From: Rudanella paleaurantiibacter
GTDB taxonomy: Bacteria > Bacteroidota > Bacteroidia > Cytophagales > Spirosomataceae
Assembly: GCF_009184635.1 (NCBI RefSeq)
Contig: NZ_WELI01000003.1
Coordinates: 372,001-436,000 of the forward strand
DNA: 64,000 nt
Direction of reading: 5' to 3'
The position numbers and the translations under genes were made by a program. Numbering within the stretch: position 1 is the stretch's first letter; each line of letters starts with the position of its first letter. Under the pieces are notes generated by a model. That model was not told the DNA's origin. It saw nothing but the letters and a program-made list of their open reading frames with translations, and searched no databases. Shown piece by piece: positions 1-64,000 of this stretch.

Positions 1-1
1 A

Positions 2-1939
2 GGGGCCGACGACCTGCTGTTCTGCGAAAACGAAACCAATACCGAACGTCTCTACGGCCGCCCTAACTCGACGGCTTTTCCGAAAGACGGAATCAATAAC
101 TACGTTGTTGGCGGTCAGGCCGACGCCATCAATCCGAACAAGATCGGGACGAAAGCCTCGGCTCAGTACACCCGCACGGTAGCCCCCGGCGAGTCGCTGA
201 CGGTGCGGCTGCGATTCAGCGACAATACCCACCTGAGTCAGCCTTTTGCCGATTTCGATCAGGTATTCGAAGTCCGTCAGGATGAGGCCGATGCCTTCTT
301 CGACCACCTCCAACAAAACGTTGACACCCCCGAACTACTGAACATTCAGCGGCAGGCCTATGCGGGCATGCTCTGGAACAAGCAGTTCTACTATTATAAC
401 GTTGACGAGTGGCTTAAAGGCGACCCAAAAATGCCGGTGCCGTTTCAGGGGCGGGTATATGCCCGCAATGAGACCTGGCGGCACATGTACACGGCCAATA
501 TTCTGAGTATGCCCGATAAGTGGGAATACCCGTGGTTTGCGGCTTGGGACCTGGCGTTTCATACGCTTACCCTCGCCCGGCTCGACCCCCACTTTGCCAA
601 GCGGCAACTGGCCGTTATCCTGCGGGAGTACTACATGCACCCCAACGGGCAGATCCCCGCTTACGAGTGGAACTTCTCGGACGTAAACCCACCCGTACAC
701 GCTTGGGCCACCTGGAAAGTGTACGAGATTGACCGGCAGATGAACGGCGTGGGCGACGTTGACTTTCTGGAGCGGGTGTTTCATAAGCTACTGCTCAACT
801 TTACGTGGTGGGTAAACCGGAAAGATGTAGCAGGCAACAATATTTTTGGCGGGGGCTTCCTCGGCCTCGACAACATCGGGGTCTTCGACCGGTCGCAACC
901 GCTGCCAATGGGTGGGCGCATTGAGCAGGCCGATGGTACCGGCTGGATGGCCATGTACACCCTCAACATGCTTCGGATTTCGTGCGAAATAGCCCTAACC
1001 CGGCCATCGTATCAGGACATGGCGAGCAAGTTCTTCGAGCATTTTCTGCACATCGCAGCCGCCATGAATAACCTCGGCAAGGAGCACATCAGCCTGTGGG
1101 ACGAGGTGGATCAGTTCTATTACGACGTACTGCACACCCCCGATAACAACGCCCGGCTGCTCAAAATCCGGTCGATGGTGGGTCTTATCCCTCTGTTTGC
1201 GGTGGAGGTTCTTGATGAAGACCTCCTGAACAAACTCCCGGACTTTAAGCGCCGGGTGGAGTGGGTGCTCAAAAACCGGCCCGACCTGGCCTCGCTCGTA
1301 TCGCGGTGGCACGAGCCGGGTAAAGGCGAAACGCACCTACTGTCGCTGCTCCGGGGGCACCGCATGAAAATGCTGCTGAAACGGATGTTCGATGAGACCG
1401 AGTTTCTGTCGGATTACGGTATCCGGGCCCTGTCGAAATACCACGAGCAGCACCCGTACCAGTTTGTGCTCAACGGCGAGATGTTCCAGGTTAAGTACGT
1501 TCCGGCCGAGTCAGAAGCAAGCATTTTCGGCGGTAACTCCAACTGGCGCGGGCCGGTCTGGTTCCCGGTCAACTTCCTGCTGATCGACTCGCTCCTGAAG
1601 TTTTACCAGTATTACGGCGACGATTTCGAGATTGAATATCCCACCCATTCGGGGCAGGTGATGAGCATCAAAGAAGCCGCCGTTCAGGTGGCGGAGCGGC
1701 TCATCAATATTTTCCGGCGCGACGAAAAAACGGGGCTTATTCCGGCATTCGGCAACGAAGAGAAATTCCAGAAAGACCCTTATTTCCGCGACCTGTACCT
1801 GTTTTTCGAGTACTTCCACGGGGATGTGGGGGCGGGTCTTGGGGCGGCTCACCAAACCGGCTGGACAGGTCTCGTGGCCGACCTGATCGAGTACCGATAC
1901 CTGTACCAGACCGAAACCGCTAATCTGGCGGTGAAGTAG
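2..1939 (+). CDS. Glucosidase-like (alpha,alpha)6-barrel glycoside hydrolase, 5' end outside window
   Basis: The reading frame is open from base 2, so the start lies upstream and about 645 codons are seen. The visible part resembles the C-terminal catalytic region of bacterial proteins annotated as glucosidase and related to GH63 and mannosylglycerate-hydrolase-type barrels. Aromatic and acidic motifs such as YPWFAAWDLAFH (near 530-565) and the NWRGPVWFPVNF stretch (about 1540-1575) fit the substrate pocket of such (alpha,alpha)6 barrels. The likely role is hydrolysis of alpha-glucosides or mannosyl compounds. The exact substrate cannot be told. An internal GTG at 203 is only a codon within the frame, because coding continues unbroken upstream. 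A palindromic repeat element follows 8 bases after the stop. Confidence 0.85.
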   Translation, partial: GADDLLFCENETNTERLYGRPNSTAFPKDGINNYVVGGQADAINPNKIGTKASAQYTRTVAPGESLTVRLRFSDNTHLSQPFADFDQVFEVRQDEADAFFDHLQQNVDTPELLNIQRQAYAGMLWNKQFYYYNVDEWLKGDPKMPVPFQGRVYARNETWRHMYTANILSMPDKWEYPWFAAWDLAFHTLTLARLDPHFAKRQLAVILREYYMHPNGQIPAYEWNFSDVNPPVHAWATWKVYEIDRQMNGVGDVDFLERVFHKLLLNFTWWVNRKDVAGNNIFGGGFLGLDNIGVFDRSQPLPMGGRIEQADGTGWMAMYTLNMLRISCEIALTRPSYQDMASKFFEHFLHIAAAMNNLGKEHISLWDEVDQFYYDVLHTPDNNARLLKIRSMVGLIPLFAVEVLDEDLLNKLPDFKRRVEWVLKNRPDLASLVSRWHEPGKGETHLLSLLRGHRMKMLLKRMFDETEFLSDYGIRALSKYHEQHPYQFVLNGEMFQVKYVPAESEASIFGGNSNWRGPVWFPVNFLLIDSLLKFYQYYGDDFEIEYPTHSGQVMSIKEAAVQVAERLINIFRRDEKTGLIPAFGNEEKFQKDPYFRDLYLFFEYFHGDVGAGLGAAHQTGWTGLVADLIEYRYLYQTETANLAVK

Positions 1940-1947
1940 GTTACACA

Positions 1948-2194
1948 ACATGAGTCATCCCGGATTTTAGGTTAGGAGAATTTTCTTACCCGAACGCCCC
2001 GTTAGGGGCCCAATATTGGTAGAAAAGACGTCTTATCGGAACACCAGAGCCCCGAAGGGGCGTAACTTGTTTAAGGTTACGCCCCTTCGGGGCTCTGGTA
2101 CTGGGTCCATATTCCGGTTGGCTACCGATGTTCGGCCCCTAACGGGGCATTGAACCAAAAACACCAAGACCTTAAAATCCGGGATAACTCATGT
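1948..2194. repeat. Nested palindromic (MITE/REP-like) element
   Basis: Three nested inverted repeats fill almost the whole gap between two genes. The outer arms (1948-1972 and 2169-2194) match over about 25 bases with one indel and one mismatch. The middle arms carry GCCCCGTTAGGGGC (about 1996-2009) and GCCCCTAACGGGGC (about 2134-2148). The centre is a perfect 24-base inverted repeat (2043-2066 and 2076-2099) with a 9-base loop, and each arm itself contains the palindrome GCCCCGAAGGGGC. There is no coding capacity. It could be a non-autonomous mobile element, a REP-type repeat or a strong bidirectional transcription stop. Confidence 0.8.
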
Positions 2195-2229
2195 TTTTGT
2201 GAATGATGGAAAATTACTGGCGCACAGGG

Positions 2230-2877
2230 CTACAGCTTCAAATACCGCTCCACAGCCGCACAATCGGTCAGGTCGAGCCGCCCGTTACGAACCTGATTGA
2301 TGATTACGTGCGTGGGCGCAATTAGAATAATCTTCACATCGGCCTTGTACGTGGTCAGAATCGTCGACCCCTCATTGATCGTCGTCAGTTTGGCCGTTAC
2401 CTGCACCCGGTCGGGAAAGTTCCGGGCCGAGGTTTCGACGACGCTCGGCGGATCGGTGGGTATAGCGCTGAGGTACATCGATTGAATACTGGTGAGTGTC
2501 CAGGCATTGAGGCCGTCGCGCAGGTACACGAGTACCACCCCTTTATCAGCCACTTCGGCATACTTCTCTGGCGTAAACTGCCGGAAGCCCCTGGATGTGT
2601 ACATTTTAGTTATGGAGCTATACTCGGGCGTTCCCAACGGCCGAAACACTTCGTTGGGGTAGATATAACTCCAGGCATTTGCCGTGCCCGGTTCGCCAGG
2701 CTGCCCCGGTGCTCCCGGCTGACCGGGCGATCCCGGATCACCCTTGGGGCCTTGTGCGCCGGCATCCCCTTTAGGGCCCTGTGCCCCTGTGTCTCCCTTG
2801 GGCCCCGGAACCGGATCGGTCTGGCAAGCAGCCAGGGCGAACAGGCCAGATAGCAGGACAATTGTCACGCATTTCAT
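2230..2877 (-). CDS. Collagen-like repeat lipoprotein
   Basis: The ATG at 2877 is preferred over an upstream in-frame ATG at 2955 because it begins a classical lipoprotein signal: a short hydrophobic run ending in the lipobox LFALAAC. After the lipid-carrying Cys comes a Gly-X-Y collagen-like stretch of about 14 triplets ([18 protein letters not shown] and similar), then a C-terminal domain of about 145 residues that I do not recognise. Collagen-like triplets form rigid stalks in bacterial surface proteins, so this protein probably holds its C-terminal domain away from the outer membrane. It stands alone, separated from the upstream gene by the palindromic element. Confidence 0.85.
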
Positions 2878-3248
2878 GTCTTTGTCGTTTACAAAAAGTG
2901 AATGTTTGTAGTGTATGGATAGAGGAAGGCCGAGGCCGACCGTATCGTAACCCAAAGTTGAGATTGATCCAACGGCTGTAGAAGCCCAAAAGGTATCGGT
3001 TGTCAGTTTGGGCGACTGAATTGTGGATGCCCCTTACTGATTGGGGGCAACTAAAAATACCCACCGGCAAACAGTATCTTCTTGACAAAGACTAGGGGAA
3101 TAGTGTAAGTTGCACTGCTAGTTTGGTAACGTGCCCATCCGTTATTCGACTCTCCCCTATCCACTCCGCTTTTGTACGCATGCCTTTCTGGTAATCTGGA
3201 TTTGTGAACCAGATTAACTGCATCGTCAACCCTTTGCACTGTACCGTA
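2878..3248. other. Intergenic region, no gene seen
   Basis: About 370 bases between the divergent collagen-like lipoprotein and the HExxH protein. It is comparatively A+T-rich and must hold both promoters, but I found no clear TAnnTTTG box. No convincing ORF, RNA gene or repeat was seen. Confidence 0.4.
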
Positions 3249-3758
3249 ATGTCTGTTCAGTATATCGAACCAATTTGCCATTTCCTGGATCAGATTGGCA
3301 TACAAACCCGATACGAAACCTTGCAAGGCCCCACGTTTTTGCCGGGGTTACTCATTCAGAATGGTACCATCCTGATTGACCAGGAAAAGCTTCTCTACCC
3401 CGGTGATGTTTTGCACGAAGCAGGGCACATTGCCGTCTGTACACCCGAAGACCGGCCTCATTTAGGGGGTAATATTACCGATAATCACCCCGACAAGGCG
3501 GGCGACGAAATGGCCGTATTGCTCTGGAGCTATGCAGCCGCTCTGCACCTGAACTTACCGCCCGACATCGTCTTTCACCCAAATGGGTACAATGGCAACA
3601 GCCAATGGCTGATCGACCATTTTACAACGGGACAATACATTGGTTTGCCGCTCCTGGTCTGGATGGGATTGGCCCATAACCCTGACCCTAACCGGCCCGA
3701 AGTCGGGTTTCCGAATATGCTGCACTGGCTGAGGCCTCAGAAGCACGGAGGCACGTAG
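3249..3758 (+). CDS. HExxH-containing protein, possible zinc metallopeptidase-like
   Basis: A 169-residue soluble protein without a signal peptide. The start at 3249 (MSVQYIEP) is chosen over the in-frame ATG at 3204, but either is possible. Residues 56-60 read HEAGH, the metallopeptidase zinc signature, preceded by a short hydrophobic stretch with a Pro-Gly-Asp turn. A third zinc ligand could be a later Glu or His (GDEMAV or the DHF region), but this is not established. The family appears as hypothetical protein in many bacteria and its substrate is unknown to me. It lies alone between unrelated genes on the same strand. Peptidase activity is inference. Confidence 0.7.
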   Translation: MSVQYIEPICHFLDQIGIQTRYETLQGPTFLPGLLIQNGTILIDQEKLLYPGDVLHEAGHIAVCTPEDRPHLGGNITDNHPDKAGDEMAVLLWSYAAALHLNLPPDIVFHPNGYNGNSQWLIDHFTTGQYIGLPLLVWMGLAHNPDPNRPEVGFPNMLHWLRPQKHGGT

Positions 3759-3933
3759 AAACAAGTCACCTGTTTTTGAAAAATCTTTAGCCGTACATCC
3801 ACTAAAGTTGTACATATATCATATAATCATCAATTTTACTGGCCTATACGCTGGTTGGCGCCTGTGGTCATTTAGCTTCCACTCAACAAACAGTTTATCG
3901 TCATTTCCTTCTCACCTTAAGCCGCTCATTTAC

Positions 3934-4446
3934 ATGCAAAGACGTCTATTTCTTCGTCAACTTTCGGCCGGGTTTGCTATCCCGTTACTCCCTCTTTCCT
4001 CTGTACTGGCATCCTCGGTCACCAGTAGTGCTCAATCAGCACTGACTTCAGAATCAACCCGAAATGCCGCGACCCAGATTCGGAACGGTCAGCTCGGAAC
4101 GGTACAAAGTATCCAGATCATCCACGGGTACAATCCAGCTTACACGCCCCCTCAGGCTCTTCGGCAAATTGCCGCTCAGCAACTCGAACTTACGGGCCAA
4201 CTTCTTGGGCATGGTCAACCGATAGCAAATTCGGCGGCTTTTTTCGATGCTACGCCATCCAGTGCATTTGGCACGTACTCGGGTAAGCTAATGGTGTCGG
4301 ATATCCAATTGACGTGGCAGGCCCTCGCCCGTCTGAACGCCGTCGATGATAAAGTGACCAGTACGCTACTGATTGCCGGCAGCAAGGCCCAACTTAGCCT
4401 TGACCTCAAGACGCACGCGTTTACGATTGCTCGCTATACGTACTGA
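3934..4446 (+). CDS. Exported protein with Tat-like signal, possibly remnant of a Gfo/Idh/MocA-type oxidoreductase
   Basis: The ATG at 3934 gives a twin-arginine-like leader (QRRLFLRQL, then a hydrophobic run to about residue 27), so the protein is probably exported, perhaps folded. The mature part (about 140 residues) has an alternating pattern around IRNGQLGTVQSIQI that recalls the C-terminal sheet of Gfo/Idh/MocA oxidoreductases. No Rossmann nucleotide-binding motif is present. It may therefore be a shortened remnant or a new small domain. The resemblance is weak and based on reading only. A palindromic repeat follows the stop codon. Confidence 0.55.
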   Translation: MQRRLFLRQLSAGFAIPLLPLSSVLASSVTSSAQSALTSESTRNAATQIRNGQLGTVQSIQIIHGYNPAYTPPQALRQIAAQQLELTGQLLGHGQPIANSAAFFDATPSSAFGTYSGKLMVSDIQLTWQALARLNAVDDKVTSTLLIAGSKAQLSLDLKTHAFTIARYTY

Positions 4447-4593
4447 GTCAAAAAGCAAATGTATACTGTTCAGTACCGGACATTCGGACTTCAGACATTA
4501 GACGTTAGACTTACTACCATTCTGTAGGGAGGTCTAACGGCCAACATCTAATGTCCAGTACTGCGTATTCATTATACATTCACTTAGTCAGTC
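4442..4593. repeat. Nested imperfect inverted repeat element
   Basis: Complementary segments are arranged symmetrically: ACTGAGTCA with TTAGTCAGT, AATGTATA with TATACATT, CAGTACCGGACAT with ATGTCCAGTACTG, and CATTAGACGTTAGAC with GTCTAACGG...ATCTAATG. The fold would cover about 150 bases, with its apex near 4517-4528. It differs in sequence from the element at 1948-2194. Its left edge overlaps the last codons of the preceding gene. Confidence 0.65.
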
Positions 4594-4665
4594 TCCAGCT
4601 ATCCAGCAGACTGAGTCAACCGTAGCCTAAGCCTGTTTCTATTTGCTTTCCTTTTTTTCGTTTTT

Positions 4666-5298
4666 ATGGTTATTGACCCCGAAGTAGCCTCGAAGCCAGT
4701 ACCTGCTGTGGCCGATACGCACGCCAAACGCCTGACGTGGTGGCTTGGCCTGACGCCCGCATGGCGGTCGGCATTCCAGACGGCCGTCCTGCAACATTCA
4801 GCTCACCCCATGGCCGAAGAATTAGAATACCTCTGGCAAATTCCGGCCATCCGGTTCACCGGCCCACGGGCTCCTTACCCAAATATGCCGTTTGAACTAA
4901 CCGATTGTTCAGGTCTGCAGGGTATGAGTAATCTGGAAATTGTGGTGCTCACCCACCATCAGTTAGGGTCTGTTACCGAACTGGCCACATTACTCAAACT
5001 GCGGAGCCTGTTTGTTAACAACAACTCGATCAGGAGCCTAACCGGCATCGAATCCCTCAAGAAACTGGAGCAACTGTATGCACAGTTTAACCAGATTGAT
5101 TCATTGGCTCCTGTTCGGGAGCTAACCAGCCTGCGGGAAATCTACATCAACTTCAACCCCCTGAAAACCCTTGATGGTATCACAGCAAAGCACGCCCGTA
5201 ATCTGAAAGGGTTCTTTTGTTTACCGAACGACGATCTGCCCGACCGCGAAGTGATGCGTGTAGAACAACGCCTTGGCATTCGGTGCCGGGCCGCTTAA
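4666..5298 (+). CDS. Leucine-rich repeat protein
   Basis: A 210-residue protein with no signal peptide. From about residue 75 to 185 it carries roughly five leucine-rich repeats of the internalin-like 22-residue type (LEIVVLTHHQLGSVTELATL, LRSLFVNNNSIRSLTGIESL, LEQLYAQFNQIDSLAPVREL, and so on). The N-terminal 70 residues look helical. Such repeats form a curved surface for protein binding, and no catalytic domain is present. It precedes the tail-collar genes by about 30 bases, so it may share their transcript. Its partner is unknown. Confidence 0.85.
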   Translation: MVIDPEVASKPVPAVADTHAKRLTWWLGLTPAWRSAFQTAVLQHSAHPMAEELEYLWQIPAIRFTGPRAPYPNMPFELTDCSGLQGMSNLEIVVLTHHQLGSVTELATLLKLRSLFVNNNSIRSLTGIESLKKLEQLYAQFNQIDSLAPVRELTSLREIYINFNPLKTLDGITAKHARNLKGFFCLPNDDLPDREVMRVEQRLGIRCRAA

Positions 5299-5330
5299 AT
5301 CATTAGTGTACATCCAAACCGTATTAATTT

Positions 5331-5852
5331 ATGGAACCTTACCTCGCCCAAATCATCATGTTCGCGGGCAACTTCGCCCCTCGAGGCTGGGCGTTCTGCC
5401 AGGGGCAGATTTTGGCGATTACCCAAAACACGGCCCTCTTCTCGCTTATCGGAACCACCTATGGGGGAAATGGTCAAACAACCTTTGGCTTACCTGATCT
5501 ACGCGGCCGCGCTCCAATTGGTGTTGGTCAAGGCCCAGGCTTACCTAATATTAATTGGGGGGGACAAGGGGGAGCTCCGACGCATACCCTGATTAGTACT
5601 GAAATGCCAGCGCATAATCATTCATTGAATGCATCGTCTCAAGCAGGTAATACTGCAGCACCCGCTAATGCTTTCCTGGCCGCCACGGGCTCACTCGATC
5701 CCGAGTACAGAAGCACACTAGATTCAGCCGTACCATTAGGCACAAATTCAATGTCGGTTGTTGGCGGCTCGCAGCCCCACAACAATATGCAGCCTTATCT
5801 GGGAATGAACTTCATCATCTGTACCACAGGAATCTATCCGTCAAGGAATTAG
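5331..5852 (+). CDS. Phage tail-collar domain protein (microcystin-dependent-protein family), copy 1
   Basis: A 173-residue protein. The N-terminus (AQIIMFAGNFAPRGWAFCQG) and the middle (YGGNGQTTFGLPDLRGR) are the hallmark of the tail-collar domain, found at phage tail fibres and in stand-alone bacterial proteins annotated MdpB or microcystin-dependent protein. The C-terminal half is rich in Asn, Ala and Ser. It has no signal peptide. It is paralogous to the next gene, with which it shares an almost identical stretch from 5580 to about 5800. No other phage genes are nearby, so a prophage is unlikely. Stand-alone copies often sit next to large surface proteins, as here. Confidence 0.9.
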   Translation: MEPYLAQIIMFAGNFAPRGWAFCQGQILAITQNTALFSLIGTTYGGNGQTTFGLPDLRGRAPIGVGQGPGLPNINWGGQGGAPTHTLISTEMPAHNHSLNASSQAGNTAAPANAFLAATGSLDPEYRSTLDSAVPLGTNSMSVVGGSQPHNNMQPYLGMNFIICTTGIYPSRN

Positions 5853-6032
5853 GCCTGATCGTGTTTGTGTGTTAGCCTGTATCAGGGGCTATCAATTTCA
5901 GGACAAGACCCCTACGAAATTGCCCCATTTGGTACTTGCTTACTCACTATTTACCTGATTACCAATTGACCACCTCAAGCAGTTCACGGGCTGCTTTACA
6001 GTTTACAACTAATTCAAAATCTCTTTTTACAC

Positions 6033-6554
6033 ATGGAAGGATACATAGCTCAAATCATCATGTTCGCGGGCAACTTCGCTCCTCGAAGCTGGGCGTTCTG
6101 TAATGGGCAGATTCTATCGATTGCCCAAAATACAGCCCTCTTCTCGCTTTTGGGTACCACCTATGGGGGAAATGGCCAGACCACCTTTGCTCTCCCAGAT
6201 TTACGTGGCCGAGTGCCGGTTGGTACTGGTCAAGGGCCTGGTTTACCCGCAGTCAATTTAGGCCAAATGGCTGGTACTCCAACGCATACCCTGATTAGTA
6301 CTGAAATGCCAGCGCATAATCATTCATTGAATGCGTCGTCTCAAACAGGTAATACTGCAGCACCCGCCAATGCTTTCCTGGCCGCCACGGGCTCACTCGA
6401 TCCCGAGTACAGAAGCACACTGGATTCAGCCGTACCATTAGGCACAAATTCAATGTCGGTTGTTGGCGGCTCGCAGCCCCACAACAATATGCAGCCCTAT
6501 CTGGGCATCAACTTTATCATCTGCATGGAGGGCATTTTTCCAGCGCGTAATTAA
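6033..6554 (+). CDS. Phage tail-collar domain protein, copy 2
   Basis: Same length as copy 1 (173 residues) and aligned codon for codon at an offset of 702 bases. The N-terminal half differs at many synonymous and some amino-acid positions, while bases 6282 to about 6500 are nearly identical to copy 1. That pattern suggests gene conversion rather than simple recent duplication. The same family motifs are present (AQIIMFAGNFAPRSWAFCNG, LPDLRGRVPVG). The gap to copy 1 is 180 bases with no feature recognised. The adhesin gene starts 126 bases downstream. Confidence 0.9.
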   Translation: MEGYIAQIIMFAGNFAPRSWAFCNGQILSIAQNTALFSLLGTTYGGNGQTTFALPDLRGRVPVGTGQGPGLPAVNLGQMAGTPTHTLISTEMPAHNHSLNASSQTGNTAAPANAFLAATGSLDPEYRSTLDSAVPLGTNSMSVVGGSQPHNNMQPYLGINFIICMEGIFPARN

Positions 6555-6680
6555 GTCGTACGGCGAAGTATGCTGGTGGTCTCTCATGACGGGCAATTTT
6601 GCCGTAAAACGCAATTAACACCAGCTTACTTCCTACCCTTGTTACTCAACCTTTCTTTGAACCTTAGCTTTAACTCAATC

Positions 6681-9600
6681 ATGCGACTTTCTCTACCACA
6701 TCGGCCAGAAGCTCTGCGCCTACGCGTGCAACTTCACTCGCTAAAGTTGTTTTTTCTGGTGGTCGTGCTGCTGGCGAGCTTCGGGCAGGCTGTTCGTGCC
6801 CAAAGCCCACCCAGTTCGGTTACTGTATCGGGGGCTTGTCTTGCGCAAGCCGTTACATTAAATCTCAGCACAACCAATTTCGAGGGATCAAACCGGCCGT
6901 CCTATACAGCCACGAGTAGTGTCATTCTCAACGGGCAAACGTACGCAGGCGTTGAAATCAGTTTATCCTACCTGACCTCGGCGTCCGTCTGGGTCCTTAG
7001 TTTCGACGGTCAACCCTACCTGTCAAACACCTCAACGGGCAGCTTGCCTCCCACTACCGGCTGGTTAGCCGAAACATCAGGTGTAGTAGGACCCTGCACG
7101 GGCAATACGCCGTTGGTGGTACAACTACCAGCTACCCTGGCTACCGTGACTACCACCGCTCCAAGCGAAATACGACCCAACCGGGCCACTCTCGGCGGTA
7201 ATGTCACCAACGATGGCGGAGGTGCTATTACAGAGCGCGGAGTCGTTTACGTAGCTGGCACCGGTACGCCCACTACTGCCAACACGAAAGTAACAGGTGG
7301 AACTGGCACGGGCGCATTCTCAGTAACAGCCACCGGACTATCGGCCAATACCCTTTATACGGTACGCGCTTATGCTATTAATAGTGCTGGTCCAAGCTAC
7401 GGGTCATCGCTGACTTTCACAACGCCGGTAGCTTTGGCAGCTACCATTATTCAAACTACAAATGTCAGCTGTAACGGAGGGGCAAATGGATCTTTGGTGG
7501 CTTCAGTCAGTGGCGGAGTTGGCCCTTTCACATATAACTGGACACCCGGTAGCCCATCCGGCGACGGCACTACCACCATTACCGGCTTAGCCGCAGGCAG
7601 TTATACTATCACTGTGACCGACGGTCAGGGCACAACTGCTACAGCTGTAGGTACTGTCACGCAACCGCCTACGCTAGTCATCAATACCTTTTCGCAAACC
7701 AATGTTAGCTGCAACGGTGGCAGCAATGGCTCAGCTTCAGTAACGCCCTCAGGGGGCGTGGGTGGGTACACCTACAGTTGGGCTCCCTCGGGTGGCACAA
7801 ATGCTGCCGCTACGGGCCTTGCGGCAGGGAGCTACACTGTGACCGTTACCGATGCCAACGCGTGTACAACCACGCGCAGCTTCAACATCACGCAACCACC
7901 CGTACTGGCTATTAGCAATTTCTCCCAAACTAACGTCAGCTGCAATGGTAGCAATACCGGCACAGCTACGGTAACACCTTCAGGGGGTGCGGGCGGTTAC
8001 ACCTACAGCTGGGCTCCCTCGGGTGGCACAAATGCTACCGCTACGGGTCTGGTAGCCGGAACGTACACTGTAACGGTAACCGATGCCAACGCGTGTACAA
8101 CCACCCGAAGCTTTACCATTACGCAACCACCCGCACTGGCTGTCAGCAACTTCTCGCAAACTAACGTTAGCTGTAATGGCGGGTCAAACGGATCAGCTTC
8201 GGTAACACCTTCAGGGGGTGCGGGCGGTTACACCTACAGTTGGGCTCCTTCGGGCGGCACAAATGCTACCGCTACGGGTCTGGTAGCCGGAACGTACACT
8301 GTAACAATAACCGATGCCAACGCGTGTACAACCACCCGGAGTTTCACCATCACGCAACCCCCTGTGCTGGCATCAAGTGGCAACCAGACCAATGTTAGCT
8401 GCAACGGCGGCAGTAATGGATCAGCTACGGTAACGCCCTCAGGGGGCGCGGGCGGTTACACCTACAGCTGGGCACCATCGGGTGGCACAAATGCTACCGC
8501 TACGGGTCTGGTAGCCGGAACGTACACTGTAACGGTAACCGATGCCAACGCGTGTACAACCACGCGCAGCTTCACTATTACGCAACCGCCTACGCTAGTC
8601 ATCAATACCTATTCGCAAACCAACGTTAGCTGCAATGGTGGCGCTACGGGATCAGCTACGGTAACGCCTTCAGGGGGCACAGGTAGTTACACCTACAGTT
8701 GGGCACCATCGGGCGGTAATGGCGCAACCGCTACAGGCCTTGCGGCAGGTAGCTATACCGTGACCGTGACCGATGCCAACGGTTGTGTGGCTACGCGCAG
8801 CTTTACCATTACGCAACCACCTGCACTGACCGTAACAACCAGCCAAACCAATGTCAACTGCAATGGTGGTAATACAGGAGTAGCTTCAGTATCGGTATCA
8901 GGGGGCGCGGGCGGTTACACCTACAGTTGGGCACCTTCGGGTGGTAATGGCGCAACCGCTACAGGCCTCGCGGCAGGTAGCTATACCGTGACCATTACCG
9001 ATGCCAACGCCTGTGTTGCCACACAGACGTTTACCATTACCCAGCAGGCCGCTATTAGCATCACACCCAGCCAAACCAATGTTACCTGTAACGGCTTGAC
9101 CAATGGTACGGCGGCCGTATCGGTATCAGGTAACTCAGGCCCATACACCTACAGTTGGGCACCTTCGGGTGGTAATGGCGCAACCGCTACGGGCCTTGCG
9201 GCAGGTAGCTACACCGTGACCGTTACCGATGCCAACGGTTGTGTGGCTACGCAAACCTTCACCATTACCCAGCCCAACGCGCTGGTATTAGGCGGTAACC
9301 AGACCAATGTGAGCTGTAATGGCGGGGCCACGGGCTCGGCTACCGTGTCAGCATCAGGCAATCCGGGGCCTTATACCTATATGTGGGCACCATCAGGCGG
9401 CTCTGCTCCAACCGCTTCGGGCCTGACCGCCGGTATTTACAGCGTGACGGTTATCAGCGGCAATGGCTGCACGGCCACCCGGAGTTTCACCATCACGCAG
9501 CCCCCGCTATTGGCAGCCACTACGAGCCAGACAGACGTTAGTTGCAATGGCGGGTCAACCGGGTCAGCCTCGGTAACGCCTTCAGGGGGTGTGGGTGGTT

Positions 9601-12236
9601 ACACCTATCTGTGGAGTCCGTCGGGCGGCACAGCGGCTACCGCTACCGGATTGACCGCCGGTAATTACAGCGTACTCGTTACTGATGCTAACGGCTGCAC
9701 GCTGACCCGAAACTTCACCATCAGCCAGCCCCCGGTGCTGAGCGTTGGGGTGAGCCAGACAAACGTTTCGACGTTTGCGGCTACCGATGGACGCGCTTCG
9801 GTTTCGGTATCGGGCGGAGCGGGTAGTCCATACATGTACGACTGGACACCCGGCAACCCAACCGGCGATGGTACCAACACTATTTCGGGTTTAGCGGCTG
9901 GTCTGTACAATGTGCTCATTACGGACCCTAACGGTTGTACAATCTCACAGAGCGTTACGATCACCCAACCCGGTCAGCTCACTACGCCAGCACCAGTCGT
10001 GTCGGCTCCGGCCAACGGGGCCCTGATCAACACGTCTACGCCTGCCATTGCAGGAACAGCCGCTGCTAACAGTACCGTCACGGTTATTGTGGATGGCAGC
10101 ACGGCAGGTACCACAACCGCCAATGGTGCAGGCAACTGGACGTTCACGCTCTCGGTGCCGCTTTCTCAGGGGTCGCATACCGTTCGGGCGAGGGCGCAAC
10201 TGACCAATCAGATTCAGAGCGTCGACAGCAATACAAATACGTTCACGGTCGACTCGAATCAGCCCACGGTGACCGTCAGCACGATAGCCACCAATCCAAC
10301 CCAAGTATCGCCCATTCCAGTAACCATCTCCTTTAATGAATCGGTTACGGGGCTTACGCTGGCCGAAATCAGCGTAACCAACGGCACCGCGTCGACCCTG
10401 ACCGGTAGTGGCAGTACCTATACGGTGAGCATCGTTCCGGCGGGTACCGGGCTGGTTACGGTCAGTCTGGCCCCCGGTGTGGCTCAGGACAATGCCGGTA
10501 ACCAAAACCTGGCCTCGAACCTACTCAGCATCCAATACAATGCACCCAACGGTGCACCTACAGTGGCCAATGCGATTCCTCCGCAGTCGGCTACAGTAGG
10601 TCAGGCGTTCACGTTTACGATACCGGCCAACACATTTACCGACGTCGAAACGCCGAACAGCCTCACCCTGTCGGTGGCGGGTCTGCCCCCGAACCTCACG
10701 TTCAGCGGCAACACCATCAGCGGTCTGGTATCAACATCGGGTACCAGCACCGTGACGGTGACGGCCACCGACCCCGGCGGGTTATCGGTCAACACTACCT
10801 TTATCATCACCACAGCCAGTCAGCCTTTTGGCGGCACCGTGGTGAGCTACAACTGCCAAACCGGGGCAATTGTACTCGGCTCAGTAGGTAGCACGGGCGG
10901 AGTGATCGAGTATTTCGCGATTGGTGTAACAGGCTGGACTACCAACCCGAACCAGCTCATCGAGGCCGGTTTGCGCGCCGACCCGAAACCGATCACGATT
11001 CAGGTGCGGCAAAACGGCGTAGAAGGTCTGCCGTTTATCTTCAACTTTGGGCAGTTCTGCGGTAACAATACCCCGCCCCTACTGGTCAACGCGGTACCCC
11101 CACAATCGGCTACGGTTGGGGTCCCCTACACCCTGAATCTGGGTACTGTTTTCACCGACGCCCAGACTCCGGGCCAGATAACCCTGTCGGGCTCGGGCGT
11201 ACCAGCTGGTCTGAACCTGATCGGTACGTTTATCACCGGTACACCGTCAGCGTCGGGTGTGAGCACCATTACGCTCACCGCCACCGATCCGGGCGGCCTC
11301 AGCAGCAGCACCAGCTTTGTGCTGACGGTGAGCCCTGTGGGTAGCCAGACAAGTACCCCACCACCTACAGGCGGGCTGTTGTCAGCCACTGTGGTGAGCT
11401 ACAACTGTAGCACGGGAGCCATTGTCTTCGGTTCAACGGGTGGTAACGGATCGGCCGTAGAGTACCTTTCCATTGGCATCACGGGCTGGACCACCAACAC
11501 AAATCACGTGATTGAAGCCGGTCTGCGCGCCGATCCGAAGCCGATTACGGTACAAATTCGGCAGAATGGCGTGTTGGGTCAGGCGTTTGTGTTCGACTTT
11601 GCCGCCTTCTGCACGGGAGCGCCCCAGCCCCCTGCAAGCACTACCAGTTGCGGCAGCCCAACGGCTACCCTGGGCAGCGCCTTGCAGGTAACGGGTGTAA
11701 CCGAAGTCAACTGCCAGACGGGCTCATTCCGGATTCTGACGAGCGGTGGCAACGGTTCGCCCATCAGCTACGCCAATCTGGTAGGTTTGAGCAATGCCGA
11801 CCCCAACAACTGTCTGCGGGTACTCGACAACCCCGACCTGATTCGGGCCGTGAACAACCCGGCTTCTGACATTGGTCCGCTCAACCTGCGGGTTACCCAA
11901 AACGGCGTTACGAGCAATACGTTTAGCTTTAACTTCAAGCAGTTTTGTACAGGTACCGCCCGGATTGCGCGGGCCGAAGACGCTCCGCTGGAAGTAACGG
12001 TACTGGGCAACCCCACCACTGCCGAGTGGGTAGCCGTGCGGATAGCCGGTGCCGGTAGCGAAGCCCTCTCGCTGGAAGTAGCTGATGCACAAGGCCATTT
12101 GGTGAGCCAGCAGCAGGCAACAGCCAGCCAGGGCGAAGCCACTACGCGGGTGCGGGTTGGTGCGTCGGCGGGTATGTACGTACTCCGGGTGAGCACACCA
12201 ACACGGACCCAGACGGTGAAGATCGTCCGTCAGTAA
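6681..12236 (+). CDS. Giant SprB-repeat adhesin with type IX secretion C-terminal domain
   Basis: Start at 6681, which places the signal peptide (hydrophobic run ending VRAQ near residue 41) at the N-terminus; an upstream in-frame ATG at 6570 would add 37 unlikely residues. Domains in order: unknown head; fibronectin-III-like (about 150-250); about 11 SprB repeats of some 70 residues (about 254-1097), each with QTNVSCNGG and ITQPP landmarks; two Ig-like domains; putative-Ig/cadherin-like domains alternating with three copies of a module reading VSYNC...RQNGV...FC; and a type A sorting domain in the last 85 residues. The product should leave through type IX secretion and be anchored or released at the cell surface, as SprB-type proteins are in gliding and adhesion. 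The last SprB repeat has lost the conserved Cys (NVSTFAATDG). Confidence 0.93.
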   Translation: MRLSLPHRPEALRLRVQLHSLKLFFLVVVLLASFGQAVRAQSPPSSVTVSGACLAQAVTLNLSTTNFEGSNRPSYTATSSVILNGQTYAGVEISLSYLTSASVWVLSFDGQPYLSNTSTGSLPPTTGWLAETSGVVGPCTGNTPLVVQLPATLATVTTTAPSEIRPNRATLGGNVTNDGGGAITERGVVYVAGTGTPTTANTKVTGGTGTGAFSVTATGLSANTLYTVRAYAINSAGPSYGSSLTFTTPVALAATIIQTTNVSCNGGANGSLVASVSGGVGPFTYNWTPGSPSGDGTTTITGLAAGSYTITVTDGQGTTATAVGTVTQPPTLVINTFSQTNVSCNGGSNGSASVTPSGGVGGYTYSWAPSGGTNAAATGLAAGSYTVTVTDANACTTTRSFNITQPPVLAISNFSQTNVSCNGSNTGTATVTPSGGAGGYTYSWAPSGGTNATATGLVAGTYTVTVTDANACTTTRSFTITQPPALAVSNFSQTNVSCNGGSNGSASVTPSGGAGGYTYSWAPSGGTNATATGLVAGTYTVTITDANACTTTRSFTITQPPVLASSGNQTNVSCNGGSNGSATVTPSGGAGGYTYSWAPSGGTNATATGLVAGTYTVTVTDANACTTTRSFTITQPPTLVINTYSQTNVSCNGGATGSATVTPSGGTGSYTYSWAPSGGNGATATGLAAGSYTVTVTDANGCVATRSFTITQPPALTVTTSQTNVNCNGGNTGVASVSVSGGAGGYTYSWAPSGGNGATATGLAAGSYTVTITDANACVATQTFTITQQAAISITPSQTNVTCNGLTNGTAAVSVSGNSGPYTYSWAPSGGNGATATGLAAGSYTVTVTDANGCVATQTFTITQPNALVLGGNQTNVSCNGGATGSATVSASGNPGPYTYMWAPSGGSAPTASGLTAGIYSVTVISGNGCTATRSFTITQPPLLAATTSQTDVSCNGGSTGSASVTPSGGVGGYTYLWSPSGGTAATATGLTAGNYSVLVTDANGCTLTRNFTISQPPVLSVGVSQTNVSTFAATDGRASVSVSGGAGSPYMYDWTPGNPTGDGTNTISGLAAGLYNVLITDPNGCTISQSVTITQPGQLTTPAPVVSAPANGALINTSTPAIAGTAAANSTVTVIVDGSTAGTTTANGAGNWTFTLSVPLSQGSHTVRARAQLTNQIQSVDSNTNTFTVDSNQPTVTVSTIATNPTQVSPIPVTISFNESVTGLTLAEISVTNGTASTLTGSGSTYTVSIVPAGTGLVTVSLAPGVAQDNAGNQNLASNLLSIQYNAPNGAPTVANAIPPQSATVGQAFTFTIPANTFTDVETPNSLTLSVAGLPPNLTFSGNTISGLVSTSGTSTVTVTATDPGGLSVNTTFIITTASQPFGGTVVSYNCQTGAIVLGSVGSTGGVIEYFAIGVTGWTTNPNQLIEAGLRADPKPITIQVRQNGVEGLPFIFNFGQFCGNNTPPLLVNAVPPQSATVGVPYTLNLGTVFTDAQTPGQITLSGSGVPAGLNLIGTFITGTPSASGVSTITLTATDPGGLSSSTSFVLTVSPVGSQTSTPPPTGGLLSATVVSYNCSTGAIVFGSTGGNGSAVEYLSIGITGWTTNTNHVIEAGLRADPKPITVQIRQNGVLGQAFVFDFAAFCTGAPQPPASTTSCGSPTATLGSALQVTGVTEVNCQTGSFRILTSGGNGSPISYANLVGLSNADPNNCLRVLDNPDLIRAVNNPASDIGPLNLRVTQNGVTSNTFSFNFKQFCTGTARIARAEDAPLEVTVLGNPTTAEWVAVRIAGAGSEALSLEVADAQGHLVSQQQATASQGEATTRVRVGASAGMYVLRVSTPTRTQTVKIVRQ

Positions 12237-12255
12237 ATCAGGGCGTGACGTAACT

Positions 12256-12288
12256 AAAAAAGCCCCGGCTCATGAGCCGGGGCTTTTT
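12256..12288. terminator. Bidirectional terminator between adhesin and ohrR
   Basis: A perfect 24-base palindrome (12261-12284) is flanked by A6 on the left and T5 on the right, so it can stop transcription from both the adhesin (+) and the doxX-gpx-ohrR operon (-). Confidence 0.9.
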
Positions 12289-12303
12289 AGTACCCAATTT
12301 CGT

Positions 12304-12774
12304 TTAGTCCAGACCCAGGTCTGTCGGGTTCTGTTGCGACCCCAGCGACGTCAGTACCCGGTCGAGTTTGGCTTTTAAATCCATCCACTCGTCAACACTC
12401 AGATCGGTAGTACTCAGGCTACCCACCAGCCGTTCGGGAATGGTAGCCGCCCGGCTTTCGAGAGCCCGGCCCTCAGGCGTCAACTCCACCAGCACTTTGC
12501 GCTCATCCTGGGTCGATTTACTACGCCGGATCAGCCCCATTGTTTCCAGACGCTTGAGCAAAGGCGTCACGGTATTGGTATTCAGCACGAGTTTCTGGCG
12601 AATATCATTGACCGTCACGTTGTCTTTTTCCCACAAAACCAGCAACGCCAGATACTGCGGATACGTGATGCCCAGTTCGTCAAGAAACGGCTGATACGCA
12701 CGGGTGATGAGCCGCGAAACGGCATAGACCGGAAAACAGAGCTGATTTTCGAGCTTTAAGTGTTCTGTAGCCAT
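12304..12774 (-). CDS. ohrR: OhrR-type MarR-family peroxide-sensing repressor
   Basis: 156 residues from the ATG at 12774 (upstream in-frame starts would only lengthen it into the gpx gene). The N-terminus LKLENQLCFPVYAVSR is diagnostic: Cys13 matches the peroxide-reactive Cys of OhrR, which sits after LENQ. The winged-helix region (TVNDIRQKLVLNTNTVTPLLKRLETMGLIRR) and the DERKV wing follow. OhrR represses organic-hydroperoxide defence genes until the Cys is oxidised. It is the last gene of a likely operon with DoxX and glutathione peroxidase (gap 34 bases), and probably regulates that operon through the palindromes at 13762 and 13794. The usual ohr gene is not adjacent. Confidence 0.9.
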   Translation of the reverse strand: MATEHLKLENQLCFPVYAVSRLITRAYQPFLDELGITYPQYLALLVLWEKDNVTVNDIRQKLVLNTNTVTPLLKRLETMGLIRRSKSTQDERKVLVELTPEGRALESRAATIPERLVGSLSTTDLSVDEWMDLKAKLDRVLTSLGSQQNPTDLGLD

Positions 12775-12808
12775 AATACGTACAACATGACCCCGCTCCG
12801 GCGACGCA

Positions 12809-13294
12809 TCAGACCAGTAGCCGGGCCAGATAGTGGTCGAGTTTGTCGGGGCTGGTAATCGGGGCAAATCGCCGAACCGGGTTCCCTTCTTTATCCACGA
12901 GAAATTTGGTAAAGTTCCATTTGATACGGCTACCAAACCAACCCGTCAGCCGGTTTTTCAGAAAACGGAACACCGGATGCGTATTCGCGCCGTTTACGTC
13001 AACTTTACTAAACATCGGGAAAGTGACCCCGTAGTTAATCAGGCATCCTTCGGTAATGCTTTTTTCGCTGCCGGGTTCCTGATTTCCAAACTGATTACAC
13101 GGAAACCCCAGAATCACCAGACCCTTATCCTTGTACTTCTGATACAGATTTTCGAGCCCCTCCAGTTGTGGAGCCAGTCCGCATTTACTGGCCGTATTAA
13201 CAATCAGAAGAGTTTTACCGGCAAAAGCCTCCATACTCACGGGCTTGCCTTGCAGAGTTTGGGCCGTCAGCCCATAAAATTCAGCGTTGTGCAT
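12809..13294 (-). CDS. Glutathione peroxidase-family thiol peroxidase
   Basis: 161 residues, the usual length for bacterial GPx. The catalytic tetrad is visible: Cys38 in NTASKCGLAP, Gln68 in FPCNQFG, and Trp126-Asn127 in KWNFTKFLV. Cys66 is the non-catalytic Cys of the FPCNQ motif. It reduces hydrogen peroxide and organic peroxides, in bacteria usually with thioredoxin rather than glutathione. There is no signal peptide, so it acts in the cytoplasm. It starts 12 bases after doxX and is followed by ohrR, which makes peroxide-induced expression likely. Confidence 0.95.
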   Translation of the reverse strand: MHNAEFYGLTAQTLQGKPVSMEAFAGKTLLIVNTASKCGLAPQLEGLENLYQKYKDKGLVILGFPCNQFGNQEPGSEKSITEGCLINYGVTFPMFSKVDVNGANTHPVFRFLKNRLTGWFGSRIKWNFTKFLVDKEGNPVRRFAPITSPDKLDHYLARLLV

Positions 13295-13306
13295 AGTTCG
13301 TATCGG

Positions 13307-13750
13307 TTAAAACAACTGACCCTTTCGGTACGCCCGCCAGGCTCCGGTGCTCCACAAGGCCCAGGCAACCAGCACAGGCTGAAAAAACAGCCGCACCAGT
13401 CGGGCGGTATCCGAATTGAGATTGAATGCATCGACTCGGTTGACGTACTGCGAAATGTTGCCGGGAAAAATGAGCACAAAAAATAGGGCCGTCGCCCACC
13501 CGACCCAGACCTTGTAACGCCCCAGCAACAGCAACGACAGACCCAACCCAATCTCGACTACCCCCGACAGTACCACGACCAGATCGGCGTTGAGCGGGAG
13601 CCAGGTTGGTACCTGTGCCAGAAATTCGGTCCGGGCCCAGGTCAGGTGCCCAATACCTGCAAACAGCAGGTTAGCGCCCAGTAACAACCGGAAAATGGTC
13701 TGCAAAAGACCTGTCTTTTGATTGGGGGTTTGTAGAATCTGAGTAATCAT
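13307..13750 (-). CDS. DoxX-family integral membrane protein
   Basis: 147 residues from the ATG at 13750; the longer in-frame start at 13786 would overlap the operator and promoter. Four hydrophobic segments are visible: LLQTIFRLLLGANLLFAGIG, the ADLVVVLSGVVEIGLGLSLLLL region, VWVGWATALFFVLIFPGN and VRLFFQPVLVAWALW. This matches the DoxX/DoxD-like fold. Family members take part in thiol and oxidative-stress handling at the membrane, but their chemistry is poorly defined. It is the first gene of the doxX-gpx-ohrR operon, directly downstream of the operator pair. Confidence 0.85.
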   Translation of the reverse strand: MITQILQTPNQKTGLLQTIFRLLLGANLLFAGIGHLTWARTEFLAQVPTWLPLNADLVVVLSGVVEIGLGLSLLLLGRYKVWVGWATALFFVLIFPGNISQYVNRVDAFNLNSDTARLVRLFFQPVLVAWALWSTGAWRAYRKGQLF

Positions 13751-13761
13751 TCGCCTATTTA

Positions 13762-13775
13762 TATCGCGTGCGATA
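13762..13775. promoter_or_regulatory. Proximal operator palindrome of the doxX-gpx-ohrR operon
   Basis: TATCGC-GT-GCGATA, a 14-base palindrome with a 2-base centre. It lies just downstream of the promoter box at 13776-13783, over the expected transcription start. The same core recurs 32 bases upstream. OhrR binding is inferred from gene order. Confidence 0.75.
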
Positions 13776-13783
13776 CAAAGGTA
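13776..13783 (-). promoter_or_regulatory. Bacteroidota -7 box of the doxX operon
   Basis: On the minus strand this reads TACCTTTG, an exact TAnnTTTG match. It lies between the two operator palindromes and 25 bases upstream of the doxX start codon. No good -33 TTG was found; the distal palindrome occupies that region. Confidence 0.65.
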
Positions 13784-13793
13784 CAACTATTTA

Positions 13794-13807
13794 AATCGCG
13801 TGCGATA
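13794..13807. promoter_or_regulatory. Distal operator palindrome of the doxX-gpx-ohrR operon
   Basis: AATCGC-GT-GCGATA, same core (ATCGCGTGCGATA) as the site at 13762 and placed exactly 32 bases from it, about three helical turns. It covers the -33 region of the minus-strand promoter. Confidence 0.75.
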
Positions 13808-13862
13808 TAATTTTCAATGAAATCCTATCTGTCGATGCGTTGCATGTAGGTAAAGGCAAAAC

Positions 13863-13896
13863 AAAAACCCCGTCGGCTTGAGGCCGACGGGGTTTT
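13863..13896 (-). terminator. Terminator of the dab operon
   Basis: Arms of 14 bases (AAAACCCCGTCGGC and its complement) around a 5-base loop, followed by a T-run on the minus strand, 35 bases after the dabA stop. Confidence 0.85.
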
Positions 13897-13930
13897 ACGT
13901 ATGGAAAGAGGTTGATTCCGAATCGTTGGG

Positions 13931-16189
13931 TTAAAAAGCCAATCGCTGCCAGATCCCGCTCACATCGAGCCGGTACGCCCGGTTATCGGTGGGTTCGATG
14001 GCTACAAGTTTCACCCAGCCGTTGAAAAACAGGGTTTGCAGCACGGGTTGACGCTCAATAATCTGGTCGATTCGGTAGCGGGGTGCGTACACCACCGTAA
14101 GCAGTCGCTGTGGCTCGTGATAGCGGGTTTCGTCGCTAGCGAATACCGACTGGAGCGGCAACCCGTGCATCAAGTCGCTGGCGTTGCCCTGCATGACACC
14201 CAGCTTGCCAGCCACGTTATGCGTCACTTTGCTCCCGCTACCGTAGGCTACGTTATCGAGCGTCGAAAACAGGTACTGGTTATTAATCCACTGAGCCACC
14301 ACCATCGGGGCCGTCAGAATCGTCTCCAGCAGCTTGCTCTCCACATCGCTTTCCCACTCATACGAGTGCAGGAAACAGCGGCCTTCCAGATCAACCTGAC
14401 GCGTAAGCTGGCGGGGCCCTACAATAAAGGCCGCATTACGAGCCAGCCCCCATTCGGGCCGTACCTCGGCCCAGTCGGCACTGCGCCGTACGGTAGCCCC
14501 AACCGTATCGACTCCCTCGGACGACCGCCCAAAGGTATTGTACCGGTTGGCGCTATTGCTCCGGCGTGCCGCCACCAGTGCCGTTTGCAAGCCCTGCAAT
14601 TTCGACGCGTTCGTAGTCGCCAGAGGTTCGTCGTAGAGAGTTACCTCGTCGGTTGTGGTGTTGTGTTCGGCCGCCATGAAAACCGTATCCGTCGGGATTT
14701 CGATTCCGTTTTGGGCCAGTTTCTGCCGCACCGAAGGCGTGTTCAGAATCTGGGCCATCAGTTGGGCGTTAGGGCCACCATGATTACCTCCACAGGCACC
14801 GCAATCGAGGGCCGACGCGTAGGCGTTATTCTGAGTAGTGCTACCATGCCCGCAGAACACAACCAACTTGCCAAACCCGGTTGTCAGACCCATGAGTCGC
14901 AGGGCGGTTTCGGCATAGGTAGCCTGCTCAGCGGCCGAAATACCCGCCGGCGTAGCACAGCAGTCAGGCTTCGTGGGGATTTCGGGCTGGATAGCCCCGG
15001 TCAGCGACTCCCGTAACCGCTGGCTCGACACCGGGGCCAGCGTTCGGCCGAGCATCAGCAGGCCACAAGCCGCACCCAGCGTCTCGACGAGCGCAAAGGG
15101 CGTGGCAAAGTTGTATTTGAGTGCGTTGTACGTTGCTTTCAGACCTTTCAGAACCCGACCGCCCGTTTGAAAGCGCTGTAGCTGCGCTTCGTCGGCCAAA
15201 GGCGTTTCATGCACCTCGTGGCGGGGCTTGAGCAATACCGGGCAGGCATCGTGCGCTTCGGGGTCGGCATGGTGGTGCACCCGAATCGGTAGCCCAAAGA
15301 AGCCCGCAAAGCCAAACGTTTCGTAACGGCCCTGGGCCTCCAGCCGACGCCGAAACGGCTCCGAACGGACGTCGATACAGAACACCAGTTGGGCATCGGG
15401 ACGTTGCTCGGCTACACCCAGCTGCCGGGCCTGCGGCAAGAGTTGGGTAAGCAATTGCCGACGGTAAACAGCTTCTGACTGCTCCAACTGGATCATCGTT
15501 TTTTCCACCTTTTCGGTTGCCACAGGCGACAGCGCCTGCCGAATCGTCGGCTGGTACGCATCGGGCCAGAGCATCGAGGTGATGGCGAGCCGCACCGCCA
15601 GCCAATCAGTCATAGTAATGGGGTTCGGGTTCACGGCCGGGGGCGTTTGCCACTCCGTGCGCCATTTCACGTAACCCGACCAGCCCGGCAAATACGCCAG
15701 TGACTGCGACAAAAACGGCACATGCTCCTCCTCTATTACCCCCAGTGCTTCCAGGCAGAGCAGGATGGCATCTTCCGGTGCCTCGGGCAGGGCCTTCAGC
15801 CATTCCCGGCGGTCGTCGTCGAATCCATGCAGCTCATCGTCCAGAAACGCCAGTTGCCGCCAGGCCGCGTAAAAGCCCAAATGCCGGTTGGGCATCGGAA
15901 TGGTTGCCTGTCCTTCGTCGAGAAACACATGCCCCCACTTGATCAACTGCCGGTTTACGGCTTCGAGCGCCGGGCTTATTTCGGGTAAACCAAACAGCCG
16001 CGTCCCTTCGCGTAATGCCTGCTCAAAGGGCATCGACTCCAGCCCCTGCAGCGGATTACAGGCAATAAACGTTTTGAGAGGCCATACCGGTGCCAAAACC
16101 CGACCAGCCCGGCTTACGGCATCCTGAATTTGAGCGCGCTTAGAAACGGCAGGGGCAACAGGGCGGGAATAAGCTATTGTCGATTGCAT
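13931..16189 (-). CDS. dabA: DabA, catalytic-like subunit of the DAB inorganic carbon pump (DUF2309)
   Basis: 752 residues. DabA is a beta-carbonic-anhydrase-like subunit that, with the membrane subunit DabB, accumulates bicarbonate using the proton or sodium gradient. Zinc-site residues can be placed: Cys271 and Asp273 in FCIDVRSEP, His448 in FCGHGS and Cys463 in LDCGACGG. The 15-residue His-to-Cys spacing agrees with that of the characterised Halothiobacillus protein (H524, C539). It lacks membrane segments. The gene follows dabB by 49 bases in the same operon and ends before a strong terminator. Confidence 0.93.
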   Translation of the reverse strand: MQSTIAYSRPVAPAVSKRAQIQDAVSRAGRVLAPVWPLKTFIACNPLQGLESMPFEQALREGTRLFGLPEISPALEAVNRQLIKWGHVFLDEGQATIPMPNRHLGFYAAWRQLAFLDDELHGFDDDRREWLKALPEAPEDAILLCLEALGVIEEEHVPFLSQSLAYLPGWSGYVKWRTEWQTPPAVNPNPITMTDWLAVRLAITSMLWPDAYQPTIRQALSPVATEKVEKTMIQLEQSEAVYRRQLLTQLLPQARQLGVAEQRPDAQLVFCIDVRSEPFRRRLEAQGRYETFGFAGFFGLPIRVHHHADPEAHDACPVLLKPRHEVHETPLADEAQLQRFQTGGRVLKGLKATYNALKYNFATPFALVETLGAACGLLMLGRTLAPVSSQRLRESLTGAIQPEIPTKPDCCATPAGISAAEQATYAETALRLMGLTTGFGKLVVFCGHGSTTQNNAYASALDCGACGGNHGGPNAQLMAQILNTPSVRQKLAQNGIEIPTDTVFMAAEHNTTTDEVTLYDEPLATTNASKLQGLQTALVAARRSNSANRYNTFGRSSEGVDTVGATVRRSADWAEVRPEWGLARNAAFIVGPRQLTRQVDLEGRCFLHSYEWESDVESKLLETILTAPMVVAQWINNQYLFSTLDNVAYGSGSKVTHNVAGKLGVMQGNASDLMHGLPLQSVFASDETRYHEPQRLLTVVYAPRYRIDQIIERQPVLQTLFFNGWVKLVAIEPTDNRAYRLDVSGIWQRLAF

Positions 16190-16238
16190 AGGTTGCTACG
16201 TATTGAATGAGGGAAAAGACGGGAGAGAATGGTGAACT

Positions 16239-17774
16239 TTAAACGTGGTAAGTAGTGCGAATAGGCGTGGTGGTATTGGCGTCGGGCTGACTTCCGTTGA
16301 GGGCCGCCACGTACAGACTGCGCCAGAGCCGGGTATTTTGCAGCTCGGTCAGCAGGTTCAGGTTCATACCGACCCAGATTAGCAGCATCGTCGACAACGC
16401 CAGCAGGTGAACGCCGTGGAGCGGCTGCGGTTCGGCAATAGCCAACGGAGCCAGTACCGTTTCGATACCGTGTACGCTGAGGCCGTACAAGCCACCCGCC
16501 AGCAACGCCAGCACTAGGGCCGGTACCAGCCGCACGAGGGGCTTACCCGTTTGCAGCACCGTTTGGGCAATTTGCGTGGCCGCCATGAAGGCAAAACCAA
16601 GCAGTACTACTGTTGAATCGAGGGGTTGCCCGGCTATCGGCAGGGGCTTGTTGCTCATGTACGCAAACCCAACCACACCCGCCAGGCCCGCTACGCAAGC
16701 CAGCACAAACTGCATGGGTGTACCCGGCCGGAAAGCCGCCAACTGACGTTTCTCACTAACCGCCGAACCAACACTCAGAAACAGGAAGGCTTTGAACAGG
16801 CCGTGCCAGCAAAGGTGCGCTACAGCCGCCGGAAACAGCCCCAGCCCGCACTGCATGACCATGAAGCCCATCTGACTCATGGTTGAGCAGGCCAGCATCC
16901 GCTTTATATCACTCTGAATCAGTTTCCAGATGGCACCCACCAGGGCGGTGAGCACGCCAATGCCGAACAAAACGAGCAGTAAGCCATTCTGGTGGAGGTA
17001 CAGGGGCGCAAACCGGGCCAGCAAAAATCCGCCCCCATTAATCAGGCCGGCGTGCATCAGGGCTGATACCGGCGTGGGCGAGTTGAGCGAACTGGTCAGC
17101 CACTTATGGAAGGGCAGCAAGGCTGACTGAATCAGGGCGGCCATCATGATCAGAATCAATACCGTTGTCATGGGCGATGCGCTGACATCGACACCCGTCG
17201 CCAGAATAGCGCGGAGCGAGTAACTACCACTTAGGTCGGCCAGGAGTATAAGAGCAAAGGCCAGCAGCAGAAAACCGAGAAAAAACATCCGCAAGGCCAG
17301 CATACCGGCATTGTACGATGCCCGCCAGCCTGTTTTGTGAATCATCAGCCGAACCAGCAGGCCGTTGCTCAGTCCCCAGCCAGCCAGCAGCAACAGGACA
17401 TGATCGGCCATGACCATCAGCAGGGCGGCCGCTGTCAGCAGCGAGAGCTGCACGAAAAAGGCTTGGTACCGGCGGTCGCCAGCCATGTACCGCTGCGAAT
17501 ATTGGTGCACAATACCACTCACAAACAAAATGAGGGTTGCCATGATCCACGACAGGGCATCGGCCCGAATCCCAAAAATGGCTGCTCCCTCGTACTGATC
17601 ACCAAAAATCAAACCGGCAATGGCCAGTAAGCAACTTGCCCAGATAGCTGCGGTTGTTGCCTGCGCCCCCCGCTGCGGGTTGGCACGAAAACCAATCCCA
17701 TTCACGAGCGCGCCAGCAATGGGCAGAGCTAAAAGTGAAACGTAAAGTACCAGTGGTTGTGAAAGATAGGCCAT
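16239..17774 (-). CDS. dabB: DabB, NuoL-like membrane subunit of the DAB inorganic carbon pump
   Basis: 511 residues with about 13 or more hydrophobic segments and the proton-pumping antiporter signature region (LPFHKWLTSSLNSPTPVSALMHAG, here near residues 222-245). It is annotated in many genomes as NADH dehydrogenase subunit 5. The lone copy next to dabA, with no other Complex I genes nearby, identifies it as DabB, the ion-coupled partner that energises DabA. It is the first gene of the operon. The start at 17774 lies 30 bases downstream of a plausible -7 box. Confidence 0.92.
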   Translation of the reverse strand: MAYLSQPLVLYVSLLALPIAGALVNGIGFRANPQRGAQATTAAIWASCLLAIAGLIFGDQYEGAAIFGIRADALSWIMATLILFVSGIVHQYSQRYMAGDRRYQAFFVQLSLLTAAALLMVMADHVLLLLAGWGLSNGLLVRLMIHKTGWRASYNAGMLALRMFFLGFLLLAFALILLADLSGSYSLRAILATGVDVSASPMTTVLILIMMAALIQSALLPFHKWLTSSLNSPTPVSALMHAGLINGGGFLLARFAPLYLHQNGLLLVLFGIGVLTALVGAIWKLIQSDIKRMLACSTMSQMGFMVMQCGLGLFPAAVAHLCWHGLFKAFLFLSVGSAVSEKRQLAAFRPGTPMQFVLACVAGLAGVVGFAYMSNKPLPIAGQPLDSTVVLLGFAFMAATQIAQTVLQTGKPLVRLVPALVLALLAGGLYGLSVHGIETVLAPLAIAEPQPLHGVHLLALSTMLLIWVGMNLNLLTELQNTRLWRSLYVAALNGSQPDANTTTPIRTTYHV

Positions 17775-17803
17775 TGAATATTAGATTTACTATTATCAAT
17801 GGC

Positions 17804-17811
17804 CAAAACTA
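17804..17811 (-). promoter_or_regulatory. Likely -7 box for dabB
   Basis: Reads TAGTTTTG on the minus strand (TAnnTTTG). It is 30 bases upstream of the dabB ATG. The -33 element is unclear. Confidence 0.5.
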
Positions 17812-17842
17812 AAAGCGTTTCTTATATCAGAAAAACGAATAA

Positions 17843-17863
17843 TTCTTATTTTGAAAATAAGAA
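17843..17863. promoter_or_regulatory. Perfect palindrome between dabB and the LysR gene, likely regulator site
   Basis: TTCTTATTTT-G-AAAATAAGAA, a perfect 21-base palindrome with a single central base, flanked on both sides by CTTATATC (17821-17828 and 17867-17874). It lies between the two divergent promoters and overlaps the -33 region of the LysR gene. A LysR-type binding site is the simplest reading. Confidence 0.75.
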
Positions 17864-17878
17864 AAACTTATATCTTTG
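17850..17878 (+). promoter_or_regulatory. Promoter of the LysR-type regulator gene
   Basis: TTTG (17850-17853), 17 bases, then TATCTTTG (17871-17878), an exact TAnnTTTG box. The -33 part sits within the palindrome, which suggests autoregulation. Confidence 0.65.
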
Positions 17879-17988
17879 TTTAAAATGGATCAGGGCCTGT
17901 TTTTGGGCCATTTTCTCGCTTTTTGACGCATGAAAATTTTTGCCTAAGTTAGACATCACGCATACACTTCACCCAAACAATACCGACT

Positions 17989-18840
17989 ATGTCACTGGAT
18001 ACCGTCACACTTCAGTGTTTTCTGGCCGTAGCCGAAACGGGTAGTTTCACCAAAGCCGCCGACCGGGTCAACCGAACCCAATCGGCCGTTAGTCAGCAGT
18101 TGGCTAAGCTTGAGCTGATTCTGGGTAAGACCCTCATCAACCGGGGCAAAATTCTTTCGCTTACCAATGAGGGAGAGATTTTTCTGGGATATGCCCGGCA
18201 GATTTTTGCGCTACACCGCGAAGCCCTGGACCGGTTCAAACAGCCCGAACTGGAGGGTGAGGTACGTTTTGGCCTGCCCGAAGACCTGGCTACGGTATTA
18301 TTGTCGGATGTGCTGGTTAACTTTTCACGGATTCATCCGCGGGTGTTCCTGAAGGTGGAGTGCGACCTAACCCTCAACCTGTTCGACCGGTTCCGGCGGG
18401 GCGAATTCGACCTTATTCTGGTAAAAATGAGCCGCCCCGAAGAATTTCCGGAGGGCGTCGATATGTGGTCCGAATCGCTCGAATGGGTTGGCAAAGATGA
18501 ACACTTTAAAAACAGCGACGCTCAAAGCCCGCTGCCGTTGGTGTTGTCGCCCCAGCCCTGTGTGTACCGGGCGCGCGCCATCGAAGCCCTCGAAACGGCC
18601 GGAATCCCGTGGCGACTGGTGTACAGCAGCCCAAGCTACACGGGAACAGTTGCCGCCGTTAAAGCCGGTCTGGGCCTGACGGTTCTCCCCAAAGCCATTG
18701 TACCTGCCCCGCTGGAGGTATTGCGCAGCAATTTATTGCCTCCGCTTCCCCAAACCCACGTTTCGTTACTCCGGCAAGGCCACGCCAGTAAAGCCGTGGA
18801 GTCGCTGGAAGAATTTGTCCTCAAAAAAGTGCGGCATTGA
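17989..18840 (+). CDS. LysR-type transcriptional regulator, divergent to dabBA
   Basis: 283 residues. The N-terminal winged helix is typical (LQCFLAVAETGSFTKAADRVNRTQSAVSQQLAKLE, residues 8-43), followed by an effector-binding domain of periplasmic-binding-protein type. Divergent LysR genes commonly control the neighbouring operon, and LysR proteins of the CbbR/CcmR kind sense metabolites of carbon fixation. Control of the DAB pump in response to inorganic carbon or a linked metabolite is therefore a reasonable inference. The effector cannot be named. It ends 18 bases before the convergent sulfatase gene. Confidence 0.9.
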   Translation: MSLDTVTLQCFLAVAETGSFTKAADRVNRTQSAVSQQLAKLELILGKTLINRGKILSLTNEGEIFLGYARQIFALHREALDRFKQPELEGEVRFGLPEDLATVLLSDVLVNFSRIHPRVFLKVECDLTLNLFDRFRRGEFDLILVKMSRPEEFPEGVDMWSESLEWVGKDEHFKNSDAQSPLPLVLSPQPCVYRARAIEALETAGIPWRLVYSSPSYTGTVAAVKAGLGLTVLPKAIVPAPLEVLRSNLLPPLPQTHVSLLRQGHASKAVESLEEFVLKKVRH

Positions 18841-18858
18841 GCCCGCTATACAAGCGCA

Positions 18859-20532
18859 CTATAATTCCTGACTCACAACCGGGCTTTGGGTGTACCCAAT
18901 CCGCATGGCCGTAGCTCGTAACCGTGCCCCTTTCCGAACGGGCACAGGTCCGGTGTAGACCTGCCAGCCGGTATCATCGCCCGCCCACTGATACCCAATC
19001 GACGCGCCCTCGGTGGTACAGCTGATAGTCAACTGATTGCCTGTAACCTGAATGTTCGGGGCCTCGGTAGCGGGGGGGTTGTTTTGCCCGTTCCACCAGG
19101 TTCGGACCAGGTCTTTTTCAGGGATAGCCCCCAAATCGGTCGACTGAGCCAGCCATTGGTCGAGTGCCGCACGGAGCCGCTTCAACTGTGGGGCATAGGC
19201 CGACTGACGGGCCAGGTTGTTCAGTTCATACGGGTCCTTCTGAATGTCGTACAGTTCTTCGGCAGGCTTCGTCGGCTGAAACCAATGCATCTGAGTCGGG
19301 TTCAATTGACCAGCATCACGCATCCGAAGCAGTTCGGCCATCATGGGCTGCTGCTTTCGGTATTCCAGATCCATGTACAAAGGTTTTTCGGGGAAGAAAT
19401 TCCGAACATACTGAAAGCGACCGTCGTGTACGGTGCGGACCCGGTCATACTCCGAATCGAGCCGGTCGCGAGCCGCAAACACGTAGGGCCGCGCAGGTGT
19501 CCGGCGGGGTCGTTGTCCAGTTTCAAGGTCCAGAAATGCCTGCCCCTGCATGTACGCAGGGGGCCGAACACCCGCCAGGTTTAGCACAGTCGGGGCCAGG
19601 TCGATCATCGAAATCAGCTCACTACGGGTTGTTCCGGCAAACCGACCATCGGGAAATCGTACAATCAGGGGGACACGAATCCCCCGGTCATACACTTCCC
19701 GTTTCACAAACGGAAGCCCGTCACCGTGGTCCGACCAGAAAAAGATAAGGGTTTTGTCGAGCAGGCCATCGGCTTCGAGCTGTTGCAGAATCTCCCCTAC
19801 CCAATCGTCCATTTCGCGGATATTGCTATAAAACCGGGCCATATCCTGGCGGACGGTTTTGGTATCGGGGTAGTAAGGTGGCACCTGAATCCGGGCCGGG
19901 TCGACGCGCAAAGGCAGGTCTTTACGCCGACCCGTCGCTCCGTACCATACCTGCGACTCATGCGTCACTACCGAGTTGAATACCGCAAAAAAAGGCCGAT
20001 CGGTGGGGCGTTTGCGCCAGTGGGCGCTGTTGCCAACTTCATCCCACACGGTAGGTGGAGCCTCGAACTGGTAATCGGTCTTGGCGTTGTTGGTGGTATA
20101 GTAGCCCTGCGCCCGCAGATATTCCGGAAACGCCTTTACCGATGGCGGCATCACAACGGCGTACTCTTTAGGCAAGCCCGTTTTTTCGGGGTACGTATTG
20201 TTCAGGGTGCGCATATTATGCCCACCCGTTGAGGTCTGATACATCCCCGTAATGATCGCGTTGCGGCTCGGCGCACACACCCCGGCCGTGCAAAACGCAT
20301 TCGTGTACCGAACCCCCTCGCGCGCCAGCCGGTCAATATTGGGGGTCAGCGGCTTGCCGGGGCCACCCGTCGAGTCGCCGTAACAACTCAATCGGGGCGA
20401 CATATCTTCGCACGAAATCCAAAGGATATGGGGCCGCGTCCGCCCGGGAGCTGAAACCGGGCTTACAGGGCTTACAAAAGCGACCAGGAGGCCTGCTACG
20501 GCCACGAGACCTGCCAACCAGCGTGTATTCAT
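18859..20532 (-). CDS. Secreted sulfatase with C-terminal chitobiase-like domain
   Basis: 557 residues from the ATG at 20532, which starts a signal peptide (TRWLAGLVAVAGLLVAFV). The catalytic motif CAPSR (Cys86-Arg90) is the formylglycine site of type I sulfatases, and the first metal-binding segment is near WISCEDMSP. After about residue 480 the chain continues into a small beta domain of CHB/HEX C-terminal type. The substrate could be a sulfated polysaccharide or glycosaminoglycan. No carbohydrate-use locus (SusCD or glycosidase) is beside it, so it looks like an orphan. Activation needs a formylglycine-generating enzyme encoded elsewhere. Confidence 0.9.
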   Translation of the reverse strand: MNTRWLAGLVAVAGLLVAFVSPVSPVSAPGRTRPHILWISCEDMSPRLSCYGDSTGGPGKPLTPNIDRLAREGVRYTNAFCTAGVCAPSRNAIITGMYQTSTGGHNMRTLNNTYPEKTGLPKEYAVVMPPSVKAFPEYLRAQGYYTTNNAKTDYQFEAPPTVWDEVGNSAHWRKRPTDRPFFAVFNSVVTHESQVWYGATGRRKDLPLRVDPARIQVPPYYPDTKTVRQDMARFYSNIREMDDWVGEILQQLEADGLLDKTLIFFWSDHGDGLPFVKREVYDRGIRVPLIVRFPDGRFAGTTRSELISMIDLAPTVLNLAGVRPPAYMQGQAFLDLETGQRPRRTPARPYVFAARDRLDSEYDRVRTVHDGRFQYVRNFFPEKPLYMDLEYRKQQPMMAELLRMRDAGQLNPTQMHWFQPTKPAEELYDIQKDPYELNNLARQSAYAPQLKRLRAALDQWLAQSTDLGAIPEKDLVRTWWNGQNNPPATEAPNIQVTGNQLTISCTTEGASIGYQWAGDDTGWQVYTGPVPVRKGARLRATAMRIGYTQSPVVSQEL

Positions 20533-20627
20533 ACGATAGCGTCGGGGGTTTAGGCACAAAAGGCCCGGTATGGGCAAATCTTTTGTCGTGCCCCTATCAG
20601 GCTTTGTTTCGGGCTATCTTCCAACGC

Positions 20628-20664
20628 AAAAAAGCCGCCCTGTTTGACCACAGGGCGGCTTTTT
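20628..20664 (-). terminator. Terminator after the FKBP-type isomerase gene
   Basis: AGCCGCCCTG and its complement around an 8-base loop, with an A-run before and a T-run after, 31 bases past the stop codon at 20695. Confidence 0.85.
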
Positions 20665-20694
20665 CAAAAAACTCTTGTAAGCAATAAAGTATCC

Positions 20695-21126
20695 TTAGTT
20701 GATTCCAACCAGCTCAACCTCAAACGTCAGGTCCTGACCCGCCAACGGATGGTTGGCATCCAGTACCACGTTCGTTTCGGTCACCTGCCGCACGATTACC
20801 GGAATCGGCTGGGGAGAACCTTCCTGATGCATATTGAGGGTCATACCTACTTCGAGGGGAATCTCGGCAGGGATTTCGTTCCGTTCGATGCTGAACACAT
20901 GGTCTTCAACTACTGGGCCGTAGGCATCTTCGACCGGGATATTGATAGTCCGTTTTTCACCAATGCTCATGCCCTCGATTCCGTTGTCGAAACCGGGGAT
21001 TACCTGGCCACCGCCCAGGGTAAATTCGAGCGGAGTGCGGCCCGCCGACGAGTCGAAAATCGTTCCGTCGTCCAGAGTGCCTGTATAATGTACCTGAACG
21101 GTATCGCCAGCTTTTGCTTGTGCCAT
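20695..21126 (-). CDS. FKBP-type peptidyl-prolyl isomerase, SlyD-like
   Basis: 143 residues. The FKBP core is split by an insert-in-flap domain as in SlyD: YTGTLDDGTIFDSS and GGGQVIPGFDNGIEGMSIGEKR form the isomerase part, and EIPAEIPLEVGMTL to the end belongs to the chaperone flap. It has no His-rich tail. It accelerates proline isomerisation and shields folding chains in the cytoplasm. The gene is monocistronic, with a -7 box at 21150 and a terminator behind it. Confidence 0.93.
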   Translation of the reverse strand: MAQAKAGDTVQVHYTGTLDDGTIFDSSAGRTPLEFTLGGGQVIPGFDNGIEGMSIGEKRTINIPVEDAYGPVVEDHVFSIERNEIPAEIPLEVGMTLNMHQEGSPQPIPVIVRQVTETNVVLDANHPLAGQDLTFEVELVGIN

Positions 21127-21149
21127 TTTGTTGTGTGTTTAGTACCCCA

Positions 21150-21157
21150 CAAAGATA
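21150..21157 (-). promoter_or_regulatory. -7 box for the FKBP isomerase gene
   Basis: Reads TATCTTTG on the minus strand, 23 bases before the start codon. No clear -33 TTG at the usual distance. Confidence 0.55.
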
Positions 21158-21189
21158 TTAGTTTATCAATCCATGTGTAGGCTGTTCAA

Positions 21190-21819
21190 TCAGATTACCT
21201 CCGACCAACGCCGTACCAGCGTCAATAGTTCGTTTTGGATCGATTCGGTCCGGTCGGCATTGTACCAGCGCTGGGTGTTTTCGAGGATGTGCTCAAAGGT
21301 CAGATCACCGGCGGCTTTCCACTCGACAATAGCTGCCTGCAGGGCTGCCGGGCGTGGGCCCCAGCTTCCGAGCACCTCACCCGATGCATTGTCGAGGCAA
21401 ATCAGTTTGGGAATAGATCGCCCGCCATTGGTCAGAAACGCATCCATCAGCGCCGGGTTTTCATCGCGCAACAGCAACCGCAGCGGTATCGACTCGCCCG
21501 CAATGGCCCGCAATACAGGCAAGGCCTGTGCCGCATCGCCACACCACGACTCGGTGAGTACCAGCCACGTCCAACGGCCGGCTACAGCCTGCACAGCTTC
21601 GGTCAGTTGGGGATGAATAACCGTCTGCTTGTCGAGTCGGCTCATCCGAGCCAGGTTCATTTTAGTATAACCCAGAATCTCAGGGGTATTATAGTGGGCA
21701 TCGGCCGAGGTTGTGCGGCCCTGCTCAAAAAGTTCGGTAGCCAGTATCCGGTACTGTTCGTAGGTCATTGCCGAGGCAACCAGTTCCGGTGTTGGGGTGG
21801 TTTGGGTAATCATAATCAT
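21190..21819 (-). CDS. Thioredoxin-fold protein with a single active-site Cys
   Basis: 209 residues (an alternative start two codons downstream is equally good). The region LVLTESWCGDAAQALPVLRAI matches the thioredoxin-like family in which the CxxC motif is replaced by WCGDA, leaving one Cys. A conserved cis-Pro is seen in GGRSIPKLICLD. Such proteins are widespread in Bacteroidota and usually lack a defined substrate. There is no signal peptide. The stop lies 63 bases from the start of the FKBP gene on the same strand. Confidence 0.85.
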   Translation of the reverse strand: MIMITQTTPTPELVASAMTYEQYRILATELFEQGRTTSADAHYNTPEILGYTKMNLARMSRLDKQTVIHPQLTEAVQAVAGRWTWLVLTESWCGDAAQALPVLRAIAGESIPLRLLLRDENPALMDAFLTNGGRSIPKLICLDNASGEVLGSWGPRPAALQAAIVEWKAAGDLTFEHILENTQRWYNADRTESIQNELLTLVRRWSEVI

Positions 21820-21935
21820 CTATTTCTTTCATAACACCCCTGTTTCGCCAGTTGGTTCGCACCAGGTAACCGGGTTAGGCTTAATCCAGGACGTTGTACC
21901 TCTGTGGCTGTTGTAGAAAAGTAGATGACTACCCC

Positions 21936-21984
21936 AAAACAAAAGTGGGTGCGGGCAACCTTTATCAGGCCACCCGCACCCACA
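21936..21984 (-). terminator. Terminator after the TerC-family gene
   Basis: GTGGGTGCGGG (21945-21955) pairs with CCCGCACCCAC (21973-21983). On the minus strand a T-rich tract follows. It is 17 bases past the stop. Confidence 0.8.
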
Positions 21985-22000
21985 CCCTACGAACACACCC

Positions 22001-22744
22001 CTACAAATTCACCGATTTAGGTGGTTCATTCACGGTGTTTGCGGTAGGCTTGGGTACGGTTTTCATCTGGATCAGATCCACCAGAAACGCAAAGGCCATC
22101 GAGAAGTAGATGTAGCCTTTCGGGATTTCGAAATGAAGCCCCTCTGCCACCAGCGACATACCGATAATGAGCAGGAAGCACAAGGCCAGAATCTTGAACG
22201 ATGGGTGCTGACTGATAAAGTTGCTGATCGGTTTTGAAGCCACGAGCATGATACCTACCGTCACGATGACGGCGGTGTACATCACCCAAAGCTGATCAAC
22301 CATCCCCACGGCCGTGATGATCGAGTCGATGGAAAAGACCATATCCAGAATCAGGATCTGAATGAGCATATCGCGGAATGTCGCTTTGGCCGTATTGCTG
22401 GGCGCGTTGGCGTCGTCGTTAAGCTCGGCTTTGTGGTAAATCTCCTTGGTGCTTTTGTAAATCAGGAAAAGCCCTCCAGCCAGCAGAATTAGCCCTTTTC
22501 CGCTGAAATCGATGCCAAACACCGTGAAGAGCGTCTGATCGAGCCGCATAATCCACGAGATCAGGGCAAGCAACCCAAGCCGCATAAACATGGCCAGACC
22601 AATACCCCATAGCCGAAGCTTATCGCGTTGCTCCGGTGGTAGTTTGTCCGACAGAATGGAAATAAAAATAATGTTATCAATGCCGAGAATCACCTCCAGC
22701 ACGATCAATGTAAGTAAGGGTACGATGCTATCAACGAGCTCCAT
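22001..22744 (-). CDS. TerC-family integral membrane protein
   Basis: 247 residues with seven to nine hydrophobic segments. The family signatures are clear: LEVILGIDNIIFISIL near residue 18 and LDMVFSIDSIITAVGM near residue 135, each with the buried acidic residue typical of TerC. TerC-type proteins export metal ions, with manganese best supported, and help load exported metalloproteins. No tellurite-resistance cluster is present, so a general manganese-handling role is more likely. It is monocistronic, between two terminators. Confidence 0.92.
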   Translation of the reverse strand: MELVDSIVPLLTLIVLEVILGIDNIIFISILSDKLPPEQRDKLRLWGIGLAMFMRLGLLALISWIMRLDQTLFTVFGIDFSGKGLILLAGGLFLIYKSTKEIYHKAELNDDANAPSNTAKATFRDMLIQILILDMVFSIDSIITAVGMVDQLWVMYTAVIVTVGIMLVASKPISNFISQHPSFKILALCFLLIIGMSLVAEGLHFEIPKGYIYFSMAFAFLVDLIQMKTVPKPTANTVNEPPKSVNL

Positions 22745-22763
22745 ATTTTTTCAGTTAGGTAGC

Positions 22764-22791
22764 AAAAAAAGGCGGCCTTATCGACCGCCTT
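22764..22791 (-). terminator. Terminator after proS
   Basis: AAGGCGG (22769-22775) pairs with CCGCCTT (22785-22791). On the minus strand a run of seven T follows. It is 50 bases past the proS stop. Confidence 0.8.
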
Positions 22792-22841
22792 CTCTCTAAC
22801 TGGTTTTCGTATATAGCTGTTTACTAAAACCTACTTTAAAC

Positions 22842-24314
22842 TTAGTAAGCCCGTGCAAACACTACGCGGCCTTTCGATGGCTTGCCTGAGAAGACACAGG
22901 TACCTTCTTCCGGTTCCTGATCGAACGGAATACAACGAATGGTCGCTTTGGTAGCTTCTTTGATGGCCTCTTCGGTTTCGGAGGTACCGTCCCAATGGGC
23001 CAGTAAAAAGCCGCCTTTCTCAATCTGCTCCTGAAACTGCTCAAACGTATCGACCCGGAAGGTGTTCTCCTGCCGGAACTGAAGCGCTTTCTGGTAGATG
23101 TTCTGCTGAATGTCGTCGAGTAGCGCCTGAATCCGCTCCACCAGCCCATCAAATGGCACGGTTTCCTTGGTTTTGGTATCCCGTCGTGCCAGCTCAATGG
23201 TGTTGTTTTCGAGGTCGCGACCACCCATAGCCAGGCGTACAGGTACGCCCCGCAGCTCATACTCGGCAAACTTCCAGCCGGGCTTGTTGGCGTCCGAATC
23301 GTCGTACTTAACCGAGATACCGGCCTTACGCAGTTGCTGCACCAGCGGTTTCAGTTTGTCTGACAACTGCTCAAGTTGCTCTTCGCTGCGGTAGATCGGC
23401 ACAATAACCACCTGGATCGGGGCCAGTTTGGGCGGCAACACCAGCCCGGAGTCGTCGGAGTGGGCCATGATGAGGGCACCCATCAGGCGGGTCGATACCC
23501 CCCACGATGTCCCCCAAACGTATTCGAGCTGATTCTGCTTGTTCAGAAACTGCACATCGAACGCCTTGGCAAAGTTCTGCCCCAGGAAGTGCGACGTACC
23601 GGCCTGCAAGGCTTTACCGTCCTGCATCATGGCTTCGATACAGAGCGTATCGTCGGCACCGGCAAACCGCTCGTTGGGGGTTTTGGCCCCTTTGAGCACC
23701 GGTACAGCCATCCACTCCTCAGCAAAGCGGGCATACACGTCGAGCATCTGCCGGGTTTCGGCCATCGCTTCGTCGGCGGTTGCGTGGGCGGTGTGCCCTT
23801 CCTGCCACAGGAACTCAGCCGTGCGGAGAAAAATACGGGTACGCATCTCCCAGCGCACCACGTTCGCCCACTGATTGATCAGCAGCGGCAGGTCGCGGTA
23901 CGACTGAATCCAGTTTTTGTACGTGCTCCAGATTACCGTTTCCGAGGTAGGGCGCACAATCAGCTCTTCTTCCAGCTTGGCTTCCGGGTCAACAATGACG
24001 CCCGAACCATCTTCCGCATTTTTGAGCCGGTAGTGCGTCACAACGGCGCACTCTTTGGCAAAGCCCTCCACGTGGCTGGCTTCTTTGCTCAGGTACGATT
24101 TCGGAATGAACAGAGGGAAATACGCGTTGGTGTGGCCCGTCTCCTTGAACATATCGTCGAGAGCCCGCTGCATTTTTTCCCAGATCGAAAAGCCGTACGG
24201 CTTAATGACCATACACCCCCGAACGGCTGAGTTTTCGGCCAGATCGGCCCGCTTGATGAGTTCGTTATACCACTCGGAATAGTTCTCGCTACGTGACGGA
24301 ATTGCTTTTGCCAT
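22842..24314 (-). CDS. proS: Prolyl-tRNA synthetase, archaeal/eukaryotic type (ProS type 3)
   Basis: 490 residues from the ATG at 24314 ([19 protein letters not shown]); an in-frame start at 24365 would add 17 unlikely residues. The class II motifs are visible: motif 1 around [16 protein letters not shown], motif 2 around [14 protein letters not shown], and the C-terminal anticodon-binding domain [16 protein letters not shown]. It ends in ARAY-like residues that complete the type 3 zinc-like domain. It lacks the YbaK editing insert of the bacterial type 2 enzyme. It charges tRNA-Pro. Type 3 is the normal form in Bacteroidota, so this is not recent transfer. Confidence 0.96.
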
Positions 24315-24567
24315 ACAGGACGCTGGGTGATACCTGACAACAGACCGGGTACGATTCCGTACCAACTCCTCGGTTTCTGACCGGAACGAGGCCCGCCGGG
24401 CGGAGCCTTGTAAGACTTAGCAAATGGTGTTTTGCGAGGAGTCTAACGTCCAGATTCTGCAACCTTTAGGGGCGGCTTGGAGGCACCGGGTGCCCACTGT
24501 CTTCTATCTTTTTTTTAAGTCGATTTAAACCCTTCAGCCCTCAGATGGGTCTAAGGTCAGGAAGGGG

Positions 24568-24597
24568 TTGCAAAGATAGTTTTTTATGCTATATTTG
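24568..24597 (+). promoter_or_regulatory. Promoter of the Gly/Tyr-rich lipoprotein gene
   Basis: TTG (24568-24570), 19 bases, TATATTTG (24590-24597): an exact Bacteroidota promoter, 80 bases before the start codon. Confidence 0.75.
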
Positions 24598-24605
24598 TAA
24601 TCAAA
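24571..24605 (-). promoter_or_regulatory. Possible divergent promoter for proS
   Basis: On the minus strand TATCTTTG (24571-24578) with TTTG (24602-24605) 23 bases upstream, slightly wide. It would overlap the plus-strand promoter head to head. Confidence 0.4.
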
Positions 24606-24677
24606 CAGGTCTTTCCGCACGTTATACAAGAAAACAGGATCGATATTCGAGTACTGTACAAAAACCCTCTTCGTCAG

Positions 24678-26015
24678 ATGAAAACGCAACGCACCTGGCC
24701 ATATCTCTCGCTGGCCGCGCTGATGGGCCTGGCAAGCTGTACAAGCAGCCGTCAGACTGCACAGAACGCCGGCGAAATGGACGACCTTTACGGGAGTTCA
24801 GCCAACGCGGTTGTGTATGAAGGCAATCGCCAATCATCACAACCGACCGAGAGTTACGCGTCGACACGTTCGCAACGGCAACGTGAGCGCGACTCTTACT
24901 CACGCAACACAAATCCAGATTACGTTAACGACGAGCAGCGGGGCTACGACCCTAACCGGGACGACTACTACACCGAACTGAGCACGCGCAATGTGAAGCG
25001 GGGGCTATCGGCTGACCCGGGCTGGAACACCGGCTCGTACAACGATGGCTTTACCGACGGGTACTACGCGGGCATCGGCAACCCGGCATTCAACAGCACC
25101 CGCTGGAATCCGTGGGGCTGGAACAATGGATTCAATACAGGCCTCTCTATCGGGCTGGGCGTTGGTACTGGTTTCGGCTGGGGTAACCCCTGGGGCTGGA
25201 ACTCCTTCAACCGCTTCGGTTACGGCGGTGGTTTCTACGACCCATTCTGGGGGGGTGGTTTCAACTCATTTGCCTATAGCCCCTGGGGTTACGGTGGCGG
25301 TTTCTATGACCCATTCTGGGGTAGTGGTTTCAACCGTTTCGGTTACGGTGGATTTGGCTACAGCCCCTGGGGTGGTGGCTGGAACCGTCCGGTCATCGTG
25401 AGCAACACGATCATTACCGGTGCAGATCCCTACCGCGCAACCCGCACGTACGGCGCTCGTGGCTCAGCCTCAAACAGCCGTTACAACGACAATTTCAACA
25501 ACACGCCCCGCAACTACAACCCGCGGGGTAACGGAGGCCGCACAGCTACAGGCAGTGCAACGCCTGCTTACGGCAATAACACCAATACGGGGACAAGCAC
25601 TGGTTCGAGCGATAGCTACTACGCCCGGCCGCGCAACACGCGGGGTACCTACTACTACGAGAGCGGTGCCAACAATACCGGTACACGCGGTGGCAGCACG
25701 CCAAGCGGTACGTACACCAACCCCAATGGACGTACAGGCAGCAGCACGGGTGGTTATTATTCGGCCCCGCGCGAAAACAGCCGTGGCACGTATACTCCCC
25801 GGAGTGGTAACAGCACGTACGAGAGTCGGCCGAGCTACAACCAGCCCAGCTATCAGGCTCCGCAGCGTAGCACGTACGAAAGCCGTCCGAGCTACAGCCA
25901 GCCCAGCCAGTCGAGCACACCAAGCTATTCGGCCCCCTCGTCGGGTGGCTCACGCGGAGGTGGCGGAGGTAGCTACTCAGGCGGTGGTGGTGGCGGCTCA
26001 CGTGGCCCACGCTAA
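24678..26015 (+). CDS. Low-complexity Gly/Tyr/Ser/Asn-rich lipoprotein
   Basis: 445 residues. The signal ends in a lipobox (LMGLASC, Cys21), so the protein is a lipoprotein. Residues of about 130-240 form a repeat of Trp-Gly-Asn-Pro and Gly-Gly-Phe-Tyr-Asp-Pro-Phe-Trp units (for example YGGGFYDPFWG twice). The C-terminal third is Ser/Tyr/Pro-rich with repeats of YESRPSYNQPSYQ type and ends in a Gly-rich tail. Such proteins are common as unnamed envelope proteins in Cytophagales. A structural role is inferred from composition only. It has its own promoter and terminator. Confidence 0.85.
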   Translation: MKTQRTWPYLSLAALMGLASCTSSRQTAQNAGEMDDLYGSSANAVVYEGNRQSSQPTESYASTRSQRQRERDSYSRNTNPDYVNDEQRGYDPNRDDYYTELSTRNVKRGLSADPGWNTGSYNDGFTDGYYAGIGNPAFNSTRWNPWGWNNGFNTGLSIGLGVGTGFGWGNPWGWNSFNRFGYGGGFYDPFWGGGFNSFAYSPWGYGGGFYDPFWGSGFNRFGYGGFGYSPWGGGWNRPVIVSNTIITGADPYRATRTYGARGSASNSRYNDNFNNTPRNYNPRGNGGRTATGSATPAYGNNTNTGTSTGSSDSYYARPRNTRGTYYYESGANNTGTRGGSTPSGTYTNPNGRTGSSTGGYYSAPRENSRGTYTPRSGNSTYESRPSYNQPSYQAPQRSTYESRPSYSQPSQSSTPSYSAPSSGGSRGGGGGSYSGGGGGGSRGPR

Positions 26016-26039
26016 ACCATTTGTGTAAATTTATTGGAG

Positions 26040-26076
26040 AAAAACCCCGTCATTGGCTACAATTGATGGGGTTTTT
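26040..26076 (+). terminator. Terminator after the Gly/Tyr-rich lipoprotein gene
   Basis: AAAAACCCC-type arm (26040-26052) pairs with TGATGGGGTTTTT (26064-26076) with one mismatch, and a T-run follows. Confidence 0.8.
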
Positions 26077-26159
26077 CGTTTATAAAAAGGTGAGATTAAA
26101 CGCTCGTTCATGATAATTGTCATAGAGCTAAGTTTCACACACGCAAGCTAACTACACAC

Positions 26160-27734
26160 ATGACTACTCGACTTCTTATATTCGGCGGCCTGCTTTTTGG
26201 TACAGGAGCAGCGTTTGGGCAAACGGGAAGCATCTATGCCGATGCCGCTTTTCAATACAACGAGATTCAGCAATCAGGTACGGCCCGGTTTAGAGGTATT
26301 GGCGGAAACCATACTGCGCTGGGGGGCGACGCCAGCACCTTGTTCGGCAACCCGGCGGGTTTGGGCTTCTACAATCGTTCGGAGTTGAGCTTCAGCCCTA
26401 CTTTCCTCAATAATTCATCACAAACGACGTATCTGGGCAGCACCACTACCGACAGTCGGGGACGGGTAGCTGTAGGGCAACTGGGACTTATTCTGGCCGG
26501 TGGCGACAACGGTAACAGTAACCGACGCTGGCGCCGGACTACCTTTGGCGTTGGCTATCACCAGAACATCAATTTCAATAACGGATTTACGTTTGAAGGG
26601 CTCAACCGCCGTAGCTCACTGGTTGATAACCTGCTCGATGATGCCAACCGGATTCCGGGGCTTACCGGTGGGCAGCTCAATAATGGATACGACCCAAACA
26701 TCCGGCAAGCCGACGACCTGCTGGCGGCTGCATACCAGCTTTATCTTGTAAACGGTACGCCCGACGCCCAGGGCAACAACACCCGCGCTCCGTTCTTCAG
26801 CTACGACCTGCTTAACCCGCGCTCGCAACAAAACACGTTTGAGTCGTCGGGCTCACAGTCGCAATGGACTGTAGCGTATGCTGGCAACCTCGACGATAAA
26901 CTGTATCTGGGTATCAACGTAGGCCTGTCTCGGCTGCGGTATAACTCCGATAATGTCCTGACCGAGGTCATTCAGGGAGGTAATAGCTTTGGCGACATTG
27001 GCCAGCGTGACCGGCTGACGGTATCGGGCAACGGGATCAACGCAACGTTGGGTGCTATTTATAAACTCACGCCCAGCGTTCAGATCGGGGCAACGGTGGC
27101 CTCGCCCAACTTCATGCGCGTAACCGAAACATTTACCCAAAATCTGCGCGTAAACCCGGTTGACCCTAACCTTGCAGACCTTATTGTTGGCGAGCTCAAC
27201 GCTACGGATGTCGACGTAGCTCCCAATGATTTCGACTACTCGATTACGGGGCCGTTGCGGGCTTCGGGCGGTGCTACGGTATTTCTGGGTGGGGGCAAAA
27301 TTGGTTTCCTGACAGCCTCGGCCGAGTACGTTGGCTATGCGGGCATGCGGGCCAATACCAGCGGTGGCAACGCAAGCGACAACAGCGCGTTTCGTAACAA
27401 CGTCCGCAACAGCGTTCAGCAATCGTACCAGAATGTGGTGAATGTACGGGCCGGGGCCGAGTTCCGGGCCGGTATGTTCCGGATTCGGGGCGGGGCAGCT
27501 TACCTGCCCGACGCTGACATCAGCCGTCGTGACAACATCGACCGTACCCGACTGTTGATTTCGGGCGGACTTGGCTACCGTAACGACCGTTTCTTCGCCG
27601 ATGTATCGGGAACGTTCAACACAACTGAGGCAGCCTTCACGCCCTACACCCGGCCCAACCCCGCCGATTACGGCTCGGCGCTGATCAACAACAAACTCAG
27701 CACCGTTACACTCTCGTTGGGCACGTTTTTCTAA
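26160..27734 (+). CDS. OmpP1/FadL-family outer membrane transporter
   Basis: 524 residues with a signal peptide cleaved after AAFGQ (residue about 21). The N-terminal plug-like region GTARFRGIGGNHTALGGDASTLFGNPAGLGFY is the FadL/OmpP1 hallmark, followed by an alternating beta-strand pattern typical of a 14-strand barrel and ending in an aromatic residue (LGTFF). Family members move hydrophobic compounds such as long-chain fatty acids or aromatics across the outer membrane. The substrate here is unknown. It is monocistronic and converges on aroK through a shared terminator. Confidence 0.9.
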   Translation: MTTRLLIFGGLLFGTGAAFGQTGSIYADAAFQYNEIQQSGTARFRGIGGNHTALGGDASTLFGNPAGLGFYNRSELSFSPTFLNNSSQTTYLGSTTTDSRGRVAVGQLGLILAGGDNGNSNRRWRRTTFGVGYHQNINFNNGFTFEGLNRRSSLVDNLLDDANRIPGLTGGQLNNGYDPNIRQADDLLAAAYQLYLVNGTPDAQGNNTRAPFFSYDLLNPRSQQNTFESSGSQSQWTVAYAGNLDDKLYLGINVGLSRLRYNSDNVLTEVIQGGNSFGDIGQRDRLTVSGNGINATLGAIYKLTPSVQIGATVASPNFMRVTETFTQNLRVNPVDPNLADLIVGELNATDVDVAPNDFDYSITGPLRASGGATVFLGGGKIGFLTASAEYVGYAGMRANTSGGNASDNSAFRNNVRNSVQQSYQNVVNVRAGAEFRAGMFRIRGGAAYLPDADISRRDNIDRTRLLISGGLGYRNDRFFADVSGTFNTTEAAFTPYTRPNPADYGSALINNKLSTVTLSLGTFF

Positions 27735-27772
27735 ACGCAGTTCTGAACTGAACGTGTTTGAAGACTGAACAC

Positions 27773-27822
27773 AAAAAGAGCGCCAATAGCTACCCAGTAG
27801 CCATTGGCGCTCTTCGCTTTTA
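27773..27822. terminator. Bidirectional terminator between the FadL-type gene and aroK
   Basis: AGAGCGCCAAT (27777-27787) pairs with ATTGGCGCTCT (27803-27813), with A-runs and T-runs on both sides. Confidence 0.85.
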
Positions 27823-27835
27823 CAAAAAGCAGATT

Positions 27836-28342
27836 CTACAACCAGTTGCCCAACTCGCGGAGTAGCATTTGCTCGGTGGCTGAGCCTGTTACAATAATAT
27901 CGGCCTGGCGGTAGTAGGGTAAGCGCGACTCGTATTTCTGACGCAGGTTTTCGAGCAGAGCCGGGTCCTGATGATTGACCAGCGGCCGGTCGGGCGTGGC
28001 GTGGGCCAGAATACGCTCAACCAAAACTTCGGGGGCAACGTCCAGAAAAATAGAGACCCCCGACGCTTTGATATAGTCCATGTTATTGTGAAAACAGGGC
28101 ATTCCGCCACCTGTAGCTACAACCAGCGCTTCGCCCGGCCGAATACTATGCAACGCCCTGGTTTCGGCCTCGCGGAAATACGCTTCGCCCTGTTCAGCAA
28201 AAATCTCGGCAATACTGCGGCCTTCTTCCCGGACAATGATCTTGTCGGTATCGACGAATCGGTAATGCAACTCGTTGGCAAGCCGACGCCCCAGCGTGCT
28301 CTTACCCGACGATGGCATCCCGATGAGGTAAATATTCTTCAA
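27836..28342 (-). CDS. aroK: Shikimate kinase
   Basis: 168 residues, a usual length. The P-loop GMPSSGKST (residues 8-16), the shikimate-binding DTD (FVDTDKII, near 31-35) and the ATGGGMPC segment are present. It phosphorylates shikimate in aromatic amino acid synthesis. The start is unusual: TTG (28340-28342 on the minus strand), because the frame has no ATG just before the conserved KNIYLIGMPSSGKS sequence and a later start would remove the P-loop strand. It follows the DoxX/thioredoxin fusion gene by 52 bases, with a hairpin in between. Confidence 0.93.
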   Translation of the reverse strand: MKNIYLIGMPSSGKSTLGRRLANELHYRFVDTDKIIVREEGRSIAEIFAEQGEAYFREAETRALHSIRPGEALVVATGGGMPCFHNNMDYIKASGVSIFLDVAPEVLVERILAHATPDRPLVNHQDPALLENLRQKYESRLPYYRQADIIVTGSATEQMLLRELGNWL

Positions 28343-28358
28343 AGGAGTAAGGGATAAA

Positions 28359-28392
28359 GAACGGGGAGAAGCTAATGGCTTCTCCCCGTTCC
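28359..28392 (-). terminator. Hairpin between the DoxX/thioredoxin gene and aroK
   Basis: AACGGGGAGAAGC pairs with GCTTCTCCCCGTT. The T-rich tract after it on the minus strand is modest, so it may be a partial terminator or attenuator. Confidence 0.6.
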
Positions 28393-28394
28393 TT

Positions 28395-29540
28395 TTACTT
28401 GACCAATTGGATTACTTCTTCGGCCGATGGAGTCAGGTTCACGTGCCATTTGCCACGCACCGTGCCGTTGCTGAGCAACCATGTGCCGGGGTTCGACCGC
28501 ATAATGGTTTTCAGCACTGTGGCATCAGCCTGATACACTTTGGCGTCGAGCTGATACTCTTTCATAAAGGCTTCGATTTCGGCACCACCCACCGAGGTCA
28601 GGATGTACGGACTCACCGACGACCCCTGCAACCCTTTCAGCAACGACCGGATGGCGGGCAGGCTCCCCGTGTCGAAATCCTTCACGTTCTTGATAATCAC
28701 AAAGAGTTTATTGCCTTCAAATGTCTGCTGGGTAAAATCACCGTCGGCATCGTTCCAGACCCGGTAATCGGTGATTTTAGGCTTGGCGTTTTCGTTCAGC
28801 AACACCATTTCCTTAAACGTGTAGCCGCCCTCGGTTGGGTATTTCTCAAACTCAAACTCTTTGCCATCTTTGGTTACGATGTATTTGTAACGCAATTCCT
28901 CGGAAGGCTTCATCTGGGTCGGAATATTTTTCCCGACCGCATAGGGCAACAGGTCAAACGGGGGCAGAAACTCAATGGCATACACGCCTAACCCAATGGA
29001 GAAAATAGTGGCCAGCGTGACGAGCCAACCTGTTTTGCGGGATGGCATTCGATTGCGGTGCCCGATTATAAACAGAATGAGCACCATCAGCACCACATCT
29101 TTGGTAAACGATGTCCAGGGCTTCAGTTTCAACGCATCGCCAAAACAGCCGCAGTCGGTTACCTTGTTAAAGTAAGCTGAGTAAAACGTCAGCACGGTAA
29201 AATAACTCACCAGCAGCAGCAGCACCCACGTAGTTAGCTTAGGTTTGTACGATGCCAGCAAAGCCACGCCAAGCACCACCTCGAGCACGCACATGACCAC
29301 CGAAATGAGCAAGGCGGCCGGAATCAGTGCTTCAAAAAAGCCGTGCAGGGCCGGTAAGTCCTGCGCAAACACTTCGAAATACTCTTCCAGTTTGATCTGG
29401 GTTCCGACAGGGTCATTGAGTTTGATGAGCCCCGAAATAATGAAGATGATACCGACCAGATAGCGGGCAATACGGGCGGCAATGAGCATGCCGGGCGTAC
29501 CGGTTTTTACTTTGGGGGGAGTGGTTAGGTTGGCTTCCAT
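28395..29540 (-). CDS. DoxX/MauE-like membrane protein with C-terminal thioredoxin-like domain (BT_3928 family)
   Basis: 381 residues. The N-terminal half has four membrane segments of the DoxX/MauE type, including the motif TDCGCFGDALKL whose Cys pair recalls quinone- or thiol-reactive family members. The C-terminal part (about residues 205-381) resembles a thioredoxin fold (FVIIKNV, LTSVGG, NPGTWLLSNGTV) but lacks a CxxC motif. This is a Bacteroidota-specific architecture. Its role is probably envelope redox or thiol chemistry. It follows the DUF1599 gene by about 100 bases on the same strand, the usual neighbourhood in related genomes. Confidence 0.85.
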   Translation of the reverse strand: MEANLTTPPKVKTGTPGMLIAARIARYLVGIIFIISGLIKLNDPVGTQIKLEEYFEVFAQDLPALHGFFEALIPAALLISVVMCVLEVVLGVALLASYKPKLTTWVLLLLVSYFTVLTFYSAYFNKVTDCGCFGDALKLKPWTSFTKDVVLMVLILFIIGHRNRMPSRKTGWLVTLATIFSIGLGVYAIEFLPPFDLLPYAVGKNIPTQMKPSEELRYKYIVTKDGKEFEFEKYPTEGGYTFKEMVLLNENAKPKITDYRVWNDADGDFTQQTFEGNKLFVIIKNVKDFDTGSLPAIRSLLKGLQGSSVSPYILTSVGGAEIEAFMKEYQLDAKVYQADATVLKTIMRSNPGTWLLSNGTVRGKWHVNLTPSAEEVIQLVK

Positions 29541-29642
29541 TCGCGCTTCAGAACGTAGACGGTGTCGTCACACCAGATAATCAGTACGGTTAGTAACGAA
29601 AAAACTCGTTGTTTATATCCAGACCCGGCTAAATTAACCGGT

Positions 29643-30197
29643 TCAGGCCGGTGTAGAGGTGTTCTCTCCTATTTTGATGAGGCAAAACACAGCGTAATTA
29701 ATCATGTCCATGTAGTTGGCCTCTACTCCTTCCGAAACCAGGGTGGCTCCGGCATTGTCTTCAATCTGCTTGGTTCGGAGCAGCTTCATCAGAATGATAT
29801 CGGTCATCGAACTAACCCGCATTTCGCGCCAGGCTTCGCCGTAATCGTGGTTCTTGGCAAACAACAGATCAATAACCCGGCCAATCTGTTCATTGTACAG
29901 GCTTTCGAGTTCCACTGGCGGAATATCCGTGCGGGGGTCGTTCTCCAGGGCCATCTGGATCAGGGCCATCACGCTATAGTTGATGATGCCAACAAACTCA
30001 GGCTCAATCCCCTCGCCCACTTTCGAGACGCCTTTTTCCTGGAGTGTTCGGATGCGCTGAGCCTTGATATAAATCTGATCGGTGATGCTCGGAAGCCGTA
30101 AAATGCGCCATGCAGTGCCGTAATCCTTATTTTTTTTCAGGAACAGGTCTTGGCAGCGCTCAACAACCTGCCGATATTGTGTTTCGGTATTCGCCAT
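29643..30197 (-). CDS. DUF1599-domain protein
   Basis: 184 residues from the ATG at 30197 (MANTETQYRQVVERCQDLF). Two similar halves carry the pattern KNKDYGTAWR...SITDQI and KNHDYGEAWRE...SMTDII, an internal duplication typical of DUF1599, a family associated with nucleotide modification. Acidic and Asn/Asp-Tyr-Gly motifs suggest metal or nucleotide binding, unproven. It is divergent from folP (104 bases apart) and precedes the DoxX-like gene. Confidence 0.88.
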   Translation of the reverse strand: MANTETQYRQVVERCQDLFLKKNKDYGTAWRILRLPSITDQIYIKAQRIRTLQEKGVSKVGEGIEPEFVGIINYSVMALIQMALENDPRTDIPPVELESLYNEQIGRVIDLLFAKNHDYGEAWREMRVSSMTDIILMKLLRTKQIEDNAGATLVSEGVEANYMDMINYAVFCLIKIGENTSTPA

Positions 30198-30301
30198 AGT
30201 GATGGGCGGTCGGTAGTCCGGGCTGCCGTGTCGGCATTCGATACGGGAGTAAGCCAATACGGGCACCTCCCCCAATCCCCGGCCTTTGACCACTCTGTTT
30301 A

Positions 30302-31156
30302 ATGTCGCAAAATACGAAAAAAACGCTCAATTGCCGGGGTCGTCTCGTCGACCTCAGCCACGGCCCAGCCGTCATGGGCATCCTTAATATCACCCCCGAT
30401 TCGTTCTTTGCCGGAAGCCGGGTGCCAGCTGGTGAGTCGCTCGAAAGCGCGCTGATCGACCGCGCGGGCCAAATGCTTCAGGATGGTGCCTCGTTTCTGG
30501 ATATTGGCGGCTACTCGACCCGGCCGGGTGCCCCAGACATCAGCCCAGCCGAAGAAGCCGACCGGGTACTACCCGCCATTGAGGCCATCCGGCGGCACTG
30601 GCCCGAGGCCCTGCTTTCTGTTGATACATTCCGGGCAGAGGTGGCCCGACAGGCCGTTGAGGCTGGGGCGTGTATGGTCAACGACGTAGCCGGTGGCACC
30701 CTCGACGACCGGATGTTCGAGACGGTAGCGGCCCTGGGTGTGCCCTACGTACTCATGCACATGCGGGGTACCCCCCAAACCATGCAGTCGATGGCAACCT
30801 ACACCAACCTGGTTACCGAAGTGATTGATGAGCTGGCCACTCAGTTGGCCCGGCTGCGGGCGCTGGGTCAAATCGATGTTCTACTCGATCCCGGCTTCGG
30901 CTTTGCCAAAACGCCCGCGCACAATTTCACCCTCTTGCACAAGCTCGAATCGTTTCGGGTGTTCGACGAGCCGCTTTTGATTGGACTCTCACGCAAATCG
31001 ACCATTTGGCGCACGCTGGGTATCACCGCTGAGGAAGCCCTCAACGGCACCACCGTGCTCAACACGGTAGCGCTACAGAAAGGGGCTTCGATTTTGCGGG
31101 TTCATGACGTTCGCGAGGCCGTCGAAGCCGTTACGCTCGTGAGCCACCTACGCTGA
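30302..31156 (+). CDS. folP: Dihydropteroate synthase
   Basis: 284 residues. Signature segments: MGILNITPDSFF (residues about 25-36), DIGGYSTRPGA, LSVDTFRAEVA, NDVAGG, DPGFGFAKTPAHN and LIGLSRKS. It condenses p-aminobenzoate with dihydropterin pyrophosphate in folate synthesis and is the target of sulfonamides. It converges with dprA (stop codons about 5 bases apart) and diverges from the DUF1599 gene. Confidence 0.97.
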   Translation: MSQNTKKTLNCRGRLVDLSHGPAVMGILNITPDSFFAGSRVPAGESLESALIDRAGQMLQDGASFLDIGGYSTRPGAPDISPAEEADRVLPAIEAIRRHWPEALLSVDTFRAEVARQAVEAGACMVNDVAGGTLDDRMFETVAALGVPYVLMHMRGTPQTMQSMATYTNLVTEVIDELATQLARLRALGQIDVLLDPGFGFAKTPAHNFTLLHKLESFRVFDEPLLIGLSRKSTIWRTLGITAEEALNGTTVLNTVALQKGASILRVHDVREAVEAVTLVSHLR

Positions 31157-31161
31157 CAGGC

Positions 31162-32271
31162 TTACACCAACTGATACTTTTTGCCCGGTAACGACCGCAC
31201 GAAGCCTTGAAATTCAAGATTAAGCAACAGGGCGGCCAACTGCCCCATCGGGATAGAACTCCGCCAGCTCAAATCATCAATATGGCTGTCGGGATGCTGA
31301 CGCAATAGAGCCAGAATCTGACTCTCTTCTTCCGTAACATCAATGGGTAATGGTGCTGAAGTAGCCCGTGTCCCTGTTGTTATGCCCGCCCGGGTAGCCT
31401 CAGCCGACCACCGAACGGCATCAATAATGTCCTGCGGGCTGGTGTAAATCTGGGCGCGATTTTCGCGAATCAACTTGTTGCAACCAAGCGAAAAAGCCTG
31501 ATTGAGCTGACCCGGCACCGCCAATACCTCACGGTGGTAATTGTTGGCATACTCCGCCGTAATCAGAGCGCCCCCTTTGGCAGCCGCTTCCACCACGACC
31601 ACCACATCGCTCAGGCCCGCAATAATCCGGTTGCGGGCTGGGAACAACCGGGCATCGGGCTTCACACCGGGAGGGCTTTCGGTGAGTAAGCCACCCGTTA
31701 GCTGCATCTCCTGCGCCGTTTTTTGGTGCTGCGACGGATAAATCACATCGACTCCGCTCGCCATTACCGCAATAGTGGGCAAGCCATGCGCAAGGCTCGC
31801 CCGGTGGGCAGCAATATCGATCCCGTAAGCAAGGCCACTCACCACCGTTGCGCCGTAGGGCTGCATCGCCTGCACAATTTCGTCGGTAATGCGTCGTCCG
31901 TAATCGGTAGCCTGCCGGGTACCTACCAAGCCAATAGTACGGGGAGCATTGAGGTCGCCGGCTCCACTGTAATAAAGCAGGGCGGGCGCATCGTACAGGC
32001 CCCGAAGCCGGGCCGGGTAATCGGCATCCGTGTAAAATAAGGTGCGGGCTTTTATCTTTTCAAGCTGACGCATCACCCCTTCGGCCTCCAGAAGAACCTG
32101 CGGTTGCCGAATAGCACGGGCTGTCACCTCGCCGATACCCGGAATTCGGAGAAGCTTGGCCACCGGCGACGCAAAAACCGCTTCGGGGCTGCCACAATAG
32201 CTAACCAACTGACGAATCAGTACATCACCAACGCCCGGAACCAACGTTAGCGCAATAGAATGAAGAGGCAT
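31162..32271 (-). CDS. dprA: DNA-processing protein DprA
   Basis: 369 residues. An N-terminal helix-hairpin-helix region (GIGEVTARAI) is followed by the extended Rossmann fold of DprA: GLVGTRQATDYG, VVSGLAYGIDIAAHR, RNRIIAGLSD, ITAEYANN and VPGQLNQAFSLGCNKLI. A C-terminal winged-helix domain ends the chain. DprA loads RecA on incoming single-stranded DNA in natural transformation. The stop overlaps closely with that of folP. About 500 bases of mostly non-coding, A+T-rich DNA lie upstream. Confidence 0.96.
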   Translation of the reverse strand: MPLHSIALTLVPGVGDVLIRQLVSYCGSPEAVFASPVAKLLRIPGIGEVTARAIRQPQVLLEAEGVMRQLEKIKARTLFYTDADYPARLRGLYDAPALLYYSGAGDLNAPRTIGLVGTRQATDYGRRITDEIVQAMQPYGATVVSGLAYGIDIAAHRASLAHGLPTIAVMASGVDVIYPSQHQKTAQEMQLTGGLLTESPPGVKPDARLFPARNRIIAGLSDVVVVVEAAAKGGALITAEYANNYHREVLAVPGQLNQAFSLGCNKLIRENRAQIYTSPQDIIDAVRWSAEATRAGITTGTRATSAPLPIDVTEEESQILALLRQHPDSHIDDLSWRSSIPMGQLAALLLNLEFQGFVRSLPGKKYQLV

Positions 32272-32778
32272 ACGAATAGTTAAACCGCCAAAATAAGCAA
32301 AGGCCTAGATAACTAACTCGTCTGTAACCGGAAATAAACAATTTTAACGCACCACGTTCTTCGCTTTCTTCCCAACTGTCTGATACATACTACTTACATC
32401 ATAGAGGAACAATTCTAAAATACTAACTATCAAGTATTTATATACACTAATTAACCATAAACCGACTTGTAGTCAGTTAAAACACCTTTCATACTAACAA
32501 ATGAAACATAAGTGTTAAAAAATGTAACGAGTGTGTTAGCGCGCCCTTTCTGATCGGTGCTACTTGCCGGGGTCATTTCCGACAAACAGCACGATCCATG
32601 AACACCTCAGCCATTCCTTTTTTTTCAAGACCTCAACGGGCTCCCCCAATCCAATACGTAGATCTTACCCGACTGACGCACGCACATAAAGGGTATGACA
32701 CCGAAGGCCCCAACGCAGGTGGCGGACGCCGAAAAGCCAACGAGTAGGCACGACTTTTCCCCTTTAACTACCAATCAA
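32272..32778. other. A+T-rich intergenic region with one small ORF
   Basis: About 507 bases. The part from 32340 to 32560 is clearly more A+T-rich than the neighbourhood and may hold the promoter for the downstream pair of unknown genes, although no perfect TAnnTTTG box was found. A short ORF occupies 32598-32747 (listed separately). Confidence 0.5.
32598..32747 (+). CDS. Possible small peptide, 49 residues
   Basis: ATG at 32598 to TAG at 32745. The peptide is basic near its end (GGGRRKANE) and starts MNTSAIPFF. It ends 31 bases before the start of the next gene. There is no family match that I recognise, and the frame is short enough to arise by chance. It may be a leader peptide, a small secreted peptide, or not translated. 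Confidence 0.25.
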   Translation: MNTSAIPFFSRPQRAPPIQYVDLTRLTHAHKGYDTEGPNAGGGRRKANE

Positions 32779-33309
32779 ATGTCTCTTAGTTTAAACATCG
32801 GTCAGTTTCAATCGCTATTCCCAGACGCCACGAGCGATAAAGACGGCGAAGCAATTAAGTACACCGTCGAAGATTCCGACTACCGAATTTACAATCCTAC
32901 CTGGCAAAGTGGGAAGCCAGTTCTTGTGGTTAAAATGGATCACATACGCGGGGGCGCAACCGACGATCATGTGGAACTTCAGATTACGTTCGATACCAGC
33001 AACGCCAGCATGGTCAGCATTGAAGGAACCTGGGAAGCAGGCAATGATGGCTATCAGATTCCCAAAGTAGTCATTGAAGCCGTTGATGCTTCGGCGGAGA
33101 TACTGGGGGCCGTAGGAGCCCTCGAAACGGCCGGCATTTCCGAAGCGGCCGCCCAATCGGCGGTGGCTGTGTTCGATGGTTTCTGCAAACTGTTTAACAC
33201 CCTCTCGACGCTGATTGTCCGAATGAGCGACAACGGTGGTCGGTTCTATTTTACGGCGGTCGTTTGCCATACCGTCAACCGGCTCAACAGCTGCGTATCT
33301 GTCAACTAA
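32779..33309 (+). CDS. Unknown protein, first of a related pair
   Basis: 176 residues from the ATG at 32779 (MSLSLNIGQFQSLFP); the in-frame ATG at 32695 would begin inside a poorly conserved lead. There is no signal peptide or membrane segment. The middle carries KPVLVVKMDHIRGGATDDHVELQITFD, a beta-hairpin-like core that lines up with the next gene (KIDYERNTGDDHIILITGFD). A helical C-terminal stretch (VDASAEILGAVGALETAG) follows. I do not recognise the family. It could be a self-associating or lectin-like protein. The next gene starts 27 bases after its stop. Confidence 0.75.
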   Translation: MSLSLNIGQFQSLFPDATSDKDGEAIKYTVEDSDYRIYNPTWQSGKPVLVVKMDHIRGGATDDHVELQITFDTSNASMVSIEGTWEAGNDGYQIPKVVIEAVDASAEILGAVGALETAGISEAAAQSAVAVFDGFCKLFNTLSTLIVRMSDNGGRFYFTAVVCHTVNRLNSCVSVN

Positions 33310-33336
33310 CCTCTTAACCTAAAACGAACACAAATC

Positions 33337-33888
33337 ATGACCTTTGATTATCTCAAATTCGCTCAGTCGCTCGATAGCTATACGGGCATGGATGTTAAAG
33401 ACGAACACAATGGCCAGAATGGCTGGATAAAATGGAGCCATAGCGACAGCGACAGCGTTTATAATCAGGTAGTTGAGTACACGTACGACGACAAAGATTC
33501 GGGCGAGACGTTGGGCTACCGAACCTGGTACATGGAAACCTCGCTTATGAAGTCGGATAACGGTAAGCCTACGGGTATGTTTGTATCGGTCAAAATCGAC
33601 TACGAGCGTAACACGGGCGACGACCACATTATCCTGATTACGGGCTTCGATGTGAATGGGTATCTGCAGGTGGCACAGGCTTCGATCCAGTTTAATGGCA
33701 ACTCCAAAGACAACCTGGTTATTGCCCCGATTCGGTCCAGCGACATTGCCTTGTCGATGTACAACACGATCCATGACCTGCAAAAAGATGTGGATTATGG
33801 CGGCCCTACCGACAACGCCGGGCGGAAATCATTTGCCTACATCACGCAGCTACACATTTACGCCATCACCTCGGCGGTATCCGTATAG
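33337..33888 (+). CDS. Unknown protein, second of a related pair
   Basis: 183 residues without a signal peptide. It shares the central hairpin pattern (TGDDHIILITGFD) and the ending (SAVSV versus CVSVN) with the preceding gene, so the two look like diverged copies. The first 60 residues are acidic and Tyr-rich (WSHSDSDSVYNQVVEYTYDD). It probably forms one transcript with the preceding gene and ends before a clear terminator. Function unknown. Confidence 0.75.
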   Translation: MTFDYLKFAQSLDSYTGMDVKDEHNGQNGWIKWSHSDSDSVYNQVVEYTYDDKDSGETLGYRTWYMETSLMKSDNGKPTGMFVSVKIDYERNTGDDHIILITGFDVNGYLQVAQASIQFNGNSKDNLVIAPIRSSDIALSMYNTIHDLQKDVDYGGPTDNAGRKSFAYITQLHIYAITSAVSV

Positions 33889-33902
33889 TTTATGAGTTGT
33901 TG

Positions 33903-33945
33903 AAACGCCCGGAAGGTGCTTTGCGCTTTCCGGGCGTATTTATTT
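33903..33945 (+). terminator. Terminator after the unknown gene pair
   Basis: ACGCCCGGAA (33905-33914) pairs with TTCCGGGCGT (33928-33937), followed by a T-rich tract. Confidence 0.85.
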
Positions 33946-33960
33946 CGGGCACACTGCCCC

Positions 33961-34758
33961 TTACATATTTCCAATCTCAAACACCCGTTTGAGCGAATTC
34001 CAGAGCTGCCGCTTTAGGTTCTGGTCAGCTTCGATAACCGGCAGTGAGTCGGCCATGAGGAACGTGATGCCGTCGAAGCGGATCGGCTGGTAGCGATCCA
34101 TCATAATATCCAGATTGATGCGCTTGAAGGGTACGCCAAACGTGATAAAATGATGAATGTACTTGTGCCGCAGCACCTCGGCAAAGTTCACGTCGGCTAC
34201 ACCATACACGTTCAACAAATCGACACCGTTCACATCCAGATTAACTGCTTTCAGAATCTTTTCCAGAAACAGCAAGTCGCTGGGGGCCAAATCTTCGTCG
34301 GCCAGAATAAGTACTTTATGCTTGAGCAACTCCGGTTTCCGACCCTCGGCAGGCCAGGCGGGTGGGCGGGTATCCTGCACAGGTTCGGCCGCCGTCACCG
34401 ACGTAGTGAGCGGAGGAGTCACCGGCACCTGAACGTCGTCCGGCATAACAATCGGCACCGTTGGGGCAGGTTCCACGTCAACCACAGTGGCTGTTGTAAT
34501 CAGCTCAACCGGGCTTTCTTCATGGGCAATACGCTGATCGTCAATTATCGGTGTCGCAACGATTGTCGGAGCCACAGCTTGCTTCTCCAGCACCACGAGT
34601 TGCGGGTCCTGCACGGGCGGGATAGCCGGTACGGGTGGCACCACAGCAGGTTCGCTAATGGCAGGCACCACCCCTCCCCAATCGGCGACTGTCTCGGTCG
34701 GAACCCGAAACAGGTGTTCGGTCTGGTAAAGCGTTTGGTAAAGTACTTTGGTCGACAT
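33961..34758 (-). CDS. Unknown protein with Pro/Val-rich linker
   Basis: 265 residues. The N-terminal 20 residues (VLYQTLYQTEHLFRVPTE) look structured. Residues of about 30-150 are a Pro/Val/Ala-rich, low-complexity linker. The C-terminal domain (about 155-265) begins HKVLILADEDLAPSDLLFLEKIL and contains LLNVYGVADVNFAEVLRHKY and HHFITFGVPF. It has the look of an alpha/beta domain without recognisable catalytic residues. No signal peptide. It may tether a binding domain through a flexible arm. I do not recognise the family. Confidence 0.7.
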   Translation of the reverse strand: MSTKVLYQTLYQTEHLFRVPTETVADWGGVVPAISEPAVVPPVPAIPPVQDPQLVVLEKQAVAPTIVATPIIDDQRIAHEESPVELITTATVVDVEPAPTVPIVMPDDVQVPVTPPLTTSVTAAEPVQDTRPPAWPAEGRKPELLKHKVLILADEDLAPSDLLFLEKILKAVNLDVNGVDLLNVYGVADVNFAEVLRHKYIHHFITFGVPFKRINLDIMMDRYQPIRFDGITFLMADSLPVIEADQNLKRQLWNSLKRVFEIGNM

Positions 34759-34840
34759 GAATCAACGACAATAACATGCGTAGACTGGCGCAAACAGGCA
34801 GCGACAGCACAACTGAAAACTCAAAACTGTAAACTACACA

Positions 34841-35233
34841 CTAAAGTCCCCACTGCTGCTTTGGCAGGGGCAACCGGCGACCATCGAACGGGCGCTCTTT
34901 CGGGCCGTAGTATCGGGTCAGATAATCCAGAATAACCGGCTCCGACTCGCCCAGGTCCCAAAGTTTTTGCGTACGCTGCATCCAGCGGATTTTCTGCCGC
35001 CAGCCATCACGGGTAAGTTGGCTTTGTACAATCAGCTTACTCGAATGGCAGGCCGTACACTGTCCTTTTACGAGCGTCAGCCGATCATCAATCACCAGAC
35101 CGGTTTCCTTGTCCAGTTGCAGGCTATCGGCAACTGTAATCGGTTGGGCTGGCAGCGAACGAGTAGGCAGCGTAAACGCTACCAGACCCACAGACAGACC
35201 GAACAATGTGCCGACGAGAAGTCCCTTATTCAT
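34841..35233 (-). CDS. Monohaem cytochrome c subunit, SorB-like
   Basis: 130 residues. A signal peptide (about residues 1-25) is followed by the haem-binding motif CTACH (Cys59-His63). Only one CxxCH is present. A Met that could be the sixth ligand is seen in the RWMQRT stretch. It starts 13 bases after the molybdenum enzyme gene, as in sorAB operons, where SorB takes electrons from sulfite oxidation and passes them to the respiratory chain. Periplasmic location is inferred from the signal. Confidence 0.85.
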   Translation of the reverse strand: MNKGLLVGTLFGLSVGLVAFTLPTRSLPAQPITVADSLQLDKETGLVIDDRLTLVKGQCTACHSSKLIVQSQLTRDGWRQKIRWMQRTQKLWDLGESEPVILDYLTRYYGPKERPFDGRRLPLPKQQWGL

Positions 35234-35246
35234 ACGTGTTTCTCGT

Positions 35247-36503
35247 TTAGCCCACCTTCACGGCAATCCGGTGGCAGGCATTATTGCAGTAACCTTCGGG
35301 GTTCCATTGTGGCATTACCATAGGCTGCGACACCCCGGCATCGTCGGTTGCCCGCGCCCAGAGTTCGTAATAACCCGGACGGGGCGGCTTTACCTCGGCC
35401 GTCCAATGTTGCCAGGCCAGCCGGTTGCGGGGCGCTTCGAGCTTGGCCGCTTGCCAGGTAGCCCCAAAATCCATCGACACCTCGACTGAGCGCACGGCCC
35501 GGTCGCCAGCCCACGCATGACCACGCAGGGCAATGGCTTCACCCGGCTTCAGCAGGGTACCCGTACGCGGGAACGTGATGAGCGACTTTACGGGCATCGA
35601 CTCAATAATCCGGAACCGATCTTCGGGCGGGTCAACACCCGGCTCCACCGGGTCGATGGGAACGCGGTAGCTTTTACCGGTCATTTTAGCCCCGTCGTGT
35701 ACTTTGTTGCGCACGCTGATGGTGTGCAGCCATTTGCCAGATACCGACGCCGGCCAGCCCCCGACAACCAGCCGTAACGGAGCCCCGTGTACTACCGGAA
35801 TATCTTGTCCGTTCATGGCCCAGGCCACGAGCGTTTCGTCTTCGAGGGCTTTGTGCATGGGAGCACCCCGCGAGATCACTTCTTTTTTGGGGTCCTGACT
35901 CAGGTGCAAATCGCTGCCGTAGTAACCAATGTATACTGCGTCGGATTTGAGGCCCACGTCGGCCAGAATATCTTTCAGCCGTACCCCCGTCCACTCGGCG
36001 CAGCTCACGGCCCCGTCGGTCCATTGATTGCCAGCCGTTTTGGGGTAATACCCCGAACGTCCGTTGCCGGCGCACTCCAGCACGAGCTGATAGGTATGGT
36101 GCCGGAACTTCTTCTTCAGTTCGGCCAGCGTATAGGTTTTGGGCGCTCTGACCGACTCCCCGTTGATGGTCAACTTCCAGGTAGCCGGGTCTATTTTTTC
36201 GGGAATGAGGCCGTTGTTACGAACAAACATCCGCTCGGCGGGCGTAATCCGGTCGTCGAGCAGATGGGCCGGCGTTTCTACATTCCACGGCTTATCGTTG
36301 AGCACCACCAGATCTTTATGCTTGGCGGTCATGGGGTTAATCGGGCCATCGTTCGGGCTAAACACCAACGGCAGGTAGTGCCGGGGCAACCGATCGGCAA
36401 ACACAATTTGGGCACCCAGCAGCGAACCAAGCGTTGCCAGTGTACTCTGACGCAAAAAACCCCGGCGATTGAAGAGCCGGTTCTGAGAATGAACGTCGGG
36501 CAT
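35247..36503 (-). CDS. Periplasmic molybdopterin-dependent sulfite dehydrogenase, SorA-like
   Basis: 418 residues from the ATG at 36503. The start has a twin-arginine signal (FNRRGFLRQS, Arg13-Arg14), needed for export of a folded molybdenum enzyme. The Mo-binding Cys is at about residue 144 in LVLECAGNGR. The oxidoreductase molybdopterin-binding domain (residues 75-290) and a C-terminal Mo-co dimerisation domain of Ig type follow. It oxidises sulfite to sulfate, with electrons going to the SorB-like cytochrome 13 bases downstream. A -7 box lies 21 bases upstream of its start. Confidence 0.9.
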   Translation of the reverse strand: MPDVHSQNRLFNRRGFLRQSTLATLGSLLGAQIVFADRLPRHYLPLVFSPNDGPINPMTAKHKDLVVLNDKPWNVETPAHLLDDRITPAERMFVRNNGLIPEKIDPATWKLTINGESVRAPKTYTLAELKKKFRHHTYQLVLECAGNGRSGYYPKTAGNQWTDGAVSCAEWTGVRLKDILADVGLKSDAVYIGYYGSDLHLSQDPKKEVISRGAPMHKALEDETLVAWAMNGQDIPVVHGAPLRLVVGGWPASVSGKWLHTISVRNKVHDGAKMTGKSYRVPIDPVEPGVDPPEDRFRIIESMPVKSLITFPRTGTLLKPGEAIALRGHAWAGDRAVRSVEVSMDFGATWQAAKLEAPRNRLAWQHWTAEVKPPRPGYYELWARATDDAGVSQPMVMPQWNPEGYCNNACHRIAVKVG

Positions 36504-36523
36504 ACGAATTAGAATCAGTCCAC

Positions 36524-36531
36524 CAAAGATA
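36524..36531 (-). promoter_or_regulatory. -7 box for the sulfite dehydrogenase operon
   Basis: TATCTTTG on the minus strand, an exact TAnnTTTG match, 21 bases before the start codon. The -33 element is not obvious. Confidence 0.55.
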
Positions 36532-36632
36532 CAGAAAAAGGGTTGGTCCACGGACGGCCACTGCGGATTAATAGGAACAAACCAGTATGTTTGCTCAACC
36601 GTATCCCAACCTGTTCAACTTCAATCCGTAAC

Positions 36633-38960
36633 ATGTCAAGTTCATTCAGCGCAAGCATAAATCAAGTAGATACGCTGCTCAATGCATCGTTGAATGGCAC
36701 CATTGTGTACAAAACTGTATACAACGAATCGGGCCAAATCAGTGACTTTACGTTAATCGCCCTGAACGAACAGGCGCGCATCGACTTCAACCGACCCACC
36801 GAAGAGCTGCTGAATCAATCGCTGCTGGAACTGTTGAAACACGACCCCAGCCTGTACTTATTCCGGCAATGCGCCCTGGCGGTAGAGAGTGGCCGCGCGG
36901 TTCAGTACGACACCGACTCCCGGCGCAGCCTCGACAATGCTCTGCATTCGTACACCGTCCGGATTACGCCAATTGATGGGGGCGTGGTTGCCAACTACAT
37001 CGACATTACCCTGTCGAAACAACGCGACCTGCTCGAGAAACAGCAGAACGAGATGCTGGACCGGATGATTAAGACAGCTCCGAGTGCCATTGCCCTACAC
37101 CGAACTATATTTAACGATACGGGCGAAATTATCGACTTTCAGCTGATCAGAGCCAACCAGCTAGCCTTCAACTGGATGAACGTTTCGGAAGAAGACGCCT
37201 ACCAGAAGCCCCTGTCGGCCATTTTTCAGAACTTCCGCGAGACAGCCATTTTCCGGCACTACACCCGGGTAGCCCAAACCGGTGAACCCGCCCGCTTCGA
37301 GCGACATATTGGCACCAACTGGTACGAGTTTTTTGTGTCCCAGTTCGACAATAGCATCATTGTGACCGTCAACGAAGCCACCAAACGCAAACAGACCGAA
37401 CTGGCGCTCAAACAGCAAACCGAAACACTGGAGGGAATTCTCGACGCGATTCCGGCGGGTGTGTTTGTATCGGAGGCTATTCGCAACGGGGCGGGTCAAA
37501 TCGTGGATTTCAAGATTGTTGAGGCCAACGCGGTGGCTTTGCTCACCAGCCGCCGACAACGGTCGGCAACGATTGGGCAACTGGCTTCGGTCATTTTTCC
37601 CCAGCAACAGTACGAAACGCTGTTTCCTCGCTACGAATCGGTGGTGGAGACTAAACAAATCCAACGGTTTGAGTACAGCATTTTGATTGAGGGCGCCCGA
37701 AAATGGGTCGATACGCAACTCTCCTACCTGGGCAACGACCGGGTTATTTCGTCGTTCAGTGACATTACCCCGATCCGGGAGGCCGAGTTTGCCACGCAAA
37801 AGCAAAGCGAGCTGCTGCGAAAGGTGATCGATAATGTACAGGTGGGCATCGGGCTGATTGAGGCCGTTCGGAATGAACAGCAGGCCATTATCGACTTTCA
37901 CTGGGTCATGTCCAACGAAGCTATTTCCCAGATTGCCCAACTCCCTACCGAAAGCGAATCGGACAACCGGATTCGGGCCGAAGACTGCCCCGACTCGCCC
38001 GAACTGATCGACGTGTTTAAGCAGGTCATTGCTACCGGCGAACCATTTCAGAAAGAGTTGAATGGGAATCAGGGGCCTGCCGATGGCTGGTTCGACACCC
38101 GCATTGTGAAACAGGGCGACGGCGTTTTGATTGCCGTGTCGGACATAACCAAACGTAAACTGGCTGAGCTGGAACTGGAACGCCAGAATCATTTCTTACA
38201 GCGCGCCAACCTCGACCTGATGCGATCAAACGAGAACCTACAACAGTTTGCCTACGTGGCCTCGCACGATTTGCAGGAACCCCTACGCAAAATCATTGCC
38301 TTCGGCGATATGCTGAGCGAAACCTACGGCCGTACGCTCACTCCCGAGGCCAATGACATGATTACGCGTATGCAAACGGCCGCCCGTCGGATGTCGCTGC
38401 TGATCCGGGATCTGCTCACGTACTCCCGCATCAGTGTGCATCCCGAAAAGCGCAGTACAGCCTCGCTCAATCAACTGGCGACCGAAGCGGTTGATAATCT
38501 GTACGTACCAATTGAAGAAAGCGGGGCTCAGATTCAGCTCGAACCGCTGCCCGACATTCCCGGCGACCCGGTTCAGTTAGAGCAATTATTTCAAAATTTG
38601 CTCTCCAATGCCATCAAATTTGGGCGTTCGGGCGTTAAACCTGTAGTGCGGGTATTTGGCGAAACTAAACCCTGGCACGAGCTGGCCCCGAATGTGCAGG
38701 CCAAGGTGCACAACCCGACCAAAGGCCCCATGGCGGTTATCCATATTCAGGACAACGGTATCGGGTTCGACGAACAGTACACCGACCGGGTCTTTCAGGT
38801 GTTTCAGCGACTGCATAGTCCGGCTCAGTTTGCGGGTTCGGGAATCGGGCTGGCTATTTGTCGGCGCGTGGCCGAAAACCACGGCGGAACCATCACCGCC
38901 CAAAGTCGGTTGGGCGAGGGGGCCACGTTTACGGTTTATCTGCCCATTCAACCGGCTTAG
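36633..38960 (+). CDS. Multi-PAS sensor histidine kinase
   Basis: 775 residues from the ATG at 36633, with no transmembrane segment that I can see, so likely a cytoplasmic sensor. About four PAS-like domains fill the first 520 residues (repeats of the type YNESGQISDFTLIALNEQA, FNDTGEIIDFQLIRANQLA, RNGAGQIVDFKIVEANAVA and EQQAIIDFHWVMSNEAI). The phosphoacceptor His lies near residue 544 in VASHDLQEPLRK, and the ATPase domain contains LFQNLLSNAIKF and GIGLAICRRVAENHGG. No response regulator is adjacent, so it is an orphan kinase. A similar kinase lies at 44297. Confidence 0.92.
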   Translation: MSSSFSASINQVDTLLNASLNGTIVYKTVYNESGQISDFTLIALNEQARIDFNRPTEELLNQSLLELLKHDPSLYLFRQCALAVESGRAVQYDTDSRRSLDNALHSYTVRITPIDGGVVANYIDITLSKQRDLLEKQQNEMLDRMIKTAPSAIALHRTIFNDTGEIIDFQLIRANQLAFNWMNVSEEDAYQKPLSAIFQNFRETAIFRHYTRVAQTGEPARFERHIGTNWYEFFVSQFDNSIIVTVNEATKRKQTELALKQQTETLEGILDAIPAGVFVSEAIRNGAGQIVDFKIVEANAVALLTSRRQRSATIGQLASVIFPQQQYETLFPRYESVVETKQIQRFEYSILIEGARKWVDTQLSYLGNDRVISSFSDITPIREAEFATQKQSELLRKVIDNVQVGIGLIEAVRNEQQAIIDFHWVMSNEAISQIAQLPTESESDNRIRAEDCPDSPELIDVFKQVIATGEPFQKELNGNQGPADGWFDTRIVKQGDGVLIAVSDITKRKLAELELERQNHFLQRANLDLMRSNENLQQFAYVASHDLQEPLRKIIAFGDMLSETYGRTLTPEANDMITRMQTAARRMSLLIRDLLTYSRISVHPEKRSTASLNQLATEAVDNLYVPIEESGAQIQLEPLPDIPGDPVQLEQLFQNLLSNAIKFGRSGVKPVVRVFGETKPWHELAPNVQAKVHNPTKGPMAVIHIQDNGIGFDEQYTDRVFQVFQRLHSPAQFAGSGIGLAICRRVAENHGGTITAQSRLGEGATFTVYLPIQPA

Positions 38961-38966
38961 CAACTA

Positions 38967-39038
38967 TTTGAGTTAGCGATTTGAGACCGTAGGGAGCGAA
39001 CAAAAGCTGCCCTTACGGGCCAAAGGGATTAACTCAAA
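38967..39038. repeat. Imperfect nested inverted repeat
   Basis: Outer arms TTTGAGTTA (38967-38975) and TAACTCAAA (39030-39038), inner complementary segments around CCGTAGGGAGC and GCTGCCCTTACGGG. Lies between the multi-PAS kinase gene and the first coiled-coil membrane gene. Confidence 0.55.
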
Positions 39039-39096
39039 CAGATTCTTAGACAGGCCCGTTTCTTGCCCTTTACGCCCAATTCGCTTTTTTTGCGCC

Positions 39097-40161
39097 ATGA
39101 CATTTTTTGAACGCCTTTTCCGGTTTGGTCGGTCCACCCCCGTACCCGAAGCACCACCCGCCCCGGAGGCAGGTCAGGCATCGGTTCCGATGGTAGCCCC
39201 GCCTACCCCGTTGCCCCCGGTGGCTGCGCTTCCGGTTGTGCCGCAGGCGGCCCCCGACTGGCTAACCGACGAACGGCTTCTGCGCGACGAAGGGGTTATT
39301 TTTGGGTTGTCGGAGGCCCGGCCCGAAGAAAAAACGGCCGTCATCCGAACGTTCTTTGCCCATCAGACGGCCGGTCTCGAACGGCAAATTGAGCAGTACA
39401 ACGAAAAAATCGGGGAGCTAAACCTGTTTATCGGTCAGCGCGAAAACAGCCTGGCCGAACTGGAACACCGACACACCACACTACTTAATCAACCACCGGC
39501 CAACCATCAGTTGCCGCGTACGGTAGTGGGTTTATTGCTGGCCTGCGCCATGTGCGTAGGCAACTACTTTTTGATCGAAACGGCTCTGCAACCCGCTTAC
39601 CCAACCCACACCACGTTTATAGCGGGGGGTGTTTTTCTGGCCGGTATGTTTGGCCTGTTCAGCCGGACATCGCTGTTTCACGACCCCGATAGCCGCCTGT
39701 CGGTTCGGCGAGTGCTCGAAGAGATTGCCCTGCCGGTGGTATCAGCCGGTTTTGTGTGGATGATGGCGCTACAGAGTCAGTCGGCCCCGATGGCCGCAGC
39801 CCTTGGCCTGTTTGTGCTGGGGCTATTTCTGTTTGGTGGAAAGCTCCTGCTGGGTTTGCTGACCGTGCTACGCGATGACCTCAGGGCGTACTCTGCCAAC
39901 CGGCAACTTCTCCAGGATCAACGCGCCTTCACCGCCCGCTACGAAACCGAAACCAAAGCGTTGCGGCACGAAATGGATCAGTTGCGGGCGCAGAAATGGC
40001 AAATTTTACCCGACCTGACCCGCACAGAAGCCGAGCGCGACCGGCTCAATGCCCGGCGCGATATGCTGGTGCGGCTGTTCGAGAGCGAATTTAACCTGGC
40101 CCGGTCGGTGAAAGATCGGCTGAGCGACGCACAACGCCGAGCTATTCTGGGCGAATCGTAA
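39097..40161 (+). CDS. Coiled-coil protein with four central membrane segments, first of a pair
   Basis: 354 residues. A Pro/Ala-rich N-terminus (residues 12-55) leads to a coiled coil (about 85-130), four hydrophobic segments (about 141-162, 173-190, 209-227, 231-257) and a second coiled coil (262-345) rich in Arg and Glu. No enzyme motif is seen. The same plan (coiled coil, four helices, coiled coil) recurs in the next gene, so the two probably act together, for example as a membrane-embedded scaffold. I do not recognise the family. Confidence 0.8.
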   Translation: MTFFERLFRFGRSTPVPEAPPAPEAGQASVPMVAPPTPLPPVAALPVVPQAAPDWLTDERLLRDEGVIFGLSEARPEEKTAVIRTFFAHQTAGLERQIEQYNEKIGELNLFIGQRENSLAELEHRHTTLLNQPPANHQLPRTVVGLLLACAMCVGNYFLIETALQPAYPTHTTFIAGGVFLAGMFGLFSRTSLFHDPDSRLSVRRVLEEIALPVVSAGFVWMMALQSQSAPMAAALGLFVLGLFLFGGKLLLGLLTVLRDDLRAYSANRQLLQDQRAFTARYETETKALRHEMDQLRAQKWQILPDLTRTEAERDRLNARRDMLVRLFESEFNLARSVKDRLSDAQRRAILGES

Positions 40162-40424
40162 AAAGGTTTTTTGGTTTAGGGTTTTTAGTTGGAAGCTGAC
40201 TGGTCGGAACGATAAAATCTATTGGTTGTCTGACATTTTTTGTAGAGACTCGGCATCCTGTGTAGCTCTGACCTTTGCGGCCCTCCGGCCAGAGCTACAC
40301 GACTTCCACATAATTTGACAAACAGCCAAACTATTGAACAAAAACCCGAACGCCGACCACTAAAAACCAGAAACCGGAACGCCGGCCGCTAAAAACCATA
40401 AACTAATAGAAAGAAACCCTACGC
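40162..40424. repeat. Repeat-rich spacer with inverted-repeat element
   Basis: 263 bases between the two coiled-coil membrane genes. GTGTAGCTCTG (40260-40270) pairs with CAGAGCTACAC (40290-40300), and outer segments TTGGTTGTCTGACA (about 40222) and TGACAAACAGCCAA (about 40316) pair imperfectly, suggesting a MITE-like unit of about 110 bases. Short repeats of ACTAAAAACCA and GCTAAAAACCATAA with a spacer CCGGAACGCCG lie at 40360-40403 and have an inverted partner near 40170 (GGTTTAGGGTTTTTAGT). Confidence 0.6.
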
Positions 40425-41780
40425 ATGGAACCAACGAACCAACCCGACTTTCAGCATGGCTACAGCAGTGGCGTTGAGGGCGTCACGCCCGACGCGTACG
40501 AGGGCTATTTGTCAAGTCAGGTCAATCTGGATTGGCTCAACGAACGCATCGCCGAGAAGCGCGCTACCATTGAGCAGATTCAGGGTCAGTTGGGCGAAGC
40601 AACCGTTGCCCGCAAAACGGCCTTTGCCCAGTTGCAGGAACACCTGCTACAGGTCAGCGTAGCCGCTAAGCGGGTAGAGGGGTTCCAAGCCGAACAGGAT
40701 GCACTACTGACCGAACGAACGGAGCTGCAACAACGCCGGGCCAAACATACGCCCGAATACTCGTTGCTGGCGGGTTTGCTGTTTCTGGTTGCCGGGGTTT
40801 CGTTTCTGGCCGGCGACCTGATTATCTCGCACGAGATTGTGGCCTACGCCCTCAATATTCGTAACACCACCGAGGCCTGGGCCTTTGCTGTGGGGTTGGC
40901 TATGGTATCCATCCTGCTTAAACCAGCTTACGACCGGCTGGTGGAGCAACCCTATCAGCGCGACCCGGTCGCGCACGGACGCCGATACGGCCGGTTCAAG
41001 ATCGGGTTGGCCGTGTTCGCTATGCTGACGCTGGCCGTTCTGGGGTGGTTCCGTTACGAAGCCTACCGCACCGATCAGCTCAAATCAGCCATTAACAAAT
41101 CGATCCGGCAAATGCAGCAAAGCAGCCTTTCGGCCGATGGCGATGGCACCGTTGCGGCCGACCCAGCCTTGCTCGCCCGGATTGAGAAACAACTTCAGCA
41201 GTCGAGCGAGCTGAATTTGACGCTGGTAAACAGCCCGTGGGCTTTGCTTTCGTTTGTCCTGAGCGGACTCTTGTTTGCGTTGGCCGGAGCCGTCTGTCTG
41301 GGAATCGGGCTACCCGTACTGTCAGACTTTTGGTTTCGCTGGCTACAGGCCGACTGGCGGCTGCGCCGAATTCGGAAGCGGTTGCGCCGGGTACAACAGG
41401 AACTCGAACCCGCCGAATCGACATTGGCGGGGCACCTCACGCGCAAGGCAGTACTGGAACACGAACTGGCCCTCACCCCCGACCCGGCCGAGCTTACGGC
41501 CCGGCAGCAGGCTCTGCACGTAGAGATTGACGATATGCTGGCCGAGTGCCGACTGGCGCAGACCGACAGCCGAATTGCCAATTTCACCGATGGTTTCCAG
41601 AAGGGTGCCGTAGCCCGCCGAACCTTGAGTGAGGGCGAGCAACAGCAGGTAAAAACAAACTATTTGAGCAATCAGGCCAACGCCAAAGCCCCGCGCCCTA
41701 CCCTGCCCACGGCCGCTCCGCGCCCCCACGAGGCCTTGCGGAATTTGATTGCCGGGGAGTTGGATAGACGCGAAGAGTAG
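40425..41780 (+). CDS. Coiled-coil protein with four central membrane segments, second of a pair
   Basis: 451 residues. N-terminal coiled coil (about 36-105, NERIAEKRATIEQIQGQLGE), then hydrophobic segments at about 112-134, 151-167, 191-210 and 271-300, with a soluble loop of about 60 residues before the last, and a second coiled coil at about 315-360 continuing into a charged C-terminus. The plan is the same as that of the gene upstream although sequence similarity is low. No catalytic or transport motif is seen. It converges with chrA (52 bases). Confidence 0.8.
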   Translation: MEPTNQPDFQHGYSSGVEGVTPDAYEGYLSSQVNLDWLNERIAEKRATIEQIQGQLGEATVARKTAFAQLQEHLLQVSVAAKRVEGFQAEQDALLTERTELQQRRAKHTPEYSLLAGLLFLVAGVSFLAGDLIISHEIVAYALNIRNTTEAWAFAVGLAMVSILLKPAYDRLVEQPYQRDPVAHGRRYGRFKIGLAVFAMLTLAVLGWFRYEAYRTDQLKSAINKSIRQMQQSSLSADGDGTVAADPALLARIEKQLQQSSELNLTLVNSPWALLSFVLSGLLFALAGAVCLGIGLPVLSDFWFRWLQADWRLRRIRKRLRRVQQELEPAESTLAGHLTRKAVLEHELALTPDPAELTARQQALHVEIDDMLAECRLAQTDSRIANFTDGFQKGAVARRTLSEGEQQQVKTNYLSNQANAKAPRPTLPTAAPRPHEALRNLIAGELDRREE

Positions 41781-41832
41781 CTCCGCCGAGGAAGGAAACC
41801 AACCGCGCAAGAAGAACAAGAGAGAGGAGATT

Positions 41833-43035
41833 TTACAACAAAACGCCTATCACCAAACCGCCCATAATGAGCAGAAAAGGCGGCAGTTTGGTGAGTTCGA
41901 GTACCAGAATAGTACCCAGTACAGTGGCCACCATCGGCCAATTGGAAGCCATCGGCTCAAAAAGAGCCAAAGCAGCTGCCGCTGTGAGCCCGGTACTTGC
42001 GGCATTGATGCCATCGAGCGAGGCCCGCACCGCCCGGTACCGTTTCAACTGATTCCAGAACCGGTACACGAAGAAAATGAGAAACGTACCGGGCAGAAAA
42101 ATACCCGCCGTCGACACGGCGCTGCCAATCAGTTGCCCGTACGCCCCGTCCGACCGCATCGAAAGCGCCCCTACGTACGAGGCAAACGCAAACACCGGTC
42201 CCGGAATGGCCTGCGCCATGCCCAGTCCCGACAAAAACTCCTCGCGGGTGAGGTAATGCTTAAAGGCCACAAACTCATTGTAAAGCATGGGCGTAAGTAC
42301 CTGCCCTCCGCCAAACACCAGACTGCCGTTGCGATAAAAGTTTTCGAACAACCGAACCGGCAACAACTGCGTTACAGCCCCCAACACAGCCGCCCCAACC
42401 AGCACGCCAAGCCACAGAAAAAAATTGGCCCACTCAATCCGAATAGGCTTTTTCTCCATTACCGTCTGTTTTTCGTACGTCAGGGCAGTGGTGAGGCCAC
42501 CAGCCAGAATTACAACCGGGGTCACATAAGGCGACCGAAAAGCGTAGGCCGTTAGCGCGGCCAGAATACCCAGCACCAGCCCACTCTGGGTTTTGATAAC
42601 CTTGCGGGCAATCCGATACCCGGCTACAATCAGAAATCCCACTGCCATAGGCTGAATAAACCGGGCAAACCGCAACGACTGATGTTCTTCCTGCAAATAG
42701 CCTACCATCATACCAAAGGCGGTCATGATGGCCACCGCGGGCAGGCACCAGATCAGGAGGGTCAGGTAGGCGAGGTTAGGCCCACCAATTTTGAAGCCCA
42801 GCGCCGTAACCGTTTGGGTTGAGGTAGGGCCCGGTAAAATCTGACAGAGTGCGTTCAGCTCCATCAGCTCCTCTTCGGTCAGGTAGCCCCGTTTTTCTAC
42901 AAACCAATCCAGCATCATGGCCAGATGCACCTGCGGCCCCCCGAAGGTGGTCAACGCCAGAATCAACACATCTTTCAAAAAGATGATATACCGAATCTTG
43001 CGCACCGGCTTCAGATGAGGGAGGTAGTTGATCAT
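41833..43035 (-). CDS. chrA: Chromate transporter family protein
   Basis: 400 residues, the long form with two homologous halves of about six membrane segments. Each half starts with the family pattern FGGPQVHLAMMLDWFVEKRGYLTEEE (residue about 31) and FGGGQVLTPMLYNEFV (about 240), and contains ILPGPTSTQTVTALG and AIPGPVFAFASYVGA. CHR-family proteins export chromate by antiport. Whether this member confers chromate resistance is unknown, since many family members do not. It lies alone between unrelated genes. Confidence 0.92.
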   Translation of the reverse strand: MINYLPHLKPVRKIRYIIFLKDVLILALTTFGGPQVHLAMMLDWFVEKRGYLTEEELMELNALCQILPGPTSTQTVTALGFKIGGPNLAYLTLLIWCLPAVAIMTAFGMMVGYLQEEHQSLRFARFIQPMAVGFLIVAGYRIARKVIKTQSGLVLGILAALTAYAFRSPYVTPVVILAGGLTTALTYEKQTVMEKKPIRIEWANFFLWLGVLVGAAVLGAVTQLLPVRLFENFYRNGSLVFGGGQVLTPMLYNEFVAFKHYLTREEFLSGLGMAQAIPGPVFAFASYVGALSMRSDGAYGQLIGSAVSTAGIFLPGTFLIFFVYRFWNQLKRYRAVRASLDGINAASTGLTAAAALALFEPMASNWPMVATVLGTILVLELTKLPPFLLIMGGLVIGVLL

Positions 43036-43101
43036 TCGTGGCGCATCCGTGTGGGATGGAAGCAGGCGGAAAGAGGAGTCGGGTCAAAACCGGAATCCGG
43101 C

Positions 43102-43147
43102 AAAAAACCTGCAAGCCAGCGGAGGTCAACCGCCCGGCTTGCAGGTT
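43102..43147 (-). terminator. Terminator after the 2OG-Fe(II) oxygenase gene
   Basis: AACCTGCAAGCC (43106-43117) pairs with GGCTTGCAGGTT (43136-43147), with a T-run next on the minus strand. Confidence 0.8.
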
Positions 43148-43162
43148 CAGCAACAAAATACT

Positions 43163-44119
43163 TTACTTCTTAAGCCCTAATTCGATCAGGCGCTCGTTCA
43201 GAAACTCACCGGCCGTCATGTCGGTGTAGAGTTTTGGGTGTTCGGCATCAATGCACGACTCCAGACAGGTCAGGTCCATGTCGCCACGGGGGTGCATGAA
43301 GAACGGAATCGAGTAGCGTGAAGTCGCCATTTTTTCGCGGGGCGGGTTCACCACCTGGTGAATCGTCGACTTCAGCTTGTGGTTGGTAAGCCGGTCGAGC
43401 ATATCGCCCACGTTCACAATAATCTGGTCGGGCAGGGCGGTAATGGCAATCCATTTGCCGTCCCGACGCAACACCTCAAGGCCGTCGGCCGAGGCTCCCA
43501 TCAACAAGGTAATCAGGTTAATATCGCCGTGAGCAGCCGCCCGAACCGCCCCGTCGGGGGTAGTAACAGGGTCGAGGGGGAAGTAATGCAACGCCCGCAG
43601 GATACTGTCGCCGTTGGATACTTTATCGTCGAAGTAATTCTCGGGCAATTCGAGATAGATCGCAATGGCCCGCAACAACTGCCGACCGGTATTCTCTAAA
43701 GTCCGGTAGGTCTCAATCGTATATTTACCAAAGTTCGGATACTCTTCGGGCAATACGTTGGCGGGCATATCGCCCACGGGTTCGGGTTGCCCAATGTGGT
43801 AAAACTCTTTCAAATCGGCCACGGTAGCCCCTTTGGCCCGCTCACGTCCTTTACCTACATACCCGCGCTGTCCGTTGAGTTCAGTGTGTTCGTATTTCTT
43901 CTTGACAGCGTCGTCGGCCTTGAAAAACTCCTGTACCGAATCGTAGAGATTTTTCGTTAATTCATCGGTAAGTCCGTGATTTTTAACCGCTACAAAACCG
44001 ATATTATTAAATGCGCTACCGAGTGCCTGTACAAAAGCCGCCTTGCGGGCGGGGTCTCCAGAGGTGAAATCCGCCAGATCAAGCGAGGGGATCTCGTCGT
44101 ATAGTTGTTGATTATCCAT
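43163..44119 (-). CDS. Isopenicillin-N-synthase-family 2-oxoglutarate/Fe(II) oxygenase
   Basis: 318 residues, usual for the family. The iron ligands are His197 and Asp199 (AAAHGDINLITLL) and His254 (STIHQVVNPP), and the 2OG-binding Arg-x-Ser is at 268-270 (RYSIPFF). The N-terminal DIOX_N-type domain is present (IPSLDLADF). Such enzymes hydroxylate or cyclise small molecules. The substrate here cannot be told, and no biosynthetic cluster surrounds it. Divergent from a histidine kinase gene. Cytoplasmic. Confidence 0.9.
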   Translation of the reverse strand: MDNQQLYDEIPSLDLADFTSGDPARKAAFVQALGSAFNNIGFVAVKNHGLTDELTKNLYDSVQEFFKADDAVKKKYEHTELNGQRGYVGKGRERAKGATVADLKEFYHIGQPEPVGDMPANVLPEEYPNFGKYTIETYRTLENTGRQLLRAIAIYLELPENYFDDKVSNGDSILRALHYFPLDPVTTPDGAVRAAAHGDINLITLLMGASADGLEVLRRDGKWIAITALPDQIIVNVGDMLDRLTNHKLKSTIHQVVNPPREKMATSRYSIPFFMHPRGDMDLTCLESCIDAEHPKLYTDMTAGEFLNERLIELGLKK

Positions 44120-44296
44120 TCCAGACTATTATTTAGACGAAATTACAACAACTTCGGTTTTTATACCAAACGATGGCCTTTTGTATCTTGCTCTGGGTAA
44201 CCTATTTGGGCTATTGAATAAGTTTGCAAGCGCTTTTTTTCGGCCCGTTGTAATTTTACAAACTTTTGTATCCGACGCCAGCGCGCTCCTCAACGC

Positions 44297-45859
44297 ATGA
44301 ACAACCACTCGACACGAGCCGACATAACCCCCCATTCGCTTTGGCAGAAAGCCCTGGACAAGGTTCCGAACGGTCTGCTTGTGTACGAAATTGTGAAACA
44401 GGGAGGTGCCGCTACCCGGCTTCTGATCCAACTAGCTAACCAGCAGGCCGAACGCTTATTTGGCCTTTCAAAAGAAGAAATGACCGGGCGGTTTGCGCAC
44501 GACCTTTTTCCTGATGCTGGTAATTTCCCCCTTTGGTCCGACATTGAGCGGGCCATTCGCACCGGGCAGCCCACCCGCCGTGAAGTCTTCTCGTCGATAA
44601 GCCGGTCGGGTATAGCTGCCTGGTTCGACGTAGGCATTGAGCCCCTCGACGACAATCGGTGCGCGGTGGTTTCGTTTCACGACATTACTGAGTGGAAACA
44701 AACCCAACAAAGCCTTCTCAGCGACTCTATCCTGTTTCAGGCGCTCTCCTCTACTGTGCCCGAAATGGGGGTTGTTGCGATTGATTTCTTCCGCAAAATT
44801 GCCCTTGCCAACGGTCAGTTACCGGGCTTGTTTATCAGCAATATGGCCGACGATCTGGTGGGTCGCCGGTTTCTCGACGCCATTGAAACCAAATACGGGA
44901 TCGACTGGCAGCGGTATATCAGCACGGCTTTCGATGGGGAGCAACACTACTTTACCGACCACTGGAACAACTTGCGGTGTGAGATATACGTCGGGCCGGT
45001 ACGCAATCCGAGCGGGCAGGTGGTGATGGTTCTGGCGGTTTTCAAAAACGTATCGGAGCAGTATGCCCAACAGCAAGCGTTGCAGCAGGCCAACGTGTCG
45101 TTGCACCGGTCCAACGAAAGCCTCGAACGGTTTGCCTACGTGGCCTCGCACGATTTGCAGGAGCCTTTGCGCAAGATTCGGGCCTTCGGCGATATGCTCA
45201 ATGTCCGGTATGCCCCCTCACTCGATGAAGGTGGCCGCGATATGATTGCCCGGATGCAGTCGGCGGCTATCCGGATGGACGAGCTGATTCGGTCATTGCT
45301 CAGTTTCTCCCGCATCAACACACCCCTGCTTACCTTCTATCCGGTCAACTTAGGCGATTTGCTGCGGGGAGTACAAGGCGACCTGGAGCTGGTGATTGGG
45401 GAAAAAGGCGCCAAGGTGGAGGTTTTGTCGCCGATGCCGGTGGTCGCTGGCGACGAAACCCAGCTGCGCCAGTTGTTTCAGAACCTGATGACCAATGCGC
45501 TCAAGTTTGTAGCGCCGGGGGTGGCTCCCCGTGTTACGATTACAGCCCGTATCCTCCCGAAAGAGGAGCTTCCGTATAAGCCCGATCCCAACCTCGCCTA
45601 TCAGCTACAATACGCCGAGATAAGCGTTGCCGACAACGGCATCGGCATCGATCAGGACAATTTTCAGAAAATCTTCGGGCTGTTTACCCGCCTGCATGGG
45701 CGCTCTACGTACGCAGGTACGGGTATCGGCCTGGCTACGACTAAGCGCGTAGCCGAAAACCACGGCGGTACCATTACCGTTTCGAGTGAAGTAGGCAAGG
45801 GGACCGTTTTCAACGTGTACCTGCCGGTTGCACCCGACCCGGCATCGCTTACTTTTTAG
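44297..45859 (+). CDS. PAS sensor histidine kinase
   Basis: 520 residues, no membrane segment. Two PAS-like domains (about 15-130 and 150-260) precede a HisKA domain with the phosphoacceptor His near residue 284 (VASHDLQEPLRK) and a HATPase domain (LFQNLMTNALKF, GIGLATTKRVAENHGG). The kinase core closely resembles that at 36633, so they are paralogues or belong to one subfamily (phytochrome-like HisKA). No response regulator is adjacent. Divergent from the oxygenase gene. Confidence 0.92.
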   Translation: MNNHSTRADITPHSLWQKALDKVPNGLLVYEIVKQGGAATRLLIQLANQQAERLFGLSKEEMTGRFAHDLFPDAGNFPLWSDIERAIRTGQPTRREVFSSISRSGIAAWFDVGIEPLDDNRCAVVSFHDITEWKQTQQSLLSDSILFQALSSTVPEMGVVAIDFFRKIALANGQLPGLFISNMADDLVGRRFLDAIETKYGIDWQRYISTAFDGEQHYFTDHWNNLRCEIYVGPVRNPSGQVVMVLAVFKNVSEQYAQQQALQQANVSLHRSNESLERFAYVASHDLQEPLRKIRAFGDMLNVRYAPSLDEGGRDMIARMQSAAIRMDELIRSLLSFSRINTPLLTFYPVNLGDLLRGVQGDLELVIGEKGAKVEVLSPMPVVAGDETQLRQLFQNLMTNALKFVAPGVAPRVTITARILPKEELPYKPDPNLAYQLQYAEISVADNGIGIDQDNFQKIFGLFTRLHGRSTYAGTGIGLATTKRVAENHGGTITVSSEVGKGTVFNVYLPVAPDPASLTF

Positions 45860-45928
45860 CCCTCCCGGTTTACCACCCACCGGCCCCATTTCTGCCACAG
45901 TACATTACACTCATACTCGGACGTACTA

Positions 45929-45966
45929 AAAACAAGGCCGCCCGATTGACGAATCGGGCGGCCTCT
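45929..45966. terminator. Bidirectional terminator between the kinase and SOD genes
   Basis: AGGCCGCCCGATT pairs with AATCGGGCGGCCT, flanked by A-rich and T-rich tracts. Both converging genes can use it. Confidence 0.8.
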
Positions 45967-45994
45967 TCAACAAGCAACTTGCCGTTGGAAGCGC

Positions 45995-46699
45995 TTACGC
46001 GAAATTCTTGCCAATCTTATCCCAATCGTACACGTTCCAGGCGGCTGTCACGTAATCAGGTCGGCGGTTCTGGTACTTGAGGTAATACGCGTGCTCCCAT
46101 ACGTCGAGACCCATGAGGGGCGTACCTTTTTTCTCAGCCAATGCCATGAGCGGGTTATCCTGATTCGGAGTTGAGGTAATCTCTACTTCGTTACCCGTTT
46201 TGATGAGCCACACCCAGCCCGAACCAAACCGGCCGGCCGCAGCCTTGGCCCACTCGACCTTGAAGGCATCAAACGAACCAAACTTCTTGTTGATGGCTTC
46301 GGCCAAAGCACCTTTGGGCGCTCCACCGCCTTTGGGGCCAATGGTATTCCAGAAAAACGTGTGGTTCCAGTGACCACCAGCGTTGTTGCGGATGGGGGCC
46401 GGTGTTTTGGCGTCGATGCTTTTAACGAGATCGTCGATGCTCATTTTCGCCATTTTCGCGTTTTCGGGCTTCACCATCTCTTTGTTGAGGTTATCCACGT
46501 ACGCCTTGTGGTGCTTGCCATGGTGAATCTCCATGGTTGCTTTATCGATATGGGGTTCGAGCGCTCCCGAATCGAAAGGTAGGGGTGCCAGTTTGAATGG
46601 CCCTTCGGCCTGAGCCGGTTTATTGAAGCCAAACGAACGGGTTGTGGCAAACACAGCCGAACCAGCCAACGCAATCTTTAAAAATTCAGCGCGATTCAT
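45995..46699 (-). CDS. Exported Fe/Mn superoxide dismutase
   Basis: 234 residues. Metal ligands match the Fe/Mn SOD family: His59 (MEIHHGKHH), His113 (NHTFFW), Asp199 and His203 (LDVWEHAYYL). The first 30 residues (MNRAEFLKIALAGSAVFATTRSFGFN) form a signal-like leader with a positive start and a hydrophobic run, so this copy is probably exported to the periplasm, unlike typical cytoplasmic SodA. The metal cannot be told from sequence. Monocistronic, with a -7 box at 46756. Confidence 0.95.
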   Translation of the reverse strand: MNRAEFLKIALAGSAVFATTRSFGFNKPAQAEGPFKLAPLPFDSGALEPHIDKATMEIHHGKHHKAYVDNLNKEMVKPENAKMAKMSIDDLVKSIDAKTPAPIRNNAGGHWNHTFFWNTIGPKGGGAPKGALAEAINKKFGSFDAFKVEWAKAAAGRFGSGWVWLIKTGNEVEITSTPNQDNPLMALAEKKGTPLMGLDVWEHAYYLKYQNRRPDYVTAAWNVYDWDKIGKNFA

Positions 46700-46755
46700 G
46701 AAGCAGTTGTTTTGGTAATGAATAATTCGGTCGTCTGCAAAGACCTTGTCGTGGG

Positions 46756-46763
46756 CAAATGTA
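46756..46763 (-). promoter_or_regulatory. -7 box for the SOD gene
   Basis: Reads TACATTTG on the minus strand (TAnnTTTG). 57 bases before the start codon. No clear -33. Confidence 0.45.
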
Positions 46764-46873
46764 GCAATGCCGCCCTACTTTAAACACCCCCGGCGGCTGT
46801 ATTCCCAAAAAACGAGCCTGTAGCCGACCAGTCGGCCCTCTTAGTCTGCTTCCATTAGCGGGCATAATGGGCA

Positions 46874-46906
46874 CAAAAAAGCCCCGAAAAGCTCTTTCCG
46901 GGGCCT
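46874..46906 (-). terminator. Terminator downstream of recR
   Basis: GCCCCGAAAAG and its partner CTTTCCGGGGC enclose a small loop; on the minus strand TTTTTT follows. It lies about 230 bases past the recR stop, beyond the palindromic repeat. Confidence 0.7.
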
Positions 46907-46977
46907 ACAAACTCGTTGGCTTATTCTACTTTAACGCGAACCAGGAGATTTTTATGGTATAAAAACCTGGCGTACAG

Positions 46978-47065
46978 CCCTTCGACAGGCTCAGGGTGAC
47001 CCAGAATTTGAGTCTAATTGGCTAATTTGGCTCTATTCGACCGTCACCCTGAGCCTGTCGAAGGG
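46978..47065. repeat. REP-like inverted repeat
   Basis: Perfect 23-base arms: CCCTTCGACAGGCTCAGGG plus TGAC (46978-47000) and the complement (47043-47065), with a 42-base loop. Near-identical sequence occurs as a dispersed repeat in many bacterial genomes, so a mobile REP/MITE origin is likely. Confidence 0.8.
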
Positions 47066-47137
47066 TCGCGCGCCAGTTCTACTCGTAACCCATTGTTAAT
47101 CAGAGACAGTCTTAAAAAAATCAGAACTCATATTCGT

Positions 47138-47749
47138 TTACTCGTACGCAATTCGGCTCAGAATACTCCGGCCAAGGGTCACTTCGTCGGCATATTCAAG
47201 GTCACCGCCAATAGGTACACCCCGGGCGATGGTCGAGATTTTGAGCTTAAATGGCCGTAGTTTCTTCTGGAGATAAAACGCCGTTGTATCGCCTTCCATA
47301 GTGGGGCTCAGGGCCAGAATAATTTCGCGCACCTCGCCCGCATCTTCGCCCTGCAACCGTTGCAGAAGCGAGTCAATCTGGAGGTCGCTCGGGCCCACCC
47401 CCTCTACCGGCGAAATAATACCGCCAAGTACGTGGTATAAACCCTTAAACTGAGCCGTATTCTCAATAGCGAGTACATCGCGGGTATCTTCAACTACGCA
47501 GATAATCGACGCATCACGCCGGTTGCTGGCACAAATACCGCACAACTCATTGTCGGAGAGGTTGTGGCATTTGCGGCAGTACTGAGTACGGGAGCGCACA
47601 GCCACCAGCGCATTGGCCAATGACTCGGTTTGTTCTTCGTCGCGTTTGAGTAAGTGGAGTACCAGTCGAAGCGCCGTTTTTTTGCCAATACCCGGCAGTT
47701 TCGACACCTCATTTACCGCGTCTTCGACCAGTTTGGATGGAAATTCCAT
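47138..47749 (-). CDS. recR: Recombination protein RecR
   Basis: 203 residues from the ATG at 47749 ([29 protein letters not shown]). Helix-hairpin-helix (LPGIGKKTA), zinc finger of four Cys ([17 protein letters not shown], residues about 58-74), Toprim ([12 protein letters not shown]) and Walker-like C-terminal region are present in the usual order. It helps load RecA at gaps with RecF and RecO. It follows clpS by 11 bases. Confidence 0.96.
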
Positions 47750-47760
47750 GTATAATTGGT

Positions 47761-48039
47761 TTACTGCAGAACTTCGGCACTGAGGCCCCGACGGCAGATC
47801 TCGTTGCGCATAGGCACGAGTTGCTCCCAAGAGCCATCTTTCACCGAACACTTGCCTTTGTAATGAATAATGAGCGTGCACTGCTCGGCCTGTTCGGGCG
47901 TGTGTTCGCACACGTCGATGAGCGTATCGATGACAAAATCGAACGTGTTTACATCATCGTTGAAAACAACCAAATGATATACATCCGTCTCGACAACGTC
48001 TTCGAGAACCTCAACCTCATTTTGTTCAAAAGGCAACAT
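47761..48039 (-). CDS. clpS: ATP-dependent Clp protease adaptor ClpS
   Basis: 92 residues. The conserved core [20 protein letters not shown] (NDD motif) and the following [15 protein letters not shown] fit ClpS, which recognises N-degrons and delivers them to the Clp protease. It forms an operon with recR and has a promoter upstream. Confidence 0.93.
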
Positions 48040-48079
48040 AGGAACTAAGTTCGTAGATTGAAAATCGACTTTGTTTGGA

Positions 48080-48107
48080 CAAATTTACGCAATTTTGGCT
48101 CTCCAAA
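48080..48107 (-). promoter_or_regulatory. Promoter of clpS-recR
   Basis: On the minus strand TAAATTTG (48080-48087) with TTTG (48104-48107) 16 bases upstream. 40 bases before the start codon. Confidence 0.5.
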
Positions 48108-48211
48108 GACGAGAATTTAACAGCTGTCCACGGCAGAAAACACTCGATTTCTGAGGGGTCAACCTTCTCTAAATTAACCCACTTCGGGCACAAAAAGTTG
48201 CTTTTACCTCC

Positions 48212-49690
48212 ATGAATGCTACCATCGCACTCATCATTCTGATTGCCTATTTTGCCATGCTGATTGCGGTGTCGTACTACACCTCACGCGGGGCCGACAC
48301 CAATACTTTTTTTACGGCCAACCGGCAATCCCCCTGGTATCTGGTAGCGTTCGCCATGATTGGCACCTCGCTGTCGGGGGTTACGTTTATCTCGGTGCCG
48401 GGTGCCGTAGGGGCCTTACAGAAAGGCTTTGAAGGAGTTAAGGCCTTCAATTACTTTCAGGTGGTACTGGGCTACATTGTCGGGTACTACGTGATTGGCA
48501 CGGTGCTCATGCCGTTGTACTACCGCATGAACCTCATTTCGATTTACGGATACCTCGAAAAACGATTTGGGTTCTGGTCGTATAAAACGGGGGCGGGATT
48601 CTTTCTGCTGGCCCGCACCGTGGGGTCGGCGGTACGGCTCTACGTGGCCGCTCAGGTGCTCCAACTGGCTATCTTCAACGCATTCGGCATTCCGTTCGAA
48701 GTGTCGGTCGCCATCACAATTCTGCTCATCTGGCTGTACACGTTCAAGGGCGGGGTTAAGACCATTATTGTAACCGACACCCTTCAGACCACATTTCTGG
48801 TGACGGCGGTGATACTCACCATTATCCTGATCACCAACGAGCTGAACCTGAGCTTTGGCGAGATGGTGAGCACGGTACAGAGCAGCCCGTACTCCAAAAT
48901 TTTCTTTTTCGAGAACATCAACGACCCACGCCACTTTGTGAAGCAGTTTATCTCGGGTGCGTTTATTGCCATTGTGATGACCGGGCTCGATCAGGACCTG
49001 ATGCAGAAGAACCTGACCTGCAAAAACATTGGCGAAGCCCAGAAAAACATGTTCTGGTTCACCATTACGCTCACCATTGTTAACTTCCTGTTTCTGAGCC
49101 TGGGGGCCCTGTTGTACATCTACGCCACCCAAAAAGGCATCTCGGTACCCGCTAAAACCGACGACCTGTACCCGATGCTCGCCCTTAATCACTTTGGGCC
49201 TGTGGTGGGGATCACATTCCTGCTGGGCATCACGGCGGCCACCTACGCCAGCTCCGACTCAGCCCTGACCGCCCTGACAACCTCGTTCTGTATCGACTTC
49301 ATGAACGTAGAGAACCGGCCCGAAACCGAACGCGCCCGCATTAAGCACTACGTACACATTGGGTTTTCGGTCCTGTTCTGGATCGTGATCGTCATTTTCA
49401 ATCAGCTCAATAGTCAGGATGTCATCACGGCCGTGTTCGATCTGGCAGGGTACACCTACGGACCATTGCTGGGTCTGTACGCGTTTGGTTTGTTTTCCAA
49501 GCGCCCCGTGCGCGACAATCTGGTGCCGTTTATCTGCATCCTCTCGCCCATCCTGACCATTATTGTTAACAACAACTCGGCAGATTGGCTGGGGGGCTAT
49601 AAGTTTGGGTTCGAGCGTCTGTTGCTCAACGGGCTGTTCACGTATCTCGGCCTGTGGGCGTTGTCGCGCAAGGCATCTGTAACGGCATAG
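48212..49690 (+). CDS. Sodium:solute symporter (SSS family)
   Basis: 492 residues with about 13 hydrophobic segments. SSS landmarks are visible: the start GADTNTFFTANRQSPWYLVAFAMIGTSLSGVTFISVPG, the segment LLARTVGSAVRLYVAAQ, and TYASSDSALTALTTSFCIDF (Ser/Thr near a sodium site). It imports a solute, perhaps a sugar or organic acid, with sodium. The substrate is not determined. The next gene starts 55 bases downstream and may share its transcript. Confidence 0.92.
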   Translation: MNATIALIILIAYFAMLIAVSYYTSRGADTNTFFTANRQSPWYLVAFAMIGTSLSGVTFISVPGAVGALQKGFEGVKAFNYFQVVLGYIVGYYVIGTVLMPLYYRMNLISIYGYLEKRFGFWSYKTGAGFFLLARTVGSAVRLYVAAQVLQLAIFNAFGIPFEVSVAITILLIWLYTFKGGVKTIIVTDTLQTTFLVTAVILTIILITNELNLSFGEMVSTVQSSPYSKIFFFENINDPRHFVKQFISGAFIAIVMTGLDQDLMQKNLTCKNIGEAQKNMFWFTITLTIVNFLFLSLGALLYIYATQKGISVPAKTDDLYPMLALNHFGPVVGITFLLGITAATYASSDSALTALTTSFCIDFMNVENRPETERARIKHYVHIGFSVLFWIVIVIFNQLNSQDVITAVFDLAGYTYGPLLGLYAFGLFSKRPVRDNLVPFICILSPILTIIVNNNSADWLGGYKFGFERLLLNGLFTYLGLWALSRKASVTA

Positions 49691-49744
49691 ACCTGCTTCT
49701 CTCTGGCACTATTGTTGACGACACCAGGAAAATCTTTCTGGTGT

Positions 49745-50527
49745 ATGAAACACGTATTACGCACAGCTGCGGCCTTATTAGCCATCAACGCATCAGTACA
49801 GGCCCAAACCTGGACTTATTTCGGAATGTTTCCGCAATACTCGCAAACCGGCAACGTATCTAAACGACTGAATTACAACGCCTTTATCTCGTCCACGGTC
49901 GATCCATTTCACAAATCGACCGAGACCAAGTACTTCCCAACCAGCGACTTACAGCTTTACGTACAACCCAGTCTGCATTACAAACTGACGCCCAACACAC
50001 AACTTGGCATCGGTTCTGCACACGTTAGGCATCACCTTTTCGGGTTGTATGTAAACGAAAATCGCGTGTGGGCTCAGGCAGTAAGCAGTTTACCGCTTGG
50101 CAAGGGGCGCCTGACTCACCGACTCCGTTACGAGGAGCGTTATCCGCTGAACCTGAAAACAAAGCAGTGGTCGTACGCCCAGCTATTTCGGTACCACGTT
50201 GGGTTTACGCTCCCCTTGTACAATCCGAAAGAGCAGAAACAAGGCCTGTTTGTATCGGTTTCCAACGAGGCATTCCTGTGTTTGTCGGGCGCAAAAAACA
50301 GCCCTGTTAGTTCAAAGAATGCGTTTTACGGCGAAAACTGGATATCGGGTGGCATTGGGTATAACTTTGGTAATCAGCTCGGAAAACTGGAGCTTGGGTA
50401 CAATTATCAGGATTTGATTCGGAACAAAGCGGGCGATCATCGCCACCTGCATTTGGCACAGGTGACCTGGTCAACCAACTTCACATTGGAGAACCTGGGG
50501 GTTTGGTTACTGACACCCCCTTATTAG
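49745..50527 (+). CDS. Outer membrane beta-barrel protein, DUF2490-like
   Basis: 260 residues from the ATG at 49745 (MKHVLRTAAALLAINASVQAQ, a signal peptide). The mature chain is a series of amphipathic strands with Tyr-rich turns (LQLYVQPSLHYKLTPNTQLGIG, HRLRYEERYPL, LGYNYQDLIRN), consistent with a barrel resembling DUF2490 proteins. The gene follows the symporter by 54 bases, so it may be its outer membrane partner. Function unknown. Confidence 0.75.
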   Translation: MKHVLRTAAALLAINASVQAQTWTYFGMFPQYSQTGNVSKRLNYNAFISSTVDPFHKSTETKYFPTSDLQLYVQPSLHYKLTPNTQLGIGSAHVRHHLFGLYVNENRVWAQAVSSLPLGKGRLTHRLRYEERYPLNLKTKQWSYAQLFRYHVGFTLPLYNPKEQKQGLFVSVSNEAFLCLSGAKNSPVSSKNAFYGENWISGGIGYNFGNQLGKLELGYNYQDLIRNKAGDHRHLHLAQVTWSTNFTLENLGVWLLTPPY

Positions 50528-50567
50528 TGGAATAGCTTAGACTATAATTAATATAGGCTAAATCCTA

Positions 50568-50597
50568 TTGTATTGCCAATTCACTTTATTAGCTTTG
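50568..50597 (+). promoter_or_regulatory. Promoter of the 179-residue membrane-anchored protein gene
   Basis: TTG (50568-50570), 19 bases, TAGCTTTG (50590-50597): an exact Bacteroidota promoter, 25 bases before the ATG at 50623. Confidence 0.7.
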
Positions 50598-50622
50598 TAT
50601 TGATTTGTTTTAAAAATTAGTC

Positions 50623-51162
50623 ATGAAACGGTTGCTCGGCTTCTCTTTGCTGCTCTTGCTGCTGTACCATTCGCTGGGGGGCGTTGTTGTCGCCATCGGC
50701 TCATGGTGGCAGGATCAGCATGACTTGAGCCAGCGCCTGACGGTTTACCGATCGGTGGATAGCCTGGTGGAGTTTCAGATTCCGCTCGACGGCCCCCACG
50801 ACCCCGCCGACCTGCACGAAGCCACCCGCGAGGGTTTTACCTATCACGACCACTACTACGATGTGGTGAGCGTTGAGATTCGTGACAATATTTTGTTTAT
50901 CAGCGGCCTTGAAAACAAAGAGGCTTCGTTCTGGCAACGTGATCTGCTTTCGTTCCTGAAAGATACGATCAACACCCAGTCGGAGTCGAGCCGGAAGTCG
51001 AGTGGGTGGCTCAAACTCCTCCTGAAAGACTATTCGCTCAACAGCCGCACCATTCTCCATTTCTTCCTATACGACTGGCGCCAGGACATTCGGATTCCCG
51101 AAGCGCCCGTTATGCTGCTGCACCGCGCCCTGCCGGTGTTCTCCCCCCCGCCCGAAATCTGA
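50623..51162 (+). CDS. Unknown membrane-anchored or exported protein
   Basis: 179 residues. A hydrophobic N-terminal run (LLGFSLLLLLLYHSLGGVVVAIGSWW) may be a signal or an anchor. The body has His- and acid-rich stretches (TYHDHYYDVVSVEI) that could bind metal. It ends with a Pro-rich tail (VFSPPPEI). It precedes the outer membrane cluster by about 190 bases, with its own promoter. No family recognised. Confidence 0.7.
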   Translation: MKRLLGFSLLLLLLYHSLGGVVVAIGSWWQDQHDLSQRLTVYRSVDSLVEFQIPLDGPHDPADLHEATREGFTYHDHYYDVVSVEIRDNILFISGLENKEASFWQRDLLSFLKDTINTQSESSRKSSGWLKLLLKDYSLNSRTILHFFLYDWRQDIRIPEAPVMLLHRALPVFSPPPEI

Positions 51163-51172
51163 GGGACTATAG

Positions 51173-51340
51173 CGTAATGTACAATGCGTAATAAGCAATG
51201 TTTAATGAAATAGCTGGCCACCCTAAGGGTTAGTCGCCACTATTCATTACACACGTTTCATTGCCCATCAGGCTTTGTGCATTATCTGTTTGGCCTTGTG
51301 CACTACCCATTGTGCACGATTCATTGTCCATTCATTTTTC
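51173..51340. repeat. Imperfect inverted repeat region rich in AATG/CATT motifs
   Basis: The left side reads AATGTACAATGCGTAATAAG (51177 on) and the right side repeats CATTACACACGTTTCATTG and CATTATCTG forms in the opposite sense up to 51340. It fills the gap between two genes and has no coding capacity. Confidence 0.5.
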
Positions 51341-51347
51341 TCAGATC

Positions 51348-52469
51348 ATGAAATTTTCTATACCATGTATAGGGCTGTTGGCTCTATGCCTGATTCCTTA
51401 TACCCCGGCGGCAGCACAGGGCTGCGTAGCCGTTCGTCACATGAGTTGCGCAGCGCCGACTGGTGCAAACTCGTCTGAATACTTCAAACAACGGGCCGGC
51501 ACCTGGCAGGTATCGGCCGGCTACCGGTTCTTCCGGTCGTACAAACACTTTGTGGGTACCGAAGAACAAAAACAGCGCGTTGAGCAGGGCACGCAGGTGA
51601 TCAACGTATCGCACGCGCTCGATCTGGGCGTTACGTACATGCCCAACCCCCGCTGGGCTATTTCGGTCAACCTGCCGGTGCAATACAACGACCGGTCATC
51701 ACTATACGAACACTACGGAAATGCCGTAGCCACCAACCCTGAGCAAAAGCGCTTCCATACGGGCTCACAGGGTATCGGCGACCTGCGCATTTCGGGAAGC
51801 TACTGGGTGGTCAACCCGGCGGCTCTGCCAAAGGCCAACCTCGCCGTTGGTCTGGGGGTAAAACTTCCCACGGGCAACTTCCGCGTGACCGATTCGTTTC
51901 ACCGGCGCACCAAAGAAGGCGCCGATTACACGATTGTGAAGCCCGTGGACCAGTCCATTCAATTAGGTGATGGTGGTGTTGGTGCCAACGTCGAACTGCA
52001 AGGGTATGCGCAGCTTACGGGTGGCCTCACGGCATATGCCAACGGGTTTTACCTGTTCAATCCCCGCGCTACCAACGGTGTAGTGCGCAGCCCCGAAGCG
52101 ACTACCATTGATCTGGTTACGGGAGAGTTTTCGGTGGCCGATCAGTTTGCGGCCCGCGTTGGCCTGAGTCAGTCGCTGCGGTTTGTACCGGGTCTTTCGG
52201 TCATGCTGGGCGGCCGTGTGGAAGGCGTTCCCGCGCACGACGCCATCGGTAGCAGCGTCGGTTTCCGGCGGCCCGGCTACATTGTGTCGGTAGAGCCCGG
52301 ACTGGCCTACATGAAAGGCCACTATTCGGCCGGGCTTACGGTGCCCGTAGCCGTGGTGCGTAACCGCATCAAGAGCTATGCCGACCGGCTCGACCCGCTG
52401 GGTGTGCGTCACGGCGACGCAGCCTTTGCCGACTACCTCATCTCGTTTAACGTATCACGCTGGTTCTAA
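51348..52469 (+). CDS. Outer membrane beta-barrel protein, first gene of haloperoxidase cluster
   Basis: 373 residues from the ATG at 51348. A signal peptide ending AAAQ is followed by CVAVRHMSCAAP, a short Cys-containing N-terminus, and then an alternating strand pattern ending in SRWF, an aromatic C-terminus typical of barrels. It resembles unnamed barrel transporters in which a Cys-rich N-terminal motif precedes the pore. The next barrel gene starts 9 bases after the stop, so they form an operon. Confidence 0.75.
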   Translation: MKFSIPCIGLLALCLIPYTPAAAQGCVAVRHMSCAAPTGANSSEYFKQRAGTWQVSAGYRFFRSYKHFVGTEEQKQRVEQGTQVINVSHALDLGVTYMPNPRWAISVNLPVQYNDRSSLYEHYGNAVATNPEQKRFHTGSQGIGDLRISGSYWVVNPAALPKANLAVGLGVKLPTGNFRVTDSFHRRTKEGADYTIVKPVDQSIQLGDGGVGANVELQGYAQLTGGLTAYANGFYLFNPRATNGVVRSPEATTIDLVTGEFSVADQFAARVGLSQSLRFVPGLSVMLGGRVEGVPAHDAIGSSVGFRRPGYIVSVEPGLAYMKGHYSAGLTVPVAVVRNRIKSYADRLDPLGVRHGDAAFADYLISFNVSRWF

Positions 52470-52478
52470 GCCAACATC

Positions 52479-53372
52479 ATGAAAATTCTACGTCTGTTTG
52501 TCGTAGCCGGAGCCCTGCTAACGGGGCTCCCGGCCTGGGCACAAATGCCCCACGACGCCATTTACATGCCCAAAAACTCGGCTTGTATTGCCGGTATGTA
52601 CGGTCAGAGCACCTGGAACGAATACTGGGAGGGCTCGCTCAAACGCGCGAACTTCAACATCGGTACACACACCACCCAAAGTGCCATGCTGATGCCCGCC
52701 ATTGGGCTTTCGAACCGGGTGAACCTAATTCTGAGCCTCCCCTATGTCTGGACCAAAACATCAGCCGGCAACCTAATGGGGCAGCGCGGTTTTCAGGACC
52801 TGTCGGGTTGGCTAAAGATTCGGCTGGCCGAACACAAGGGGTTGTCCCTGCACGGGGTTGTAGGGGGCTCATTGCCCGCAAGCCGGTACGTGCCCGATTT
52901 TCTGCCCATGTCGATTGGGCTGGGCGCCCGCACGGTTACAAGCCGTCTGCTGGTTAACTATACCCACCCCCGCACGGGTCTTTACCTGACGGCCCAAGGC
53001 TCGTACAACTGGCGGAGCAACATCCGGGTCGACCGGGATTCGTATTATGCCAACGAACGACTACACCAGACCAACGAGGTACAAGTGCCGAACGGGTACG
53101 ATGCCGCCGTTCGGGTAGGTGTGTTGCGCCAGAAATGGCAAACCGAGGTGTTTGCCGAGCGGATGGCCAACCTGAGTGGCGACGATATTCGCCGGAATGA
53201 CATGCCGTTCCCGACCAACAACATGCAGGCCACCACGGTCGGTTGGTACGGCAAGCTACAGCCCCGCCATATTGGTGTCAACGCCCGCGTTGGTTACGTA
53301 GTGAACGGGCGTAACATGGGTCAGGCTACCAGCTACACGGTAGGCTTGTTGTATCAGATTGGCGGTTTGTAA
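52479..53372 (+). CDS. Outer membrane beta-barrel protein, second gene of haloperoxidase cluster
   Basis: 297 residues. Signal peptide ends GLPAWAQ. The N-terminus of the mature chain (MPHDAIYMPKNSACIAGMYGQSTWNEYWEG) has a single Cys, followed by regular strands (SNRVNLILSLPYVW, SRLLVNYTHPRTGLYLTAQG). It is similar in plan to the preceding barrel but shorter. It is between that barrel and the haloperoxidase-like lipoprotein, with gaps of 9 and 60 bases. Substrate unknown. Confidence 0.75.
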   Translation: MKILRLFVVAGALLTGLPAWAQMPHDAIYMPKNSACIAGMYGQSTWNEYWEGSLKRANFNIGTHTTQSAMLMPAIGLSNRVNLILSLPYVWTKTSAGNLMGQRGFQDLSGWLKIRLAEHKGLSLHGVVGGSLPASRYVPDFLPMSIGLGARTVTSRLLVNYTHPRTGLYLTAQGSYNWRSNIRVDRDSYYANERLHQTNEVQVPNGYDAAVRVGVLRQKWQTEVFAERMANLSGDDIRRNDMPFPTNNMQATTVGWYGKLQPRHIGVNARVGYVVNGRNMGQATSYTVGLLYQIGGL

Positions 53373-53432
53373 TCGCGCATTGCCGGGCGTATGCTAATCG
53401 GCTTACCCGCTCGGCTCAACTTTTATTTTACC

Positions 53433-54980
53433 ATGAAATCGATATACAAATTTCTCCTCGTAAGCTTCGTTGCGGCCACCTCATCGGCCTTGCTGACCAG
53501 CTGCGATAAAACCATTGAAGAACCCCTACGGGTGGGCTATACCCCCGCTACCCTCGACGACAAGGCCGGTACCTGGAAACCCTACATCCTGAGTACACCC
53601 ACGGCCGTAACAGTAGCGGCCCCGGTTGCTACCACCTCGTCGGCGTATGCAGCCGAACTGAGTTCGCTCAAAGCCAAATCGGCCGAGTTGACCCGCGCCC
53701 AGCAAGAGGCTGTGGTGTATTGGGGAGCGGGTGCCGTGTACCGCTGGAACGAAATTGCCCGCGAACTGGCCGCCAAATACAACCTGCCACCGGCTTCAAA
53801 CGCGGCCGGCACGTACCCCGTCCCCGACCCGGCTAACCCCAATGCCGACCCCCGGTTCCCGTTTGCCAACCCACCTTACACCGCTCGCGCCCTGGCTTAC
53901 CTGAGTGTGGCACAGTACGACGCACTGGTGGCTACGTGGCACTACAAATACCTTTACAAGCGCGTAGCCCCATCGAAAGTTGACGCGGGTATCCGGGTCG
54001 CGTTGCCCGTTTCGAGCCTACCCAGCTACCCGTCAGAAGATGCGGTAGTGGCTGCTGCATCAGCTGTGGTGCTCAAAGCCATGTTTCCGGGCGAGGTGGC
54101 TTTCATCGACGCCAAAGTAGCCGAACATGCAGCTAGCCGCCAATGGGCCGGTATGAACGTAGAAAGCGACCTGACCGCCGGTAGCAGTCTGGGTACGCAG
54201 GTGGCTGCGCTGGTGATGGGCCGTGCCCGCACCGACGGTATGAGTGCCGCCAACAACCAAAGCCTCACGGCAGGCATGATTGAAGCCGCTCAGGGCCGGG
54301 GCCAAACCCAAATCTGGTTGAGTCAGGAGTCACCTATTCGGCCACCAATGCTCCCAAACTACGGAGCCGTATCTACCTGGAACTTCGACCGGGCTACGCT
54401 CGTGAAACTACGGCCCGGCCCCGCACCCCTACCCGGCACCGCTCAGTTTGACAAAGAGCTGGATGAGCTGAAAACCATACAGAAAACCCAAACCCGCGAG
54501 CAGGCACGCATTGCTAACTTCTGGGCCGATGGAGCTGGTAGCTACACGCCACCGGGGCACTGGCACCGGATTGCAGCCAACGCGGCCCACGAAGCCCGGT
54601 ACAGTGAGGTTCGGATGGCCCGGACACTCGCCCTGCTGGGCACTACCCTACAGGATGCGGGGGTATGTTGCTGGGAGACCAAGTTCTACTACTACACACC
54701 CCGCCCGCAGCAATTTGGCGTAAAAACGTCGGTAGGTTTACCCAACTTCCCCTCGTACACGTCGGGGCACTCTACGTTTTCGGGGGCAGCGGCCACGGTG
54801 TTGAGCTACATCTTCCCCGAACGGTCGCAGGAATTCATGGACAAAGCAACGGAGGCTTCGGTTTCGCGGATTTACGGCCTGATTCACTTCCGGTCCGACT
54901 GTGAAACGGGCCTGATTTGCGGCAAAAATATTGGCAGCTACGCCGTTAACCGAGGCAAAGCCGACGGCTCGGGGCTGTAA
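53433..54980 (+). CDS. Vanadium-haloperoxidase/PAP2-family lipoprotein
   Basis: 515 residues from the ATG at 53433. Lipobox LLTSC (Cys24) makes it a lipoprotein. The family's phosphate or vanadate site is visible near residues 415-485: Lys and Arg-Pro (KFYYYTPRP), Ser-Gly-His (PSYTSGHSTFSGAA) and Arg...His (SRIYGLIHFRSD). The enzyme may be a vanadium-dependent haloperoxidase-like oxidase or a lipid phosphatase; the two share a fold. Length and the TSGH motif favour the haloperoxidase-like branch. It ends the three-gene cluster of two barrels and this lipoprotein. Confidence 0.85.
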   Translation: MKSIYKFLLVSFVAATSSALLTSCDKTIEEPLRVGYTPATLDDKAGTWKPYILSTPTAVTVAAPVATTSSAYAAELSSLKAKSAELTRAQQEAVVYWGAGAVYRWNEIARELAAKYNLPPASNAAGTYPVPDPANPNADPRFPFANPPYTARALAYLSVAQYDALVATWHYKYLYKRVAPSKVDAGIRVALPVSSLPSYPSEDAVVAAASAVVLKAMFPGEVAFIDAKVAEHAASRQWAGMNVESDLTAGSSLGTQVAALVMGRARTDGMSAANNQSLTAGMIEAAQGRGQTQIWLSQESPIRPPMLPNYGAVSTWNFDRATLVKLRPGPAPLPGTAQFDKELDELKTIQKTQTREQARIANFWADGAGSYTPPGHWHRIAANAAHEARYSEVRMARTLALLGTTLQDAGVCCWETKFYYYTPRPQQFGVKTSVGLPNFPSYTSGHSTFSGAAATVLSYIFPERSQEFMDKATEASVSRIYGLIHFRSDCETGLICGKNIGSYAVNRGKADGSGL

Positions 54981-55022
54981 AAATCATTATCCACACCCAC
55001 CAATCATAGGTATGTAGTCTGT

Positions 55023-55060
55023 GTTCCCCGTTGGCCGCGAGCCGACGGGGACATTTTTTT
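55023..55060 (+). terminator. Terminator after the haloperoxidase cluster
   Basis: GTTCCCCGTTGGC pairs with GCCGACGGGGAC with one mismatch; T7 follows (55053-55060). Confidence 0.85.
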
Positions 55061-55061
55061 G

Positions 55062-55403
55062 TCAGGAACGCCTTTTTTGCCATTCGCCCAGCCGTACATA
55101 TCGCCAAAACCCGAACAGTCGGCGGGAAGTCAGGTACTTGAGGTTCTGATCGTTGGCAAAGGCTTCGCGCTCAAAGCTGATGTTTCGGTAGGCTGTGTAA
55201 TGATCGCCGTACTGAAACAGCCGGTAGAGGTACTCGAACAAATACCAGAGGTAAAACACCACAAGACCCAGCTCCAGCTGTTGCCGCAAATGGATGCGTT
55301 CATGGTTGATCAACACCGGCCGGGGGTTGGGTCGGCGTACCAGTACGAACGGCCAGAGCGTTAGTCCATCAACCCACAGAAAGGGCACTACCAGCAGAAT
55401 CAT
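55062..55403 (-). CDS. Small membrane HExxH protein
   Basis: 113 residues. Two hydrophobic segments surround the motif HERIH (residues 34-38), and a later Glu (FEREAFAND, near residue 80) could be the third zinc ligand. This matches small Bacteroidota membrane proteins annotated only as hypothetical. It converges with the haloperoxidase cluster and its stop lies at the terminator. Peptidase function is inference. Confidence 0.8.
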   Translation of the reverse strand: MILLVVPFLWVDGLTLWPFVLVRRPNPRPVLINHERIHLRQQLELGLVVFYLWYLFEYLYRLFQYGDHYTAYRNISFEREAFANDQNLKYLTSRRLFGFWRYVRLGEWQKRRS

Positions 55404-55457
55404 GCCACAAAATTGGTTAAATTTGAGCAGAGATGTTCGCTCGTTAACCCCAACACA

Positions 55458-56927
55458 ATGCGCTACAGTTTACACACACTAGTTGCTTTGTCGGTAGCCA
55501 GCTTATCGGTGCTGGCGCAAACACCCCCCACCCTGACTAAACAACAACAGACCGTTTTATCCGGTTTAGAAACCCAAACATCGCACTACGGCACCCTGGC
55601 CCGGCAAATCTGGGACTGGGCCGAAGTGGGCTATCAGGAAACCAAAAGCTCGGCTCTGTTGCAGGACGAGCTTCGTAAACAGGGCTTTGCAATTACGCCC
55701 GGTGTAGCCGAAATCCCGACCGCTTTTGTGGCTACATACGGTAGCGGAAAACCCGTGATCGGGATTCTGGCCGAGTACGACGCCCTACCCGGTATTAATC
55801 AGGATGCCGTTCCCGAGCGCAAGCCCATTGAGGGTAAGCGCGCCGGTCATGCCTGCGGGCATCACCTGTTTGGCACGGGCTCCGTGGCGGCTGCGGTAGC
55901 CGTGAAACAATGGATGCAGCAAACCGGCCAGAAAGGCACTATCCGACTCTACGGCACACCGGCCGAAGAGGGTGGCTCCGGCAAAGTGTACATGGTGCGA
56001 GCCGGTCTGTTCAATGACGTCGACGCCGTGCTGCACTGGCACCCCGCTGACCGCAATAGCGCTGACCCGTCCACCTCGCTCGCCAACATCACGGCCAAAT
56101 TCCGGTTCCGGGGCGTTTCGGCCCACGCATCGGCCGCACCCGACCGGGGTCGCTCGGCGCTCGACGCTGTGGAGTCGATGAACTACATGGTCAACATGAT
56201 GCGCGAACATATTCCGTCGGATACGCGGGTGCATTACGTGATCACACGCGGAGGTGAGGCACCCAACGTTGTACCTGACTATGCCGAAGTTTATTACTAT
56301 TGCCGCCATAAAAACCGCAACACACTGAAGCAGGTCTGGGCCCGAATTATGAAGGCGGCCGAAGGGGCTGCTTTGGGTACCGAAACCAAAATGGAAGTCG
56401 AAATTATCGGGGGGGTGTTCGACCTGTTGCCGGTAGAATCGCTGGCGCGGGTGATGTATCAGAACCTGAGCAAAGTGGGGGGTGTAACCTACTCACCCGA
56501 GGAAACGCAGTTTGCCGAAAAGCTGAGTGAGAGCTTCGGTGCAGCTTTTGGCTCGATCCGAAAACCGGGCGAAGCGGCCACCGTAGCTCCTTTTGCGGGT
56601 ATCAGTAATGACCCGCTGAGTGGCGGTTCAACCGATGTTGGCGATGTTAGCTGGGCCGTGCCCACCGTAGGCATGAGTGCTGCCACGTGGGTACCGGGCA
56701 CGGCGGCCCATAGCTGGCAGGCCGTAGCCGCTGGGGCTACCGGCATTGGCACCAAAGGCATGATGGTAGCGGCTAAAACCCTCGCACTGACGGCCATGGA
56801 GCTGTACCAAAACCCGGCCCTTTTGCAAAAAGCCCGGCAGGAATGGCTGGAAGCCCGGGGCGGAACTGACTTCAACTACGAGGCCCTGCTCGGCAACCGC
56901 AAACCCGCGCTGGATTATCGGAAATGA
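55458..56927 (+). CDS. M20-family amidohydrolase, exported
   Basis: 489 residues from the ATG at 55458. A signal peptide (TLVALSVASLSVLAQ) precedes the M20 fold: first metal ligand region GHACGHHLFGTG, carboxylate EYDALPG, EEGGSGK, HWHPAD and the dimerisation domain SAHASAAPDRGRSALDAVE. It resembles AbgB-type aminobenzoyl-glutamate hydrolases and hippurate-hydrolase-like enzymes that split N-acyl amino acids. The signal suggests periplasmic action, unusual for AbgB. Its stop overlaps the next start in an ATGA arrangement. Confidence 0.9.
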   Translation: MRYSLHTLVALSVASLSVLAQTPPTLTKQQQTVLSGLETQTSHYGTLARQIWDWAEVGYQETKSSALLQDELRKQGFAITPGVAEIPTAFVATYGSGKPVIGILAEYDALPGINQDAVPERKPIEGKRAGHACGHHLFGTGSVAAAVAVKQWMQQTGQKGTIRLYGTPAEEGGSGKVYMVRAGLFNDVDAVLHWHPADRNSADPSTSLANITAKFRFRGVSAHASAAPDRGRSALDAVESMNYMVNMMREHIPSDTRVHYVITRGGEAPNVVPDYAEVYYYCRHKNRNTLKQVWARIMKAAEGAALGTETKMEVEIIGGVFDLLPVESLARVMYQNLSKVGGVTYSPEETQFAEKLSESFGAAFGSIRKPGEAATVAPFAGISNDPLSGGSTDVGDVSWAVPTVGMSAATWVPGTAAHSWQAVAAGATGIGTKGMMVAAKTLALTAMELYQNPALLQKARQEWLEARGGTDFNYEALLGNRKPALDYRK

Positions 56928-57457
56928 AATATGCCCGTCGGCTCTCTTCTGGCACCAACAATACGGTAATCGTTCTATCGGAAACCGAAGTGGCCAAACT
57001 CTACACGAGTGATACTCGTTCTGATATAGGGTCAGAGGCTGAGAAAATGCGTTTTGCCAATACGATCAATGACCTGGTCGTGAAGTTTATCCGACTGGAT
57101 TATAACGACGCGCTGGAAGCTGAAATGCTTCGGGGCCGCCCGGCGGTTATGGAACGCATCCGGCCGATTGATTTCCGGGCTTACGAGGTGGAGGTTCGGG
57201 AGCTTTGGCTCGATGTGTTTGAAGACGAGCTGCGGGGCCTGCACCGGGCGGGATTTGTGCATCGTGACCTCAAACCGCCATCTAATCTGGGCGGTTTGGC
57301 GTTCGACAATATTCTGCTCACTGAACAGGGTCTGCGGTTGATCGATGTAGGGATTTCGGCCTTGAAAAAGCAGGTGGGCGATACGATATTTGAAAAATAT
57401 GTAGCGAACGAAGAGACTGAAATGGCCGAATTTCGGGATTATTTTCTGAACCGCTGA
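56924..57457 (+). CDS. Small protein-kinase-like protein, overlapping the M20 gene
   Basis: 177 residues. The catalytic-loop motif HRDLKPPSN (His113-Asn121) and FDN (Asn129) are followed by DVG (141-143), where most kinases have DFG. Near the N-terminus GTNNTVIVLSETEVAKLY resembles a shortened glycine-rich loop and lysine (Lys25). The length is far less than the usual 250-300 residues of a kinase domain, so the N-lobe is reduced. It starts 4 bases before the M20 stop, which implies coupled translation. Activity is uncertain. Confidence 0.8.
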   Translation: MKYARRLSSGTNNTVIVLSETEVAKLYTSDTRSDIGSEAEKMRFANTINDLVVKFIRLDYNDALEAEMLRGRPAVMERIRPIDFRAYEVEVRELWLDVFEDELRGLHRAGFVHRDLKPPSNLGGLAFDNILLTEQGLRLIDVGISALKKQVGDTIFEKYVANEETEMAEFRDYFLNR

Positions 57458-57515
57458 GGGTAAGGCTGAAGGCGTTTTTAAATCTATGACGAGCTGTAAG
57501 CCTTATTAATACTAT

Positions 57516-57621
57516 GACGCAGAGATGCACAGAGGTCCAAGGAGTTGCACAGAGAAATAGGTAGAAAGCCTAGAGAAAACTCTGCGTAACTCTGCGTTTT
57601 CTCTGGACATCTCTGTGTTAT
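57516..57621. repeat. Imperfect palindromic repeat
   Basis: ACGCAGAGATGCACAGAG on the left matches, in opposite sense, CTCTGGACATCTCTGTGT on the right, with central repeats of CTCTGCGTAACTCTGCGT. The CTCTG-type unit is a dispersed repeat found in many bacteria. Confidence 0.6.
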
Positions 57622-57649
57622 AACCACAAGGGGCTTTAGCCCTGACACC

Positions 57650-59761
57650 ATGACCGAGCAGAAGTCTTTTTTTGATACCAAAATCGAATACCTCAAGGGG
57701 TTGGGACCGCAACGGGCCGAACTGCTCAATACCGAATTGAGCATCTTCACCTATGGCGACCTGATTCAGTATTACCCCTTCCGGTACGACGACCGTACGC
57801 GCTTTTACACCATCAACGAACTGGACGAAAGCCTCCCTTCGGCCCAGATTCGGGGGCGGTTGCGCGACTGGGTTGTGGAGGGCGAGGGTAGCAAAAAACG
57901 GATCATCGCCAACTTTACCGACGGTACCGGCACCATGCAGCTGGTTTGGTTTCAGGGGCTTACCTGGCTCGAAAAATCGCTGCGCCCCAATGGCGAATAC
58001 GTGGCTTACGGCAAACCGCAGGGTTTCAACGGGCGATACAGCATTGTGCACCCCGAACTCGACCCGGTAGGGCCGGCTATGGAGCTCGAAACGGGTATGC
58101 AACCCGTGTATAACCTGACCGATAAGCTCCGCAAGCGCAAACTCGACAGCAAGGTGATTTCGCGGGCGGTGCGGTCGTTGCTCGAAAGCTCGTGGCAACA
58201 CATCCACGAGACCCTACCCGCCGAACTAATTGAAAAATACCGGCTCATCAGCAAGGCCGAGGCCCTCTGGAATATTCATATCCCGCAAAATCAGGCATGG
58301 CTTAAGCAGGCCATGCGTCGGCTTAAATTCGAAGAGCTGTTTTATAACCAGTTGCGGCTCATTTCAAACAAACTCCTTCAGAAAGAAGAGTTCCCGGGCG
58401 CAATTTTCAAAAACACCAGCCTCCTCAAACACTTTTACGAGCACTTGCTGCCGTTTCCGCTCACGGGAGCACAACAGCGCGTACTCCGTGAAATTTACAC
58501 TGACTGCAACACGGGCAAGCAGATGAACCGGCTTTTGCAGGGTGATGTGGGCAGCGGCAAAACCATCGTGGCGTTTATCTCGATGCTGCTCGCCATTGCC
58601 AACGGAGCGCAGGCCTGCATGATGGCCCCGACGGAAATTCTGGCCGATCAGCACTACAATGGCCTGAAAGATTTTGCCGAAGCAATGGGCCTCAAGATCG
58701 GCATTCTGACGGGCTCCACGAACAAGAAGAAGCGGGTGGTGCTGCACGAAGAATTACAGTCGGGCAAAATGCATATTCTGATCGGGACGCACGCCCTGCT
58801 CGAAGATGCCGTTCAGTTCCGTAACCTCGGCCTGTGCATCATCGACGAGCAGCACCGGTTTGGGGTAGCGCAACGGGCCAAAATGTGGGCCAAAAACCCG
58901 GTGGTGCCGCCCCATATTCTGGTCATGACGGCCACGCCTATTCCGCGCACGCTCGCCATGACTCTCTACGGCAACCTCGACCTCTCAATCATCGACGAGT
59001 TGCCCGCCGGCCGTAAACCCATCAAGACCGTCCATAAGTACGACAAGCACCGCGCCGAGGTGTTTGGCTTCATGCGCACCGAACTCGAAAAAGGGCGGCA
59101 GGTGTATGTGGTGTACCCGCTCATTGAGGAGTCGGAGAAACTGGATTACAAAGACCTGATGGACGGGTTCGAGAGTATTCAGCGAGCGTTTCCACGGCCT
59201 AAGTACGAGGTGGGTATGCTGCACGGCAAAATGCTGCCCTACGAGAAAGACGACGAGATGCAGCGGTTCCTGAAACGCGAAACGCAGATTCTGGTAGCCA
59301 CTACCGTCATCGAAGTAGGCGTAAACGTACCCAACGCGAGTGTGATGGTGATTGAGAGCGCCGAGCGATTTGGCCTTTCGCAGCTACATCAGTTGCGCGG
59401 GCGTGTAGGCCGGGGAGCTGATCAGTCGTACTGTATCCTGATGACCGGCTACAAACTCAGCACCGACACCCGCACCCGGCTCGAGACCATGGTTCGCACC
59501 AACAACGGCTTTGAAATTGCCGACGTGGACCTGCAATTGCGCGGCCCCGGTGACCTAACCGGTACGGCCCAAAGCGGCATCATGGACCTGATGATTGCCG
59601 ACCTCGCGAAAGACGGGGCTGTGCTGACGGCCGCCCGCGAGTCGGCGCAGCAGATTCTGGACCTCGACCCGCACCTTGTGCTGCCCCAGCACACGCCGAT
59701 CCGCAACCATCTGGACCGGCTCAAAAACCGCAAAGACAACAACTGGAGCCGGATTTCGTAG
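57650..59761 (+). CDS. recG: ATP-dependent DNA helicase RecG
   Basis: 703 residues, a normal length. The wedge (OB) domain covers about residues 10-190. Walker A is GDVGSGKTIVA (about 299-309), the DEQH box is IIDEQHRFGV, motif III MTATPIPRT, then motifs TTVIEVGVNVPNA and QLRGRVGRG. It remodels stalled replication forks and recombination intermediates. A single gene with no partner on either side. Confidence 0.97.
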   Translation: MTEQKSFFDTKIEYLKGLGPQRAELLNTELSIFTYGDLIQYYPFRYDDRTRFYTINELDESLPSAQIRGRLRDWVVEGEGSKKRIIANFTDGTGTMQLVWFQGLTWLEKSLRPNGEYVAYGKPQGFNGRYSIVHPELDPVGPAMELETGMQPVYNLTDKLRKRKLDSKVISRAVRSLLESSWQHIHETLPAELIEKYRLISKAEALWNIHIPQNQAWLKQAMRRLKFEELFYNQLRLISNKLLQKEEFPGAIFKNTSLLKHFYEHLLPFPLTGAQQRVLREIYTDCNTGKQMNRLLQGDVGSGKTIVAFISMLLAIANGAQACMMAPTEILADQHYNGLKDFAEAMGLKIGILTGSTNKKKRVVLHEELQSGKMHILIGTHALLEDAVQFRNLGLCIIDEQHRFGVAQRAKMWAKNPVVPPHILVMTATPIPRTLAMTLYGNLDLSIIDELPAGRKPIKTVHKYDKHRAEVFGFMRTELEKGRQVYVVYPLIEESEKLDYKDLMDGFESIQRAFPRPKYEVGMLHGKMLPYEKDDEMQRFLKRETQILVATTVIEVGVNVPNASVMVIESAERFGLSQLHQLRGRVGRGADQSYCILMTGYKLSTDTRTRLETMVRTNNGFEIADVDLQLRGPGDLTGTAQSGIMDLMIADLAKDGAVLTAARESAQQILDLDPHLVLPQHTPIRNHLDRLKNRKDNNWSRIS

Positions 59762-59843
59762 GCCTCCAAACGTCCGGCTTTAGATCATCTAATTACTCCC
59801 GGAGGACTACTTAAATAATTTCTTAACTTGGCGCCCTATGTGG

Positions 59844-59862
59844 GGCATGCAGGCTGCATGCC
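59844..59862. promoter_or_regulatory. Perfect palindrome upstream of the VIT1-type transporter
   Basis: GGCATGCAG-G-CTGCATGCC, a 19-base palindrome with one central base, 13 bases before the ATG. It could be an operator for a metal-sensing regulator or a REP fragment. Confidence 0.4.
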
Positions 59863-59875
59863 TTGAAATTTCAGT

Positions 59876-60592
59876 ATGAGCCGAGCCAACATGATAACAA
59901 TCGACAATTATCTGGACAAGCATTACATCCACCGAAGCAATTGGCTGAGGGCGGCTGTTCTGGGGGCAAACGACGGGATTATTTCTATTTCCAGCCTCGC
60001 TATTGGGGTGGCCACAGCCAGTACAACCCGCGATCCAATCCTGCTGGCAACCGTAGCGGGTCTTGTAGCCGGTGCGTTGTCGATGGCCGCTGGTGAATAT
60101 GTCTCGGTCAGTTCACAAACCGATATTGAGTACGCTGATATTGAACGGGAAAAGCAGGAGCTAAAAGAAATGCCCGAGGTTGAGCTAAACATTCTGGCAA
60201 AAATCTACGAGAAACGCGGGCTCAAACCGGAAACAGCCCTGCAGGTAGCCAAAGAGTTAACCGAAACCGACGCCCTGGCCGCCCACATCCGCGACGAGCT
60301 GGGAATCAATGAAGTAAGTCAGGCCAAACCCACCCAAGCGGCCTTTGCATCAGGGGCCGCCTTTACAGTGGGGGGCCTTCTTCCCTTGCTGGTCATACTT
60401 TTCGCGCCCGTTGCCAACATGGTTTATTTCCTGTACGGATTCACGATTATCTCACTCATCATACTCGGTGCCGTTTCTGCCAAAACAGGTGGCTCAAGCA
60501 TCAGCAAAGCCATACTTCGGATCGTGATTTGGGGGACTCTCGCTATGGGTCTCTCAGCGCTGGTTGGTTATATTTTCGGTGTTAACGTTTAA
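59876..60592 (+). CDS. VIT1/CCC1-family iron/manganese transporter
   Basis: 238 residues (ATG at 59876, with an alternative at 59891). The start MITIDNYLDKHYIHRSNWLRAAVLGANDGIISISSLAIGVATA is the VIT hallmark. Five membrane segments and a Glu/Glu-rich cytoplasmic loop (EREKQELKEMPEVELNIL) follow. These proteins move Fe2+ or Mn2+ across membranes, in bacteria probably as export. The next gene begins 18 bases after the stop. Confidence 0.92.
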   Translation: MSRANMITIDNYLDKHYIHRSNWLRAAVLGANDGIISISSLAIGVATASTTRDPILLATVAGLVAGALSMAAGEYVSVSSQTDIEYADIEREKQELKEMPEVELNILAKIYEKRGLKPETALQVAKELTETDALAAHIRDELGINEVSQAKPTQAAFASGAAFTVGGLLPLLVILFAPVANMVYFLYGFTIISLIILGAVSAKTGGSSISKAILRIVIWGTLAMGLSALVGYIFGVNV

Positions 60593-60610
60593 AACAAGCC
60601 CATCAAAACA

Positions 60611-61105
60611 ATGAATGCAGCCCATTTTCATTTAGTGGTCAACCACCTACCCATCATTTTCCCTATCGCAGGTAGTATCGTTCTGGTGACGGCTCTGATT
60701 TCTAAATCTGAACCGGTTAAACGTACTGCCTATCTCTTATTCATTATTGGCTCCCTGACCGCCATTGCGGCCATGAACAGTGGCGAAGGGGCCGAAGAAG
60801 TGGTCGAACACATCAACGGCGTCAGTGAAGAATACATTGAGAAACACGAAGAAGTCGCCAAGACATTTGCTATCCTGACGGCTATTCTGGGCGGGCTCTC
60901 ACTGCTTGGTTTATGGGCAAGCTTCAAGAAAAGCGCCCTGTCAACCCCGGTCAGCATAGGCACGTTGATTTTTGCGGCCGTGGTGCTGTTTTTCGGTAAA
61001 GAGACCGGCACTACAGGTGGCGAAATTCGGCATACTGAAATCAGAGCAGAGGGTAATCAGGCCACCGTACCCACCGGCAAAGCCGAATCGGAGCACGACG
61101 AGTAG
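60611..61105 (+). CDS. DUF2231-like membrane protein
   Basis: 164 residues with four hydrophobic segments (HLPIIFPIAGSIVLVTALI, AYLLFIIGSLTAIAAM, FAILTAILGGLSLLGLWA, VSIGTLIFAAVVLFFG). The NAAHFHLVVNHLPIIF start matches DUF2231-type proteins, whose His residues may bind haem or metal. It lies 18 bases after the VIT1-type gene, so they probably form an operon. Role unknown. Confidence 0.75.
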   Translation: MNAAHFHLVVNHLPIIFPIAGSIVLVTALISKSEPVKRTAYLLFIIGSLTAIAAMNSGEGAEEVVEHINGVSEEYIEKHEEVAKTFAILTAILGGLSLLGLWASFKKSALSTPVSIGTLIFAAVVLFFGKETGTTGGEIRHTEIRAEGNQATVPTGKAESEHDE

Positions 61106-61158
61106 ATGGCGTATAGTACAGTCCGAACAAAGCCTTTGTACGCGTTACGACAAATACC

Positions 61159-61509
61159 ATGAATCATTCACGAATTTACCGAATGCTGTTTTCCAGCGTC
61201 TACCCGTTGTACATTCAAAAGGCGGAACGAAAGGGACGTACCAAGGCCGAGGTCGACACAATCATCTGCTGGCTCACCGGTTATGACGCTGATGCACTGC
61301 AAGCGCAAATCGACAGGAAAAGCGATTTTGAAACTTTCTTCGCCGAAGCACCGAGCCTGAACGCCAACGCGTCGAAAATTACGGGGGTGATCTGTGGACA
61401 TCGGATAGAAGACATCGAAGATAAACTCGTGCAACAGGTTCGCTATCTGGATAAGCTGATTGATGAATTAGCGAAGGGCAAAGCGATGGCGAAGATTCTC
61501 AGAAGCTAA
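61159..61509 (+). CDS. DUF2200-domain protein
   Basis: 116 residues. The pattern [42 protein letters not shown] is the DUF2200 signature. Cytoplasmic. The family has no assigned function, although its small helical form suggests a binding protein. It lies 53 bases after the DUF2231-like gene. Confidence 0.85.
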
Positions 61510-61552
61510 TAGGGTCAGCAACCGGGCTAAAGAATAACCGGGCTTAAAAACG

Positions 61553-62917
61553 ATGCATAGACGCCAATTTATCCAGAATACCTTAACCGGATTACCCATT
61601 TTATGGACCTCTTCCCTGCTGGCAAGCTCCTGTCAGCAGGACGAGGCCATTTCGCCCAACGGTAAAACTGTTATTGTTATAGGCGCTGGCATATCAGGTC
61701 TGGCTGCGGCTAAGAAACTACAGGAAAAGGGGTTTACGGTTATCGTGCTGGAAGCGCAGGAAAAAGTGGGTGGACGTTTGCGCACCAACCGAAGCACCGG
61801 CATCGCCTTCGATGAGGGGGCCAGCTGGATTCACGGCATTACCGGAAACCCGATTACAGCACTTGCGCAACAGGCCGGTATGACCACATTTCATACCCGC
61901 GACGAGAACCGAAAATCGTACGACCTGGGCGGTACTTCCCGAACAACGGCTGCGTACGATAAGGCCGAAGATGCATTTTACGAGATATTGGGTTCGCTGA
62001 TGAAGCGCGGGAATGCTACCCAAGGCTTCGAAACGGTTTTTAACCGACTGTACCCCGCCTACGCCAACGACCGCCTTTGGAAATTTTTGCTTTCCACGTA
62101 CCTCACGTTCGACTGTGGCGACCTGGATACCCTTTCGTCGCTGCTATATGATGAAGGCGAAGAGTTTGGCGGTGTCGACCATATCGTCACCAATGGCTAC
62201 GACACATTGGCTACGTATCTGGCCAAAGGATTGTCGATTCAGCTAAACCAGCGGGTAACCAAAATTGACTATTCGGCCAAGAAGGTGAGCGTGACCCACA
62301 ACAGCACCGTAACCTCCGGCGATTACGTGCTCGTAACCGTGCCGTTGGGCGTTCTGAAAGCGAACACGATTCAATTCACACCCGCGCTACCTGCTCAAAA
62401 GCAAAACGCCATTCAGAACATAGGCATGAACTGCGTGAATAAGTTTCTGCTGACCTGGAACACGGCTTTCTGGGACAATGTGCAGTACTTGTCGTACACG
62501 CCCGAAATCCGGGACAAATTCAACTATTTTCTGAATCTGAACACGTTTCGTCCGGCAGCTAACAGCCTGATGACGTTTGCCTACGCCAGGTATGCCCGGC
62601 AAACTGAAAGCATGACCGACGCTCAGGTTGTGGGCGAAATCATGGCTCACCTACGCGATATGTACGGCACGGGTGTTCCGAACCCAACCCAGCTGTTGCG
62701 CACCCGCTGGCAAACGAACTCAAATTCGTTTGGGTCTTACTCGTACACCGCCGTTGGGACCGAGATGCGGCATTTTGAAGACCTCGCCGAAGCCGTAAAC
62801 GACCGACTGTTTTTTGCGGGCGAGCATACCGAGGTCGACTATTTCTCAACCGTTCACGGGGCCTACCTGAGTGGGCTACGGGAGGCCGACAAAATCATTG
62901 ACTTACTCGGCTCATAA
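61553..62917 (+). CDS. Flavin-containing amine oxidase, exported
   Basis: 454 residues. The start MHRRQFIQNTLTGLPILW followed by LLASSC is a Tat-like or lipoprotein leader, so the enzyme should be outside the cytoplasm. The FAD-binding motif is at about 43-48 (GAGISGLAAAKKL), with EAQEKVGGRLRT and FAGEHTEVDYFSTVHGAYLSG at the end. It oxidises amines, polyamines or similar compounds; the substrate is not determined. Monocistronic as far as can be seen. Confidence 0.9.
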   Translation: MHRRQFIQNTLTGLPILWTSSLLASSCQQDEAISPNGKTVIVIGAGISGLAAAKKLQEKGFTVIVLEAQEKVGGRLRTNRSTGIAFDEGASWIHGITGNPITALAQQAGMTTFHTRDENRKSYDLGGTSRTTAAYDKAEDAFYEILGSLMKRGNATQGFETVFNRLYPAYANDRLWKFLLSTYLTFDCGDLDTLSSLLYDEGEEFGGVDHIVTNGYDTLATYLAKGLSIQLNQRVTKIDYSAKKVSVTHNSTVTSGDYVLVTVPLGVLKANTIQFTPALPAQKQNAIQNIGMNCVNKFLLTWNTAFWDNVQYLSYTPEIRDKFNYFLNLNTFRPAANSLMTFAYARYARQTESMTDAQVVGEIMAHLRDMYGTGVPNPTQLLRTRWQTNSNSFGSYSYTAVGTEMRHFEDLAEAVNDRLFFAGEHTEVDYFSTVHGAYLSGLREADKIIDLLGS

Positions 62918-63038
62918 GGACTTACACAAGAAGTCAATAGTCCACAAAAACGAATGAATACGCCCGATTTAACGGCTGCCTGTTTGGGTTATCGCCTATT
63001 TCATTCAGAACTTTGTTAAGTCACTCCTCACAAACGTT

Positions 63039-63818
63039 ATGAAAGAGCTCTCAGCCGACCAGATTGCCCAATTCGTTCAGGATGGGTTTGTGAAGATTGA
63101 GGGCGCGTTTTCTACCGAAACAGCCCGGCAGTGCCGCGATCTTTTATGGCAGGCAACTCCTTTTGACCCTCACGATTCCACAACCTGGACTCAGCCTGTG
63201 TTTCGGATTGGAGAAATGACCGGAGAGCCGTTTCAGAGGGCCGCCAACACACCCATTCTGCACCGGGCGTTCGATCAGTTGATTGGCCCCGAACGGTGGT
63301 TACCCCGGACGAGTCTGGGCTCGTTTCCGATCCGGTTTCCAAGTCGGGAGCTGGCTGGTGACACGGGCTGGCACGTGGATGCGAGCTTTCCGGGCGACGA
63401 CCCAACCGATTATTTCAACTGGCGAATCAACGTACACTCACGGGGTCGGGCCCTACTCATGCTGTTTCTGTTCTCGGACGTGACCGAGCGCGATGCCCCC
63501 ACCCGTGTGCGGGTTGGCTCGCACCGCGACGTAGCCAAAATCCTGCAACCGGTTGGCGAACAAGGCCTTTCGTTCATAGAACTGGCTCACCAATTAGCTG
63601 ACCTACCAGACCACCCTGAGGTCCACGCAACGGGGCCCGCTGGTACGGTCTATTTGCTCCACCCGTTCGCGATTCATGCCGCTCAGGATCATCACGGCAC
63701 CGAGCCCAAGTTTATGGCACAGCCCCCGCTACACCCCCGCACCGACTGGAACGTCTTTCGGCCCGCACAAGAGCTGTATCCTGTAGAACGAGCGATTGTG
63801 GAGGCTATAACCGCGTAA
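63039..63818 (+). CDS. Phytanoyl-CoA-dioxygenase-family 2OG-Fe(II) oxygenase
   Basis: 259 residues. Iron ligands His112 and Asp114 (WHVDASF) and a distal His in LLHPFAIHAAQ (His208 or His213) are present; the 2OG-binding Arg is not certain. Cytoplasmic. PhyH-family enzymes in bacteria hydroxylate diverse substrates, so the role is unknown. It is followed by a short-chain dehydrogenase gene. Confidence 0.85.
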   Translation: MKELSADQIAQFVQDGFVKIEGAFSTETARQCRDLLWQATPFDPHDSTTWTQPVFRIGEMTGEPFQRAANTPILHRAFDQLIGPERWLPRTSLGSFPIRFPSRELAGDTGWHVDASFPGDDPTDYFNWRINVHSRGRALLMLFLFSDVTERDAPTRVRVGSHRDVAKILQPVGEQGLSFIELAHQLADLPDHPEVHATGPAGTVYLLHPFAIHAAQDHHGTEPKFMAQPPLHPRTDWNVFRPAQELYPVERAIVEAITA

Positions 63819-63952
63819 ATTGTCCGAATGCCTGACACGGATACGTCATCCCCGCCAACAACCGTATAAAGTATACAAATAGCCCGAATTTGTATTACCC
63901 GACAGCCAATCTGTACGGGCAACTTTGCCTTATCATTTTGACAATCAAAATC

Positions 63953-64000
63953 ATGGGCAAAAAAACCATCTTCATTACGGGTGCCAGCAGTGGCATAGGG
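63953..64000 (+). CDS. Short-chain dehydrogenase/reductase, 3' end outside window
   Basis: Only 16 codons are seen, MGKKTIFITGASSGIG, which contain the start and the NAD(P)-binding TGASSGIG motif of the SDR family. The rest lies beyond the window edge, so substrate and full length are unknown. Confidence 0.85.
   Translation, partial: MGKKTIFITGASSGIG

Follow-up and report, generated by a model that had tools for sequence, protein, structure and literature searches.

A candidate cell-envelope complex built from two membrane proteins with long helical arms, A and B, and a MIDAS-like lipoprotein, V

Introduction

What is made by two neighbouring genes of Rudanella paleaurantiibacter whose products follow one plan, a long helix, four TM segments and another long helix, and have little sequence identity? 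The genes, called A and B here, lie in a window of 64,000 nucleotides (the whole stretch of DNA analysed; contig NZ_WELI01000003.1, positions 372,001 to 436,000), for which a sequence-only reading had proposed that the pair may form a membrane complex with an undescribed role, such as mechanosensing or envelope organisation. A membrane complex is still the best reading, but the A-B pair is not its core unit, because in two families B is kept together with a third gene, V, and no A was found, which is either absent there or too diverged. The lipoprotein product of V had been missed. The comparisons below indicate that A, B and V are probably subunits of one cell-envelope complex, with V encoded elsewhere in the window's genome.

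Results

A and B share a plan and show no detectable homology

Hydropathy and AlphaFold2 models confirmed two open reading frames with the common plan of helix, four TM segments and helix (Table 1). The low identity noted earlier was borne out as well, since profile-profile comparison with hhalign gave a probability of 2.6%, no detectable homology, and the two proteins were rejected as paralogs. In both A and B, positively charged residues precede TM1, lie between TM2 and TM3 and follow TM4, and the TM1-TM2 loop has few charges of any kind. These patterns around the TM segments place both termini of both proteins inside (N-in/C-in). Family-averaged hydropathy placed the TM segments of B at about residues 116-134, 151-169, 191-209 and 274-292, and gave a weak signal for the second TM segment of A. 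Almost nothing of A is left outside, its outside-facing loops being about 10 and 6 residues, whereas B exposes a TM3-TM4 loop of about 60 residues.

Table 1. Positions of genes A and B and of their conserved features in the window
Feature	Position	Strand	Description
ORF A	39097..40161	+	354 aa; N-terminal motif, helix, four TM, helix; usual partner of B
A N-terminal cytoplasmic motif, residues 53-72	39253..39312	+	P.WL.DE..LRDEGV.FGLS
A N-terminal long helix, residues 76-131	39322..39489	+	AlphaFold2; periodicity in 27/52 homologs
A four TM segments, about 142-160, 170-188, 206-224, 234-252	39520..39852	+	Family-averaged hydropathy
A C-terminal long helix, 258-341	39868..40119	+	Conserved F.SEf.LAR motif (328-336) at end
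ORF B	40425..41780	+	451 aa; N-terminal motif, helix, four TM, helix, C-terminal motif; core protein, co-occurs with V
B N-terminal motif, residues 8-31	40446..40517	+	D.qHGY.sG...; homolog conservation
B N-terminal long helix, 28-107	40506..40745	+	AlphaFold2
B TM1, short outer loop, TM2	40770..40931	+	GDLIISHEIVAYALNIRN..EAWAFA.GLAM...LLKPAYDRL; conservation; proposed (inferred) docking face for V
B TM3 (191-209), TM4 (274-292) and, between them, a loop of about 60 residues predicted outside (210-273)	40995..41300	+	Hydropathy, loop charges
B C-terminal long helix, 303-400	41331..41624	+	G390 and G394 near end
B C-terminal motif, 433-439	41721..41741	+	RP....R; found in Rhodothermota homologs too

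The AlphaFold2 models of A (mean pLDDT 87.9) and B (mean pLDDT 78.1) have long helices on either side of the membrane region, at residues 76-131 and 230-341 in A, and at 28-107 and 271-350/354-400 in B. When compared with the dynein stalk (5ayh), the flanking helices superposed with an rmsd of 3.1 over 128 residues for A and 2.7 over 130 for B, and because these structural matches span both arms, the models suggest that the flanking helices of each protein form an antiparallel hairpin. All PDB structure matches of A and B were to generic long helices (SMC arms, chemoreceptors, toxin shafts and the dynein stalk), with Z below 12, and are uninformative as to function. The sequence-only reading had described these helices as coiled coils; heptad periodicity in the window's own copies was not significant (p 0.09-0.30). 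Across homologs it was clearer, being present for the two arms in 27 and 28 of 52 homologs of A, and in 16 and 7 of 39 homologs of B, where 5% is expected. Since periodicity is weak in the own copies and partial in the homologs, 'long helical hairpin' is a safer label than 'canonical coiled coil'.

Within B, conservation is highest in TM1, the short outer loop and TM2 (56 homologs), where D131, S135, E150, W152 and K166, together with R171 and E174 just past TM2, are kept in at least 95% of homologs, as are G12 and G16 of the N-terminal motif. The arms also carry conserved peptides at their distal ends, which are LLRDEGV and F.SE..LA for A, and HGY..G, G...G and RP....R for B; in the N-terminal motif of A, residues L62, R63, D64, E65, V67 and G70 are invariant over a range from Spirosomataceae to Rhodothermus. 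The arm-end motifs probably dock a cytoplasmic partner.

At three loci of Fibrella-like species (L134, L140, L058), A is shortened to 226-243 aa and has two TM segments; two TM segments have been lost, and both helical arms and their end motifs have been kept. The two-TM form speaks against a role for A as a four-helix pore or sensor, and because A persists in this form, it argues for A as a tethered helical arm and not a pore.

Searches for known relatives gave little. With Pfam and NCBIfam, no model reached the cut-off for the window's A or B, and no transporter or channel family was matched, so that one of the two results named as refuting the sequence-only reading did not arise. Homologs of B returned only scattered matches of coiled-coil type, and phages gave no match to B. 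In PADLOC, the arms of A and B weakly matched the coils of LmuB, JetC, PbeC and DndD, V had no match, and no known anti-phage system was identified. A literature search yielded no description of the trio. Of the families, defence models, solved structures and papers found here, none describes A-B-V.

The A-B pair is conserved and its surroundings vary

A and B are strongly conserved families, and among 39 relatives homologs without an internal stop were found for A in 22 and for B in 23. In the species loci fetched with B (80, nearly all Spirosomataceae), A was adjacent to B, upstream on the same strand, in 75, so that the proposed co-occurrence survey revealed a co-conserved pair, and the second refuting result, a lack of co-conservation, did not arise either. 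The two genes were within 171 bp of each other in 71 loci, with a median gap of 56 bp; in the window the gap is 263 bp (40162-40424) and contains short imperfect repeats (aaccggaacgccggccgctaaaaacc-like). Weak matches to A in two further genomes (G145, G400) covered the C-terminal helix only, with B and V absent, and were taken as chance. Two loci titled Flavobacterium sp. SUN052 (L062) and Cellulophaga sp. BC115SP (L125) hold Spirosomataceae-like copies, that of L062 with 71% identity to the window's B, and these names may be wrong.

Genes named by reading the sequences around A-B include a sulfite-oxidase-like gene, purA, aspS and an amino-acid permease, and because these surroundings vary, no metabolic pathway is implied. 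For a 265-aa protein encoded at 33961-34758 on the reverse strand of the window, 57 of the 80 species loci have a homolog no more than four genes upstream of B, and the block that contains its gene is inverted in Rudanella; its weak Pfam match, to the DNA polymerase III psi subunit (E 0.022), is below cut-off.

The orphan multi-PAS kinase that had been noted upstream is present, with four PAS matches, HisKA and HATPase_c, and with no adjacent response regulator. Its link to A-B did not hold up, since only 2 of the 80 species loci, both Rudanella-like, have a kinase of that cluster at most four genes upstream of B. A dedicated two-component system of the kinase with A-B was rejected because the linkage is not conserved, and the kinase is regarded as a local neighbour. 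Two related PAS histidine kinases (36543-38960 and 44297-45859, both on the forward strand) flank a region with A-B, a chromate transporter and an oxygenase, and neither has an adjacent response regulator.

A third gene, V, accompanies B

A search of the phylum found distant A-B homologs in Rhodothermus-like genomes and in two others (G133, G345), where a third gene, V, then follows. The window's genome encodes V on another contig (G000 C23, about 626,101-626,925; 9102-9926 of locus L198), as a single profile match of 274 aa. A gene for a 328-aa protein (L198 9923-10909, reverse strand) overlaps the start of this V gene, and in several neighbourhoods from Spirosomataceae a homolog is the next gene upstream of V.

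V tracks B more tightly than A does. Among the 39 relatives, 22 had V profile matches, namely the genomes with A and B except one that is incomplete (G003), plus G022, in which V is present, B is truncated and A is absent. Across the phylum, B and V were found in the same 9 of 395 genomes, and within the order in the same 30 of 194, all 30 V genomes carrying B. The order sample gave two other matches to B: one is weak and probably a spurious coil match (G491), and the other belongs to a diverged A-B-V operon (G521), in which V was seen beside A and B, outside the 30. Fisher tests of co-occurrence, in which relatedness is ignored, gave p values of 2e-18 for the phylum and 7e-36 for the order. 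The same pattern of presence recurs in eight families (f1, f5, f9, f71, f75, and f27, f45 and f49 of Rhodothermota), and within families B and V are also absent together, from G011, G014, G023 and G604 of f1 and from G028 of f5.

Gene order differs between lineages. A-B is the order in Spirosomataceae, where V is not near the pair and V neighbourhoods have no fourth gene common to all. B-V is the order in two other families (f5 and f75), with V directly after B in nearly every case; A was not found there, being absent or too diverged to find. A-B-V is the order in Rhodothermus, in further Rhodothermota and in two Cytophagales, as seen in G345, G133, G450 and G521.

V is a lipoprotein with a MIDAS-like pattern

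An invariant lipobox cysteine, Cys34, follows a hydrophobic stretch in 18 V sequences, which identifies V as a lipoprotein. Also invariant in these are D54, S58, T161 and S186-D187, in the MIDAS-like pattern DxSxS...T...SD. A VWA profile was assembled from loci of seven carrier genomes, and hhalign aligned V to it with a probability of 40.6% (E 3e-4) and with the MIDAS residues in register; when the V alignment was less clean, the match was lost. Of 17 control families, the best gave a probability of 2.0% (E 0.024) against the VWA profile, and unrelated control families reached E values as low as 0.0086 against V. No Pfam VWA model was reached by V, with one member at E 0.056, and a PDB profile search with V gave no match. 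Resting on motif order and one modest profile match, the assignment of V as a VWA domain with a MIDAS is probable.

Discussion

A complex of A, B and V is supported because B and V have an identical distribution, because the gene orders recur, and because the topology signals agree; the retention of both arms in the two-TM form of A also favours it. Within such a complex, B would be the inner-membrane core, with B and V together as the core of the assembly and A as the usual partner. The N- and C-terminal helices of B would fold back together as a cytoplasmic hairpin roughly 10 nm long, and A would add an accessory second hairpin beside it. V, lipid-anchored outside the inner membrane, may dock through a divalent metal (MIDAS) on the outer face of B, with D131 and E150 as candidate ligands; both residues are invariant, and so offer no covariation in support of docking. 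In this arrangement the complex would couple an outside binding event to the cytoplasmic hairpins, as an envelope scaffold or sensor and not as a transporter. We infer the physical assembly from distribution, gene order and topology; the specific docking of V on B and the role as scaffold or sensor are more tentative, possible sooner than probable.

The invariant charged residues that B has within its TM segments or at their ends (D131, E150, K166, R171, R210) would also suit an ion channel or transporter, with a pore in B lined by these residues and with V, the lipid-anchored MIDAS-like protein that co-occurs with B, as an auxiliary outer subunit comparable to alpha2-delta. However, A and B match no channel or transporter family above cut-off, PDB comparison found generic long helices only, most of both proteins is cytoplasmic helix, and A tolerates the loss of two TM segments, and we consider a channel or transporter rather unlikely. 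It could be argued instead that A and B are co-transcribed and function separately, and that V co-occurs through shared ancestry only, since most matches come from one family, in which vertical inheritance alone would hold the genes together and V is unlinked. Agreement of B and V in presence and absence, across eight families and within families, and their appearance as B-V or A-B-V neighbours in several separate lineages make this highly improbable.

Two further explanations would attach the trio to a larger system. On two Rhodothermus marinus plasmids (DSM 4252 and SG0.5JP17-172), A-B-V, annotated 'hypothetical protein', sits within a type III-A CRISPR locus. It is flanked there by csm1/ring nuclease on one side and csx2/csm6/cas6 on the other, and only 3 bp separate V from csx2. 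In another genome (G345), Cas10 (PADLOC 7.5e-56) and RAMP-like genes come after the trio. The corresponding loci fetched here are L224 (NC_013502.1), on an R. marinus plasmid, and L169, in another Rhodothermota genome, where the trio stands before Cas10. A published survey describes vWA-related and transmembrane genes near CRISPR loci (PMC10910872). As a defence module, the trio might serve type III CRISPR systems as an ancillary membrane effector that nucleotide second messengers switch on, and might later have been kept by chromosomes without CRISPR. We consider this unlikely: the window's genome has no match to Cas10, which occurs in only 6 of the 39 relatives and does not track A-B-V; in G096, which shares its genus with the Rhodothermus genomes, and in G133, no CRISPR gene was seen near the trio; in Spirosomataceae the trio is present in most genera and syntenic, unlike mobile defence genes; and V is a lipoprotein outside the cytoplasm. 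With no Cas10 match, dependence of A-B-V on CRISPR is rejected for the window's lineage, and CRISPR is not the general role. Recruitment of an existing A-B-V into CRISPR loci would seem likelier than an origin there. The trio could otherwise belong, as a part specific to its lineage, to a larger known envelope machine with its other parts elsewhere, such as the type VI secretion membrane complex, which in Bacteroidota includes a multi-TM TssN and a lipoprotein, TssR, with a vWA-like domain (PMC10781749). However, A, B and V had no Pfam match to T6SS membrane components, whose models are assumed to be in the library, TssN differs in plan with five TM helices and a globular domain, and neither the surroundings of A-B nor those of V contained recognised secretion genes, which leaves this reading quite improbable.

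The envelope complex of A, B and V is thus the reading we prefer. In its fullest form it would be a new envelope machine, in which a MIDAS lipoprotein outside binds B, the cytoplasmic hairpin of B relays the signal or force from outside to its tip, where a partner docks, and A adds a second hairpin. Cytophagales would use this machine in ordinary growth, and in Rhodothermota type III CRISPR loci would have borrowed it; taken as a whole, that picture is speculative and somewhat doubtful. On the preferred reading, three conserved 'hypothetical' families can be tested as a single unit. They occur in most genera of a large environmental family and more sporadically in its relatives; cultured Spirosoma and Dyadobacter have them, as do plasmids of Rhodothermus marinus. 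Should the assembly prove real, a VWA-lipoprotein envelope complex would join the few that have been described in Bacteroidota, and the question would arise of why type III CRISPR loci recruited A-B-V.

Partial likenesses to known systems can be drawn. In voltage-gated calcium channels, a multi-TM protein has a short acidic outer loop on which alpha2-delta, a lipid-anchored MIDAS/VWA protein, docks from outside the membrane. The proposed contact between V and B would resemble this docking by analogy, although alpha2-delta is eukaryotic and without homology, and B does not belong to the known channels. In the gliding machinery of Myxococcus, CglB is reportedly a VWA surface adhesin at focal adhesions, and it would be like A-B-V in being a VWA envelope protein with an inner-membrane platform and cytoplasmic proteins; many carriers of A-B-V are regarded as non-motile. 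Among CRISPR-linked vWA and transmembrane genes, the Rhodothermus trio lies in a locus of the kind surveyed and is not identifiable in the accessible part of that survey (PMC10910872), and most carriers of A-B-V tested have no Cas10. The Bacteroidota-restricted TssNQOPR resembles A-B-V in combining one or more multi-TM inner-membrane proteins with a signal-peptidase-II lipoprotein that has a vWA-like domain, but its TssR is about 790 aa with three domains, its TssN has the five-helix plan given above, and it is found only in T6SS loci (PMC10781749), whereas no recognised T6SS genes lie alongside A-B-V. Membership of A-B-V in the TssNQOPR complex of T6SSiii was rejected, there being no Pfam match and no T6SS genes nearby. 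By resemblance only, A-B-V may be grouped loosely with the T6SS membrane complex and with CglB-type adhesion complexes.
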